Origin: Ariolimax columbianus
Taxonomy: Eukaryota; Mollusca; Gastropoda; Stylommatophora; Arionidae
Direction: 5' to 3'
Length of the DNA stretch: 64,000 bases
Assembly: GCA_036924085.1 (NCBI GenBank)
Contig: JAVGWX010000001.1
Coordinates: forward strand, 4,816,200 to 4,880,199
In this document: one piece after another, positions 1 through 64,000 of the stretch
Numbering within the stretch: the stretch's first letter is position 1
Layout: each line of letters starts with the position of its first letter
Program-made: the position numbers and the translations under genes
Notes under the pieces: model-generated
Database searches by the model: none
Seen by the model: only the letters and a program-made list of their open reading frames with translations
What the model was told of the DNA's origin: nothing

Positions 1-159
1 CTTGTGTTAGAAGGGGCAACCAGTTCCCTTCCTCTCTGTCTTGTCTTTTATAACTAAGCACCAGTTAAAGCCAGGTAGACTGGTACGTGTTGAGACCAGA
101 GCTTGAATCTGACACCTTTGCCATGAAAAGCAAGCACTCTAATCACTTTTCTCTCCTCA

Positions 160-475
160 GACACACTAACCACTCAGACATTCGAACCACTCAGGCACTT
201 TAACCACTTAGAGACACTAACCACTCAGACACTAACCACTCAGGCACTCTAACCACTCAGGCACTCATACACACTAATGACTCGGACACTCTAACCCCTC
301 AAGCACTCTAAACACTCAGGCACTCTAACCTTTCATACACTATAACCACTCAGGCACTCTAAACACTCAGGCACTCTAACCACTCTGTCACTCTAACTAC
401 TCAGGCATTCTAAACAATCAGACAATCTAACCACCCAGATACTAACCACCGAGACACTCTAACCAGTGTCACTTA
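160..475. repeat. Minisatellite, ~17-bp unit
   Basis: Degenerate direct repeats built on 'accactcaggcactcta' fill this stretch, with many substitutions and small indels. It lies upstream of the first DCTN2 exon seen here, so it is probably intronic. Confidence 0.85.
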
Positions 476-589
476 GATACTCTTACCTGAAGTGCCTGGA
501 AATACAGTCAAAATTATATAGCCAGATTGTAGCTCTTCTACTCCATGTGTCTTACTTACAGTTTTTGTGACCACGGTTCTGCACAACAT

Positions 590-1120
590 CCCCCTTAGTG
601 CTGTCTATCAGTTCATGTCTAGAACTTCTCTGACCACAGTTATCTACAATGTCTATCCCTAGTGCTGTGTATCAGTTCATGTCTAGAACTTCTCTGACCA
701 CAGTTCTCTACAATGTCTATCCCTAGTGCTGTCTATCATTTCATGTCTAGAACTTCTCTGACCACAGCTCTCTACAATGTCTATCCCTAGTGCTGTCTAT
801 CAGTTCATGTCTAGAACTTCTCTGACCACAGCTCTCTACAATGTCTATCCCTAGTGCTGTGTATCAGTTCATGTCTAGAACTTCTCTGACCACAGCTCTC
901 TACAATGTCTCTCCCTAGTGCTGTGTATCAGTTCATGTCTAGAACTTCTCTGACCACAGTTCTCTACAATGTCAATCCCTAGTGCTGTCTATCAGTTCAT
1001 GTCTAGAACTTCTCTGACCACAGTTCTCTACAATGTCTCTCCCTAGTGCTGTGTATCAGTTCATGTCTAGAACTTCTATACCATGGTTCTCCACAACGTC
1101 CGTCCCTAGTGTTGTGTATA
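590..1120. repeat. Minisatellite, 64-bp unit
   Basis: About eight tandem copies of a 64-bp unit containing 'gaccacagttctctacaatg' and 'catgtctagaacttctct'. The spacing is exactly 64 bp where measured (631 and 695). Copies differ by a few bases (tctatccc or tctctccc; gtgtatc or gtctatc). It lies in probable DCTN2 intron. Confidence 0.93.
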
Positions 1121-1244
1121 AGTCTTGTTGTTGATATTCTGTCAGACCAAGATGTTAAACTGTTTCATTTCTTCCTACTTGGTCATCTTCTGTCTTTTGG
1201 TCATCCTCTGTACACTCCTGTGACTGTCTGTCTATTTCTGTAAA

Positions 1245-2800
1245 GATAAGCAGCAGACTGTGGTAATTGAAGTTTGTGCCATCTATTGACAATAGACACA
1301 AGCCACATTTATAAATGCCAGGGCAAGTCAGTAAATAGGTCAAAAATGGCTATTAAAAAACAAACTAAATGACATATGAACTTGAAAACCATTTATTATT
1401 GCACTTAATCATCCCTTATGTCTCAACATAATTTCCATTAACAGTGGTACACTTATCCCATCACTTTATTAGTGCACCAAAACCTACAGCATAGCAGTCT
1501 GTGCTGTGCTGTCTCAGCCACATTTGAACTTCATGTTCAACCTTTCCTGAAACATCTCCTGCAAGGTGGGTTTTTAGTACACCAAACAGGTGGAAATCAC
1601 TTGAGGCTGTAATGTGGATGTTCAAGAAGATCCCACCCTTGTTGTTACATTTTCTCCTGGATTAATCATATTCAAGCTGTTTGTTATCTGGCATTGCCAT
1701 GATGAAGCAGTACCCCTCTAGTCAGCAGACCTAGACTCTTTCTTCACATTGCATCCTGAGGCATCAACAGAACTTGACAGTAGGATACAGCATTAACATT
1801 TTTACCTTTCTTCTGGAAAATGGTTAACAGCACTCTGTGAGAATCCAAAAAACACTGTCAGCATAACATATTTCTTTGATTCAGGTTAGTAGTGATGTAA
1901 GAATGATTTGTTCCCAGTCCTGTCTGCATGTTTTCTCTTTCATCTGAATACTGACAGGACCAATAGGTTCATTTTGTGTTCATTCAATTGTCTGGGTATC
2001 CACTGTGGACACACTTTCCAGCAATGATCATGCATTATTCTGTAGGATAAACCATGTGAACATTATTGCAGTTGCTACACTGTCTCATTACTCGCCTGTC
2101 AACTCGAATCATCTCCGCGACCCACTGCATCAGTGTTTCTGTTCAAATCTGGAAATTTGTGGGTATCCTTGAAAGAATTGATTGACTATGTTATGCACCA
2201 CTTTACCTGACAAACACTTCTCCTCATAAACAGGAAGCATTTAATTATGAATAGCCTTTGCAGAAAATTCTTTTGTCCTCAAAAACACACAACAGCATGC
2301 TGTTCTTTGATTGTACACTCTGAACATTGCGCCATCTTGTATCTGAGCTTCACACATGTATGAAACACCTAGCGTCTGCTACTTGCAGTAATCACAAAGC
2401 TGGATGTTGCTGCTACCTACAGTAATCACAAAGCTGGATGTTGCTGCCACCTAGTGTCTGCTACCTACAGTAATCACAAAGCTGGATGTTGCTGCCACCT
2501 AGTGTCTGCTACCTACAGTAATCACAAAGCTGGATGTTGCTGCCACCTAGTGTCTGCTACCTACAGTAATCACAAAGCTGGATGTTGCTGCCACCTAGTG
2601 TCTGCTACCTACAGTAATCACAAAGCTGGATGTTGCTGCCACCTAGTGTCTGCTACCTACAGTAATCACAAAGCTGGATGTTGCTGCCACCTAGTGTCTG
2701 CTACCTACAGTAATCACAAAGCTGGATGTTGCTGCCACCTAGTGTCTGCTACCTACAGTAATCACAAAGCTGGATGTTGCTGCCACCTTATGACATGACT
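1245..2800 (-). mobile_element. Decayed mariner-type DNA transposon (minus strand)
   Basis: Read on the minus strand, this contains scattered pieces of a Tc1/mariner-superfamily transposase in the right order. An N-terminal SECTIKEQHAV-like start lies near 2325, a helix-turn-helix segment RVDRRV near 2110, a segment like 'LLEHPHYS' near 1610, and a C-terminal WDKCTTVNGNYVE near 1450. The frame is broken by many stops and shifts, so it is dead. The same family occurs on the + strand at 44160-45160, and the two copies align through leader, coding region and 3' end. Exact termini and terminal inverted repeats were not resolved. It is probably intronic in DCTN2. Confidence 0.8.
2390..2790. repeat. 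Minisatellite, 48-bp unit, in mariner leader
   Basis: About eight nearly identical 48-bp copies containing 'gtaatcacaaagctggatgt' and 'tgctgccacctag'. A single diverged unit of the same sequence occurs as the leader of the related mariner copy at 44165-44215, so this array looks like an amplified piece of the transposon's 5' untranslated region. The reading frame through it is a by-product of a unit divisible by three. Confidence 0.93.
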
Positions 2801-3159
2801 ACATTTTTCAGCTATCCCATATCAGTTTGTGACCTACTTACTGAATTATCCTCGGATTGACTTTTTTTTGGGAACCATTACTGCTATTATTCTAATGCAT
2901 TTGCATGATGATAGTTTGGTTGGATATATTAGATGTATTGTTCTCACAATTCTGATGATTTACAATTTCTATTCGTAAAGTTTTACAGGTTTTTTAAAAA
3001 ATGTATACAATTTGTAGTTATTCAAACAAGTGATGTAACAATAACATACATCAATTTTCCTGAAGCATGTTCGAGATTATGCAGAGAAAGTTATTTTAGT
3101 TAAGATGTGTTGCTATCTGTGAGTGTGGTTATTCAGTTTTCATGGATTGAATTTTCCAG

Positions 3160-3304
3160 AATGTTGTTGACCCAGTTGGAGAGCTGTACACCAGCGATTG
3201 AGGAGAAAGTGAAAGAAAGTTCAGGGAAAGAAGACATTGGAAACAATGTTCTGTATGAACTCTATTACAGACCAGAGCAGGCACAGTTCAGCAGAAATGC
3301 CAGA
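3160..3304 (+). CDS. DCTN2: DCTN2 exon (first in window)
   Basis: The acceptor is ttttccag at 3152-3159 and the donor GTGAGT at 3305. The exon starts on the third base of a codon and ends in phase 0. It encodes MLLTQLESCTPAIEEKVKES... up to FSRNAR. It aligns with the human segment RLLLQLEATK through RPEQDKFSQAAK. Confidence 0.92.
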
Positions 3305-6300
3305 GTGAGTTGTGATATTTTGTCATTTGTTTGAGAACACAGAAATGAAGCCAACAGTTTACAGGATATCAAGTAAGAAATTTATCTTCTTCTTCAATTG
3401 TTCTCAATCTCTTGCTAACAAGCCCTGATAAGGGCTTTGCAAGTAACAGGATGTTGTTTGGTGAACGGAATGCGCCATGTTGTAGTTTACAGCTTGAGTG
3501 CAATATTTGCATCCTTCAGTCCGACACATCCAACTTCAGCAGGCATTATTTAGTACAGAGTTAGCCTTCTCTCTTCGATCCCTTCTTCTTAGCCAGTCTG
3601 CTCTGTTGTAGCCTGTTATCCTGGATCACCGCTTGGAGGTGTAGAAGGGCCTTGGCAGATCTGTTTGCTGGACCCTGATGCTAGCAGTCAGCTATGGGTC
3701 ACTGACCACTGCAGTTTATGCACTCTTCAGCATCTTGATACCAAGGGATTTATGAATACATTGATAGACAAGGTAAAAATAATTTTTTTAAATATTGTAA
3801 AAAGGCACAGAAACATGATAATTTTAGATAAATTCTAAAGGCAAGTGAACAAGGATGGAAATATACATAAGTAGATAAGCAATTGAATTGTAGTTGTTGA
3901 CCATCATAGCAAGAAACAGTCAATGTAGAACATCTATATCAGTGACCTTTGATGTTCATTTGTCTGTTCTATGTGATACTTTCTTCACTTATTATAGGGG
4001 AGGAAGGCTAACGTCTGGTCAGGCACAGCATACTGATCAGACATGTTAGCCAGGGTCAGGCAAAACAAACTGATTAAGACCCTCACCTCGGCGGAAATGG
4101 GCTGTTTTCATGGCAGCCTGGCTAACAAAGAGGGATCGACGTGATCCCCGTAGTAGTGAGTGACACACATATGAAGCCAAGCATAGCACAACTGCCTAAA
4201 AGACCGAGAGGTCCACCTTCATCAGCACGCTTGGGATGTGAGGAAAGCTACCGCAACCCGCCACTGAATGTCCTTTTCAGGGCACACAATAGAACCTACT
4301 CATTGTGGGCATTCGCAAACAACAACACTTATGATCTGTTAATTTGTATCTGCCCTTTCTACTTCCTTCTATCATGCTCTGCTCACTTTTGTTTTTGCTC
4401 TAGATTCATTGCAGACATGGATATCATTGCTTCTTGAGTAATATCTGTTAAGTGTTCCATTTTCAGATTGCTACTCTTGAAGAAAGGCTGGAAAGGCTTG
4501 AAAATGTTATTGGCAAAAACTTTGACAAGATGGTGGGTCTGACCTTTCTTCTGTCATTTCCTGTTTAGTATATTAACAATTAGTGATGAGTATGTTTTGG
4601 ACTCAGGTTGTGTATGCAGATTAATGCAGGGGCTACACAATCGGAGGAAAGTATGACAGAATACCAGCAATCCACCAAAAATGATTATTTTGAGAACTTG
4701 TGTTTTTCCTGTGGCAGCATTCGGCTGTGAAACATGGACAATTACCCAAACATCAAGGTATAGAATTGAGCCCTTCGAGTCTAAATGTTATAGAAAGTTT
4801 CTCAAAATACCATGGACTGAAAAAAAAAGAAGAATGCAGACATTCAACAAGAGTTGAGCATAGAGGAGAACTGGTTCATAAATTCTATAATGAACAGAAA
4901 ATTTAAATACTTTGGCCACATCAAAACATAAAACATTGCCTGTTTAGCTTTGAGTCTCCACAGCAACAGTTTTTGTTATGAGCTAAATATTCGTACCTTT
5001 TTGGTACCATTTTCTGACATTCATGGCAGTAGACAGATTATTTCCTCCACCATGGCAGTAGACAGATTATTTCCTCCACCATGGCAATACATAGATTATT
5101 TCCTCCACCATGGCAGTAGACAGATTATTTCCTCCACCATGGCAATACATAGATTATTTCCTCCACCATGGCAGTAGACAGATTATTTACTCCACCATGG
5201 CAGTAGACAGCTTATTTCCTCCACCATGGCAGTAGACAGCTTATTTCCTCCACCATGGCAGTAGACAGATTATTTCCTCCATCATGGTAGTAGACAGATT
5301 ATCTCCTCCACCATGTCAATAGGCAGATTATCTCCTCCACCATGGCAGTAGACAGATTATCTCATATACCATGTCAATAGGCAGATTATCTCCTCCACCA
5401 TGGTAGTAGACAGATTTTCTCATATACCATGTCAATAGGCAGATTATCTCCTCCACCATGATAGTAGACAGAATATCTTCTCCATCATGGCAGTAGACAG
5501 ATTATCTCCTCCACCATGATAGTAGACAGAATATCTTCTCCATCATGGCAGTAGACAGATTATCTCCTCCACCATGATAGTAGACAGAATATCTTCTCCA
5601 TCATGGCAGTAGACAGATTATCTCCTCCACCATGATAGTAGACAGAATATCTTCTCCATCATGGCAGTAGGCAGATTATCTCCTTCACCATGACATTAGA
5701 CAGATTATCTCCTCCTTCAACCATGGCAGTAGACAGATTATCTCCTCCACCATGTCAGTAAGCTGACTTCTAAGTGTGTGAGAGTAAGCTGGCCTCTAAA
5801 TGTATGAAAACAAAATTGCCTCTGAAACTTAGTCTTGCTTGAAATCACAGCTTGCACATTCCAACCAACATTTGAAATTTTGTTCCCACAGAACTTGCTG
5901 ACAACAGATGTCAAGAACAAGTCCCTCATTGTAAGTCAAGCTTCTCATGGTTTGTCATTTTCACATATCATATTTTGAGATCATATATTTTTTATAATTT
6001 TGAACATCATGAGTCTGAAGTCAGTGCAGGCTTAGCTGTTGCGTAGTACTTATTCTAAACAGTTACAACATGTATCTACACAACGACACGACTTCACACA
6101 GTAAACAACTTGTCATAACACATAACATTATCATTTATTAACATGCATATCAACAAAACCATATTAACAAAATACATCTAAACTAAATTATCATAATATA
6201 TATATTCATATATTGAAATGCATCAGAGGTTTTAAGCACTAGCTTTTGATATTTCCCCCCGAGCTACATAACCCAAGCTCTCGCTGCTGCATTCACTTTA

Positions 6301-9300
6301 TCTGCACATTCAACACGCACTCGCAAACTCGTCCTCACGATTGGATTACATATTCGGTCGTTCTGTGAATTCGCATTTAATCAGACCACCTTCAATCAGA
6401 TGATCTGTGCATTCTCATACAATCGGTTCACATATGTTCCCGATCTGTGCATTTATATGTAGTTAGATCACACCACTTATAGTCGGATCATGTACTCACT
6501 TGTGGTCACATACTCAGTCGATCTGTGCATACACATACAATCAGAACACACATCGTTCTCAAAGGGTCCTGCACATCTTTTGTGCGCCCTGAAAAGGACG
6601 TTAAGTGGCGGGTTGCAGTAGCTGTCCTCACATCTCAAGTGTGATGATGAAGGTGGACCGGGGTCCTCCAGGCAGTTGGGCTATGCTTTGCTTCATCTGT
6701 GTGTTGCTCGCGACTACAGGGATCACATTGATCCCTTACCCGTTAGCCAGGCTGCCATGAAAACAACCCGTTTCCAGAAAGGACTACGATGAAGACGAGC
6801 TGAGGGTCTTGTCCAGTACATTTTGCTTGACCCTGACTAACATGTCTGATTGCCTGACGAGACGTTAGTCTTCCTCCCCTATCATATTGTGTTAATATGA
6901 TGTCTTTTGATCCTGCAGGGTGCTGTTGCCACATTGAACTCCAAACTGTCCCTGCTGGATGCAGTGAGCACAGAAACTGTTGAAGCCCGACTGAACGTAG
7001 TCCTACAGAAAATGGAACAAGTTTCAGAGAAGGAGAAAGGGGCTCAAGTGGATCCAGACAATCAGAAAATGGTTGGACATTCACTTTTCTGGATTATTGT
7101 TATTGACTTAAAGTATATTTTTAGAAGAGAAATGAAGAAACCCAACAATGTCATGCATGACATTTTAGGCAGACAAAGAAAAAGTTTCAAGTTTTGACAG
7201 GGATGCCTCCAACCTCTCCCACATCATGAGTCTGTAACACCATACAGCAAGAGAAAGACAACAGAAAAAGATGAATTGGCGGTGTTGAATACAACACTAC
7301 AGAAGCATGGACTGAAAATAGCAGCTGTCTTTGAAATGATATGTGAAAGAAGATCACAACTCCCTATGATGTCTAATGATCTTTAGAGATGGTACATTAA
7401 ACAGAGATTGCAACTGCCTATGATGTCTGATGGTCCAAAGAGATGACGTGTGGATGAAGATCACAACTCCCCATGATGTCTGATGGTCCATAGAGATGAC
7501 GTGTGGATGAAGATCACAACTCCCCATGATGTCTGATGATCCATAGAGATGACGTGTGGATGAAGATCACAACTCCCCATGATGTCTGATGGTCCATAGA
7601 GATGACGTGTGGATGAAGATCACAACTCCCCATGATGTCTGATGATCCATAGAGATGACGTGTGGATGAAGATCACAACTCCCCATGATGTCTGATGGTC
7701 CATAGAGATGACGTGTGAAAGACGATCACAACTCCCCATGATGTCTGATGATCCATAGAGATGACGTGTGGATGAAGATCACAACTCCCCATGATGTCTG
7801 ATGGTCCATAGACATGATGTGTGAAAGACGATCACAACTCCCCATGATGTCTGATGATCCATAGAGATGACGTGTGAAAGACGATCACAACTCCCCATGA
7901 TGTCTGATGGTCCATAGAGATGACGTGTGGATGAAGATCACAACTCCCCATGATGTCTGATGATCCATAGAGATGACGTGTGAAAGAAGATCACAACTTC
8001 CCAGATGTCTGATGATCCATAGAGATGATGTGTGGATGAAGATCACAACTCCCCATGATGTCTGATGGTCCATAGACATGATGTGTGAAAGACGATCACA
8101 ACTCCCCATGATGTCTGATGATCCATAGAGATGACGTGTGGATGAAGATCACAACTCCCCATGATGTCTGATGGTCCATAGACATGATGTGTGAAAGACG
8201 ATCACAACTCCCCATGATGTCTGATGATCCATAGAGATGACGTGTGGATGAAGATCACAACTCCCCATGATGTCTGATGGTCCATAGACATGATGTGTGA
8301 AAGACGATCACAACTCCCCATGATGTCTGATGATCCATAGAGATGACGTGTGAAAGACGATCACAACTCCCCATGATGTCTGATGGTCCATAGAGATGAC
8401 GTGTGAAAGACGATCACAACTCCCCATGATGTCTGATGATCCATAGAGATGACGTGTGAAAGAAGATCACAACTCCCCATGATGTCTGATAATGAATGGT
8501 CTCAGAGATGACACATGAATTAAGGTTGAAACTCCTCATAACATCTGATGATATATGTGAACAGATGAAATGAGATTAAATTCATATACTTTCAGTGTGT
8601 TTACAGGGAGATCACAGGAAATGTTCAGGAGGAATTACTTAGAGATGAAATGCAATGTAAATCTCATTGCCATGAGTGGTCATTGTTACAAAAATGGAAA
8701 TATGTACATAATTTTGTAACATTATTTCACCCATATATTAAGGCTATTATCACCAAGAAAAAACCAAAAAAGACTATGGTCTGTGGGGGGGGGGGGGGGG
8801 AGAAAGAAGAAGAAGAGGAGGAGAAGAAGGAGATAAAAGAGGTATGCCTTCATCAATAGAATTCAGAAAGACCAAACCTTTAAAAGCAAACAAAATTAGG
8901 AGACAACACTACCACACAGGAAGTGTTATATAAATAGGTGGCACAACTCAAAAAGTTCTGTTTATTAGATCAGACCTGGAGAGGACTTAGAAAGTTCTGG
9001 TTAGTAGATCAGACCTGGAGAGGACTTAGAAAGTTCTGGTTAGTAGATCAGAACCTGGAGAGGACTTCTTCACCAGGAAGACATTCTTATCATTTGAATT
9101 GAGAGTTGGTCAAGTAGTAGATGAGACCTGGAGAAGAAGTCATCACGTTTTCCAAACTGCAGGCTGTAAATAGCCATACAGATCAGAATTATCCTACTAA
9201 ATGACAAATTGAAATAGTTAAACTTTACCTTCTCTACATTTTGAGTGTTAAACTTAGTTATGGGTTCAAGAATAAACATAAATATGTGCTATACCATCTC

Positions 9301-12300
9301 TTGTTTATTATTGTACAAGATACCAGCTGTAATTTGTATATCAAATTCAATAATGATAAAATTGAACATAATTTCTATTTAATTAAACTATGCAAAATAG
9401 TCATTGATTAAATTATATCGATCTTCTTTTATATTTGTATAGACACTGATTGACTCCCTTAGATACAAAAAAAAACATAAAAAGGGAAATAAATGGAATA
9501 ACTCAATTATTTGGAAATTATTATTTCCTATCTGAGATATTGCCCTTGGAATCACATAAGGGCTGAGCTGCCTGATCTTGGCAGCTCAATGCCCCTTGAT
9601 TATGGGAATCAAATGTCCAGTACTTTATTTTAGATATGTACTGTGTGTGTGCCCACACACACATATATAAAGGGGAGTTAGACTAATGTCTGGTCAGGTG
9701 ATCTTGGACTCTCCTTCCTCTCTCTTCTTACCTCACTCTGTTTCATTTGACTCTGTACAACAATCACACTCTTGCACAACTTTCACACGCGTCCTCACGG
9801 TTAGGCTCTTCCATTGCACTTTGGTTGGACTGGCTTTTGAGAGCGCACAAACCTAGCATAGCTACATACAGATGCACACATACATCCAAGCACTGATTTA
9901 TACGTCTTAATATCGCCCAATCGACTACTTTCTGGGGTGGAATAGGCCCGCCTCCACCAGTAGAAACTAATGAGGCAAACATGTAAAATAAAAAAAAATT
10001 TTAAAGTCTGGTCAGGCAAAATATACTGATCAGACATGTTAGTCAGGTTCAGGCAAAACATACTGGACAAGACCCTCATCTTGGCTTCCTCGTAGCACTT
10101 TCTGGTAATGAGCTGTTTTCATGGCAGCCTGGTTAACAAGGTGAGGGATCGACTTGAGCTACACGCAGATGAAGCCAAGCAAAGCACAACCGCCTGGAGG
10201 ACCCCTGTCCACCTTCATCAACACTCTCAGAATATGAGGATGTCAGGATGTGTCCCTTGTTTTCATTTCGGGATCAAGATACTGAGCTGTGCATGAGCTG
10301 TAGTGATCAGTGACCCATAGCTGACTGCTGGCGTTGTAGGCCAACGAACCAGAGCTGCCAAGACTCTTCTACACCTCCATGCAGGTATCCTGTATAACAG
10401 GCTGCAACAGAGCAGACTGGTAAAGGAGAAGGGATCGAAGAGGGAAGGCTAACTCGTTATTCAAAAATGCCTGCTGAAATCGGATGTGTCAGACTGAAAG
10501 GTGCAGATATAGCAGTAAACTACGGCACAGCGCATTCCGACCTCCGGACAATATCCTGGTACTTGCAAATCCCTTTTTTAGGAAGATTGAGAACAAACGA
10601 AGAAGTTTTCATTTCTATGCTCTTTTTTGTCTTTTCTCTTTGATCTTTGACATCTTTTTATGCATGTCTGTATTACTGTTTTTAGTAGTTGTTGCTGAAT
10701 CTATCCTATGCTTTTTTATTAGATTTCTGATTTGTATGACCTAGTTAAGAAGTGGGAACCAACAGTGGAGAACTTGCCTCAGATTATGGACAGACTTTTG
10801 TCATTAAAGGAGCTACATGAACAAGGTAATTCATACAAGCATAACATTGTGTGATTCTTGAATGTACATGTGATTCTTGAATGTACATGTGATTCCTGTG
10901 ACTATTCTATTCTGTGATTCTTGAATGTACATGTGATTCCTGTGAACATTCTATTGTGTGATTCTTGAATGTATATGTGATTCCTGCAAACATTCTATTG
11001 TGTGATTCTTGAATGTACATGTGATTCCTGTGAAAATTCTATTGTGTGATTCTTGAATATATATTAGATTCCTGTGACATTCTATTGTGTGATTCTAAAA
11101 CAAATATTAGATTCCTGTGAACGTTCTATTGTGTATCAGATTTATGCAGCCATTCTATTCTAATTTAGTTGTTGTTTGTGAATGCCCACAATGAGTAGTT
11201 TAAGGGTTAAGTGGTAGGTTGCATTAGCTTTCCTCACATCCCGAGCGTGCTGATGAAGATGGACCTGGGTCCTCCAGGCAGTTGTGCTATGCTTGACTTC
11301 ATCTGCGTGTCGCTTACTACTACACGGATCTTGTTGATTGATCACCTCGTTAGCCAGGCTGCCATTAAAACAACCCGTTTCCAGGGAGGGCCACTAGGAA
11401 GCCGAGGTGAGGGTCTCAGCCAATATGTTTTGTCTGACCCTGACTAACATATCTGATGAGTATATTTAGTGGTCTGTTGTCTTATGTAAAATGGTGTATG
11501 CAACAATATCAAAAAAAGTATTTTTAAAATACGAGGCATGATAAAAAATTTCTGGACTGGCATCGTAATTTCAGAACCAACGGGATACGACCAATTGTTG
11601 CAAGGCACATGTTGACCTCTAGACCTAATGTACATGTAGCCTGAGTTAGGTCTGCCCTTCTTGTTTAGTTTATTTGCAGTAGTGCTTTGTACTTACATGT
11701 GTGGACCACATTCGCCACATTGTCATGGTGGAAAAAAATTGATCAAAGAATTTGCATTTGTTTAAAATAGCTTGGTAAAGCATGTAAAGACACATACTCA
11801 GACAGTCTAGGAAAGGATTGTATTTGTGGTACACGAGTTCATGAATGGTATCAACATTTTAAAAATGGTCATAAAAGTGTTGAGAGCAATGAAACCCACA
11901 ACTAGCACAAGTGAAAACAATGTCACACTTGAGCATGCAACTGTGCTGGGAAAATGCATAATCATAATTTGTGAGTTGTTTGAAGACTTACACATAAGTT
12001 TCAGTTCAGTTCAATCAAGTTTTGCATCCTTTGAGAGGCACACCGTCACAGAAGGCTGGCATTGCGTGAGAGTGGTAACTCCATCATGCTTGACCATCCA
12101 TAGCAACTTGTGCAGCAGTTTCTTGCTAAGCATGATATTCCACAGGTCCATCAACCAGTTAATGTATGTGTCTTTATATGTTTCTCCAAGTATTTGTCAA
12201 AATTTGATGCAGATTGTTTGATCAATTTTTATCTGCCATGGCAATGCAATGAATACTGTTTACACGCACAAGTACCTAACACTACTGCAAGCAAATCAGA

Positions 12301-15300
12301 TTAGTAGGGTAGACATGACTCAGGCTATATGCACATAAGGTTCGGAGCTCAACTGTGCCTAGTAACTTCCAATTGTATCCCATGGTTTTGGGATTATGAT
12401 GCCAATCTGCATACCTTTATTTTTATCTCACCTCATATGTATTTGTATTTGTTCTGTTATTGTCATTCCTGATAAAAATATTATTCATCATTGAAATTAG
12501 ATTTAAAACACAAAAAATGAATTTGTGATTAAATCAGACTTCACTTCAGAATTTACTGCGATAATCGTTAACATTGTCTTTGTGATTCTGTTATTTAGTA
12601 TTTAACATAGTCATTCTGTCCCCAGCCTTACAGTTCAGCCAAGCTTTGTCGTACTCAGACACAGTCCAACAGGAGGTTCAGACTACCATTGCCTCCCATG
12701 GAGACAGTCTGAAGCAGGTAGAGATTGCTGTAATCATAGAGTTGCTTGTGCTTGCAAGTGATGATGTGCAGCTGGTAAATGTCTCAAACATGAGTGTTTC
12801 AGTGGTCATACGTAACTGAGGTTATACGAGGGTTGTTCAGAAATGAATACCTCTCATTTCCTGAAACTATATGTTCAAAATATATTAAATTCACACACAG
12901 TGTAACTGAATGTTTCCTTTACACTATTTTTCCCACATGATCGTTCACTTCTGTGACCTTATGCCAGCGTAATACAAGGGCATGCATGCCCTTTCCTATG
13001 CTGGCTTGTTTACTGTTCACATAGTTATATTCCTTTGATGTCTGTGATCAGTTGTGAGACTTTTAGGAACCCATCTTACACATAGAATATCCAAGATTGC
13101 TGAAAACTTGCTTTCACACTTGCATTGCTGACTGAAAGCTGTAGGGCCAATTGTTGGCTTGTGATTCCGTGATCCTTACAAGTAATTGCATAGGTGTGCT
13201 GTGACATGTTTGTGATAGTGGCTGTAGAAGGACTCCATCCCTTCTTTTTTTTTCAAGTTGCCTATCGCAAGTGATGAGGTTGACAGCATCAGACAGTTTT
13301 GTCTGACGATGTAACTTGCACTGTATTTGGACTATAGTATGAAAGAATCTGCACTGGTCATCAATCTCACTCTCTGGTCCCAAACTACCTTGGGTCAGTG
13401 GCAAGACATAAGTCAAGATGACTATAGGTAATTCAGGATGCAGGCACTCTGATCTCCTTTGAGAGACCAGGGCTTGCTTGAAACCTGATGAACACAAACC
13501 CACGCTGTTTCCGTTCATCGCTTTGTGAGGCGAATACCTTACCTCTTGACCACTGTAACTCCAAGACCATGGCTGTTCATGCAGCTCCATCTCTCCATGT
13601 CCTGATTCTTTCTGATTCCAGCATTGAATGGTGCTCCTAGCAGCAGCACAACTTTCATGCACAGCACACAAACATTTGTGAATGTTTCCAGACAGTTACT
13701 TTCTTCTCCAGGGGACGGCGTGGGCTAGTGGTTAAGTGACATGGCTCACAATCCAAAGGTGCTGGGTTTGCTCCACATCACAGCACCGGCCATTACCCCG
13801 GGGAAGGAAAGCCATAGAAAATGCAGGAGGAAGCAGACCCTTATATAAAATGCATACCGAAGTCAGATGCACTGGGCCAACAGGCGCAAATAAAAACATA
13901 GCGTAACGCACACCACCTTGAGGAAAAGAAAAATAAGGTGAACGTCAAAGAAAAAACAACTTTCTTCCCCACCAAGAATTCAATTACAGCTCATTGTGTG
14001 TTGCTCACAGATGCCATTTTAACGACTTACTACAGCAACAGTCCTGAGTTGTCTGCCGGGGTCTTTATGTATGACAAGGACAAGAATAGTACCACTGCCC
14101 CACAGAGAGCATGTCGTAAGAGGCAACTAACTGGTTGACATGGCGTAACACCGGCCATGGTTAGGTAGTTTGTAAGAGTAAGCAGACTTATAGGGTTTTG
14201 CATACCCTTCTGACAACATACAAGACAGACCAGATTTTGGTGTCTTGGCTATACCTGTGCTTCTATCATAAATTTATGATCACCCTTCCGACAATGTACA
14301 AGATTTGACCCATTTTGAGGGCCACTGGTGTTTGACAGATACTTACTAGAGTCAGATTACCAGTGTTGTCTAAAGGCGATTTAGTGCAGGCCTTTGAATT
14401 CATTGATATTCTGAAACCACGTAAGTTTTTTTTTGGCTACCTTGAAGACCACCACTTATGAAGTTAGCACAGTGAACTCAGATAAATGCACCAGGAAGCC
14501 TTCTTGTCAAATCTTCTTGGAGTCTCTCCTTCATCACTTTTTATCTGTCTCCTTAAACTCCACCTCCTTTCATGGCTGTGCTGTGCACAACTCACGTGGT
14601 ACCAAAGTCCCCATGGTGAAGAATAATTTGTGAGACAGTTTTTGTGGCCTGACCACTAATATGCCAGAGCTCCATTTCTTGATTACCCCTCCCCCTTAAA
14701 AATTCCCTCACCACTTTTCCTTTGACAACTCATCACTACAGCACTGATGGTTTTGCTAATTCTCCTGCCTTCCTTCTGAATTATGCTTTTGCCCAGTGGC
14801 ATATCACTGATGTATGGTGACATATCACAGGACTTTGATGTATGGTGATATATCACAGGACTTTGATGTATGGTGACATAACACATGACTTTGATGTATG
14901 GTGAAATATCACAGCACTTTGATGTATGGTGACATATCACAGCACTTTGATATATGGTGACATATCACAGCACTTTTATGCATGGTGACATATCACAGCA
15001 CGTTGATGAATGGTGACATATCACAACACTTTGATGTATGGTGACATATCACAGCACTTTGTTGTATGGAGACATATCACAACACTGATGTATGGTGACA
15101 TATCACAGCACTTTGATGTATGGTGGCATATCACAGCACTAATGTATGGTGTCATATCACAACACTTTGATGTATGGTGATATATCACAAATGTGCAGCA
15201 TAATTTCATGAGTTTTTAAAAACTAGGTAGATTACACCTTGCACCACCTTTGTGTCTGGTGGCAGCAATGCCTTATCTGTTAATAAGTATCTAACCTCAA

Positions 15301-16263
15301 TAGAATGAAATCTCTAACGGACTCATGCAATTGGTATGAAAATGTTACAAGTATCCAAGTTAAATTTGGTGTAAATATTACAAGTTACAATATAGAGTTG
15401 GTATGCATATTACAAGTGTCCAACAAAAATGGTATACATATTACAAGTGTCCAACATAAATGGTATATATATTACAAGTATCTAACATATAGTTTGTATA
15501 AATATTTAAAATGTCTAAAAAAAGTTGGTAAACATATTACAAGGATCCAACATTAACTTTGTATGACAATATTACAAGGATTCAACATAAAGTTGGTATT
15601 CATATTACAAAGATCCAACATAAACTTTGAATGACAATATTACAAGGATCCAACATAAACTTTGTATGACAATATTACAAGGATCCAACATAAACTTTGT
15701 ATGACAATATTACAACGATCCAACGTAAACTTTGTATGACAATATTACAAAGATCCAACATAAACTCTGTATGACAATATTACAAGGATGCAACATAAAG
15801 TTGGTATTCATATTACAAAGATCCAACATAAACTTTGTATGACAATATTACAAGGATCCAACATAAACTTTGTATAACAATATTACAAGGATCCAACATA
15901 AACTTTGTTTGACAATATTACAAGGATCCAACATAAACTTTGTATGACAATATTACAAGGATCCAACATAAACTTTGTTTGACAATATTACAAGGATCCA
16001 ACATAAACTTTGTATGACAATATTACAAGGATGCAACATAAAGTTGGTATTCATATTACAAAGATCCAACATAAACTCTGTATGACAATATTACAAGGAT
16101 GCAACATAAAGTTGGTATGAAGTCATTTACTGAAGTACAGCACTTTATCAAAGATGTTTCTATGTCCCCACAGTTGCAGTCCAGTCTCACAGAGAATGCC
16201 AAGATCATTCAGCAGAATGTTGAGAGTGTAGAGAAGCGACTCAAAGCTCTGGAGAAGTCCTGA
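3160..16263 (+). CDS. DCTN2: Dynactin subunit 2 (p50 dynamitin), 3' part of gene, seven exons
   Basis: Dynamitin is the p50 subunit of dynactin, the cofactor that links cytoplasmic dynein to cargo; it forms the coiled-coil shoulder of the complex. Exons: 3160-3304, 4467-4532, 5892-5930, 6919-7071, 10723-10825, 12626-12717, 16174-16263 (stop TGA 16261-16263). All junctions are GT-AG and all phases agree, giving 228 residues. This matches the C-terminal ~230 of the ~400 residues usual for the family. Landmarks in order: VLYELYYRPEQAQFS (compare human VTYELHSRPEQDKFS), ATLEERLERLE, STETVEARLNVVLQKM, LYDLVKKWEPTVENLPQ, SLKELHEQ, ALQFSQALSYSDTVQQ, and the end ESVEKRLKALEKS. Upstream exons lie outside the window. 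No frameshift or internal stop is seen, so this part looks intact. The large introns hold mariners, SINE-like repeats and minisatellites. Confidence 0.94.
3400..3765 (-). mobile_element. Family C dispersed repeat (SINE-like), minus
   Basis: A ~360-bp copy of a family seen at least seven times here. Shared landmarks, in the minus sense, are a start like 'tcaagatgctgagcagcgca', 'ctgactgctagcgtcag', 'gaagggatcgaagaggga', a core like 'tgctgaagtcggatgtgt' and an end 'gggagattgagaacgaacga'. It lies in a DCTN2 intron. Confidence 0.85.
3993..4325 (+). mobile_element. Family B dispersed repeat, plus
   Basis: Full-length ~330-bp copy. It begins 'ggggaggaaggctaacgtct' and ends in 'cattcgcaaacaacaac', an (AAC)n tail. 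A short target duplication 'cacttat' flanks it (3986-3992 and 4326-4332). It lies in a DCTN2 intron. Confidence 0.82.
4467..4532 (+). CDS. DCTN2: DCTN2 exon
   Basis: 66 nt (22 codons), phase 0 at both ends. Acceptor tttcag, donor GTGGGT. It encodes IATLEERLERLENVIGKNF then DKM, a heptad-type coiled coil aligned with human VAELEKRLTELETAV. Confidence 0.9.
5017..5760. repeat. Minisatellite, 29-bp unit with 58-bp higher-order part
   Basis: About 25 copies of 'catggcagtagacagattat' plus 'ttcctccac' (29 bp). From about 5450 to 5670 two diverged subunits alternate (atagtagacagaatatcttc and gcagtagacagattatctcc), giving a 58-bp higher-order repeat of about four copies. Confidence 0.93.
5892..5930 (+). 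CDS. DCTN2: DCTN2 39-nt microexon
   Basis: A 13-codon exon, NLLTTDVKNKSLI, with acceptor cccacag and donor GTAAGT. It is phase 0 on both sides and aligns with human NPLSAGLQGACLM. A 29-bp minisatellite ends about 135 bp upstream. Confidence 0.88.
6040..6560. other. Intronic AT-rich stretch, no gene seen
   Basis: There is no coding signal. 6300-6560 has loose, diverged repeats of 'gatctgtgcat' with caatcgg-like words and a weak resemblance to part of family D ('ctcgtcctcacgattgg'). Confidence 0.4.
6570..6890 (-). mobile_element. Family B dispersed repeat, minus
   Basis: A minus-strand copy of family B, ending at 'gacgttagtcttcctcccct', the reverse complement of the family start. Its (AAC)n tail end is missing. 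It ends about 30 bp upstream of the DCTN2 exon at 6919. Confidence 0.82.
6919..7071 (+). CDS. DCTN2: DCTN2 exon
   Basis: 51 codons, phase 0 at both ends. Acceptor tcctgcag. The donor, GTTGGA at 7072, is weak. It encodes GAVATLNSKLSLLDAV, STETVEARLNVVLQKMEQ, then VDPDNQKM, matching the human segment with DQVEARLQSVLGKV. Confidence 0.92.
7400..8500. repeat. Minisatellite, 53-bp unit with alternating variants
   Basis: About 20 copies of a 53-bp unit containing 'gatcacaactccccatgatg' and 'tctgatggtccatagagatg'. Measured spacing is 53 bp. Copies alternate between 'gtggatgaagatc' and 'gtgaaagacgatc' and between 'tgatggtcc' and 'tgatgatcc', giving a partial 106-bp higher-order pattern. It lies in a DCTN2 intron. 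Confidence 0.94.
8500..8955. other. Intronic stretch with poly-G and GA-rich tract
   Basis: No exon was recognised. A G run at 8786-8800 is followed by a GA-rich tract (agaaagaagaagaagaggag). Confidence 0.5.
8955..9070. repeat. Short tandem repeat, ~39-bp unit, three copies
   Basis: Three direct copies of 'tagatcagacctggagagga' with flanking 'cttagaaagttctggt'. A fourth diverged trace ('gtagatgagacctggagaag') lies near 9116. Confidence 0.85.
9665..10240 (+). mobile_element. Family B repeat interrupted by family D
   Basis: The family B start (9672-9698) and body (10006-10240) are separated by a family D insertion at 9699-10005. The 11-bp sequence gtctggtcagg is present on both sides. The copy lacks the (AAC)n end, and a family C copy follows. 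Confidence 0.8.
9699..10005 (+). mobile_element. Family D SINE-like repeat nested in family B
   Basis: An insertion of about 307 bp flanked by gtctggtcagg at 9688-9698 and 10006-10016, with an A-rich right end (aaaataaaaaaaaa). A second copy in the opposite orientation lies at 57245-57425, sharing 'gccagtgcttggatgtatgt'-like and 'ggaataggcccgcctccacc'-like words. The duplication and A-rich tail fit retroposition. Confidence 0.8.
10272..10615 (+). mobile_element. Family C dispersed repeat, plus
   Basis: A near-complete copy from 'gggatcaagatactgagctg' to 'gattgagaacaaacgaagaa'. It carries the core-like word 'tgctgaaatcggatgtgtca'. It ends about 100 bp before a DCTN2 exon. Confidence 0.85.
10723..10825 (+). 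CDS. DCTN2: DCTN2 exon
   Basis: Acceptor ttattag, donor GTAATT. Starts in phase 0 and ends in phase 1. It encodes ISDLYDLVKKWEPTVENLPQ, IMDRLLSLKELHEQ, matching human [31 protein letters not shown] in two halves. Confidence 0.93.
10850..11150. repeat. Minisatellite, ~42-bp unit
   Basis: Six to seven degenerate copies of 'gtgattcttgaatgtacatg' with 'tgattcctgtgaacattcta'. It begins about 25 bp after the donor of the DCTN2 exon ending at 10825. Confidence 0.9.
11168..11462 (-). mobile_element. Family B dispersed repeat, minus
   Basis: Begins with 'gttgtttgtgaatgcccaca', the reverse complement of the (AAC)n tail end, and runs to 'ctgactaacatatctgatga'. It is truncated before the family start. 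Confidence 0.82.
11500..12310 (+). mobile_element. Decayed mariner-type transposon, second family
   Basis: + strand pieces resemble the N-terminal helix-turn-helix half of mariner transposases: IKFAFV near 11740, then KPTTSTSENNVTLEHATVLG near 11895 (the usual GRPSTSRTDENV region), then ICELFEDLHISFSSVQS. Frames are broken and no catalytic region was found. The left end 'tacgaggcatgataaaaaat' is like mariner termini. It lies in a DCTN2 intron. Confidence 0.65.
12626..12717 (+). CDS. DCTN2: DCTN2 exon
   Basis: Acceptor ccccag, donor GTAGAG. It completes an Ala codon split by the phase-1 intron and encodes ALQFSQALSYSDTVQQEVQ then TTIASHGDSLKQ, matching human AMQFGQLLTHLDTTQQMI. Confidence 0.92.
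12822..13680. other. Possible transposon remnant with unassigned minus-strand reading frame
   Basis: 'tacgagggttgttcagaaat' at 12826 resembles a mariner-type terminus. Downstream a 185-codon minus-strand frame stays open at 13114-13671, with no domain I recognise. It may be the remains of a transposon or chance. It follows the DCTN2 exon ending at 12717. Confidence 0.3.
13711..13958 (+). mobile_element. SINE A (tRNA-derived), plus
   Basis: A ~248-bp SINE. It has a tRNA-like head with a box-A-like 'gtgggctagtggttaagtg' and a degenerate box B 'gggtttgctcc' (ggttcgatccc in other copies), then a core near 'ccgaagtcagatgcactggg', then an A-rich tail. A 13-bp duplication with one mismatch flanks it: actttcttctcca at 13698-13710 and actttcttcccca at 13959-13971. 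Two minus-strand copies lie at 42825 and 45282. Confidence 0.9.
14030..14400 (+). repeat. Low-copy dispersed segment
   Basis: 'ggtctttatgtatgacaagg' with 'agaatagtacc' resembles 51960-52000 ('ggtctttgtgaatgccaagg', 'agaatagcacc'). 'gagagcatgtcgtaagag' at 14104 resembles 25500. This suggests another dispersed family. No coding signal was seen. Confidence 0.4.
14805..15195. repeat. Minisatellite, 28-bp unit
   Basis: About 14 copies of 'gatgtatggtgacatatcac' plus 'agcacttt' (28 bp), with g/a and ggact/gcact variants. It lies in the last DCTN2 intron. Confidence 0.92.
15330..16120. repeat. Minisatellite, 35-bp unit
   Basis: About 20 copies of 'taaactttgtatgacaatat' plus 'tacaaggatccaaca' (35 bp). 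It is more diverged at its left edge and ends about 55 bp upstream of the last DCTN2 coding exon. Confidence 0.93.
16174..16263 (+). CDS. DCTN2: DCTN2 terminal coding exon
   Basis: The acceptor gtccccacag follows a pyrimidine-rich tract. The exon encodes LQSSLTENAKIIQQNVESVE then KRLKALEKS and stops at TGA, matching the human end ENLATVEGNFASIDERMKKL. A 35-bp minisatellite ends about 55 bp upstream of the exon. Confidence 0.92.
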   Translation: MQSSLTENAKIIQQNVESVEKRLKALEKS

Positions 16264-16689
16264 GTTTAAATCATTTGTCTTAAGCAATGAACCTATTTAT
16301 TGGAAGTGTTCGCAGCCAAAGATCTAGATAAGACTACCCCTATTTTATGCCCTGGTGTTACTGAACTATTTCATGTCATCTGGCTTTGTCTGTGGGAATG
16401 TTCTGGTGTGGTCAGTCATTAATTTGCCTCATGATCCCTCTTGGGTTGTTTAGGAATATCTTTATAATTTCAGCAGGCTTGTGACAGTTTAGTTGTTATA
16501 TTCCTGTTATGTATTTTGATCTGAATAGCTTGAAACACAGCTTGTCTCATTTCTGTTAATGTTGGGGAACTGATGTGATGATATTGTTATTTATGTAAGT
16601 AAGCTTGCTTTGCACCTTCAGCTGGGTTTGTAAATGACATGGGGGTCATAAATAGGAACAAATATACAATCATTCAGTGTGGAAAAAAA

Positions 16690-18830
16690 ACAGATGTATG
16701 TAATAGAGATGACACCATGCTGGTATGGGGTTTCTGCTGTAATAGATGGGTGTCTAGGGATGACACCATAGTGTCATTGGTGTACAGATAGGTGACTGTA
16801 GGAATGACACCATGGGTGACTAGGGATGACACCATGGTGTCATTGGTGTACAGATGTAGGAATGACATCATGTGGGTTTGGGATTTCTGGTGTACAGATG
16901 GGTGTCTGTAGGGATGACACCATGGTGTACAGATAGGTGACTAGGAATGACACCATGGTGTCAATGGTGTACAGATGTGTGACTGTAGGGATGACACCAT
17001 GTGGGTTTGGGATTTCTTGTTAACAGATGGGTGTCTGTAGGGATGACACCATGTGGGTTTGGGATTTCTTGTTAACAGATGGGTGTCTGTATTGATGACA
17101 CCATGTGGGTTTGGGATTTCTTGTTAACAGATGGGTGTCTGTAGGGATGACACCATGTGGGTTTGGGATTTCTTGTTAACAGATGGGTGTCTGTATTGAT
17201 GACACCATGTGGGTTTGGGATTTCTTGTTAACAGATGGGTGTCTGTAGGGATGACACCATGTGGGTTTCAGATCTCTTGTTAACAGATGGGTGTCTGTAG
17301 GGATGACACCATGTGGGTTTGGGATTTCTTGTTAACAGATGGGTGACTGTAGGGACGACACCATGTGGGTTTGGGATTTCTTGTTAACAGATGGGTGTAT
17401 GTAGGGATGATAACCATGTGGGTTTGGGATCTCTTGTTAATAGATATGTGTCTGTAGGGATGACACCATGTGGATTTGGGATTTTTTTTTAACAGATGGT
17501 TGTCTGTAGGGATGACACCAGTTGGGTTTGGGATTTCTTGTTAACAGATGGGTGTCTGTAGGGATGACACCTTGTGGGTTTGGGATTTCTGGTATACAGA
17601 TGGTCGACTGTAGGGATGTCACCATTGTGTCATTGGTGTACAGATGTGTGAATGTAGGGATGACACCATGTGGGTTTGGGATTTCTTGTTAACAGATGGG
17701 TGTCTGTAGGGATGACACCATGTGGGTTTGGGATCTCTTGTTAACAGATAGGTGTCTGTAGGGATGACACCATGTGGGTTTGGGATTTCTGGTGTACAGA
17801 TGGTCGACTGTAGGGATGACACCATTGTGTCATTGGTGTACAGATGTGTGAATGTAGGGATGACACCATGTGGGTTTGGGATTTCTTGTTAACAGATGTG
17901 TGACTGTAGGGATGACACCATGTGGGTTTGGGATTTCTTGTTAACAGATGGGTGTCTGTAGGGATGACACCATGTGGGTTTGGGATCTCTTGTTAACAGA
18001 TGGGTGTTTGTAGGGATGACACCATGTTGGTTTGGGATTTCTTGTTAACAGATGGGTGTCTGTAGGGATGACACCATGTTGGTTTGGGATCTCTTGTTAA
18101 CTGATGGATGTCTGTAGGGATGACACCAGTTGGGTTTGGGATCTCTTGTTAACAGATGGGTGTCTGTAGGGATGACACCATGTGGGTTTGGGATCTCTTG
18201 TTAACAGATGGGTGTCTGTAGGGATGACACCATGTGGGTTTGGGATCTCTTGTTAACAGATGGATGTCTGTAGGGATGACACCATGTGGGTTTGGGATCT
18301 CTTGTTAACAGATGGGTGTCTGTAGGGATGACACCATGTGGGTTTGGGATCTCTTGTTAACAGATGGGTGTCTGTAGGGATGACACCATGTGGGTTTGGG
18401 ATCTCTTGTTAACAGATGGGTGTCTGTAGGGATGACACCATGTGGGTTTGGGATCTCTTGTTAACAGATGGGTGTCTGTAGGGATGACACCTTGTAGGTT
18501 TGGGATCTCTTGTTAACAGATGGGTGTCTGTAGGGATGACACCAGTTGGGTTTGGGATCTCTTGTTAACAGATGGGTGTCTGTAGGGATGACACCATGTG
18601 GGTTTGGGATCTCTTGTTAACAGATGGGTGTCTGTAGGGATTACACCATGTGGGTTTGGGATCTCTTGTTAACAGATGGGTGTCTGTAGGGATGACACCA
18701 TGTGGGTTTGGTATTTCTTGTTAACAGATGGGTGTCTGTAGGGATGACACCATGTGGGTTTGGGATCTCTTGTTAACAGATGGGTGTCTGTAGGGATGAC
18801 ACCATGGGGGTTTGGGATTGTTTTAATGGC
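16690..18830. repeat. Minisatellite, 52-bp unit, ~40 copies
   Basis: Unit 'gatgggtgtctgtagggatg' + 'acaccatgtgggtttgggat' + 'ttcttgttaaca' (52 bp, measured at 18181/18233). The left edge (16690-17000) is more varied, with 'gtgtcattggtgtacagatg' units; the right half is highly uniform. It shares the core 'agggatgacaccatgt' with the 42-bp array at 21028-23325. Confidence 0.95.
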
Positions 18831-18920
18831 AGGTAAATGGTGGATCTAATTGTAGACTAGTGGATAATTGTTTTAATGGCAGGCAAATGGTGGATCTAAT
18901 TGTAGACTAGTGGATAATTG
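18825..18920. repeat. 50-bp direct duplication at array edge
   Basis: Two adjacent copies of 'attgttttaatggcaggyaa' + 'atggtggatctaattgtaga' + 'ctagtggata', directly after the 52-bp array, with a third partial start. Confidence 0.9.
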
Positions 18921-19049
18921 TTTTAATCAGACACATGAGGGAGTAAACAGGTGGACAAGCTTGTTGTGGGGAAATAGAGACAGAACAGATGGACATGGAG
19001 GAAATGACTGTCGTACACATCAAATATACGAGCAGAGAAAGCCTAAAGA

Positions 19050-19715
19050 CTAATGTTTGCTAGGACTAATGTTTGCTAAGACTGAAGTTTGCTAGGACTG
19101 AAGTTTACTAGGACTGAAGTTTAGAAGGACTGATGTTTGCTAGGACTGAAGTTTGCTAGGACTGAAGTTTGCTGGGACTGATGTTTGCTAGGACTAATGT
19201 TTGCTAAGACTGAAGTTTGCTAGGACTAATGTTTGCTAAGACTGAAGTTTGCTAGGACTGAAGTTTACTAGGACAAGTTTAGAAGGACTGATGTTTGCTA
19301 GGACTGAAGTTTGCTAGGACTGAAGTTTGCTAGGACTGAAGTTTGCTAGGACTGAAGTTTGCTAGGACTGATGTTTGCTAGGACTAATGTTTGCTAGGAC
19401 TGAAGTTTAGAAGGACTGAAGTTTGCTAGGACTGAAGTTTGCTAGGACTGAAGTTTGCTAGGACTGATGTTTGCTAGGACTGAAGTTTGCTAGGACTGAA
19501 GTTTGCTAGGACTGAAGTTTGCTAGGACTGAAGTTTGCTAGGACTGAAGTTTGCTAGGACTGATGTTTGCTAGGACTGAAGTTTGCTAGAACTGAAGTTT
19601 GCTAGGACTGAAGTTTGCTAGAACTGATGTTTGCTAGGACTGAAGTTTGCTAGGACTGAAGTTTGCTAGAACTGATGTTTGCTAGGACTGATGTTTGCTA
19701 GGACTAATGTTCTTA
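19050..19715. repeat. Minisatellite, 16-bp unit, ~41 copies
   Basis: Tandem 'ctaggactgaagtttg' (16 bp) with tgatg/taatg variants and occasional 'tagaaggactg' units. Confidence 0.95.
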
Positions 19716-20049
19716 TTTCTAGGGTGTGGTGATGCCCAACACTAGACGGAATATTAGGTCAGGATAACGACTTCTTGTCTAATGTCTCACATGTTCTGAT
19801 ATGACCAGCGATACTCTGTGGCTGAAAGAAGAGCATGCTATCATCACATTGGTGTCAACACAGAGGACTGATAGAGAGAAACAGGGCAACACAGAAGTAC
19901 ACAGACAGAGGAAGAAGCATGTCAGGGGACACAGATACAGCCTGCTGGTACTTGATGTATACTGGAGAGAGCCAGAGTCTGAACTTCCGAACTTGGAGAA
20001 TCGAAGACCTAAATTGAGAACAGAATTCAAGAACAGATAATGAAAACAG

Positions 20050-20205
20050 AGTTCTTCTTCATTCGTTCTCAATCTCCTGCTACCTAGTCCTAACAAGGAC
20101 TTTGGAAGTAGCAGAGTGTAGTCCAGAGAATGGAATGCGGTGTCGTAGTTTACAGTTTGACTGATATTTCCACCTTTCGGTCCAACACATCTGACTTCAG
20201 ATATT
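20050..20205 (-). mobile_element. Family C fragment, minus
   Basis: The 3' part of family C in minus sense: 'ttcgttctcaatctcctgct' to 'ggtccaacacatctgacttc', the core region. It is truncated and directly abuts the 44-bp array. Confidence 0.8.
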
Positions 20206-20440
20206 GAGAACAGCATCTAGAAACAGATATGAATCCGAGAATAGATATTGAGAACAGCATCTAGAAACAGATATGAATCCGAGAATAGATATTGAGAACA
20301 GCATCTAGAAACAGATATGAATCCGAGAATAGATATTGAGAACAGCATCTAGAAACAGATATGAATCCGAGAATAGATATTGAGAACAGCATCTAGAAAC
20401 AGATATGAATCCGAGAATAGATATTGAAAATAAGATCCAA
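20205..20440. repeat. Minisatellite, 44-bp unit, five copies
   Basis: Near-perfect copies of 'gagaacagcatctagaaaca' + 'gatatgaatccgagaataga' + 'tatt' (spacing 44 bp at 20250/20294). Confidence 0.94.
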
Positions 20441-20916
20441 GCCAGAGAACAGACATTGAAGAGTCCAAGAGAGCAGATTGTTCGAATGGAGTCTGAAAAC
20501 AGATATTTAGAACAGATTTGAAACTCAGAGTTTGAGAGCATAGTTTTGTTTTCTTTGTAAATCAGCTGATCTGCTGACATTGTAGACTAGCTTTTGAGGG
20601 TATAGACTAATTGAGCATAAACCAACCGTTGCGATCACAGGAGCAGAAAGACATACTGATAAATTTCTCAGGAAGGTGAAAAGTAGGTCTTTGTACAGAC
20701 ATATTGGTAGAAGTAGAAACTGATAACAAGATTCTGTTTATCAGATTAGAAGAGAACCAGCCTGGGTTAGGATAGAATCAGGAGTAACAGCTGTGTGTTA
20801 TGCACAAATTCTTATATAAACAAAGTACTACAGTTGAACTATTATAGGATCATGTGTTTGTGCTTACATCATTCTGTGTCAACATTGTTAACTGTACATT
20901 TCTATTCTGATTGCTA

Positions 20917-20922
20917 AATAAA
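20917..20922 (+). promoter_or_regulatory. Candidate polyadenylation signal AATAAA
   Basis: This is the first canonical AATAAA I noticed on the + strand after the DCTN2 stop at 16263. It is 4.6 kb away and beyond two arrays, so its use by DCTN2 is doubtful. Confidence 0.2.
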
Positions 20923-21027
20923 AGTTGTATTGGAGTTATGTTTTGTTGAAGAGAGGAACTTATGAATGTCTGGTGTAATTGGTGTTTATAACGAGAACGG
21001 TAAAGTGTCATCTTTCTATTGATAGGA

Positions 21028-23325
21028 CAACAGATGGGTGTTAGGGGGATGACACCATGTCAGTGTGGGATTGTTGGATTGACTGGAGGGATGACACCAT
21101 GTCAGTGTGGGATTGTTGGATTGACTGGAGGGATGACACCATGTCAGTGTGGGATTGTTGGATTGACTGGAGGGATGACACCATGTCAGTGTGGGATTGT
21201 TGGATTGACTGCAGGGATGACACCATGTCAGTGTGGGATTGTTGGATTGACTGGAGGGATGACACCATGTCAGTGTGGGATTGTTGGATTGACTGGAGGG
21301 ATGACACCATGTCAGTGTGGGATTGTTGGATTGACTGCAGGGATGACACCATGTCAGTGTGGGATTGTTGGATTGACTGGAGGGATGACACCATGTCAGT
21401 GTGGGATTGTTGGATTGACTGGAGGGATGACACCATGTCAGTGTGGGATTGTTGGATTGACTGGAGGGATGACACCATGTCAGTGTGGGATTGTTGGATT
21501 GACTGGAGGGATGACACCATGTCAGTGTGGGATTGTTGGATTGACTGGAGGGATGACACCATGTCAGTGTGGGATTGTTGGATTGACTGGAGGGATGACA
21601 CCATGTCAGTGTGGGATTGTTGGATTGACTGGAGGGATGACACCATGTCAGTGTGGGATTGTTGGATTGACTGGAGGGATGACACCATGTCAGTGTGGGA
21701 TTGTTGGATTGACTGGAGGGATGACACCATGTCAGTGTGGGATTGTTGGATTGACTGCAGGGATGACACCATGTCAGTGTGGGATTGTTGGATTGACTGG
21801 AGGGATGACACCATGTCAGTGTGGGATTGTTGGTTTGACTGGAGGGATGACACCATGTCAGTGTGGGATTGTTGGATTGACTGGAGGGATGACACCATGT
21901 CAGTGTGGGATTGTTGGTTTGACTGGAGGGATGACACCATGTCAGTGTGGGATTGTTGGATTGACTGGAGGGATGACACCATGTCAGTGTGGGATTGTTG
22001 GATTGACTGCAGGGATGACACCATGTCAGTGTGGGATTGTTGGATTGACTGGAGGGATGACACCATGTCAGTGTGGGATTGTTGGTTTGACTGGAGGGAT
22101 GACACCATGTCAGTGTGGGATTGTTGGATTGACTGCAGGGATGACACCATGTCAGTGTGGGATTGTTGGATTGACTGGAGGGATGACACCATGTCAGTGT
22201 GGGATTGTTGGTTTGACTGGAGGGATGACACCATGTCAGTGTGGGATTGTTGGATTGACTGCAGGGATGACACCATGTCAGTGTGGGATTGTTGGATTGA
22301 CTGGAGGGATGACACCATGTCAGTGTGGGATTGTTGGTTTGACTGGAGGGATGACACCATGTCAGTGTGGGATTGTTGGATTGACTGCAGGGATGACACC
22401 ATGTCAGTGTGGGATTGTTGGATTGACTGGAGGGATGACACCATGTCAGTGTGGGATTGTTGGATTGACTGCAGGGATGACACCATGTCAGTGTGGGATT
22501 GTTGGATTGACTGGAGGGATGACACCATGTCAGTGTGGGATTGTTGGATTGACTGCAGGGATGACACCATGTCAGTGTGGGATTGTTGGATTGACTGGAG
22601 GGATGACACCATGTCAGTGTGGGATTGTTGGTTTGACTGGAGGGATGACACCATGTCAGTGTTGGATTGGCTGGAGGGATGACACCATGTCAGTGTGGGA
22701 TTGTTGGTTTGACTGGAGGGATGACACCATGTCAGTGTGGGATTGTTGGATTGACTGGAGGGATGACACCATGTCAGTGTGGGATTGTTGGATTGACTGC
22801 AGGGATGACACCATGTCAGTGTGGGATTGTTGGATTGACTGGAGGGATGACACCATGTCAGTGTGGGATTGTTGGTTTGACTGGAGGGATGACACCATGT
22901 CAGTGTGGGATTGTTGGATTGACTGCAGGGATGACACCATGTCAGTGTGGGATTGTTGGATTGACTGGAGGGATGACACCATGTCAGTGTGGGATTGTTG
23001 GTTTGACTGGAGGGATGACACCATGTCAGTGTGGGATTGTTGGATTGACTGCAGGGATGACACCATGTCAGTGTGGGATTGTTGGATTGACTGGAGGGAT
23101 GACACCATGTCAGTGTGGGATTGTTGGTTTGACTGGAGGGATGACACCATGTCAGTGTGGGATTGTTGGATTGACTGCAGGGATGACACCATGTCAGTGT
23201 GGGATTGTTGGATTGACTGGAGGGATGACACCATGTCAGTGTGGGATTGTTGGATTGACTGGAGGGATGACACCATGTCAGTGTGGGATTGTTGGATTGA
23301 CTGGAGGGATGGCACCTTGTGAGTG
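21028..23325. repeat. Minisatellite, 42-bp unit, ~54 copies, higher-order structure
   Basis: Unit 'gggatgacaccatgtcagtg' + 'tgggattgttggattgactg' + 'ga', 42 bp. Most copies differ only at two places: ggattg/ggtttg and ctggag/ctgcag. From about 22000 the three variants recur in order, making a 126-bp higher-order repeat. One unit near 22662 is short. The lack of stops leaves long frames open on both strands; these are by-products, not genes. The first unit, at 21028-21060, contains 'acagatgggtgt', the word of the 52-bp array. Confidence 0.96.
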
Positions 23326-23449
23326 TGGCATTGTTGGAGGGATGGCACCTAGTGAGTGTGGCATTGTTCAATTGACTGAAGGGATGGCACCATGGGAATG
23401 TGGCATTGTTGGAGGGAGGACACAGTGTGAGTGTGGGGTTGTTGGAGGG

Positions 23450-25235
23450 ATGTGTGTGTGTATGGTGTGGTAGTATGTAATGTGTGGGGGTGGTGTGGTG
23501 TGTAATGGTGAGGAATGTGGGAGTGGTGTGTGTAGTAGTTGTGTAATGTGTGTTGGTGTGGTGTGTAATGGTGAGTAATGTGTGTGTAGGGATGGTGTGG
23601 TGTGTAATGTGTGTGTGTGTAGGGGTAGTGTGTGTGTGTATATGGGTGGTGTGGTGTGTAATGTGTGTGTGTAGGGGTGGTGTGTAATGTAGGGGTTGTG
23701 TGGTGTGTAGTGGTGTATAATGTGTGTGTAGGGGTGGTGTGGTGTCTAGTAGTGTGTAATGTGTGTGTGGTGGTGGTGGGGTATGTAATGTGTGTGGGGG
23801 ATAGTGTGGTGTGTAATGTGCGTGTGTAGGGGTGGGGTGGTGTGTAATGTGTGGTTTGTAGTGGTGTGTGTGGGGGATGGTATGGTTTGTAGTGGTGTGT
23901 AATGTGTGTGTAGGGGTGGTGTGGTGTGGTGTCTAGTAGTGTGTAATGGTGGTGTGGTATGTAATGTGTGTGGGGGAAAGTGTGGTGTGTAATGTGCGTG
24001 TGTAGGGGTGGTGTGGTGTGTAATGTGTGTGTGTAGGGGGGTGTGGTTTGTAGTGGTGTGTGTGGGTGATGGTGTGGTTTGTAGTGGTGTGTAATGTGTG
24101 TGTGTGTGGGGGATGGTGTGGTATGTAGTGGTGTGTAATGCGTGTGTGTGTAGGGGTGGTGTGGTTTGTAGTGGTGTGTCTGGGGGATGGTGTTCTTTGT
24201 AGTGGTGTGTAATGTGTGTGTGTGTAGGGGTAGTGTGGTGTGTAATGTGTGTATGGGTGGTGTGGGGTGATGGTGTGGTGTGTAATGTGTGTGTGGGATG
24301 GTGGGGTTTGAAGTGGTGTGTGTAGGGGTGGTGTGGTTTGTAGTGGTGTGTAATGTGTGTGTAGGGGTGGTGTGGTGTGGTGTCTAGTAGTGTGTAATGT
24401 GTGTGTAGTGGTGGTGTGGTATGTAATGTGTGTGGGGGATAGTGTGGTGTGTAATGTGTGTGTGTAGGGGGGTGTGGTTTGTAGTGGTGTGTGTGGGGGA
24501 TGGTGTGGTTTGTAGTGGTGTGTAATGTGTGTGTATGGGTGGTGTGTGTGGAGGATGGTGTGGTTTGTAGTGGTGTGTAATGTATGTGTGTCGGGGGAAT
24601 GGTGTGGTTTGTAGTGGTGTGTGTAGGGGTTGTGAGGTGTGGTTTCTAGTGGTGTGTAAAATATGTGTGTAGGGGTGGTGTGGTGTGTAGTTGTGTGTAA
24701 TGTGTTTGTGTTGGGATGGTGTGGTGTATAGTGTTTGGGTGGTGTGGGGGTGGTGTGATGTGTAATGTGTGTGTAGTGGTGGTGTGGTGTGTAATGTGTG
24801 TGGGGGATGGTGTGGTGTGTAATTTGTGTGTAGGAGTGATATGGTGTTGTGTGTAATATGTGTGTGTGTGGGGGATGGGTTGTTTGTAGTGGTGTGTAAT
24901 GTGTGTGTATGGGTGGTGTGTAGTAGTGTGTAATGTGTGTGCGCGTAATGGGTGTGTGTAGGGATGGTGTAATGTGTGTGTTGGGGGATGGTGTGGTGTG
25001 TAATGTGTGTGTGGGGGGATGGTGTGGTTTATAGTGGGGAATGGGTGGTGTGGTGTGTAATGTGTGTTTGGGTGGTGTGTAGGGGTGGTGTGGTGTGTAA
25101 TGTGTGTGTGTAGAGGTGGTATGGTGTAGTTTGTAGTTGTGTGTAATGTGTGTGTGGGGGGAAGGTGTATGGGTGGTGTGGTGTGTAATCTGTGTAGGAG
25201 TGGTGTGGTGTAAAATGTGTGTTGGAAGACCGCTT
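23450..25235. repeat. TG-rich low-complexity tract with strong strand asymmetry
   Basis: About 1.8 kb of irregular 'ggtgtggtgtgtaatgtgtg' and 'taggggtggtgtggtttgta' words. The + strand is nearly free of C. It continues from the end of the 42-bp array. It could favour Z-DNA or G-rich structures; that is inference. No coding content was seen. Confidence 0.93.
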
Positions 25236-25239
25236 ATAT

Positions 25240-25860
25240 GTATGATATATCTGTGTACGTGTCACAGGTAACCCTGCATTCATTTGAAGACACCTGGCTA
25301 ATGAAGTAACCCAAGCCCCGGGCTAAACTGATTCTATCAAATAAATCGATGGGATGTTACCTGGAACACCTGCCAACGAATCAACATATACTGGAAAACC
25401 ATTTGAGCTACAACATATCAGACCTGTCTGTATGACAAAGCTCTCCAACGTTCACTCTTATAGACATGACAGAGACTAGACAATAGCCATTGCTACAGCG
25501 AGAGCATGTCGCAAGAGTCCGCTAACAGTCGAACCCAGTGGTCTTAGCTCAACCCGGCCTCAAGGTATCATGATGACAAGCTGATTGGCTCTTTGGTGGC
25601 ACCCCAGTAAAGCTGTGTATTTTTATCATTCTTCATCTCCGCAGCCTGTTAGGTCATTTGGTGTACCAACTATCGCTGTATTATTTTAATATTATATACA
25701 AGATGAAGTGTACCACCTACTGCTGTATTATGAATTGTCTGTTAATGTTCGACACAACATTTTACAGTTTAACAAATGCTTGTTTCTGCTTCGGAAGGGT
25801 GTGCTCACTCTTTCTTCCACCATTGTGTCTACCAGTCTGTTTATTGTATTAGCGATACTC
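25240..25860. other. Unannotated stretch
   Basis: No exon, RNA gene or recognised transposon. 'agagcatgtcgcaagagtcc' near 25500 resembles 14105, hinting at an old dispersed repeat. Confidence 0.4.
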
Positions 25861-26414
25861 TTCAGCACAGTTCTTGTAGGGAGATCTTGATCTTAATGCT
25901 CCGATCCTCAGCGTAACTGTGTGTCCCAACTTTGTCTCCAGCGGACCCTGGCTTGGGCCACGGAGGTCCAGTGCGGGGTAAGTGCTTCTCTAGAGGCTTC
26001 TCGGATGTTGCAGCGTACAGCAAGGGAGTCAGACCAACACATTGGAGGTCTTCCCCCGGTCTCTTCCTACCTCGAGGGGTACCAGACTGCCGTCGCTGTG
26101 CTCCTTCGACCATCGTTTTGTCGCAACATGTTACCTACCCCTCTATGTTTTGCCTTGTCTGCATGGATTACCGCACCCTACACCAGGCACGATCGTGGAG
26201 ACCTTGCATAGCTTGGTCCCGTAGAGTGATTCCGACCAAGTGTCTCTCAATTTGTTCTCTAGTGATTTTGTTAGTGTCCACGTCTCAGCACAGTAGCACA
26301 TCGCGGGGAGTACATTGGAATTGAAAAGGGTGGATTGTAGATTCTGGTCATGGAAACCGCCCAGGACCGTGTTAATAGACGAGAAGGCTGCCCAACCCGC
26401 GTGGCGAAGTCTTG

Positions 26415-27134
26415 TCAATTCAGGTTATTCTCCATATTGAGAATGCGCCCAAGATAAATGTACTCGTTGACATCCTCTGATCGTACCTCACCAAGGAAGA
26501 CTGGATCACAAGTGGTGAAGTGATTGAGTAACACTTTGGTCTTCGAGACATTCATCTCCAGACCCGCTTTCTTGCCCTCTCCATCGAGTAGCTGCATCAT
26601 CTGGTTGGCTTCTGGTGCTGACTGTGATGGGCACGTCATCAGCAATTGAAGGTGATTAAAGCATCTGCTGCCAATAAGGATACCAAAGGTGTCCCAGTTG
26701 CATTGACTAATGACTGATTCCAAACATGCAGAGGAGAGGTTCGGTGAGATAGGATCGCCCTGACGGACCCCCTTTTGAATTTGTACCACAATTGGGCGTT
26801 GGAAGGGATGAAATGTGGTAGTGCAGTTCGTATAACTGTTGGCGAGAATTCTGATGTAACCAGGATCGACCCCTTGTTTCAACAGTGACCGCCAGACAAA
26901 ATGTGGTTCTACCGAATCAAAAGCCTTTTTATAGTCGATGATGGTGAATATAAAGGGTGTCTGTAACTCTCGGGCTGCCTCAATAAGCCGGCAACAGGTT
27001 GAAATATGGTCCGTTGTGCTGTACGGACGCCGAAAGCCTGCCTGTTCGACTGGTTGCTTTCGTTCGAGAATGGTGTGGCAAGGATGCATTTTGTAAACAG
27101 CTTGTAAGTGTCCGGGAGGAGAGTAACTGGGCAA
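26415..27134 (-). pseudogene. RTE-type reverse transcriptase core (broken ORF2 piece)
   Basis: 239 codons containing EQAGFRRPYSTTDHISTCCR, motif A IDYKKAFDSV and motif B QKGVRQGDPISPNLSSACLE. The usual YADD-type motif C is not intact: 'QLLMTCPSQSA' occupies that place, indicating a local frame error. It is preceded by a separate frame (26909-27427) with the upstream RT segment and followed by the C-terminal piece (26143-26418) with AETWTLTKSLENKLRD. Confidence 0.85.
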
Positions 27135-28116
27135 TAGTTTCCTAGATCGTCTTTGTCTCCCTTCTTGTGCGAGAGTGTTGTTCTCGAGTTGTGCCAGGCA
27201 GCAGGTGTTCCTCCAGAATGAAGATAGAGTGTAAAACGTTGGGCTATGGCTTGGTAAAGGGATAGACTGAAAGCCCGGATGACCTCCGCAGTGATGCCAT
27301 CTTCACCTGATGATATTCCAGATGGCATTGACTCGATAGAATGGCGAATTTCTGAGGGCAGGAAGTCTGGAAAAGAAGGTAAAGTGGATGGGAGGGCAAT
27401 TGGAGAGGGCTCTGACGATCTGAACATGTTGCTTTAGTATGTTTTCTTATTGACTCCAAGCCCAGCTTTCATGTGCGAGACCCATCGAAAGCTTTCAGAC
27501 ACAGAATGATTTGGCGGTGTTCGGCAAAGCTACGAGTAGCTAATTTGATGCTGCGCCGATATTCAGCAGCTTTCAGGAGACGTTCGCGGGCAAATTTTCA
27601 TGATCGTCTTTGAGTTTTTGGCGGCAGATCTTGCTGAGGGTAGTGACGGCTGTGTGGTTGTCTGGAGAACAAGCCATCGTACGCGACTTCGTCTAGTAAG
27701 GTTCGAGTGACAGGGAAAGTGCGATTTTTGGTGTGAGTGGGTGCTGGGAGACTGGCTCCCTTTAAAATAGATGTGATTGTTGCAATGAGATTTGCATAGT
27801 CAGCATCGATGTACGTGTCTATAGACGCTCCGAGTAGCTGCGAGGGGGAGGGGGGGGGGGGGGTTGATAAGCGTCTCTGGACCCTGATATGATCTCTGCT
27901 CCTGGAACTTGACAGGTTTTAGATCGAAGTGGAGACGGGCACGGAGAAGGCGATGGTCGCTTCCAGTGTAGAAGAAACCAACCACTGAGATATCAGTACC
28001 CGATCTTGATCGGACAAGACATTTCAAGACGATGAAATCCACTGGGTCCTATATGTGTGTACCTCTTGTGGATGGTCTTCTGGAAAAAGCTGTTGCAGTG
28101 AAACAGTTGTTTTGAT

Positions 28117-28542
28117 TCACAAAAAAGTGTCACCTGCGTCGTTCCTTGCTTCTCCAAAGTGTGGCCCCACATAAGTTTCACCACGTGGTCCTATTCTGAC
28201 ATTAACGTCGCCGATAACCATCTTGTAGTAGCTGTGGCGTCGCCGGAGGACTTCATGGAGATTGTCGTAGATCTCGGCATGTTCTTGTTCGTCTTTGTCT
28301 GCTGTTGGTGCATACACTCGGATGATGGTAACATCATATCGTTTGGAGATGGTGATGTCCAAGAAAGCCAGACGGTGGTCTACAAATGTCACCCGTCGAA
28401 CAAGATGGACGATGCGGGGGACCATGAGGAAACCAACTTCCTCCTGATATAGAGCCGACCTTGCGGGCGCCGATGTAAACTCCCGTGCCGTCGTTCCAAA
28501 TCGCTGACAGTTATTTTTCACGTTCGGTCTCTGAGATGTCAA
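28117..28542 (-). pseudogene. RTE-type apurinic endonuclease domain (broken ORF2 piece)
   Basis: Contains 'VYAPTADKDEQEHAEIYDNL' and 'MVIGDVNVRIGPRGE'; the catalytic GDFN motif reads GDVN. The C-terminal endonuclease part continues in another frame at 27800-28042 with VDFIVLKC-like sequence and 'GSDHRLLRA', where the catalytic SDH is kept. Confidence 0.82.
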
Positions 28543-28984
28543 TGATGGTGTAACTCAATCTGCTACTCTTGTCAATAAGGTGGCTCAGCTGTGGCACAGA
28601 GCATATGGAGCGTCAGTTGTAGGGGCACACTATCAGGTGGGTGTCGCGAGTCCGAGTCTGGAGATGGACTTTGGTCCTGAGAGTAGGACGACTTTGTTTG
28701 CGCGCGTCGCTTGTGTTAGCGCTACCGGACCTATTATTAGAGAAGGACTGCAGAAGACTATGGCCTTTGTCGAAGTTGTACATTGCCTGACCGGGGGGAG
28801 GGGGGGGGGGTGGCGGCCCGAACAGAACCTACCTCTTGTCGCAATGGGGTTCATATTTACGTGAATTTTACATGAAACCGTCAGCGTAAACAAAGGAAGC
28901 AGCCATCTTGCTGGGCACCGGAAGTACATACAGGTACAGGCCTTTAGGGAGACAAATAAAGCATTTAATTTCAAACTTAAATTG

Positions 28985-29342
28985 GGATCAAGATGCTGAG
29001 CAGCGCATGAGCTGCAGTGGTCAGCGACCCATAGCTGACTGCTAGCGTCAGGGCCAGCGAACCATAGCTGCCAAGACCCTTCTACACCTACACGCAGTGA
29101 TCCCGGATAATAGGCTGCAGCAGAGCAGACTGGCTTAGGAGAAGGGATCGAAGAGGGAATGCTAACCCAGTACTCAAAAAATGCTTGCTGAAGTCGAATG
29201 TGTTGGACCAAAAGGTACAAATATCGCAGTCAAGCTATAAACTACGACACAACGCATTCCGTTCTCTGGACTACATTCTGCTACTTAAGCCCGTTCAGGG
29301 TTTGGTAGTGGGAGATTGAAAACGAACGAAGCCAAGTGAAAA
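28985..29342 (+). mobile_element. Family C repeat with 13-bp target duplication
   Basis: A full copy, 358 bp, flanked by caaacttaaattg at 28972-28984 and 29343-29355. It is the best-defined copy for family limits: start 'ggatcaagatgctgagcagc', end 'gaacgaagccaagtgaaaa'. The duplication indicates target-primed retroposition. Confidence 0.9.
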
Positions 29343-29355
29343 CAAACTTAAATTG

Positions 29356-30560
29356 TCAGAAAATGTGCACCTTCTCCCATTTGTACAGAAAATCCTCTCA
29401 ACGTTCATAGACTTTTTGGGCCATTCAATTTTAAGGCAGTCTAATTTTGGTTTTTGTTATAAAGTGAGTGTCTCATTCTTAATATCTTCAAAGCTCAGCC
29501 ATATTGCCATGTTATCAGACTGCAAAGCTTCCCAGCTTTGCTTTGGTTCAGACGTCCATGGTGTAGATCAGGAGAAGAGTACAAAGTAAGAATGTGTCTT
29601 GCGGAAATCCTTTCAATAGATTTGGAAAGAAGATAGGGCATTCTTTATCTTCACCTGGATCATTCACACAGTCAGTAAATACTGAATCCAGTTGTAGATC
29701 TTGCCATGAGCTCCCATGTTATTCATCTTCGTCAGAAGGCCTTTTTTTTCAAGCGCTTAACGAAACCTGTTCCAAGTCAAAGATGATGCACACTGTATGC
29801 TGATTGTTCTGGATGCCATAATGTATTCTTCGAGTCAGCTTAAAAAGCTGATCGCCTGTACTACCCATCCTAAACCCTACTTGTTCCTGGCACACGGTGT
29901 TAACATTTCTCAAGAATCCAATAGAGACGTGCGTTTATCATTCACTCTAGGGGAGGAAGACTAACGTCTGATCAGGCAAAATATACTGATCAGCCATGTT
30001 AGTCAGGGTCAGGTAAAACATATTGGTGAAGACCCTCATCTGGGCTTCCTAGCAGCCTGGAAACGGGCTGTTTTCATGGAAGCCTGGTTAACGAGGTGAG
30101 GGATCGACATGATCCTCGTAGTAGTGAGTGAACCGCAGATGAAGCCACGCATAGCACAGGAGGACCCCGGTCCACCTTCATCAGCACGCTCGGATGTGAG
30201 AAAAGCTACTGCAACCCGTCACTTAACATCCTTTTCAGGCCGCATGAAAGAGTAACCAACTCATTATGGCATTCGCAAACAACAGCAACCATTCACTCTG
30301 TTAATTCTCCCAAGCACGTTGTTATGGCGATATGCCGCTAACTGTTAGGTTCGTCTGAAAGATTTATGGTTTTCAGTAATACGCGTTTGTGCATTCCTTT
30401 AGGCCTTTGGAAGCTTTCCATTACTAATATGCTAAGGTGATTCATTTGAAAACTGCCTATTTCTCCGCGTGTCCTCGTAAGAAGTAGCATTTCATTACGA
30501 ATCTTGCCAGGCCTTGGAGACTCTCCAGGTTTAAATTTCTTCAGAGCTTGTTAGAGTTCT
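29356..30560 (-). mobile_element. Decayed LINE fragment, minus, split by family B
   Basis: Minus-strand pieces of a reverse transcriptase. Near 30540-30420 is a segment like 'KFKPGESPRPGKIRNEMLL', and near 29880-29790 one like 'TRRIHYGIQNNQHTVCIIFD' (the motif A region). Frames are broken. The halves are separated by family B at 29949-30289. Clade not assigned. Confidence 0.6.
29949..30289 (+). mobile_element. Family B repeat with 10-bp target duplication
   Basis: A full 341-bp copy from 'aggggaggaagactaacgtc' to an (AAC)-type end 'cgcaaacaacagcaac'. It is flanked by cattcactct at 29939-29948 and 30290-30299, and is inserted into a LINE. Confidence 0.9.
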
Positions 30561-30754
30561 TGTATAATCAAAGTCTACTTAAGTATGGAAGCACTTATTT
30601 GTGGAGCTTTCTCTTGGTTCATCAACTAGCGCAAATGTATTGCTTGCTCTGTAAGTTTACTCTGTTGACCGAGTGGCTTAACGTGTTCTTCTGTCTTCTA
30701 GTCTTCAGTGATGGTTCTGTCTTCATTTAAAACTGGGTTTGTGTTCGGTCTGCT

Positions 30755-30970
30755 ATTTCCATTGTCCACCAATGATCAAGCTCTATTTCCACTATCCACA
30801 AATGGCCAAGCTCTATTTCCACTGTCCACCAATGATCAAGCTCTATTTCCACTATCCACCAATGGCCAGGCTCTATTTCCACTGTCCACCAATGATCAAG
30901 CTCTATTTCCACTGTCCACAAATGACGAGACTCTTATTTCCATTGTCCACCAATAACCAGGCTCTATACC
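30755..30970. repeat. Minisatellite, 30-bp unit, ~7 copies
   Basis: Unit 'ctctatttccactgtccacc' + 'aatgatcaag', alternating with 'aatggccaag' copies (a 60-bp pattern). Confidence 0.92.
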
Positions 30971-31317
30971 CATTATATTTTAAATCCAATTTTTTACATT
31001 TAGCTTTCTTACTTGTCAATTTTGCTTTGGAACGTTCTTGACTGTATTGTATCTGTTCTTCTTGTTTTGGTGTTACTTACTTATACATGTTTTCTTGTCT
31101 TCTTTTCATTGTATATACCATTCTGTATTTCCTTTTTCCAAGATAGTTTATATGACTTTCAGCAGCTCATTGGAATACATACAATGTGACGCTGTTTTTG
31201 GTAACCTCTTCATTGAGTGCATCGATACTGTTGGTAGTGTTTGTAAAGAGGATGGCCGGACGTTTCTTGGGAAAACCATTAGTTCGCTTTTTGGACTATC
31301 CAGTGAGATTTATGTTT

Positions 31318-31960
31318 ATAGTAGTAGTAGTAGTGGTTGTAGTAGTAGTAGTAGTAGTAGCTGTTGTAGTAGTAATTGTAGTAGTAGTTGTAGTAGTAGT
31401 GGTAGTAGTAGTAGTTGTTATTGTAGTAGTGGTAGTAGTAGTAGTAGTTGTTGTTGTAGTAGTGGCAGTAGTAGTAGTAGTAGTTGTAGAGGTAGTAGTA
31501 GTAGTATTGTTGTAGTAGTGGTGGGAGTAGTAGTAGTAGTAGAAGTTGTTGTAGTTGTAGTAGTAGTAGATTTAGTAGTGGTAGTAGTAGTAGTAGTTGT
31601 AGTAGTAGTAGTAGTTGTAGTAGTTGTAGAAGTAGTAGTAGTTGTAGTAGTAGTAGTTATAGTAGTTGTAGTAGTTGTAGCAGTTGTAGTAGCTGTAGTA
31701 GTAGTAGTTGTTGTTGTAGTAGTAGTTGTAGTAGTTGTAGTAGTAGTAGTAGTTATAGTAGTAGTAGTAGTAGTTGTAGTTGTTGTAGTAGTTGTAGTAG
31801 TTGTAGTAGTTGTAGTAGTAGTAGTTGTTGTAGTAGTTGTAGTTGTAGTAGTTGTAGTAGTAGTAGTAGTTATAGTAGTTGTAGTAGTTGTAGTAATAGT
31901 TGTTGTTGTAGTAGTTGTAGTTGTAGTAGTAGTAGTAGTTATAGTAGTTGTAGTAGTTCA
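31318..31960. repeat. Trinucleotide tract, (TAG/TTG)n
   Basis: About 640 bp of interrupted gta-gta-gta with gtt and ttg interruptions. Homopolymeric Val, Ser or Cys frames across it are not genes. Confidence 0.95.
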
Positions 31961-31984
31961 GTCATGGCTGACTATAGTATGATG

Positions 31985-33810
31985 CGACCTTGGTATTTCT
32001 CCTCGCGGCGTTGTCATTTTTCTTCTCCGTGTTACAATAGCTTCTTTTACCCAGGAGAAGGTGCCTCTTCAGCGTACATCTCCAATTAGATCGGTCTGCA
32101 GCCGCATCTTCCCAGGATGTCGGACTCATGTCCAGTACTTTCATGTTACACTCACACACGTCTTCCCAGGATGTCGGTTTCATTTCCAGTGCTTTCATGT
32201 TACACTCACACGCATCTTTGAACCTCAGCTATTGTCGGCGACTGGTCTTATGACACCCGCTTACTGTCCATAGATAATATCTTTGGAACTACGACCATCT
32301 TCCATGTGACGAACATGAACAAGCCATCGTAGCCTTCGCTGCCTAAGGCGAATGTACAAGCTTGGAAGACCGGTCCGAGACTATACCTCTGTCCCTCGAT
32401 GTCATTTCAAGAATCGGTCGCATGTGCCACACGGGTGCGTCTGGCATAGGTTACTCTGGTTTCGCTACCATATTGGAGCATACATTGTAAACTACGGCTT
32501 TGGTTTTAATTATAACTTTCTTGATTCCAAAACACGCATTGTGAGATACCGTTGCGAATACAAAATGGTTGCGATATGATACCATCGACTACAACCTTTT
32601 CTTCATGGCATCATACAACGATATTATTAGTCGTAGCAGTTTGCTTGGACAGCCTATTTTAGAGAGGATTTGAAAGAGTCTATCCCTGCTAATAACATCC
32701 AATGCTTCGTCAGGTCAATGAAGCCGATATAAGCTGAATCTGCACTGGGACTCCCGATACATACGCTCAATCAATGTTTGCATCCGTGGTAAGATTGCTT
32801 TGGCGTAGACTTTGCCTACACCACTGTGTGGATGGACGTCTCGATAGATATAAGATTACTTTGACGTAGACTTTGCCTACATCGCTGTGTGGATGGACGT
32901 CTCGATAGATATAAGATTACTTTGACGTAGACTTTGCCTACAGCGCTGTGTGGATGGACGTCTCGATAGACATAAGATTACTTTGACGTAGACTTTGCCT
33001 ACAGCGCTGTGTGGATGGACGTCTCGATAGATATAAGATTACTTTAACGTAGACTTTGCCTACAGCGCTGTGTGGATGGACGTCTCGATAGACATAAGAT
33101 TACTTTGACGTAGACTTTGCCTACAGCGCTGTGTGGATGGACGTCTCGATAGACATAAGATTACTTTGACGTAGACTTTGCATACAGCGCTGTGTGGATG
33201 GACGTCTCGATAGATATAAGATTACTTTGACGTAGACTTTGCTTACACCACTGTGTGGGTGGACGTCTCGATAGTTACTTCAGTTCCTTGTTTCACCTTT
33301 ATTTTGTATAAAGTTATTATCAGTACATCTTGCATATCGAGATATAAAACCTCTTTCCAGCACTGATATAACGTCATATACTGCGGTTTCAAGAGTGCAC
33401 CCTAACATATCTTTATCAAATCAGATGGGACCCCGTCGCTGCTTGGTGTTCTGCCTGGGGCCAAGCTGGCACTAGCTTTATTACGATCTTCTAGATGGTT
33501 CGATGTCCAGCCCATCCATAGTGATAACTTTTGGCAGCGTCAAGGGCTGTGGGTGTGACGGTACGGTCGCACGAGAACAGCCCAGAATAGTGCTCGACGC
33601 ATATCTCCAGATGCTTTCCTTTGTCATTTATTTCGCCAGTGATGGTCTTGAGTGACGTTGTGTTCATACTTACAGAGTCAAGAGCTTTCTTGATACCATC
33701 GTATATTTGTTTGATATTCCATGTTTGTGCTGCAGTCTGAATGCTATCACTGAGCTGTTTCCAATACTCAACAACGAGCTGTTTGTTGAATGTGGCTTCT
33801 TAAGGTGTTC
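31985..33810 (-). mobile_element. Decayed LINE, minus, with internal minisatellite
   Basis: The C-terminal part at 31985-32240 encodes 'MKALEMKPTSWEDVCECNMK', 'VLDMSPTSWEDAAADRSNWR'; the KDVCKRDMKALEIDPxxWED-type segment is duplicated in tandem. The N-terminal RT-linker part at about 33780-33440 reads like 'WNIKQIYDGIKKALDS' and 'KGKHLEICVEHYSGLFS'. The middle is occupied by a 61-bp tandem array. There are many stops, so it is dead. Confidence 0.72.
32775..33275. repeat. Minisatellite, 61-bp unit, ~8 copies, inside LINE
   Basis: Unit 'taagattactttgacgtaga' + 'ctttgcctacagcgctgtgt' + 'ggatggacgtctcgatagat' with one extra base (61 bp; spacing measured at 32851/32912). The first unit continues smoothly from flanking LINE sequence, so the array grew from the LINE. 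Confidence 0.93.
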
Positions 33811-35140
33811 AGGACACCTACACTTGAAAACTGTGTAGTTAATGAGGGCAGCGCGTGGCCTAAATCACAGGCGTCGCACACTTTACTTTCAGTTCAAACT
33901 TTGTTTTTATTTGGGGGGAGTGGGGGTTGTAGTGCTTTTGAGAGAGAAGGGGGGTTCTTATGGTAGTACAAAGTTGCTAGAGAGGTGGGTTATGTTCAAA
34001 AGAGTTGGTGTAGATTCTGCTGCATCATGTAATATCGGCTCTAATGTTAGACAGATCATCATTTATTGTTCTGATCTCTTCAAAACGCACAACGAGGATA
34101 GAGAAGGACGGAAAGAAAGGCTTTAGGTGAATGCTGCTCTTCGAGAGGACAGTTTGAGGAATCTGACCGACAGCCCATGATTCAGTGTAGCTTATTAAGG
34201 CAAGAAAAAACTAAAGCAGTACTTATATACTAACAGTCTTCACTTTTATAGTGTACACTTGTGATAGGTTGACCCAAACCTGAGAAATGTGTGCTCGCTG
34301 TGTTTTCTGTATCAGATATTATCTGCTGTAGCTGGTGCGAACATTGTAAAGAATCTGCCCTTGGGGCGCTTTTCGATACTAACTTACAATATCTGAGCTG
34401 TACACGTGTATTGGCTTGGTTATTGGCTTCTATCTATTTTGTTCCTATGTTTGTGTTGTGTGTGTGTGTGTGTGTCTGTGTGTAGGAAAGAGTGAGTGAA
34501 CGGTGAGCGCGCACAAGCTCGTGAGTGCATTTATGTGTGTAAGAAGTCCGACCATGCAGCAAGCAGCCCAACCTGCCATGTGGCTCAGCCAAGCATATCC
34601 TGGCCAAGAGGTGTGCACTGCTCTCTTCTCGACACTATTTGGGGTGGTGACGTGAGGGTCGTGCTGTCAGGACAGATCCCAGTACGCTTACGGATATGTT
34701 GTGGTACGTTTGTTTTGTGACTAGATTGTAACATGTCATGTACAATAGTTGTAAACACTTTTAGGATGCTGACTTTCATTCACTCAAATCTAAACAATAA
34801 AAAGGCATTTTTCAATGGAGAATCTCCCGCCAGTCAATGTTGAAACCGTCAATGATTTTTATGATAATCTACTGTTTAAAACTTTCCATTTTTGGTCAAA
34901 TATATAAATCATTCAACCGATCCCGATATTTCTGCATGTCTCTTGTCTTCAATGACCGTTCCATTGACGTGGTTGGTGATGGGCCTTATTATGACTAGTT
35001 ATTATGCTCATTGTTTGTCGGTTTTCGCTGAAATCGTGGCCGCTCCAAACATGTTGTGGAACTATGCAGACAATTCTGTCTTTTGTCGTCTTCCATAACT
35101 TTTACAATAAATTTGATATGTCGCCCCCACAACTTCTTTT
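33810..35140. other. Unannotated stretch
   Basis: No exon or recognised transposon was found. It holds only a short TG run (34457-34484) and a G-rich patch (33913-33950). Confidence 0.4.
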
Positions 35141-35144
35141 CTCT

Positions 35145-35308
35145 AGCTCCGCAAGTTGTGGACAATTTTCGTGTATATGTCTAGGAGGTTATGGACAAAC
35201 TGACATTACAAGTTGTGGACAATTTTCGTGTATAGGTCTAGGAGGTTATGGGCAAACTGATATTACAAGTTGTGGACTGTTTTCGTTCATAGTTCTAGGA
35301 GGTTATGG
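35145..35308. repeat. Minisatellite, 57-bp unit (left half of split array)
   Basis: About three copies of 'aagttgtggacaattttcgt' + 'gtataggtctaggaggttat' + 'ggacaaactgacattac'. The array resumes at 37404 after a LINE insertion. Confidence 0.9.
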
Positions 35309-37403
35309 TCAGGTCAGGTCAGGTCATCGCGTAACCGGTGAGGTCGTTGGGGCACACATGAAGACATCCTCACAACTCCACGCCATCCCTCTCTGTCAGA
35401 TGCCGCTGCCTGTGACTCTTCTGGTCGGAGACTGGTCCATTCTTTTATGTTGTCCTCCCATCTCTTTTTGGGCCGGCCTCTACGTCGTCTGCCATGCACC
35501 TTCCCGTGGAGGATTGTGTTTGCAAGATTATTTGATCTAGATATGTGACCGTTGGAAGTGAGTTTCCTTCTTTTGACAGTTGCCAAGAGATCTTCGAAAG
35601 GTCCTATTGCCGTCGTAATTCTATTTCGGATTTTCTCGTTTGTAACTCGATCTTTGTACGTGACCTTTAAAAGTCTTCGGAAACATCTCATCTCTAAGGC
35701 CTGTATCCTTCGTTGAAGGTCAGCTGTGACTGTCCATGTCACACACACATAGAAATATATTGACAGGACCAGTGTACGCATTAATCTGATTTTCGTGCGT
35801 AGTGCTAACCGTTTATCTTGCCAGATTTTGTTAAGCCGTGCAAGCGCCGCTATTGTCTGTGCTATTCTGGCCAATACTTCACATTTTGATCCTTCATCAC
35901 TGACAATCGACCCGAGATATTTAAAACGGTCAACTACTTCGAGTTCTTGACCGTTTGCTTTTATCTTGCTGTTGAAGCCCGTAGCGTTGTTTGTCATTAG
36001 TTTTGTCTTTCCAGCGTTTATCTCCATACCATAGTCAAGAGCTTTCGTCGAGCATTCTGACCCATTCCTGGAGTTCTGCTTCTGAACCCGCCAACCCGTC
36101 GATATCATCTGCAAAACGAAGGTTACTAATCGTTCGGCCCCCTATCTTGACAGTACTAACTTGACCTCCAAGTGCCTCACTCATAATTCCTTCAAGGAAT
36201 ATATTGAAAAGAGTTGGAGAGAGTGTACACCCCTGTCTCACACCAACTGATGTGCGAAACCAGTCTCCTCGCCTCCCATTCACAAGAACTGCACTAGACG
36301 CCTTGTTATACAGGTGTTCAAGGACCGTTATAATATTTCCGTTGATATTATACATTCATGGTTGCCCAAAGCGCTTTATGCCATACCCTATCAAACGCCT
36401 CCTTAAAATCCACAAACACATGATACAGTGTTTGCTGCTGTTCTAGATATTTCTCGCTTAGCAGTCTTAAATTAAATATATGTTCTGTAGTGCTTCTTCT
36501 CTGTCTGAACCCTGCTTGCTCCTCGGCAATAACGTTCTCTGCTTGGGGTTTCAATCGGTCGAGGATTAGTCGAAGTATGACCTTGCTAGGGTGGCTAATG
36601 AGGCTTATTGTTATGTAATTTTGGCACAGCTTTAGGTTTCCAGACTTATGTAACGGTATAACTATAGATTTCGTCCATAAGTCCGGCCAGTTTCCTATCG
36701 CCCATATTTTGTTACAGATGTGTGTCAGGCCTTCCACCACTACCTCTCCACCTGCTTGTAAGAGCTCTGCTGGTATATTGTCCACGCCGGCCGCCTTCCC
36801 TCTTCTCAATGTCTTTACCGCTGCAATTACCTCTTCCTTCGTTATCAGTTGGTTATCCTCTATATTTGTTGGTGTTGGGGAGAATGTTTTCTCAGGTTTG
36901 TTTCGCCCTTCATAGTTATATAGCTCGGAACAGTACTCTGTCCATCTTGCTAGTACGTCATTTCCCTCAATGAGACACTTGCCGTTTTTATCCTGGATCA
37001 TAAAGTTCCTGCTTTGTCTTGGTGTTACCAGTTCTTTGACCACCTTGTATGCTCCTTTAGCATCATTTCTGTTTAGTCTCTCTTCGATGTTTGCGCATTG
37101 CTCACATATCCACGCTTCTTTCGCCTCTCTCATCTTTTGTTGTATGGCTTTCTTGATCTCTTTATAACTGCCGACCTCCTCCGGTGGGTGATTGTGTTTT
37201 TTCAGTGACCTTCTTTTATCACACAGATCTAGAATGTCTTTGGTCACCCATGGCTTCTTTTTTGTTTGGTGGCATCCCAGTATCTCTGTTGCAGTATCTA
37301 TGAGAGCTGCGTTAAGAGACTCTGTAACTATATCTGTATCCAGTTCCTCTCTGAGAGCCATCAGTGGCGCAAATCTCCCTTCTACCCTTGATTGAAACAC
37401 TTC
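35309..37403 (-). mobile_element. 5'-truncated LINE inserted in a 57-bp minisatellite
   Basis: The element lies between 8-bp duplications ggttatgg (35301-35308 and 37404-37411) that belong to the host array. Its 3' end, at left, is a (TGACC)n-type short tandem (tcaggtcaggtcaggtcatc on +). It lacks the endonuclease; the 5' truncation falls in the linker before the RT. Confidence 0.9.
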
Positions 37404-37415
37404 GGTTATGGACAA
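35314..37415 (-). pseudogene. LINE reverse transcriptase and C-terminal region, two frame breaks
   Basis: Three overlapping frames make the ORF2 product of the LINE at 35309-37403. 36348-37415 holds the linker and RT start (KTLRRGKAAGVDNIPAELLQ, EEQAGFRQRRSTTEHIF, motif A VFVDFKEAFDRVW). 36035-36355 holds motif B VGVRQGCTLSPTLFNIFLE and motif C LRFADDI. 35314-36114 holds 'EINAGKTKLM', 'FKYLGSIVSDEG' and the end 'GRPKKRWEDNIKEW'. The RT acid residues are present. Frame breaks lie near 36350 and 36075. The clade is RTE-like by its C-terminal segment, not certain. Confidence 0.85.
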
Positions 37416-37545
37416 ACTGACATTACAAGTTGTGGACTGTTTTCGTTTATAGGTCTAGGATGTTATGGACAAACTGACATTACAAGTTGTGGACTGTTTT
37501 CGTTCATAGGTCTAGGAGGTTATGGACAAACTGACATGAAGAACT
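37404..37545. repeat. Minisatellite, 57-bp unit (right half of split array)
   Basis: About two and a half copies of the same unit as at 35145-35308, starting with the duplicated ggttatgg. Confidence 0.9.
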
Positions 37546-37714
37546 TATGAATAACTTAAATTATGTCGTGGCAATATGAACTACATGATCCACACATTGA
37601 CATTCAGGACCTGTGAACAGCTCAGAATATGTCGTCACAATATGTACTTCATTTGAACATTAATAGACAACATTGAAAGCAGATGGGGCGTATTAAGTGA
37701 TGTAGCTGTGTGAT

Positions 37715-37840
37715 CGTAGCTAGGTAGGTATGTAATCTAGATAGATAATTAGGTAGGTAAGGTAAGGTAGGTAGGTATGTAGGGTAAGGTACAGTAAGGT
37801 AGGTAGGTAGGTAGTTAAGGTAGGTAGAAAGATAGTACTC
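37715..37840. repeat. GGTA tetranucleotide tract
   Basis: Interrupted 'taggtaggtaggta' and 'aaggtaggtagg' words, about 125 bp. Confidence 0.88.
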
Positions 37841-38057
37841 TTAAGCAAACAAGGGTCCATCGCGTCAACGGTCCATGAACTCGATGAATGGCTTAAGTCC
37901 CAGACTTTGACTTAAAATAAATATAAACGGGATGCACCCATATTAAAGATGTCCCAGGATATCAAATGATAACCACAGTCTAACACAAATACATAATTGA
38001 AAGACAAAGTGGAGCACGCACATAGAAGATGCTGGACATAACATTTGATCGCCATGG

Positions 38058-38394
38058 AAAGGTGGAAGAGGCTAATGTCTGGTCAGGTAAAACATGTTAG
38101 TCAGGGTCAGGTAAAATATACTGACCAAGACTCCCACCTCACAGCTCTCCCTGGAAATGGGATGTTATTTTTGGCAGTCTGGCTAGCGAGGTGGGAGATC
38201 GGAGGTATCCCCGTAGTAGTGAGCGACACACAGATGAAGCCAAGCATAACACAACCGTCTGGAGAACCCGGCTACACCTTCATCAGCGCGATTGGGATAT
38301 GGGGAAAGCTACTGTAGCCGCCACTTAACGCCATTTTCAGTGCGCACAAAAGAGTAAACTAACTCATTCTAGGCATTCACAACAACAACAACCA
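38058..38394 (+). mobile_element. Family B repeat, internally shortened
   Basis: A copy with an internal deletion near its start and an (AAC)n end 'attcacaacaacaacaacca'. It is flanked by cgccatgga at 38050-38058 and 38395-38403. Confidence 0.83.
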
Positions 38395-38404
38395 CGCCAT
38401 GGAG

Positions 38405-39420
38405 GGGAAGAGCAATAACAACAGAAGGAATAAATGTCAGTAAAACATGACGCTGCAGAGATCCGTGATCCACTTCACCAGTCCACGTTACACATAATGA
38501 TGCTGAATCTGTATAATTAAAACAAATTAATATACTGGTTATTTCCCAGAGAGACAAATTCTCTAGGATGCAAAGTTAGTAAATGGATGAAACAGAAACA
38601 GATATATCATTTTACATTCGTGAACAACCTGATTTTGTCAGAAAAAACGAGAAAAGTTGACTATTTGAATGACGACAACAACAAACAACATAACAATATG
38701 CTGCTTGAAATGTTAGGAAATGGAAAACATATCACCAAAAACATTGTTTATTTGCCATGTAAAAGATATTCTGTTTTCTTTAAGTCAGCGAGCACGCTAT
38801 CACCTCAAGAGACATGTGCGTAATGACAAAACAGTTTGAGTTTTATTGTTGTCTTCTTCATAAATCTGTACCGAAGTGGCTTTTCTGAAGATTAACTGAA
38901 ACTTTTTCGGATATATTCTAACATTGATACATTTAATTGGAGGGTGGATGGAAGACGATTACGGCAAACCGAAAAAGAGGAACTACATGGTTTTAAGACA
39001 AATTTTGAGACGGCCATATTCATATTTTTAGACGAGTAGGTAGAATGGATGCAAAGTTAAATAGAAGAAATAAACCAGGCAATGGGAATTTGGCAGCAAC
39101 GAATTCAAATTGAGATGACGGAAAATGAAATGTAGATGGACATGACACAGTCCTTCTCAAACAATCACACTTACCATAACCAGAGACGTATCCGGCTGGA
39201 CAGTATACGTGAAGAGAAGAATGTGGAAACAAAGCGATACACTAGAGGAAGCTTTGGAATACTGGACAGAGATGAACAAAATGACAAGAAATATTTATCT
39301 TGGAATACATTGCGAGCAACAACTGTAGCTATTTGTTTGTGGGAGTCGCGAGAAAGGTGGAAGCGAGGACAACATATATAATTGTCGTATATATATATCG
39401 CACAAACAGCGAGTAGTTAC
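38405..39420. other. Unannotated AT-rich stretch
   Basis: No gene was recognised. 38930-39240 reads in places like LINE-type sequence, but no motif is firm. Confidence 0.35.
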
Positions 39421-39427
39421 AGTTAGG

Positions 39428-40195
39428 GGGCAGAAATTGCGTTTATCTCGGAAGCAGGCTGTCGAGATCAGTGACTATTGCTGATGAGCTGGCTAATAGA
39501 ATAGCAAAGGCCAGCTGTGCTTTTGGTCGAATGTGCTCACCAGTATGGGAACGTCGCGGAATTACTAGCTGACGGTCTACCGTAGGTCTACCTTGCCCCC
39601 ATTGTCTTCACCCTGCTCTACGCGATTGAGAGCTTGGCTGTCTACGATGCTGACTAAATCATTTTCACATGAACTGTCTGAGACTAATACTGCATTATAC
39701 GCTGGCAGGACTATATCACAGATGCTGAAGTGCTGTCCAGAGCCAACATGGAAGTATTCATACACTTTTGCAAAAATCTCAATTGCGATGGGCTGGTCAC
39801 ATTGCCCGAATGTCAAATACAAGACTTCCAAAGATGCTCTTGTATATCGAACTGAGTGAAGAAGAACGATCACAAGGACGTCCAAAAAAGCGTTTCAAGG
39901 ACAGTCTGAAAGAGTCCCTTGCGTGCTGTCAAATAGACATTAACACCTGGGAGAGCATGGCTCAAAATCTCTCAACAAATCTCTCTCAAGACCACGGTCT
40001 TGGCGTTGAATTCAGTGAGAGTCTCCGTATCCAGGCAGCTCAGGACAGACGTGCAATCAGGAAGTCAAGAGGAGAGAAACTAGGAGAGACAACTGCTTAC
40101 TACGTTTGCCAGTCGTGTCATAGACTTTTCCAGGTTCGAATTGGCTTGATCAGCCATGAGGTCACACACATATTCAAGGTTCCATTATGACACGT
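39428..40195 (+). mobile_element. LINE 3' part (post-RT region and zinc finger), plus
   Basis: Begins with a YLGSRLSRSVTIADELANRI-type segment near 39430, then 'KASCAFGRMCSPVWERRGI'. A damaged stretch follows, then an open frame from 39768: 'QLRWAGHIARMSNTRLPKML', 'GRPKKRFKDSLKESL', 'DINTWESMAQ', and a terminal C2H2-like finger CQSCHRLFQVRIGLISHEVTH split as C-x2-C...H-x3-H. This order is typical of the C-terminal part of some animal LINE ORF2 proteins. The RT domain itself is absent (5' truncation). Clade not assigned. Confidence 0.8.
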
Positions 40196-40228
40196 GACGA
40201 TGCTGGTGGTCCTCATCGACGACGATGG

Positions 40229-40232
40229 ACGA

Positions 40233-40276
<44 letters not shown>
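40229..40276. repeat. (ATT)n microsatellite joining two LINE 3' ends
   Basis: About 14 ATT units. They directly follow the tail of the upstream LINE (gacgacgatggacgaatt) and precede an RTE-type 3' fragment. Confidence 0.93.
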
Positions 40277-40279
<3 letters not shown>

Positions 40280-40765
40280 GTCCTACAGTGCTAAGACGTG
40301 GGCACTAACAAAATCACTAGAGGACAAATTGAGAATGACCCAGGCCTCCCTTGAGAGACGTTTGGTCGGAATCACTATCCAAAACCAACGTATTCAAGGT
40401 CTCCACAATTCTGACATAAGACAATTGTACTAGGTGAAGGATGAGGTAATTTATGCGGACAAGGCAAAATATAAATGTGCAGGTCACATGTTGCGACGAA
40501 ACGATGGTCGATAGACCACAGCAACAGCAGTCTGGTACCTCCGAGGTAAGCTGGTACCCCCGAGGTAAGAAGAAACCGTGGGGAAGACCTCCAATGCGTT
40601 GGTCAAAACTCACTTGCTGTACGCTGCAACATCCGAGACGCCTCTTTTGAGTACTTACCACCCACTGGACTTCCGTGGATCAAGACAGGGTCCGCTGGAG
40701 ACGAAGTTGGGACCAGCACGCAACGCCGAGGAACAGGACATCGAGATCAAGATATATGTATATTC
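40277..40765 (+). mobile_element. RTE-type LINE 3' fragment, plus
   Basis: Encodes 'AKTWALTKSLEDKLRMTQAS' and, after frame breaks, 'GRPPMRWSKLT' and 'RNAEEQDIEIKIYVY'. Close nucleotide words are shared with the minus-strand element at 25862-26420 (such as 'cactaacaaaatcactagag'). Only the last ~160 codons remain. Confidence 0.82.
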
Positions 40766-41172
40766 TTGGTTAGTAGCTTGGTTCATGATTTCGACTATAT
40801 CTAAATGAGCATGTATCTGTATCTGTGACAGTATTGTACAGTTATCATGTCAACGTTAATTTCTGCCCTTTCATCCAATTAATTTCATCATCATCAGTAT
40901 AATCACCATCAACTTCGTGTCTGGTGACATTCACGACCAATTTTATTCCACGGCCGTTTGCCGTTGGAGCATTTCAGTATCTCACATGTTTCACCTAGAC
41001 TGCCAATTTTATTTGTCTCCCTCTGCTTTTCTTGCCATTAGTCAATCCCGTTGCGTCAAGATGTTCCAAGTCTTCTTGCCAGAATGCCAGAGTATGTGTC
41101 AACTGAAAACTGTTTGTTTTATTTTTATTTTCATAAGCAGTAATCTTTTGATATTGTTTTCTGGACAAACAG

Positions 41173-41369
41173 GCTTATTCGTCGAATTCGCTTGCGATGG
41201 CACAGCAAACATCGAATGACGTTCCTGGCGTTGTCACTCTCGGCGCTTGTCCTCATACTTGTCGTCATCATGGAGTCAACGCCCAGCCCGGAGTATGATG
41301 AATCTCAGCGGACACTATGGCTGAAGGAAGCCCCCGAAGTGGATGAGCTATTGAACACTGTTGGGCAAG
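41173..41369 (+). CDS. GT10 exon with signal anchor
   Basis: The acceptor is acaaacag and the donor GTAGTT (41370). It ends in phase 1. It encodes LIRRIRLRWHSKHRM, then a ~17-residue hydrophobic segment, then ESTPSPEYDESQRTLW and DELLNTVGQ. The first in-frame ATG is at 41216, but the basic residues before the anchor suggest that coding starts upstream. The left limit is uncertain. Confidence 0.72.
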
Positions 41370-44300
41370 GTAGTTGTCGCTTTGATCATAATGATGTTTC
41401 AGATCTATATTCAGTTAAAGTAGCAAGTTTTGTTCGCATTTAACAAAAAAGGTTGCAATAGTGATGCCGACTTGTTCTCAGCGAAAGTCAAATATGTTTG
41501 TCTGCTGACGTTTCTGTGTCGTGTTGGAACCTGTTGAATCAAATGTCTGGCTAATTAGCGCAGCTATCTTTTTGTTCCCTATTTCAAATCTTCTTCAAAT
41601 ATTTTGTCAGTTTAGTAGCGTGTCTTCACTCTTGAAACTTTCACTTCTGATGTCGTCAGAGTCCGGTTCTGTAGTAAACATGGAAGCAAGTCCGGGACTT
41701 CTCATTGATGGGGCCGCAGCGTCAGTACTTGGACCATTCTTGTCTCCTTATGTGATTCCTGCGGAAGGGGATTTCTCTAAGTCAACGTGAGTATCAGGGA
41801 CCGTGTCTTTCTACTTGTTTACACTTAACCACTACCACATCACAATTACCACATCACCAACTTTTCCCCTACCACACCATTACAGTACCACAATATTACC
41901 ATGTCTATTACCATTGCCATCATTACTACGATCACGCCATCTTTACCACCACCATACCCGCTTTTCTGCCATCACACCCTGTTCTGGTATTTCTATCTTT
42001 TTATATATATATATGGATTCAATTCTTGGTTTAACTTATGTTTCTTATATCGAGGGCAAGGTAAAAGGGATTCTGAAAAACAATCCTACAAGTACGGTGA
42101 CTTCGTGCGCAAGCGGCTTTTATTACTGAAACAAATAATTTTTTTTCTTACAAACTTCAGTATCGTGAATAAACGCCTTAATTATATTTTGAAAACATTC
42201 AGAATGATGGCATAGATATTTATGGATAGCACAGGAACAATAACTAGTGAGAATAGGGAGGAAGGTAATCTACTCAATCAGTAGTTTGGCACAGTCTACG
42301 CAAAAGAGGACGGCTCCAAGATCCCAGAGCCCATATACATTTTCCATACAGCTGGATTAAGATCAATCTGTGTTACAGAGGAAATGGTTTTTAAAAAATT
42401 GGAGGGATTGAAAGTAGATAAATGTCCAGGTCAAGATGGCATTCATCCAAATTTTATGTTTGAAATTAGAGACCAACTAGCAAAACCACTGGCTATTATG
42501 TTCTCAATCACTTGCAAAAGGGATTGTTCCAAGGGAATAGAAAAATACAGGAGTGATCCCCTTATTAAGAAAGGGCAAAAAATCGGATCCAGCAAATTAT
42601 AGACCAGTGAGTTTAACGATCATAGCTTATAAATTGTTAGAGTCAATAATCAAAGAAAACATTGTAATTCATTTAGAGAAGTTTAATCTAATCAGAAATA
42701 GTCAGCATGGGTTTACTAGAGGGAAATCGTGCTGTAACAATTTATTAGAATTCACGGAGGAGGTTACTAAAATGATAGATAAAGGGGAGCCAATAAATGC
42801 TTTTTATCTAGGGTTTGCAAAGGCTTTTTTTTTGCGTTCGCCTTATTTCTCTAATCCCCAAGGCGGTGTGCGTTGCACTGCGTTTTTATTTTGCGCCTGT
42901 CGGCCCAGTGCATCCGACTTCAGCATACATTTTATGTAAGGGTCTGCTTCCTCCTGCATTTTCTAAGGGTTTGCTTCCCCGAGGTAACGGCCGGAGCTGT
43001 GATAGGGATCGAACCCAGCACCTTCTAGTTGTGAGCCGTGTCACTTAACCACTACGCCACGCCGTCCCGTGGCAAATAATTTTGATAGATTACCTCATCA
43101 AAGATTGTTTAGAAAGTTAAAATCACATGTTAATAGGTAGGAAAGTTGCAGAATGGATTGAAAATTGGTTAATGGGAAGAAGGTAGAGAGTAGGCATAAA
43201 TAAGGAGTACTCTGAGTAGTTTGAAGTAAAAAGTGGACTATCACAAAGCTCGGTTTTGGAAACAATTTTGTTCTTGATATAAATAAACAGAAAAGAGAAG
43301 AATTCGTGGTGAACATTATAAACAGGTTTATAAGATAATCAAAGGAAAGGATAAATTAGACTATAACATTTTTTTTCAAAATACAACCACCTACAAGAAC
43401 AAGAGGGCATAGCTACAAATTAAGTAAATAAAGGTCTAGATGATATATTAGGAAATATTTTCTAGTCAGAGAGTGGTGAATGTTACGAATGCATTGCCAC
43501 AAGAAGTAGTAGAGGCAAGGACAATTAATGCATTTAAGAATAGATTGGTTGCGTATAGCTTTTAGAGCAAGGGAATGTAAATGAAACTGGTTTTATACAG
43601 ACTGCAGAGTCTCCTAAACCAGTACAACGACATTACATTTAAGTTTAGTTATGGCACTACGTAAGGTCAAGGTCCCTCATTTGTTGCTTGTAAAAAGTCA
43701 ATAAAATATATTGAAAGGTGTTTTTACAAACATGACGTTTATATTCGTATTGAAAGGTGTTTTTACAAACATGACGTTTATATTCGTATTGAAAGGTGTT
43801 TTTACAAACATGACGTTTATATTCGTATTGAAAGGTGTTTTTACAAACATGACGTTTATATTCGTATTGAAAGGTGTTTTTACAAACATGACGTTTATAT
43901 TCGTATTGAAAGGTGTTTTTACAAACATGACGTTTATATTCATATTGAAAGGTGTTTTTACAAACATGACGTTTATATTCGTATTGAAAGGTGTTTTTAC
44001 AAACATGACGTTTATATTCGTATTGAAAGGTGTTTTTACAAACATGACGTTTATATTCGTATTGAAAGGTGTTTTTACAAACATGACGTTTATATTCGTA
44101 TTGAAAGGTGTTTTTACAAACATGACGTTTATATTCGTAGTTCGGTACTTTTTGTAAGGTCTCATTAGATGATAACAACAACCAGCCTTCTGATTACTGA
44201 ATGCAGCAGACGCTAGGTACCTCATCCGCATACACAGCTCAGATATAAAATGGCGTCCGAGTGTACCATCAAAGAACCGCGTGCTTTGTGCTTCTTTGGG

Positions 44301-47300
44301 AGTGGGGGCGTGTGGCAGGGGTAATAGGACTTTCTGCAAATGATTTTCGCAATGAAATGCTTCCCGTTTACGGGGAGAAGTGTTTATCGCGTAAAGTGGC
44401 ACATAGATGGTCGAACAATTTTCTTTGGGAACCTCAACAATTGGTGGTGAAGCCAGAACATCGTCCTGCTCAGACTGCAAGAAAAACTTCTTTTAGCGGG
44501 TGGAAGAAATGGGTGGAGTTGACTGGCGAGTAACGATAGAAAGTGTACCAGCTGCAGGTCGAGTTGACTGGCGAGTAACGATAGACAGTGTACCAGCTGC
44601 AGGTCGAGTTGACTGGCGAGTAACGATAGAAAGTGTACCAGCTGCAGGTCGAGTTGACTGGCGAGTAACGATAGACAGTGTACCAGCTGCATGTCGAGTT
44701 GACTGGCGAGTAACGATAGAAAGTGTACCAGCTGCAGGTCGAGTTGACTGGCGAGTAACGATAGACAGTGTACCAGCTGCAATAGGCAGTTCGCATGGTT
44801 CAGTCTTGGCCGGAGACGTTTCGCGAATAACGGAAGCTTGAATATGAAGTACAAATGTGGCTTCATTATTCAGCAGACCAAAGGCTTCTACCAGGTCTTG
44901 GTGCACTGATAAAACGATGGGATAAGTGCTTCGATGTTGGTGAGAATTATGTTGAGAATTAAGGGACAATGTCAGTGCAACAATAAGCGGTCTTCAAGTT
45001 CGTATCTCATTTAGTTTAAGTAAAAAATATCCGTTATAGCCTATTGACTGAATTGTCCTGGCATGCTAACATAGGACAGTTGCCAGGTTTGCACATTCGA
45101 GGCTGGTTGCCAATAACGACACTGTCTGTTGACAAATGGCGCTAGATGTTGGCAAGGTGATACATTATCCTGATGGCAAGAAGTATCAGGTGAGTCAAAC
45201 GACCAGCAGGAGATTTGGCAGTGACTAGTGTACACCTGTCAGCATATTGTACACCTGGTCCTCTTAGTGTAACCCGAATATTTTTTTTTTTTTTTTTTTG
45301 CGTTCGCCTTATTTCTCTTATCCCCAAGGCGGTGTGCGTTGCACTGTGGATTTTATTTTGCGCCTATCGGCCCAGTGCATCCGACTTCAGCATGCATTTT
45401 ATGTAAGGGTCTGCTTCCTCCTGCATTTTCTAAGGGTTTGCTTCCCCGGGGTAACGGCCGGTGCTGTGATGGGGATCGAACCCAGCACCTTCTGGTTGTG
45501 AGCCATGCCACTTAACCACTAGGCCACGCCGTCCCCTAACCCGAATATGATAGTAAACATCTGGTCATCCTATTTTACACCTGGATATTTTATTGTACAC
45601 TTGATAATCGTATTGTACATCTGAACGAAATTATGTGTCGTGTCTATGTCGCTCAGGTACCTGGTAAAGAAACCCGTGGGCAATGTTACTCATAAAAACG
45701 TTTCAGTCTGGGACCCATCAACCAACAACGATCTCAAGGCCTTGTCAAATCTGGATTTCTCTAAGGTGATCTTCAAAGTAGTTTTCTTTTGTAAAGTAGA
45801 CATTTCTTTTTCTTCTTCTTCTTATTCTTGTTCGTCTTCTTCTTCTTCTTCTTCTTCTTCTTCTTCTTCTTCTTTTTCTTGTTCTTCTTCGTTGTCTTCT
45901 TTTTCTTCTTCTTCTTCGTCTTCTTCTTCGTCTTCTTCTTCTTTTTCTTCTTCTTCTTCTTCTTCGTCTTCTTCTTCTTCTTCTTCTTCTTCTTCATGTC
46001 CTTCTTCCCCTCCTTCTCCTTCTTCTCCTTCTCGTTCAATAATTTCTTGGAGCTGATGATGGTATGAAGAGAATTGTTATTATTGTCGCTATCGATCATT
46101 CGACTTGTTTATTATAATCAATATTTCTCTGCTGGGGAGCTGATGTACGTACGTATTTTCAAAATGCGAATAAAAAGATGGACGTGCATGGTTCTATTAA
46201 TATCATCAAGGTAAACCATTGGCATTGAAACAATTACTGGAAAGTTGGAATGCACGTTTCATGTCAAGGGACCAAATAGTGGTACTCTCATGCTTCCCTT
46301 GGAACAAAAATACACACACTAATAAATGAATACAGTGTTTTTGTATTGCTTTTATTTGTCAAATACAAATCGTGGTGCGTGGTCTTATGGGGCAGATTTG
46401 TAACTGCATGTTATCTCAATGTAAGCACGTTATAATGACTGAATCCAGCTTGCTCAGTCCGACCAACAATTCTTGTAAATGCAAGTAACTACTCTATTAG
46501 GCAAATGTGAAGTTCTTGTCATTGGATATAATGGACCATGTTTTTGGAGCCATGTCATCAAACGCTACAGTCTATTCAACTAAAAATTAAAAATTGGTAC
46601 CTATTTTACAGTTTGAAGTTCCAGGTCTCAAAAGAAAGCTGAGACAGCTTCATCCCCGATGGCAGCGTTTGCTATAGGATTACCTGATATTGATCTTTTT
46701 ATAAGTTGATTCAAGATACTTTGGAGGTCAATCAAAATGTATTTCTTGAACAGTAATGGCAACATAAATAGGTGTGACTCAGTTACCACGCTGACGTAGA
46801 AACAAGTGGTGAAACTCAGGTCAAAGCCAATCGTCGTTCGTCAGCGGCAAAAAAAACCAAACGAAAACACATAACGAATCACAACAGAAATAATGGGAAT
46901 GAATTCAACAACGGATACAATACGACTTGAGAACATTAGCCAGAGAATGGTCAGAAATGTTGGAATCACGGAATGCCAGTCATAATAAAAAATAGGTCAA
47001 ACAAGAAAATAGGTAAAACAAGAAAATAGGTCAAACCAGACAATAGGTAAAACAAGAAAATAGGTCGAACAAGACAATAGGTAAAACAAGAAAATAAATC
47101 AAACAAGAAAATAGGTCAAACAAGATAATAGGTAAAACATGACAATAGGTAAAACAAGACAATATGTAAAACAAGACAATAGGTAAAACAAGACAATATG
47201 ACAGACAAGAAAATAGGTCAGACAAGAAAATAGATCAAACAAGAAATGGTCGATACCATTACACAAGAACAAAAAAAGGTATGTACATGAATAAGTACAT

Positions 47301-47369
47301 ACTTTCATCCATACGCAACATACACACATGTACACACACACACGTATGCATACACGTGCGCACACCCAA

Positions 47370-47406
<37 letters not shown>

Positions 47407-49435
47407 CACACATACACACACACACCTCACACACACACACACACATACGAGACCCTTGGATGCCCGACTTCACCCTGGAAAGAGTCTAATTATTTAACAC
47501 ACACTGTTTGGTAATGACTTCAATTGAAGAAATATTTTCTTCACACATAAAACGTCGCGAGAACAACACTACACTCAAGTATCTTGAGTGGACAAGATAA
47601 AAACAAAAAATCGCGTTCATGCGTTGTCCAGGGTCAAAGAATTGACTTCCACTTCCACTGATCATTTCCATACATGGACTGGTCCTACAGGCAACCGAAA
47701 ACAAAGGACTGGCCTCCCGTTATATTATTTCTGAACCTGGTATCAAGATGATGAGCAGTGCATAAGCTGTAGCGGTCAGCGACCCAAAGCTGTCTGCTAG
47801 CGTCAGTGCCAGCGACCCAAAACTGTCTGCTAACGTCAGTGCCAGCGACCCAGAGCTGTCAAGACCCTTCTCTACCTTCACGTGGTGATCCTGGAGAACA
47901 GGCTGCAACAGGGCATGCTGGCTAAGGAGAAAGGATCGAAGAGGGGAAGTTTACCCGATACCCACAGATGACATGCTGAAGTAGGATGTGTCGAACCGGA
48001 AGGTGCAAATAACGCAGTCCAGCTGTAAACTACAACACATCGCATTTCGTTCTCCGGACTACATCCTGCTACTTGCAATGCATTTTCATGGCTTGGGGGC
48101 GGGAGATTGATATCGTTCATAGCTTGGTGGCGGGAGATTGATAACGTTCAGGGCTTGGTGGCGGGAGATTGATAACGTTCAGGGCTTGGTGGCGGGAGAT
48201 TGATAACGAACGACAACGAAGAAGAAAAAATTTCCAAACATGAACTGGTCCTTTGGCTTGATAAGCCACGCGCAGTGAAAGAAAATGGCACTCTATGGTA
48301 GGCCAACAACGTTACATAGCAAATATTTAAATCATTACATATTCATTAACTCGGGAATTGAACGACGCCTGGAACTGAAAATAGTTGATTTGCCCTAGAA
48401 ATTTCACGTCGTTTTAGCTTTAGGAAGTTTTGCAAGACGAACAAACTGACATGCATTTTCTTGTTTGACAGTATTTTATGTACATGTAATATACATTAAC
48501 AGGGAACTTACGCTATGGAATGCAATGTATTCGAACTACACGATTTAGGGAAGTCAAAACTACTTCTTTTTCGGCGGTCGTCAAGGCAAAGACGGTGTGA
48601 CGTATTGTTATAGTTTGCAGCGAGGCTGCGATATTCAATCCTTTCGTTCGGCGCATCCGATTTCAGTACGACATTTTTAGGCCTTCCCTATTCTCTTAGT
48701 CAGACTACACGGATGCAGCTTGTCCCCAGGGCCGCCACTTGGAGGCGGAATAAGTTCTTCGTCAGTTATTGGCTCACTGACCCTGACGCAAGCAGACAGC
48801 TATGAGTCACTGGGTGCCGTTAGGTCATTCAACGTGTTGCGATTTCGGTCCAGGAAGACTTAAGCATTCTTCAAACCTGCGTCGAACATCAACGAAACAG
48901 AAGACAAAACCAGTGACCTTGACATGCATCTTACCCTGGGATCCCGCTTGGTTCTTGAAGTGATTGGCGACCGGATGATATGGCATTTTATAAATGAAAC
49001 TAAGATGTTGGGAGCAGATATGATACAGTTCATGGTCAGTGTGCAGGACATATTCTATATTGTAAAAGTGACACATAAGATCGTAGATTATGTTTCGAGA
49101 CTTGCAGGTGAGCTCCTCAGTGTACTCAAACATAAGAGAGCGAAGGGTCATCAGTGCTAGATGCAGATCAAACACCCCCCCCCCCCCCCCGCCCAACAAC
49201 TCCCCTCTTTGACGTCATCGTTTGTTCCTGAACTAGCTGCGTTACTGTCTGACTAACACATCGACACTGTATTTCCTATAGTACGATGCTTACGAAGGAG
49301 TCTCGCATTGCACTACAGCCAGAAGAATCGCAGTTTATTTTGTAAAGTACACCTTCCCATGTGAAGAAAGCCAATGTAACCCGCCACCGAAGAAAGTCAT
49401 CAAGAGTACCTAACTCAAGTACCAGTGGCATTAGC

Positions 49436-49469
<34 letters not shown>

Positions 49470-52400
49470 GCAACAACAACATAGCAATGAAGATTGAGAC
49501 ATATTCATTTCCTGGTGTTTATCTTGTCCCGCATGGAGTCGATGGGATGTCTTATCGGGGCCCGATGAAAAGCAAGTAATAGCAAAACTATAATCTGCCT
49601 AGCATGTTCCTAAAAGCAATAAATAATGTTTGGACATGTGTCCAGCTAGTTTATCCTGTAAAAACTAGAAAATCACAAGAAAGAGAGAACGAAGATATCT
49701 AAACCCTATGAAAGACTAATCGACAAGGTCAGTGAAGGAAAAACGAAGGATAAAACATTCAAACTACTTCTACACTAACGTCCCTATCACATTCAAATAA
49801 ATCATACCATTATCACACACAAACACATGAATGTATAGTTGCATATGTAGAGAATTGTTCTTCTTCTGTCCAACCATGTGGTTAGTGTGAGTACAACAAA
49901 TGTAACATGACGGCCAACCACAGTTACGCTGACGCTGTCCTGTTCATGGCCGACAAGCTCGCCAAAGCGGACAAGTTGCCAGATTTTCAGAGAAAGCCGG
50001 GCCAGTAGTAAGTTGTTTTCAATATTCTCTGTAAGCTCTACCTCAATGGCCAATCCTTAACGTGTCATTAAAATAGTTGATCGTGTCTACAGTAGCTCTG
50101 TTACAATTGGACTGGATATCTCATTGTCTGCCTTTATTCACAGTGGCTCTGTTACAATTGGAGTTGACATCTCATTGTCTGTCTAAGTTCACAGTGGCTC
50201 TTTTACAATTGGAGTTGATATCTCATTGTCTGCCTAAGTTGACAGTGTTAACTTTGCAATTTGGGCCTACACCTCATTATCTACTTCTGGTTCCAAACAA
50301 AGCATAGGGCGACCCTAGGACCTCAGTTGCGATTTATATATTAATTTGAATTACATCATTAAGTTGCAAGCCTACCACAACATAAATATAGACGTCTGTG
50401 TTGCGTCATAATTTGAAATACATAGTGGCCATACTCGTCTCTCCCCGGCCATCACATGGATGTGTGTTTTTTCGTGTTCATGATAATCAAGACAAAAGGT
50501 AGACCATTAAATACGTACAGGTAAATCTGGTTATCGCACCTGTTGTGGTTGTGATCTGTCATAGTACCGGAAATGTGCGATTGTTAAATCAAGACAACAT
50601 GAACTTTGACGGCCAGCATGCGCATTCTTTTCTTGTTAGTTATGTCAACAATATTTAAGGAATTATCACTATCTTTCTCCAGCCTAATCATAGCGACACG
50701 TCTTTATTATCAGAATCGTTTGTCAGTTAGTCGTATCTGTATTCTCATCTGTATCTTCATCTGTAACCTCACCTGTAGTCTCACCTTAGCCTCACCTGTA
50801 GCCTCATCTGTAGTCTTATCTGTAGCGTCATCTGTAGTCTTATCTGTAGCCTCATCTGTAATCTTATCTGTAATCTTATCTGTAGCCTCGTCTGTTTTGC
50901 GTTCAGCTTGTTTTGTTTGTGCTCACGTACAACTAATCTGTACGTGTCTCTGCAAGTATTTGCACATCTAGTCAGATATGCTCTTCTGTACGTGTCTCTG
51001 TGAGTATTCACACTTGTGTCAGATATGCTCTACCTGTCTCTGTCAGTATTCACACTTGTGTCAGATATGCTCTACCTGTCTCTGTCAGTATTCACACTTG
51101 TGTCAGATATGCTCTACGTGTCTCTGTGAGTATTCACACTTGTGTCAGATATGCTCTACCTGTCTCTGTCAGTATTCACACTTGTGTCAGATATACTCTA
51201 CGTGTCTCTGTGAGAATTCACACTTGTGTAAAATATGCTCTACGTGTCTCTGTCAGTATTCACACTTGTGTCAGATATGCTCTATGTGTCTTTGTCAGTA
51301 TTCACACTTGTGTCAGATATACTCTACTTGTCTCTGTAAGTATTCACATTTGTGTCAGATATTCTCTACCTGTCTCTGTCAGTATTCACACTTGTGTCCG
51401 ATATACCCTACGTGTCTCTGTGAGTATTCACAATTGTGTAAGATATGCTCTACGTGTCTTTGTCAGTATTCACACTTGTGTCAAATATGCTCTACGTGTC
51501 TCTGTCAGTATTCACACTTATGTAAGATATACTCTATGTGTCTCTGTCAGTATTCACACTTGTATCAGATATGCTCTCAGAAATACCACATTATGCAGAA
51601 ATATAACCGGAAAGAACATGACAGACAATGTTGCAGCAGGATGGGAAGCGAAGATGCTGGCGTTTGAAACGTCGCTGTGGAATTCAGCTGATATCCTAAA
51701 TAGACAGTTTCTGTTCTGGAATACACAGGGCAATAAATGCAGTGGCAGATGAATATTAAAATTTTGAAGTGAGTTCGAGACAAACAGAAAAGAAGTAAAG
51801 AAGACGTCAAGAATGTTGGATCAGAACATTGAGGACAGAGGCACTTGGCAGGAGAATGATGGAACCATATGCTCCAGATGGAATCGAAGGATTTTGGTCG
51901 ATTAATTGATGTCAGAACCATTATTAGATAACATAAAAGAGACCTTCCTAGTGGTCCGCCCGGGTCTTTGTGAATGCCAAGGGCGAGAATAGCACCTAAC
52001 AGGCTGCGGATCTACTTTGCTCTAGTGTTTAAGTCTATTAAGATGGACTCGCACATCAGTTAACCACCCTCCGCGGCACTTGTCCCAACGCAGTGGGGTA
52101 TTAAGCTGCTCGAGCCTAGCCAGCTAAGCAGGAAATCCTCCTCCTAACTACATCCAGCTTACACTGGTACCTGCACCGGGACATTCGTCCCAATAGAAGT
52201 ACAGGTCGACTAAGACGCCTCATTTATATAATGTCTTCACGTAAACAATAGATGTTAACATGCTGTCCACAGCTGGGTGTTCAGGACAATGGAAGCACCG
52301 TCCAGATTCAGTTACTTCGTGTTCCTAAACAAGACCGGATACAGGGAACTATTTAACTGGACAATGACCTACAGAATGGATTCTGATATTCCTACGCCGT

Positions 52401-52703
52401 ATGGAAGATTGATCGAGACGTACCCAACAACTTTTAAAGATTACAGTAAGTGGCACGTGTGGCTGTTGGGGTGTTGTAAATTATGGTGATGCTCATGATA
52501 ATGATGGTAGAGGCTGAGTTGCAAAGATGTATACGTGTTTTCATTACTGCCGTAAACGACAATTTTTCTGCTGTGACAACCAAAAAATATCACTTTCATT
52601 CTGATCTTTAGGTATTTTTTGTTTGTTTCCTGCCTTTTTTGAAGGTCAAGCTTCTCATTTTAATTACAAGTGTTTTGTCCAGAACTGTATTTCTTTCTCT
52701 CTG

Positions 52704-52735
<32 letters not shown>

Positions 52736-55282
52736 TTCTCTCTAGTACCCACCCTCTCTCTATATTATGCATCGTTTGATGCTCTCTAACACCTTTTTTT
52801 ATCTCGTCTCGCTCCATCTCTCTTGGTTATGTATTTCCGACTACACTTCATCTCTCCCTCTGTAAATACAGTCCAATGCTCCTCTTGTTACATGCTCTGA
52901 CCATTGTTTTATGTGTTCCCTCTATTGTCCAGTGCATTCTCTGTTTTATTTATTGTTCAATGATCCCTTTTGTATATGTATTGTACAATTATCTAACCAC
53001 CGCTGTGTTAAGTGTTAGTAACATTCTCTGTGTTTAATATTTGTAACATTCTCTGTGTTTAATGTTTGTAACATTCTCTGTGTTTAATGTTTGTAACATT
53101 CTCTGTGTTTAATGTTTGTAACATTCTCTGTGTTTAATGTTTGTAACGTTCTCTGTGTTTAATGTTTGTAACATTCTCTGTGTTTAATGCTTGTAACATT
53201 CTCTGTGTTAAATGTTTGTAACAATCTCTGTGTTTAATGTTTGTAACACCTGCTCTGTGTCTCCTATCTGACTGCAGTATTTCCAGGCTGACTTTAGTAT
53301 CTCCTCTCCTCCCTGACTGTAGTATCTCCTCTCCTCCCTGACTTGAGTATCTCCTCTCCTCCCTGACTTTAGTATCTCCTCTCCTCTCTGACTTTAGTAT
53401 CTCCTCTTCTCTCTGACTTTAGTATACCCTCTCCTCCCTGACTTTAGTATCTCCTCTCCTCCCTGACTTTAGTATCTCCTCTCCTCTCTGACTTTAGTAT
53501 GTCCTCTTCTCCCTGACTTTAGTATCTCCTCTTCTCCCTGACTTTAGTATCTCCTCTCCTCCCTGACTTTATTATCTCCTCTCCTCTCTGACTTTATTAT
53601 CTCCTCTTTGACTTGTGTATTTACTCTCTTTCCTAACTTTATTATCTCCTCCCTGACTTTTTTAACGCCTCTTCTCCCTGACTTTATTATCTCCTCCCTG
53701 ACTTAAGTATCTCCTCTCCTCCCTGACTTTAGTATCTCCTCTCCTCCCTGACTGCATCGTCTGCTATGGTCTACCTTAATCTTTGTCATGAACCATCTTA
53801 ACTGGTATATTCCTGACCATGACGTCACCAGACATACTGTTCATTATGTCACGTGCCCTGTTTGTTGTTTACAGACGCAATATACGCTGGTAAAACCAAA
53901 AATGTGGCCATCTTCACAACGTACTGTGAGATTCGATCCAAGAGTCTGGACTTCGCCAAGAAAATGGCAGAAAAGTAGGTAGCCAACTTAATATAATTTC
54001 TGAGAAATCACGTCTGAAGGGTCAGGTCAACACGTCTGGAGGGTCGGGTCAACACGTCTGAAGGGTCGGGTCAACACGCCTGAAGGGTCGGGTCAACACG
54101 TCTGGAGGGTCGGGTCAACACGTCTGAAGGGTCGGGTCAACACGTCTGAAGGGTCGGGTCAACACGTCTGAAGGGTCGGGTCAACACGTCTGAAGGGTCG
54201 GGTCAACACGTCTGAAGGTCGGGTCAACACGTCTGGAGGGTCGGGTCAACACGTCTGGAGGGTCGGGTCAACACGTCCGAAGATCCCTATTATCTCACAC
54301 AGGCTGCACGCATGCAGACACTACTTGCAGGTGAAATACGGTCCTGGATAGCTCTAGTTTCCTGATTCCGACGCAAGCAATTAACTATGAGTCACCGAAT
54401 CTAACGCAAGCAGTCAGCTATGAGTCATTGACCCTGACGCAACACTCAGAATGAGTCGCTGACTGCTTCCATTTTGTGTTCTGAGTTTTTGGGCTTCCTA
54501 TGAAAATCACATGCCTATTAGCTTGTAATTAAATGGTTTGTCTGTTACTGAAGGAGAGGATGACCAAGCGGTTTGAAAGGCGACAACCTGACGTTTGTGA
54601 CACGAGTTCAAAACCAAGGCGTAGGACATGTTTTTACTTCTGTCAGGGATGAAATTTAAAAAAAACCTTGCCTGCACACTGTGTGCATGATTGTGCGGTC
54701 AAGTGACTTTTGTCTTCAGTCCTGTAATTGTACATAGAATACCCCAAAAGTCGGAATGAACAGAAACCACAAATTCCCTATCTCAAAAACGACAAATTCT
54801 CTATCACAAAAACCACAAATTCCCCATCACAAAAAACCCAAATTCCCCATCACAAAATCCACGAATTCTCCATCACAAAAACCACGAAATCTCCATCACA
54901 AAAACTCTCAATACCCCATCACAAAAACCACAATTTCGCCATCACAAAAACCACAATTTCGCCATCACAAAAACTACAAATTCCCCATCACAAAAACCAC
55001 AAACTCCCCATCACAAAAACCACAAATTCCCCATCACAAAAACTACCAATTTCCTATCACAGAAACCACAAATTCCCCATCACAAAAACCAGAAACTCCC
55101 CACCACAAAATCCAATAATCTTCACTTATAATCAATGTTGTGTGATCTAGAATCGACCTTGACATCTTTGGGCCGTGTGGTAACAAACAGTGCAGCGCTG
55201 CTGGTCCCATTGACTGGGACAGCACCAAACACAAGAAGCTGGAGGCTAAAGAATGCGTTCCTATGTTGTCGAAAACTTACAA
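41173..55282 (+). CDS. Alpha-1,3-fucosyltransferase (family GT10), partial gene
   Basis: A type II Golgi enzyme that transfers fucose from GDP-fucose in alpha-1,3 linkage to N-acetylglucosamine-containing glycans. Supported exons: 41173-41369, 41660-41786, 45657-45765, 49886-50007, 52273-52445, 53875-53974, 55151-55282; 49282-49341 is a tentative extra exon. Phases match across every firm junction (1, 2, 0, then 2, 1, 2). Order of features: basic patch RRIRLRWHSKHR, hydrophobic anchor FLALSLSALVLILVVIM, Ser/Thr/Pro stem, CEYNKCNMT with ADAVLF, KPGQYWVFRTMEAPS, the GT10 signature FNWTMTYRMDSD with PYGRLIE, AGKTKNVAIFTTYC, and IDLDIFGPCG. The start codon's exon and the final exon(s), which should carry a SFENS-type donor-binding motif, were not found. 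A CR1-like LINE starts 120 bp after the last exon seen. No stop or frameshift occurs in the exons. Confidence 0.9.
41660..41786 (+). CDS. GT10 stem exon
   Basis: Acceptor gtcgtcag, donor GTGAGT. Phase 1 in and phase 2 out, matching its neighbours. It encodes ESGSVVNMEASPGLLIDG then SPYVIPAEGDFSKST; low complexity, as expected for a stem. Confidence 0.72.
42040..43660 (+). mobile_element. CR1-like LINE, plus, decayed, in GT10 intron
   Basis: RT pieces in order: linker near 42240, 'KCPGQDGIHPNFMFEIRDQL' at 42420, 'NYRPVSLTIIAYKLLESII' at 42590, 'NSQHGFTRGKSCCNNLLEFT' at 42700, and motif A 'FYLGFAKAF' at 42815, which is cut by a SINE. Remnants to 43560 align with the element at 55400-56600, including the C-terminal region, with an internal deletion between about 43290 and 43300. 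Confidence 0.85.
42825..43068 (-). mobile_element. SINE A nested in CR1-like LINE, minus
   Basis: The T-run at left is the poly(A) tail of the minus copy. The tRNA-like head at right has 'cttaaccactacgccacgcc' and 'ggatcgaacccagcaccttc' (reverse complement of boxes A and B). It splits the LINE between AKAF and the next residues; the intact sister LINE at 55480 shows the uninterrupted target. The flanking gcaaaggct/gcaaataat is a decayed target duplication. Confidence 0.9.
43710..44138. repeat. Minisatellite, 39-bp unit, 11 copies
   Basis: Eleven nearly identical copies of 'ttgaaaggtgtttttacaaa' + 'catgacgtttatattcgta' (429 bp). One copy differs by g to a near 43941. It directly abuts the mariner leader at 44160, so it may be amplified terminal sequence of that element. 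Confidence 0.96.
44160..45160 (+). mobile_element. Mariner-type transposon, plus, with internal deletion and minisatellite
   Basis: The leader at 44165-44245 matches the leader of the minus copy at 1245-2800. The transposase starts near 44251 (MASECTIKEPRA) and, after a frame change, reads 'LPVYGEKCLSRKVAHRWSNN'. It then enters a 45-bp tandem array built from the RVDWRVTIDSV segment, exits into 'AAIGSSHGSVLAGD', and jumps to a C-terminal-like 'GFYQVLVH' near 44885. The catalytic middle is missing. The 3' end matches the other copy to about 45150. Confidence 0.8.
44517..44780. repeat. 45-bp minisatellite inside transposase coding region
   Basis: Six copies of 'gttgactggcgagtaacgat' + 'agaaagtgtaccagctgcag' + 'gtcga' (45 bp). 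Copies alternate strictly between gaaagtg and gacagtg, a 90-bp higher-order unit. The unit is 15 codons (RVDWRVTI[E/D]SVPAAG) in the transposase frame, so the frame stays open. Confidence 0.95.
45282..45536 (-). mobile_element. SINE A with perfect 12-bp target duplication, minus
   Basis: A full copy flanked by taacccgaatat at 45270-45281 and 45537-45548. The poly(T) at left (19 T) is the tail. The head at right has reverse-complement box B 'gggatcgaacccagc' and box A 'ttaaccactaggccacgcc'. The perfect duplication and long tail suggest a recent insertion. It lies about 120 bp upstream of a GT10 exon. Confidence 0.95.
45657..45765 (+). CDS. GT10 stem or early catalytic exon
   Basis: Acceptor gtcgctcag, donor GTGATC. 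Phase 2 in, phase 0 out. It encodes YLVKKPVGNVTHKNVSVWDP then NNDLKALSNLDFSK, with two N-glycosylation sequons (NVT, NVS). A (TTC)n tract begins about 32 bp after it. Confidence 0.72.
45797..46042. repeat. (TTC)n polypyrimidine tract just after a GT10 donor
   Basis: About 245 bp of nearly pure pyrimidine on the + strand (ttcttcttc with gtc and ttt interruptions). It starts about 32 bp after the donor at 45766. The mirror-like purine-pyrimidine tract could form triplex DNA. Ser- or Phe-rich frames here are not genes. Confidence 0.94.
46045..46980. other. Intronic stretch, nothing recognised
   Basis: There is no convincing exon, transposon domain or tandem repeat. The 'ttttacag' acceptor-like site at 46609 has no matching open frame with a donor. 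Confidence 0.4.
46985..47245. repeat. Short tandem repeat, ~13- to 16-bp words
   Basis: 'aaaataggtcaaacaag' and 'acaataggtaaaacaag' alternate irregularly for about 260 bp. Confidence 0.9.
47320..47455. repeat. (CA)n/(TA)n microsatellite
   Basis: cacacacaca runs flank atatatatatata at 47386-47404. Confidence 0.92.
47742..48225 (+). mobile_element. Family C repeat with two internal tandem expansions
   Basis: A copy in which a ~35-bp segment (agcgtcagtgccagcgaccc) is duplicated near 47790-47850. Its 3' end, 'gcttggtggcgggagattga' + 'taacgttcag' (31 bp), is amplified to about four copies at 48085-48210. Other copies have these segments once. Confidence 0.87.
48560..48830 (-). mobile_element. 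Family C repeat, minus
   Basis: Core 'ggcgcatccgatttcagtac' and head 'gacgcaagcagacagctatg' in minus sense. Diverged and truncated at the head. Confidence 0.75.
48830..49275. other. Intronic stretch with unassigned reading frames
   Basis: Frames of 78 codons (+, 48924-49160) and 124 codons (-, 48825-49199) overlap; I recognise neither. A run of 17 C lies at about 49174-49190. Confidence 0.35.
49282..49341 (+). CDS. Tentative GT10 exon
   Basis: Acceptor ttcctatag, possible donor GTAAAG, phase 0 at both ends as required. It encodes YDAYEGVSHCTTARRIAVYF; RRIAVYF could be the first beta strand of the catalytic domain. Not certain. Confidence 0.35.
49370..49482 (+). mobile_element. Family B 3'-end fragment with (AAC)n tail
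   Basis: 'aatgtaacccgccaccg' followed by 'tggcattagcaacaacaaca' and about 12 AAC units. It resembles the family B end (caacccgccac ... ggcattcgcaaacaacaac). Confidence 0.65.
49886..50007 (+). CDS. GT10 catalytic exon
   Basis: Acceptor gtggttag, donor GTAAGT, phase 0 in and phase 2 out. It encodes CEYNKCNMTANHSYADAVLF then FQRKPGQ(Y). The C-x3-C...T...ADAVLF pattern and the PGQ-W junction are family features. Confidence 0.87.
50098..50265. repeat. Tandem repeat, 51-bp unit, three to four copies
   Basis: Unit 'ctctgttacaattggagttg' + 'acatctcattgtctgtctaa' + 'gttcacagtgg'; the last copy is diverged. It starts about 90 bp after a GT10 donor. Confidence 0.9.
50745..50895. repeat. 12-bp tandem words
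   Basis: 'ctcatctgtagt' and 'cttatctgtagc' alternate for about 150 bp (about 12 units). Confidence 0.9.
50960..51585. repeat. Minisatellite, 42-bp unit, ~14 copies
   Basis: Unit 'tctctgtcagtattcacact' + 'tgtgtcagatatgctctacg' + 'tg' (42 bp). The frames it opens (Cys-rich STCLCQYSHLCQIC repeats) are by-products. It lies in a GT10 intron. Confidence 0.94.
51940..52220. repeat. Diverged dispersed segment
   Basis: 'gggtctttgtgaatgccaag' with 'gagaatagcacc' resembles 14045-14095. The rest is not recognised. Confidence 0.4.
52273..52445 (+). CDS. GT10 signature exon
   Basis: Acceptor gtccacag, donor GTAAGT, phase 2 in and phase 1 out. It encodes WVFRTMEAPSRFSYF, then ELFNWTMTYRMDSDIPTPYG, then TYPTTFKDYS. 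FNWTMTYRxDSD is the alpha-1,3-fucosyltransferase signature. Confidence 0.94.
53015..53250. repeat. Minisatellite, 25-bp unit, ~9 copies
   Basis: 'taacattctctgtgtttaat' + 'gtttg' in tandem, with few changes. Confidence 0.93.
53275..53755. repeat. Minisatellite, 25-bp CT-rich unit, ~19 copies
   Basis: 'tgactttagtatctcctctc' + 'ctccc' in tandem with small indels. It ends about 120 bp upstream of a GT10 exon. Confidence 0.93.
53875..53974 (+). CDS. GT10 exon
   Basis: Acceptor gtttacag, donor GTAGGT, phase 1 in and phase 2 out. It encodes NAIYAGKTKNVAIFTTYCEI then RSKSLDFAKKMAE, matching the family pattern GKTKxVAWxxSxC...R..Y...L. Confidence 0.92.
54005..54290. repeat. Minisatellite, 22-bp unit, ~13 copies
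   Basis: 'gggtcgggtcaacacgtctg' + 'aa' (or ga) in tandem. It begins about 30 bp after the donor at 53975. Confidence 0.94.
54290..54480 (-). mobile_element. Family C head fragment, minus, with internal duplication
   Basis: 'gacgcaagcaattaactatg', 'aacgcaagcagtcagctatg' and 'gagtcattgaccctgacgca' show the family C head repeated two to three times. Confidence 0.65.
54760..55115. repeat. Minisatellite, 22-bp unit, ~16 copies
   Basis: 'aaaccacaaattccccatca' + 'ca' in tandem. It ends about 35 bp before the GT10 exon at 55151, so the branch-point region is close to the array. Confidence 0.94.
55151..55282 (+). CDS. GT10 exon, last one found
   Basis: Acceptor gatctag, donor GTAAGT, phase 2 at both ends. 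It encodes KIDLDIFGPCGNKQC, then WDSTKHKKLEAKECV, then LSKTYK, matching the family segment IDVDVYGxCG...C...L...YK that precedes the FYLSFENS motif. That motif is not found downstream in the window. Confidence 0.92.
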
Positions 55283-55399
55283 GTAAGTCTGTCCGGCAGG
55301 TTCGTCTGTCTGTCACTAAATCTGTCTTTGTGTACCGTCTGTATGTGTGTCAATGCCACGTAGCAACTCTCCCCCCCCCCCCTTTCCCTTCCCATATCT

Positions 55400-56600
55400 C
55401 TTAGAATTCATGGAGGAGGTTACTAAAATCATAGATAAAGGGGAGCCAGTGGATGTTATTTATCTAGACTTTGCAAAGGCCTTTGATAGAGTACCTCATC
55501 AAAGATTATTTCGAAAGTTAAAATCACATGGAATAGGTGGCGAAGTTGCCAAATGGATTGAAAATTGGTTAACGGGAAGAAGGCAGTGGGTGGGCATAAA
55601 TAAGGAGTACTCTGAGTGGAGTGAAGTGAAAAGTGGTGTGCCACAGGGCTCGGTTTTGGGACCAATTTTGTTCTTGATATATATAAATGATTTGGACATT
55701 GATATGAGATCCATGATTGCAAAATTTGCTGATGACACAAAACTATGCAGTAGTGTCTCATCTAAAGCGGAAGTGGATATATTGATGTCGGATTTAGATA
55801 AAATTCGAGAATGGTCTGTAAGCTGGCAAATGGAGTTTAATGTAGATAAATGTACAGTCATCCACATGGGTAGATCCAATATGGAACATAATTACAGAAT
55901 GGGAGAAAACAATATTAGAAAGATAGATAAGGAAAGGGACCTAGGGGTTATAATAGATCATACTGGAAAGGTGAGTGAAAAAGTTAAGGTAGCAGTGAAA
56001 AAGGCAAATGCAATGTAAGGTATGATAAAAAGAAATATTAAACATAGGAGCAAGGAAGTGATCGTCAAACTGTATACAGCTTTAGTTAGACCTAGATTGG
56101 AGTACTGTGTACAGGTGTGGAGTCCTTATCATAGAGGGGACATAAACATGCTAGAAAGAATACAAAAAAGAGCGACAAAGATGATAGTGGGATTCCAGAA
56201 TTACAGTTATGAGGAACGACTCAGAAAAACCGGCCTACAGTGTCTCGAAGAGAGAAGAATTCGTGGTGACTTAATACAGGTTTATAAGATGATCAGAGGA
56301 ATCGATAAATTAGACTATAACAAGTTTTTTAAAATACAGCCACCTACAATAACACGAGGGCATAGCTACAAGCTGATTAAAGAGAGGTCCAGGTTAGATA
56401 TTAGGAAATATTTTTTTAGTCAGAGAGTGGTGTCTGCTTGGAATGCATTGCCAGGGGAGGTAGTGGAGGCAGGGACAGTTAATGCATTAAAGAATAAACT
56501 GGATGCGCATAGATTTTAGAGCAAGGTGATGTAAATGTAACTGGTTGTATACAGACTCTGCAGGGTCTTCTAAACCAGTATAAAGATGTTAAGTGTTAAG
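55400..56600 (+). mobile_element. CR1-like LINE, 5'-truncated, one in-frame stop
   Basis: It starts inside the RT domain. One frame runs from about 55405 to 56519 and is broken only by TAA at 56016-56018 (NAM*GMIKRN). RT motif A is DVIYLDFAKAFDRVPH, motif B SGVPQGSVLGPILFLIYIND, motif C AKFADDTKL. The C-terminal region has 'YTALVRPRLEYCVQVWSP' and 'RVVSAWNALPGEVVEAGTVN'. The 3' end carries a (TTAAG)-like short tandem (gttaagtgttaagttaag). It starts about 120 bp after the last GT10 exon found. The sister copy at 42040-43660 is far more decayed. Confidence 0.9.
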
Positions 56601-56801
56601 TTAAGTTAAGTCCACGCTAGTCAGATCAAATAGATTGGATTTGCCCTATTGGCAAGTTAGTTTCCAAATTTAAAAAATTTGGTATTTTCTCAAATTCTTT
56701 GGAATGGTTTTTGTCTGGATTGGCAACTGGAATATGTTTTTAGCAAATGTTACAAAAGCCAAGATTTTCTTCTTTTTTTTATGGCGGTTACAGCTGCTGC
56801 T

Positions 56802-57045
56802 TTCTGTAAAGATATCGCAAGATATAATATTAACATTATTACTTATTCTCCCCCCCTCTAGCTCGGAGTGTTCAGGTTATATTCTGTAAAGATATCGCAA
56901 GATATAATAGTAACATTATTACTTAGTCTCTCCCCCTCTAGCTCGGAGTGTTCAGGTTATATTCTGTAAAGATATCGCAAGATATAATATTAACATTTTT
57001 ACTTAGTCTCTCCCCCTCTAGCTCGGAGTGTTCAGGTTATATTCA
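56802..57045. repeat. Tandem repeat, 80-bp unit, three copies
   Basis: Three copies of 'ttctgtaaagatatcgcaag' + 'atataatattaacattatta' + 'ctccccctctag' + 'ctcggagtgttcaggttata' with joining bases. Spacing is exactly 80 bp (56802, 56882, 56962). Each copy holds an acceptor-like 'ccctctag'. Confidence 0.93.
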
Positions 57046-57244
57046 CTACTCCAGCCTGTTAAGTTGTATTTGAAAAAGTAGGCATAGTCGAAATCTGCCA
57101 ATAACAAATTATCTGTCCATCTGTTTTCTTAGAACTGAAATTTCAATTTCTTAATCCATAAAGGTTGCCGACATTTTTACTTTTCACATTTCAAACGTTA
57201 ACAAATTTTTTATTGTTTTCCTTTTTATTTTATTTTTCGTTGTT

Positions 57245-57425
57245 GCCTCACTAGTTTCTACTAGCGGAGGCGCGCCTATTCCACCCTAGACCGTAGTCCA
57301 TTTGGGCGATATTAAGACGCATAAGCCAGTGCTTGGATGTATGTGTGCGTCTGTATGTACCTATGCTAGGTTTGTGCGCCCTCAGAAGCCAGCCCAACCA
57401 AAGTGCAATAGAAGGTGTACTGGCA
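57245..57425 (-). mobile_element. Family D SINE-like repeat, minus
   Basis: Opposite-strand relative of 9699-10005, with 'actagtttctactagcggag', 'gggcgatattaagacgcata' and 'caaccaaagtgcaatagaag'. A T-rich left flank fits the A-rich tail. Confidence 0.8.
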
Positions 57426-57429
57426 GGAA

Positions 57430-58470
57430 TAGAATATATAAATACATTTAAATCCTGAATCCTGGCTGTAATAATAAGTAAATACATATCTCAACACTGA
57501 TATGTCTCTTTCAACCTTTTATGCAATTAAATATCTTAAAATAAGATTAAATCAAAACCAGGTACTATACAGCCCGCCCCCCCCCTCCCCCAATTTAGTC
57601 ATCCTGTTTCCTATCAACAATTGTTATATAGACATGTACCAGACTATCTCCCTTAGACTGAATAGTTTGCTTCTGAATTACCTTCCCATTTCTGCTACTC
57701 GAGAATTTTCGACTTAACAGAAACATAAAACAACAAATGCTTTTTTATGACATCACTTAACATTATTCATAAAATAGAGTAGACTATCATAATCGAAGCT
57801 CAATTCAGAGGTTGTTTGCATTGGCAAGATGTTACCTCTCTTTTAATCTATTCCCAGGCTCGCAATCATTTGATCAATTATAATCTATTTCTTTCACTTA
57901 CAATATAATGTAATTGTTAACTATGTATTTTGCTTCTTGTTCCTCGTCTCTTGTAACGTGTCTGTGATATCTGACATCCCGACAGCTCCGTTCGTTCAGG
58001 TCTAACTGTGGAATAAAGGGGCTTTTCAAGATCGTACCTTAGAGATACAATACCTGGTGTTTTACCTTCACCTTTCTCTTTTAGTGATTACGTCCCCTAG
58101 AGTTCTGCAAATACTTTTCTGACCTGAGCCAGCCTTAGGCTACGACCGACATCGAGACACTTTAGCGTTTTACTGATACTTATTAGAGTCAGTCAATCAG
58201 TGTCAGTTAGAGACAATTGGGTGCAAAAACTCAGCTTCTCCGATGTTTTGATCTCTCGGTAAGCTCTGTCAGACTCCCCAAAAGGACCACTCATAGAGTT
58301 AACGTAACAAACTCTACCGTCACCTAGGGTCTGCCTTTCTGTCAAATCTGAATCTCTGGAATACTCTGAAACATCACCTTTTACTTGCATCCCAAGTCCC
58401 GTCCTCCTTCGTGATTGCTGATGAGAGCTAATCACGTGATCCTAAAAGTTTCTAATCCCTGGACAATTCA
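57430..58470. other. Unannotated stretch
   Basis: No GT10 exon with a YLSFENS-type motif was found here. A short C run at 57577-57595. 'gatacttattagagtcag' at 58176 resembles 14338. Confidence 0.4.
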
Positions 58471-58496
58471 TACTTCTTCTTCTTCTGCGTACGCAG

Positions 58497-59306
58497 TCAG
58501 ACAGTAACCATTATTTTTTCGAAAAAAGCGGCGGTCATCCTGAGACTCTCGCCACTACCATAGAGCTTGTCTTGCAGTTCCACTGGCAATGGCCACATCT
58601 GCTCTCTCTGATCCTCGTATGTCGGGCAGTTCTGCAGCAGATGTTCAGTGGTCATTTTACCAGTACCGCACGGGCATTCGTCGGTACACCCTATCTTCAA
58701 TTTGTTGAATAGGTGGTACCTCAGTCTGTTGTGGCCAGTGCGAAGTCTGAAGACAACGACCTGCTCTCTTCGGTTCAACTGGTAATAGGCATCGTTTTTG
58801 GTGTAACCAGTATGTTCGGTTTCCCATTTGGTCATGTATTTGGCTTTGATAAGCCGTTTTGACTCTTCGTACGTCATACTGGTATCTGTTTGTGGTAGCC
58901 TTGCACCTTCTTTTACCAGTCTGTCTGCCTCCTCGTTGCCTTGGATGTTGCAGTGTGACGGAACCCACTGTACCACTACCCTTTTTGGTGCGGACTGCTG
59001 GCACAGTTTGCAGAGTGCTGCTCTTAAGTCATTAAGCTCAGTGTTTTTCTGGCTTTTTAGCGCTGTGACTACGGCGATAGCATCTGTCAGCAGGACTATA
59101 TGGCTCTCATTTTCACTGTGTGTTACCATTTCTTCCACTGCCGCCCTCAGTGCCTCTGCCTCCGCTCTGAAATTGCTTGTGTACTTACCAGTAGCGAATG
59201 ACAGTGTTATTTTTCTGCCATTTGGTAGGTTCAGGAATGCTCCTGCCCCTCCGTTCTGTGTAGTGTTTGTTACAGAACCGTCGGTGTATGCATGGGTCCA
59301 GTCCAT
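58497..59306 (-). CDS. I-group LINE ORF2, RNase H domain and tail
   Basis: 269 codons. RNase H type I motifs: HAYTDGSVTNTTQNGGAGAF (first Asp), NFRAEAEALRAAVEEM (Glu), VLLTDAIAVVTAL (second Asp; the usual TDS reads TDA), WVPSHCNIQGNEEADRLV (His and last Asp). A Cys/His tail follows, 'RTGHNRLRYHLF', 'CTDECPCGTGKMTTEHLLQ', typical of LINE C-termini. The real protein would be fused to RT; the Met here is incidental. Confidence 0.9.
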   Translation of the reverse strand: MDWTHAYTDGSVTNTTQNGGAGAFLNLPNGRKITLSFATGKYTSNFRAEAEALRAAVEEMVTHSENESHIVLLTDAIAVVTALKSQKNTELNDLRAALCKLCQQSAPKRVVVQWVPSHCNIQGNEEADRLVKEGARLPQTDTSMTYEESKRLIKAKYMTKWETEHTGYTKNDAYYQLNRREQVVVFRLRTGHNRLRYHLFNKLKIGCTDECPCGTGKMTTEHLLQNCPTYEDQREQMWPLPVELQDKLYGSGESLRMTAAFFEKIMVTV

Positions 59307-60301
59307 GCTTGGGTAGCTTTCGTTATGAAGCTTAGGGTAGTGTCTCTCCTTTCTTTTTCAGTCTGGCAGTTTTTGTTTGCAATACCTGGTATATTTTCTA
59401 CCACCTCTGGAAATATATCCTGCCTCCAAGTAGGTTTTCGTACAGTAGTGATGGGTTTTGGTGTTGTTAGTGCGTTTATGGGATCTTCGTGCATCTTTGC
59501 TTTGGCTATTTCTGCAAAGTTTCTCCGCTTTAGTTTCCCATTTCCCAGATTGTTTAGTCTCTGGTACATTGGATGGTCCGTCAGTCTTCGGAGTTTCTCT
59601 GACTGCAGCTGGGCTCTGCAGTCTCTTCTATCGGTCATGGATTGCAGTTTTGTAATCTTTTCAAGTTCTATAATTGGCGTTGACTTCATGCCACCTGTTA
59701 TAATTCTCATGGCTTGGTTTTGAAGTTTGTTAACTTTATCGAAGTTCGCCTTCGCTGCTGTTGTCCATGCCGCAATGCCATACTCGAGAACTGGTCTCAC
59801 TCTTCCAGTGTACAGTTTCTTTAGTATGCCTTCGTCTGCTCCCCAGCTTGTGCCAGCAAGTTTCCTCATGATCGCCATTCTTTCTCTGGCTTTCATTCGG
59901 TTTCTCTCAATCTGACTTTTCCATGTCATGCGCCGATCAAATGTGACTCCCAGATAGGTTGGGTTGTCGTTTGGCTGCAGGATTTTGCCATTTAGACTTA
60001 ATTTGGTACTTTGGGGTTTTAATGAGAGCGAGAATATTGTGCACGTGGTTTTCTCCTCGTTTATTTTGACCAGCCATGAGTTCGCCCACTCTTCCAGCGA
60101 TGTTAGGGCCGTCTGCATCCGATTTCTTGCTATGGTGAGATTCTTTTCAGAGGTCCACATAGCCAGATCGTCTGCAAACATTGAGCTATGGACTCTTCTT
60201 GGTATATTCTCTGTAATATCGTTTATATATACCAGGAAGAGTGTGGGTGACAATACTCCCCCTTGGGGTACTCCCTGCTCGAGTGTCACCTTTTTGCTCA
60301 T
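59270..60301 (-). CDS. I-group LINE ORF2, RT C-terminal half
   Basis: In phase with the frame above, six codons after the TGA. It contains motif B LEQGVPQGGVLSPTLFLVYI, motif C SSMFADDLAMW (catalytic DD present), thumb-like segments 'NPTYLGVTFDRRMTWKSQIE' and 'YTGRVRPVLEYGIAAWTTAA'. A frame change near 59307-59400 separates it from RNase H. Confidence 0.9.
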   Translation of the reverse strand: MSKKVTLEQGVPQGGVLSPTLFLVYINDITENIPRRVHSSMFADDLAMWTSEKNLTIARNRMQTALTSLEEWANSWLVKINEEKTTCTIFSLSLKPQSTKLSLNGKILQPNDNPTYLGVTFDRRMTWKSQIERNRMKARERMAIMRKLAGTSWGADEGILKKLYTGRVRPVLEYGIAAWTTAAKANFDKVNKLQNQAMRIITGGMKSTPIIELEKITKLQSMTDRRDCRAQLQSEKLRRLTDHPMYQRLNNLGNGKLKRRNFAEIAKAKMHEDPINALTTPKPITTVRKPTWRQDIFPEVVENIPGIANKNCQTEKERRDTTLSFITKATQAWTGPMHTPTVL

Positions 60302-60319
60302 CTGCCCTTGTACTTGGAC

Positions 60320-62404
60320 TCAGGCCGTTCTTTGTTTGAGGTAGTGGTTGATCCACTTGTACATCTTCCCACAGACATCACTTCTTCTTAGCTTGACTCT
60401 AAGTCCATCCTTCCAGACTTTGTCAAATGCCTTTTCCAGATCCACCCAAACAGCTACTGTGTGTTTCTGTGCCTGGTAGGCATCTTCTATCTCCTGGGCT
60501 ATGAGGATGACCTGGTCCTCAGTGGATCTGTGCTGTCTAAAGCCGGCTTGCTGTGGAATTAGTATTCGTTTTTCTTCCAGATGCCACATCAGTCTGGTGT
60601 TTATCATCCGTTCCATCAGCTTGCCGACACAGCTCAGTAGGCTTATGGGCCTGTATCCATTTGGATCTGTTTTGTCCTTTCCTGTTTTTGGTACTGGTAC
60701 CAGTATTGCATCTTTCCATGCCTGGGGTACAATTCCCCTTTTCCAGCTTTGGTTCAGGACTGATAGCAGTTTCTTCTTCGCTGTTTGGCCCAGCCCCATC
60801 AGCATTTCGTTTGTTATCCCGTCTTTTCCGGGAGATTTCCTTTTCTTTAGTGTTCTCATAGCCTCTTCCATTTCGCGCATTGTTAGTTTGGCCATCATGT
60901 GCTCTTCAGGAGCCGTATTTATGTTTTCGTGTCCCTTTAGCTCTTCGCTAATGTCTGTATGCTTATCTGCAGGGACCTCGATGTGGTTTGCTCTGGCATA
61001 GTGATCGACAAAGGCGTTTGCGGCTTTCTTACCTGTGATCAAGTTCTCGCCTTGCTTGATAGTAATTTGTTTATTTGACGGGGTTTCGTCATTCATGGCT
61101 CTGACTAGCTTCCATAGCTTGTTCCCTTCTTTGTCCAGGTTTAGACCTTCCGTTTTATTTTTCCAGCTTTCTCTTGCTGTTTGCTTGAGAGTGTGTTTGT
61201 ACTTCGCCGCGGCGGCTTTGAGGGCGATGTTTGCCTCCATGGATTTTTCTCGTTCTGCCATGTTCCTAGCATTTGTTACTGCATCTTCCACTTTCTGTAA
61301 CTCATCATTCCAGTAGGGCTTATAGTTTTTCCTAGCTCCTCTTGGGATGGTTTCAGTGGCGGCTTGCATTATTGCCTTGCTTAGGCTCTCTACCATGGGC
61401 TTCATTTTGGTGTTTCGTGTGTTGATGGTTTCACACAGCCCATCTGTCAGGATTGCAAATCTGTCCCAGTCGGCTCGTTTGTAATTCCAACGTGGGAGCG
61501 GTTTTGTTTTCTGTGGGCCTACTTTCATGTCAATGGTTAGCCTGATCGGCCTGTGGTCGCTACCTGCCAGTTGGTTTAGCACCTGGCGGTCTATTTTATA
61601 GTGTATGTCCTGTATGGAGAAGGCCAAATCTGGAGTCGAGGTGGTATGCCATGTTCTTGAATAGAAGCTAGGGCTATCCTCCGGCCTATTGATTAGGGAG
61701 AGATTTGCATCTATCTCCCAATCTTCCACTTCGTCACCTCCGCTGTCTGTGTCAGAGTATCCCCATCTCTCCGAGTGGCTGTTGAAATCTCCAACTACTA
61801 TGCAGTTGGAGTCTCTGACCTCCATACTCGAGAGCGATAGGTCTCTGTTTGGTGGTCCGTACAGATTGAAAATGCGGAGCTTCGTCTCTTGAGCCATTAT
61901 GTCAACTCCTACAATTTCTGCTTGTCCGGTGTGATTGACAGGTACCGCGCTACTCGGTATGCTGTTTCTGGTCAGTATCAGGACCCCTCCTTTGTGGCCT
62001 TCTCTATCTAGACGGAAGGTCTGGTATCCTCTGATTGAGAATTTATGGTTATTGTTGAGGTGCGTTTCCTGGATACATGCCACGTCAATCTTACCTTCAT
62101 GCAGGTGGTGTGTTAGGGGAAGTTTTTTGTTGATGACTCCCTCCGCATTCCACTGTAGTATTTTGAGGGTCTTGAGGTTTTGGCCAATAGACGTTGCCCC
62201 ATAGCCATGTGCCTTGACTCCACGACACATGGGTGGGTGACCACCAGTAGTCAAGGGTGGGCCCCTTCGAGGCGTGAGGCCCGGCACTATCGCTGCCTGG
62301 CGGGACTCCGCAGGATGAGCGCCATACGTTTTTCTAATAGGTTGTACTGCCATCATACTGTGATTTACGTTGCACTGTTTTGTTAGGCTTGCGGCCCCGT
62401 GCAT
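60320..62404 (-). CDS. I-group LINE ORF2, endonuclease and RT N-terminal half
   Basis: 694 codons. The first ~75 residues are unassigned. The endonuclease follows: LKILQWNAEGV (about 76-86), CIQETHLNN, 'GYQTFRLDREGHKGGVLIL', catalytic VVGDFNSHSERWGY (about 200) and GSDHRPI (about 290). The linker and RT start follow: 'LKKRKSPGKDGITNEMLM', 'GYRPISLLSCVGKLMERMIN', 'QQAGFRQHRSTEDQ', and motif A VWVDLEKAFDKVW near 675. The frame ends at TGA (LKQRTA*VQVQGQ), a single-base change away from the next open frame, which is in the same phase. The start used is simply the first in-frame Met. Confidence 0.9.
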   Translation of the reverse strand: MHGAASLTKQCNVNHSMMAVQPIRKTYGAHPAESRQAAIVPGLTPRRGPPLTTGGHPPMCRGVKAHGYGATSIGQNLKTLKILQWNAEGVINKKLPLTHHLHEGKIDVACIQETHLNNNHKFSIRGYQTFRLDREGHKGGVLILTRNSIPSSAVPVNHTGQAEIVGVDIMAQETKLRIFNLYGPPNRDLSLSSMEVRDSNCIVVGDFNSHSERWGYSDTDSGGDEVEDWEIDANLSLINRPEDSPSFYSRTWHTTSTPDLAFSIQDIHYKIDRQVLNQLAGSDHRPIRLTIDMKVGPQKTKPLPRWNYKRADWDRFAILTDGLCETINTRNTKMKPMVESLSKAIMQAATETIPRGARKNYKPYWNDELQKVEDAVTNARNMAEREKSMEANIALKAAAAKYKHTLKQTARESWKNKTEGLNLDKEGNKLWKLVRAMNDETPSNKQITIKQGENLITGKKAANAFVDHYARANHIEVPADKHTDISEELKGHENINTAPEEHMMAKLTMREMEEAMRTLKKRKSPGKDGITNEMLMGLGQTAKKKLLSVLNQSWKRGIVPQAWKDAILVPVPKTGKDKTDPNGYRPISLLSCVGKLMERMINTRLMWHLEEKRILIPQQAGFRQHRSTEDQVILIAQEIEDAYQAQKHTVAVWVDLEKAFDKVWKDGLRVKLRRSDVCGKMYKWINHYLKQRTA

Positions 62405-62485
62405 CCGATTTCAACAGGTGTTTCTGTAGGGATGCCCTCCTTAGCCTTTGGCTGTCCCCAGCCTATCTGCAAGGCAGCAGTTGTT
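62380..62485 (-). mobile_element. Core-bearing SINE fragment (family C or A like), minus
   Basis: 'ccccgtgcatccgatttcaa' matches the shared SINE core, and 'tagcctttggctgtccccag' resembles the family C body. It overlaps the 5' limit of the I-group frame, so the first residues of that frame may be SINE sequence. Confidence 0.55.
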
Positions 62486-62489
62486 TACG

Positions 62490-63070
62490 ATCAGAGTTTT
62501 CTCTCTTATGGAAGTTGTCTTACCAGACTATCGAGTCTTCACTACTCGTGTCTATAGGGTGCAATGATGATATGTGATGATATATGAGATGGACTGGTTT
62601 ACCCGGAAGAGAGGCAGTGCAGTGTGTCTGTGTCCCAGGATCGTCACGTCCTGCCAGGAACGTAGCATTTGCATGTGAGTGGGGTATCTCTTTTTCCCTT
62701 TATTTTCTTGGCTTCTATGCAGGGATGGTACGCCTAGCATTCCCCGCCACCTAGGGTGTTGACACAGTGGGGCAGGTGTGCAATGTCCGCTGGTCTGCAT
62801 CTCTTCTGCGTCCAGTATGATAGTTATATGGCTGATAACGTACAGAGGTAGATATCGTAGCCGGAGTGCATTCAGCCAGAGGACAAGCCTGGTAATGTCA
62901 CAGAGATGTTGTTCGCCTGGTGTGCGGACAACTCTCATGGTCAGTGGTTGAGTCTTGACAGTTCACAGTGAGGTGGCTGCTCTACTGTTTTCGACACCCC
63001 GACCAGGTACTAAGTCTTCGGTTGGTGTTTTCGCACCCCATCGCCGTTTAGGGTGAGTATCAAGCAGTTG
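62490..63070. other. Unannotated spacer between LINE and decayed rDNA
   Basis: No coding signal. A minus-strand frame at 62552-62938 is not recognised as a LINE ORF1. Confidence 0.4.
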
Positions 63071-63071
63071 T

Positions 63072-63148
63072 CCGCCCGCTTTGATTGGCGGGCGGCAAGG
63101 ACCTCTTTCTGTGGCTCTCTAACTGATAGGGCTGGGGCGCAAGCCCCA
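63072..63148. other. Two adjacent GC-rich perfect hairpins
   Basis: Hairpin 1: stem ccgcccgc/gcgggcgg (63072-63079, 63088-63095), 8-nt loop. Hairpin 2: stem ctggggc/gccccag (63131-63137, 63142-63148) closing a gcaa tetraloop. They sit just before the 28S-like segment. Confidence 0.75.
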
Positions 63149-63149
63149 G

Positions 63150-63420
63150 GTCCCGAGCATGTAGGAGCCTCCCATTGCAGTGGTGCTGAGATTTTGGGCG
63201 GGATTGCGGCTTACAAGGGTTCGGCCGTAATCCCCCACATGGTAGCCTCGCGCCCTTGGCTTATCAGCCTGGTACGTGAACCAAAGTGTCTGCGGCTTCT
63301 CTCGATTTGAGCTGGTTTTCCGTAGCAACGCCCTGTCATTTGTAGGGTAAAACTGACCTGTCTTCAGATGGTCTATTTCCAGCACCCGTTCACTATTTGG
63401 TCAGACGAATTTATTGAGGG
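63150..63420 (-). pseudogene. Degenerate 28S rRNA 3'-end pseudogene, minus
   Basis: The + strand reads as the complement of the 28S 3' region, in order: 'ttgggcgggatt', 'taatcccccacatggtagcc', 'cttggcttatcagcc', 'accaaagtgtctg', 'gtagggtaaaactgacctgt', 'ggtctatttccagcacccgt', 'cactattt'. Each matches, with changes, the conserved eukaryotic 28S order (TGGGCGGGATT, ATGGTAGCTTCGCCCCATTG, GTAGGGTAAAACTAACCTGT, GGTCTAAACCCAGCTCACGT). The eukaryotic form is clear from the GTAGGGTAAAACTAACC part. The divergence rules out a working gene. Confidence 0.82.
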
Positions 63421-64000
63421 CTTTTGTTTGTCAATGACCAGGTATTTGAAATCTGCGGTTTCTGCGGAGTTAAACACGATTTCCGTAGCGTTCTTTCATT
63501 TGAGTGTTTGAGAGCTGACTTGTCATCCGTGAGTCTAATACCAGCGTACGTTCATTATTAGACCTAAACGGCAGTGCTCTCGATTTGTCAGTTGTTCTAC
63601 AGTATTGGCGTGTTCAAATTAAGCCGCAGTTCCACACCTGGTGGTGCCCTTCCGTCAATTCCCTTAGCGAGACAATCAAGTTTCTTAGGGGGTAGTCCCA
63701 GTTTTTCGAGGGTCTAATTCCAGCACATGTTCTCTATTAGACCTCACGAAGGTGTACTTTTTGATAGTCATTCTGCAGTATTGGTATGTTTAGTTAACTT
63801 AGGTCTCAGGCTCCACTCCTGATAGTGCTCTTCCGTCAATTCCTTTATCAAACACTGGATGCTGACAAAACCGGGCCACAGGGGGCATAACCCCAGGTTT
63901 CTTGGGGGTCTAAATCCAGCACCAGTTCAATACTAGACCCCAGAAGAGTGGTCTCGGCATGTCAATCATTTCAGTGTTGGCCGTGTTGAGTCAAATTAAG
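63366..64000 (-). repeat. Chimeric 28S/18S-like degenerate tandem repeat
   Basis: Units of about 165-195 bp start at about 63366, 63531, 63711 and 63906. Each starts with a 28S-like piece (ggtctaattccagcacatgt, ctattagacc). Then comes an 18S-like piece in complement: 'gtcaatcatttcagtgt', 'ccgtgttgagtcaaattaag', 'gccgcagttccacacctggt', 'ggtgcccttccgtcaattcc'. The 18S-like piece is absent or too diverged in the first unit. The last unit runs off the window. The 28S-like piece forms a hairpin whose stem differs between copies. Confidence 0.78.

Follow-up and report, generated by a model that had tools for sequence, protein, structure and literature searches.

Why pieces resembling 18S and 28S rRNA should alternate in tandem at the end of a 64,000-nucleotide stretch of the Ariolimax columbianus genome (contig JAVGWX010000001.1, positions 4,816,200 to 4,880,199; referred to here as the window) is the question that this locus raises. 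The sequence-only reading of the window had placed the repeats at 63366-64000, in units of about 165-195 bp with a single orientation, and had taken them for a fusion of two rRNA pieces that was subsequently amplified.

Alternating 18S-like and 28S-like repeats at the end of the window

A repeat search located direct repeats starting at 63357, 63519, 63698, and 63894, a spacing of 162, 179, and 196 bp. Alternating 18S-like and 28S-like units occupy 63342-64000, and the repeats themselves could be assigned to 63342..63980 on the minus strand, based on this search and on shuffle tests. The 28S-like pieces were identified by comparison with a conserved eukaryotic 28S stretch, and lie at 63936-63907 (23/30 identical), 63740-63707 (28/34), 63561-63533 (23/29), and 63397-63342 (47/57). 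The 18S pieces were compared with the host 18S from rDNA unit L039, and are found at 63847-63787 (18S 1174-1234, 52/61 identical), 63666-63614 (18S 1174-1227, 50/54), and 64000-63981 (18S 1218-1237, 20/20). The last of these is the end of a host-like 18S block which, as alignment of the sequence past the window to the species' own 18S confirmed, runs on outside the window to the 18S 5' end and then into the external transcribed spacer (ETS). All seven pieces, four 28S-like and three 18S, lie on the minus strand, and the score of each was reached by none of 300 dinucleotide shuffles, with two of the 28S-like pieces beating the best shuffle narrowly (scores of 25 and 28 versus 23 and 23). The fourth repeat unit is without an 18S piece, as its 18S score was reached by 263 of 300 dinucleotide shuffles.

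The alternation, the approximate unit length, and the single orientation that had been read from the letters are borne out by these data. The 28S-like pieces number four and the 18S pieces three. Alignment did not reveal one collinear rRNA stretch; the 18S and 28S pieces are fused in tandem, and the earlier view that this is not a simply decayed rDNA unit stands. The repeats are indeed present in the proposed span, but its end coordinate is only the edge of the window, and the leader to which they belong continues outside.

Downstream of the repeats, at 62930..63332 on the minus strand, Rfam detects a diverged 28S rRNA 3' end (RF02543, LSU model 3007-3399 of 3401, 62.7 bits with a gathering threshold of 50). 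In the larger overlapping locus L009, the Rfam 18S (SSU) match reaches 1045 bits (model 1-1475 of 1831) and enters the repeats. For many 28S-like units, both in the window (63342-63980) and in relatives, folding into a GGGTCTAAT/ATTAGACCC hairpin is predicted.

The repeats lie in the 5' leader of a LINE

A search of the assembly for the chimeric unit, using 63289-64000 as query, returned 1,509 candidate places, and 40 out of 40 scored places matched at least 708 of the 712 bases with 96-100% identity, the 100% match being the window. We compared the window copy (L009) with 16 further fetched copies, giving a sample of 17. All 16 share with the window copy one common block, 96.7-99.0% identical over up to ~7 kb, which runs from the rRNA-like leader into an open reading frame and mostly extends to a GAAGAAG 3' end. 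The exceptions are L012 and L013, which end inside the reading frame, L019, which carries an internal deletion, and L026, which reaches the end of the fetched stretch. The tandem fusion of two rRNA pieces proposed earlier is real, but the repeats belong to the 5' leader of a LINE, and their genome-wide amplification is retrotransposition.

The full element, for which the longer copy L018 served as reference, is a ~7.4-kb non-LTR retrotransposon (7,406 bp), consisting of 5'ETS (about 610-660 nt), 18S nt 1-1237, the 18S/28S-like repeats, the diverged 28S 3' end, and a frame of 1,304 codons, in this order. In L018, comparison with rDNA places the 5'ETS at 1-654 and 18S nt 1-1237 at 655-1891; the alternating repeats and then the diverged 28S 3' end extend to about 2945, and the open-frame listing gives the long frame at 3464-7375, all in element sense. 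Of 11 full-length copies for which both ends could be inspected, 10 showed short target-site duplications on visual inspection, those of L017 and L022 being imperfect; the exception is L020. With these duplications, and with a single frame encoding endonuclease, reverse transcriptase, and RNase H, the element qualifies as an APE-type non-LTR retrotransposon. Counted from stop to stop, the frame has its full 1,304 codons open in 5 of 12 copies, while two others reach 1,299 and 1,252 codons.

In the window, the LINE copy occupies 58473..64000 on the minus strand, as do all features listed here. The whole copy spans 58473-65536 (C1:4874672-4881735), with 1,536 bp beyond the window end, and is 5'-truncated at approximately element position 339 of 7,406 (L018 numbering). 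The junction between the 18S block and the LINE, CTCAACACGG followed by CCAACACTGAAATG, is located at 63980..63981. A small open frame of 136 codons that starts in the 28S 3' end (62555..62962) is present in 11 of 12 copies, the exception being L022. The coding frame of the window copy is interrupted by one stop and one frame change. Its first part, ending in the stop, contains the endonuclease and the N-terminal half of the reverse transcriptase (60320..62404; PF03372, PF14529, PF00078), the second part contains the C-terminal half of the reverse transcriptase (59270..60301; PF00078), and the third part, in a frame that differs from that of the second, contains RNase H (58497..59306; PF00075). 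The 3' end of the LINE, with its GAAGAAGAAG tail, lies at 58473..58490. A tRNA search of the window found no tRNA. Elsewhere in the window, minisatellites and simple repeats are abundant between 156 and 57044 (85 Tandem Repeats Finder rows, some overlapping), several of them long and very uniform, such as that at 21046-23338 (period 42, 96% matches), and Pfam identified three more reverse-transcriptase remnants, on both strands, at 26415-27427, 35314-37415, and 55347-56519.

Proteins related to the LINE frame number 617 at E <= 0.001, and among the 120 of these that were listed, the animals named are Littorina saxatilis and Batillaria attramentaria, which, taken alone, would suggest a marine gastropod as the host. 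The relatives closest in identity, at 65-67%, are other entries of this list. The L018 frame has no close match in phages and no relative among viral contigs. The mean pairwise difference among 11 copies is 0.6-1.3%, depending on the region, and the LINE bodies contain 317 singleton versus 35 informative sites. Selection on the frame is apparent from these variants. Those in the frame that are shared between copies comprise 8 nonsynonymous and 19 synonymous changes, and the singletons comprise 138 nonsynonymous changes and 4 stops versus 90 synonymous changes, with a random expectation of 2.64 nonsynonymous per synonymous change under assumed transition weights. The picture is one of constrained source copies whose progeny would be mostly dead.

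Full-length copies share a 5' start and an 18S junction

Fourteen of the 17 fetched copies begin at one and the same base (ATCTGGGG...), two of them with a substitution nearby, while truncation affects the other three, namely the window copy, L014, and L026. Element base 1 corresponds to position 570 of rDNA unit L039 and lies 638 nt upstream of the 18S, so that the ETS of this sampled unit is 638 nt long. The rDNA of L039 upstream of this base reads ...GGAATGTATATT, and the common start directly follows GTATATT. Judged from this position, element base 1 is probably the Pol I start site.

The starting 20-mer is found at 3,697 genome places, and GTATATT together with the first 14 bases at 122. 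Small unplaced contigs (C50 to C251) account for 96 of the first 100 listed of these 122 promoter-side places, which are mostly ~12.2-12.3 kb or multiples of this distance apart there, and chromosome-scale contigs account for the other 4. Two of these four, selected for holding bases upstream of +1, were fetched and start at -7 (L045) and -17 (L046) relative to +1, indicating that a few copies extend slightly beyond +1.

The junction between 18S and LINE is common to 15 aligned copies, and the exact 24-mer spanning it occurs at 4,534 genome places, that of the window included, with none for the reversed control. The first 100 junctions listed all lie on C1. The exact start 20-mer precedes 45 of them, at a distance of 1,842-1,886 nt in 37 cases, and of 75 starts listed for the same C1 stretch, 45 are followed by the exact junction. 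The junctions and starts left without a partner would belong to truncated or mutated copies, or to copies with a different junction. The copies are scattered over chromosomes at unrelated sites, which is incompatible with strict rDNA target specificity.

A copy in an rDNA array and the proposed mode of dispersal

Array contig C67 contains a copy, L067, in which 104 nt of rDNA before +1, including GTATATT, are followed by ETS of the local array type, by 18S 1-1237 with 0 of 1,237 mismatches, and then by the LINE, the sequence being followed to element position 6613. L067 is, like an R element, a sense copy inside an rRNA gene, subject to a possible misassembly, since a collapsed array could have been misjoined to a dispersed copy via the shared leader. 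The LINE body of L067 is 96.6-97.3% identical to those of the dispersed copies, which differ mutually by ~1%. As this divergence exceeds that among the dispersed copies, L067 is a sibling and not their direct parent. Compared to the majority of 11 dispersed copies, its frame shows 35 synonymous and 13 nonsynonymous differences, far from the 2.64 nonsynonymous per synonymous change expected at random, and its 1,048 codons contain neither an indel nor a stop. The frame is thus open and constrained as far as it was followed. The promoter intervals flanking L067 are off by -966 and +6,404, and their sum amounts to two units plus 5,438, which is near one LINE body. In a second C67 unit, L040, the 18S passes nt 1237 without a LINE. 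On array contig C86, LINE sequence in the direction of transcription is present in those parts of 95001-97500 that were read, and the promoter interval around it exceeds two units by 7,372 bp. Pattern matching for the LINE 3' end beside 18S 1240+ gave 0 matches, which is a weak test as there are only 8 array 18S 3' ends versus at least 96 promoters. The rDNA units are spaced 12,150 bp apart on C67 and C190, and ~12,283 bp on C50, C86, and C100. Several rDNA intervals (C50, C67, C86, C190) contain ~3-9 kb of extra DNA, suggesting insertions, and two of these intervals, one on C67 and one on C86, include LINE sequence.

Together with the comparison of the leader with host rDNA described below, the sequences make it likely that the family is a LINE resident in 18S genes that is transcribed by Pol I and disperses whole co-transcripts over the genome. 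Source copies, for which such residents are the candidates, would sit in 18S genes at nt 1237, in sense to transcription. Pol I would initiate at the normal rDNA start and produce one RNA consisting of 5'ETS, 18S 1-1237, and the LINE, and the LINE protein would copy this entire RNA by target-primed reverse transcription into sites genome-wide. Since the whole co-transcript from +1 would be copied, full-length progeny would start at the Pol I +1 and carry no promoter, and exchange within the rDNA would keep the leader fresh. The repeats and the diverged 28S 3' end are probably older rRNA pieces absorbed into the LINE leader and partly duplicated in tandem, the repeats going back to an earlier 18S/28S fusion. 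More tentatively, and with some doubt on our side, the LINE might use the rRNA promoter while its 1.85-kb leader serves as a homology arm that returns the cDNA or the copy to the 18S by annealing or recombination, in which case the leader would stay host-identical and the burst would be coupled to nucleolar transcription.

Other rDNA-LINE chimeras and template switching

The 18S 3' end is present at 32 places, 8 on array contigs and 24 elsewhere. Of ten fetched loci with an 18S 3' end (L029-L038), nine are rDNA joined to the LINE or a relative, with differing junctions, and in the tenth, L029, the rDNA similarity covers 41 bp only. With nine of ten fetched non-array 18S 3' ends being LINE fusions, 18S copy counts in the assembly may mislead. 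The junction types include ITS1 joined to the LINE, and ITS1 leading back to 18S and then to the LINE, and some junctions, judged from a reading of their letters, presumably start from 5.8S or 28S. Three of four chimeras with other junctions have their 5' end at +1 (L042, L043, and L044), and the fourth at +9 (L041). Across the ETS and the first part of the 18S, L042 is 97% identical to rDNA, L043 86%, and L044 83%. In the older relatives L030, L033, and L036, the rDNA part is 92-95% identical and the LINE part 80-84%, and two of them start at +1 (L044 for L033, and L043 for L036). As the jump points of the chimeras vary and the far end mostly agrees, this far end is probably the end of the pre-rRNA. 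It seems from these junctions that the LINE enzyme also jumps from LINE RNA to ordinary pre-rRNA, and such jumping would fit an RNP working near nascent rRNA.

The varied junctions at these nine loci are what would be expected if the whole family arose by recurrent template switching, with a LINE RNA that starts elsewhere and contains only short 18S-like relics, and an enzyme that jumps by homology onto pre-rRNA and copies to its 5' end, so that every insertion would acquire a new 18S and ETS. Such switching would also account for the host-like 18S and for the shuffled ETS alleles described below. However, we consider it unlikely as the general explanation, because the base-exact junction between 18S and LINE is identical at 4,534 places, the dispersed copies have ETS insertions in common, as in one lineage, and the assembly contains a resident copy that includes the promoter side of the rDNA.

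Similarity of the leader to host rDNA

Across the 1,237 nt of 18S, no difference from the host is fixed among 12 copies, each of which has only 2-9 differences. Every copy covering the relevant ETS positions shares four fixed changes there, and every copy except L027 shares four more; six of these eight recur in the chimeras L041 or L042. The other two are a 6-nt ETS insertion, present in all 15 dispersed copies, and a 3-nt insertion, present in all but L027, and neither is found in the two sampled rDNA units or in L041-L044. The two rDNA units also differ in a 24-nt ETS stretch, which C222 has and C67 lacks. In the LINE copies, this stretch is present in 6, absent in 7, and represented by 19 of 24 nt in L025, while the window copy is truncated inside it. 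When this indel was placed on a tree of the LINE bodies, 5 changes were required, compared to a shuffled mean of 5.1, and a single change sufficed in 0% of 200 bootstrap trees. This scattering suggests that the ETS moves independently of the LINE, although none of the inner branches of the LINE-body tree is strongly supported, which leaves a single origin of the indel conceivable.

In relatives with a LINE part of 80-84% identity, the 28S-like block scores 91.5 bits (L033), 89.4 bits (L037, a shorter match), and 78.5 bits (L030), and in closer copies 67.9 bits (L035) and 62.7 bits (window). The 28S-like block seems to decay as the LINE part does, whereas the 18S block does not.

These data also bear on the view that the family is autonomous and dispersed, its ETS-18S leader having been captured once and now functioning like any other 5' UTR, with a promoter of its own inside it. 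The open frame in 5 of 12 copies and the two shared ETS insertions that are absent from the sampled rDNA agree with it, and a recent capture would likewise leave the 18S unchanged. Nevertheless, it appears quite improbable, since the 18S is without fixed differences over 1,237 nt whereas the ETS has several, the rDNA ETS indel is reshuffled among the copies, and the older relatives L030, L033, and L036 are better conserved in their rDNA part than in their LINE part, two of them starting at +1. Finally, decayed rDNA or a local chimeric satellite that is independent of the adjoining LINE has the weak 28S similarity (62.7 bits) in its favor, but was rejected as scarcely credible, given the near-complete matches at 40 of 40 scored places from the 1,509-place search, the 16 other copies that continue into the same LINE, and the 4,534 junctions.

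If the LINE indeed resides in 18S genes and disperses as a Pol I co-transcript, genomic sequence would suffice to locate Pol I initiation with single-base precision, and the copies would serve as a natural archive of pre-rRNA alleles. Barcoding based on 18S and estimates of rDNA copy number could then be misled. The frame would presumably be translated from an uncapped Pol I transcript with a 3.4-kb leader, and both the translation and the retrotransposition of such a transcript would be directly testable.

Comparison with known systems

Among the papers listed by a search of the open-access literature, none showed a LINE with an ETS-18S leader. R1 and R7 are LINEs that insert in rDNA, and known rDNA LINEs mostly remain there, while most LINEs use Pol II. 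The family described here appears to combine Pol I drive with genome-wide spread to thousands of copies. It resembles the R elements (R1, R2, R7, R8, R9) in its residence in rRNA genes, its sense orientation, and, as the common start suggests, probably also in Pol I co-transcription, which is expected of R elements. It differs from them in having thousands of copies outside the rDNA, the full-length ones of which carry ETS-18S.

The tandem ~200 bp monomers in the 5' UTR of mouse L1 are comparable in being tandem units in a LINE 5' UTR, but the units found here consist of 18S-like and 28S-like pieces and are located downstream of an rRNA leader. As described in PMC5035012, R8 lies in the 18S of hydra, and in some R2 families an HDV-like ribozyme processes the 5' end. 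Unlike those R2 families, the copies described here keep their leader up to +1, and no Rfam ribozyme match was found at E <= 5 in the window (60001-64000) or at E <= 10 in L009 (5500-8500), thresholds at which divergent ribozymes could escape.

LINE-1/rRNA chimeras have been described at 18 loci, with 28S fragments of 269 nt median length, in a study whose main text does not use the term 18S (PMC13174262). As in our family, the LINE 5' end is fused to rRNA in these chimeras, mostly in sense (PMC13174262). In contrast to them, one junction recurs here at 4,534 places, and full-length copies extend from the probable Pol I +1. The template-switch type, in which fusions are sporadic, single-copy, and variable in their junctions, does not describe the family, since its main junction is constant, although nine of the ten fetched loci with an 18S 3' end do vary. 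Finally, rRNA-derived SINEs, which are 5S- or 28S-derived (PMC13174262), also carry rRNA sequence within a retroelement, whereas the present element is a LINE that has a frame of its own behind a long pre-rRNA leader.
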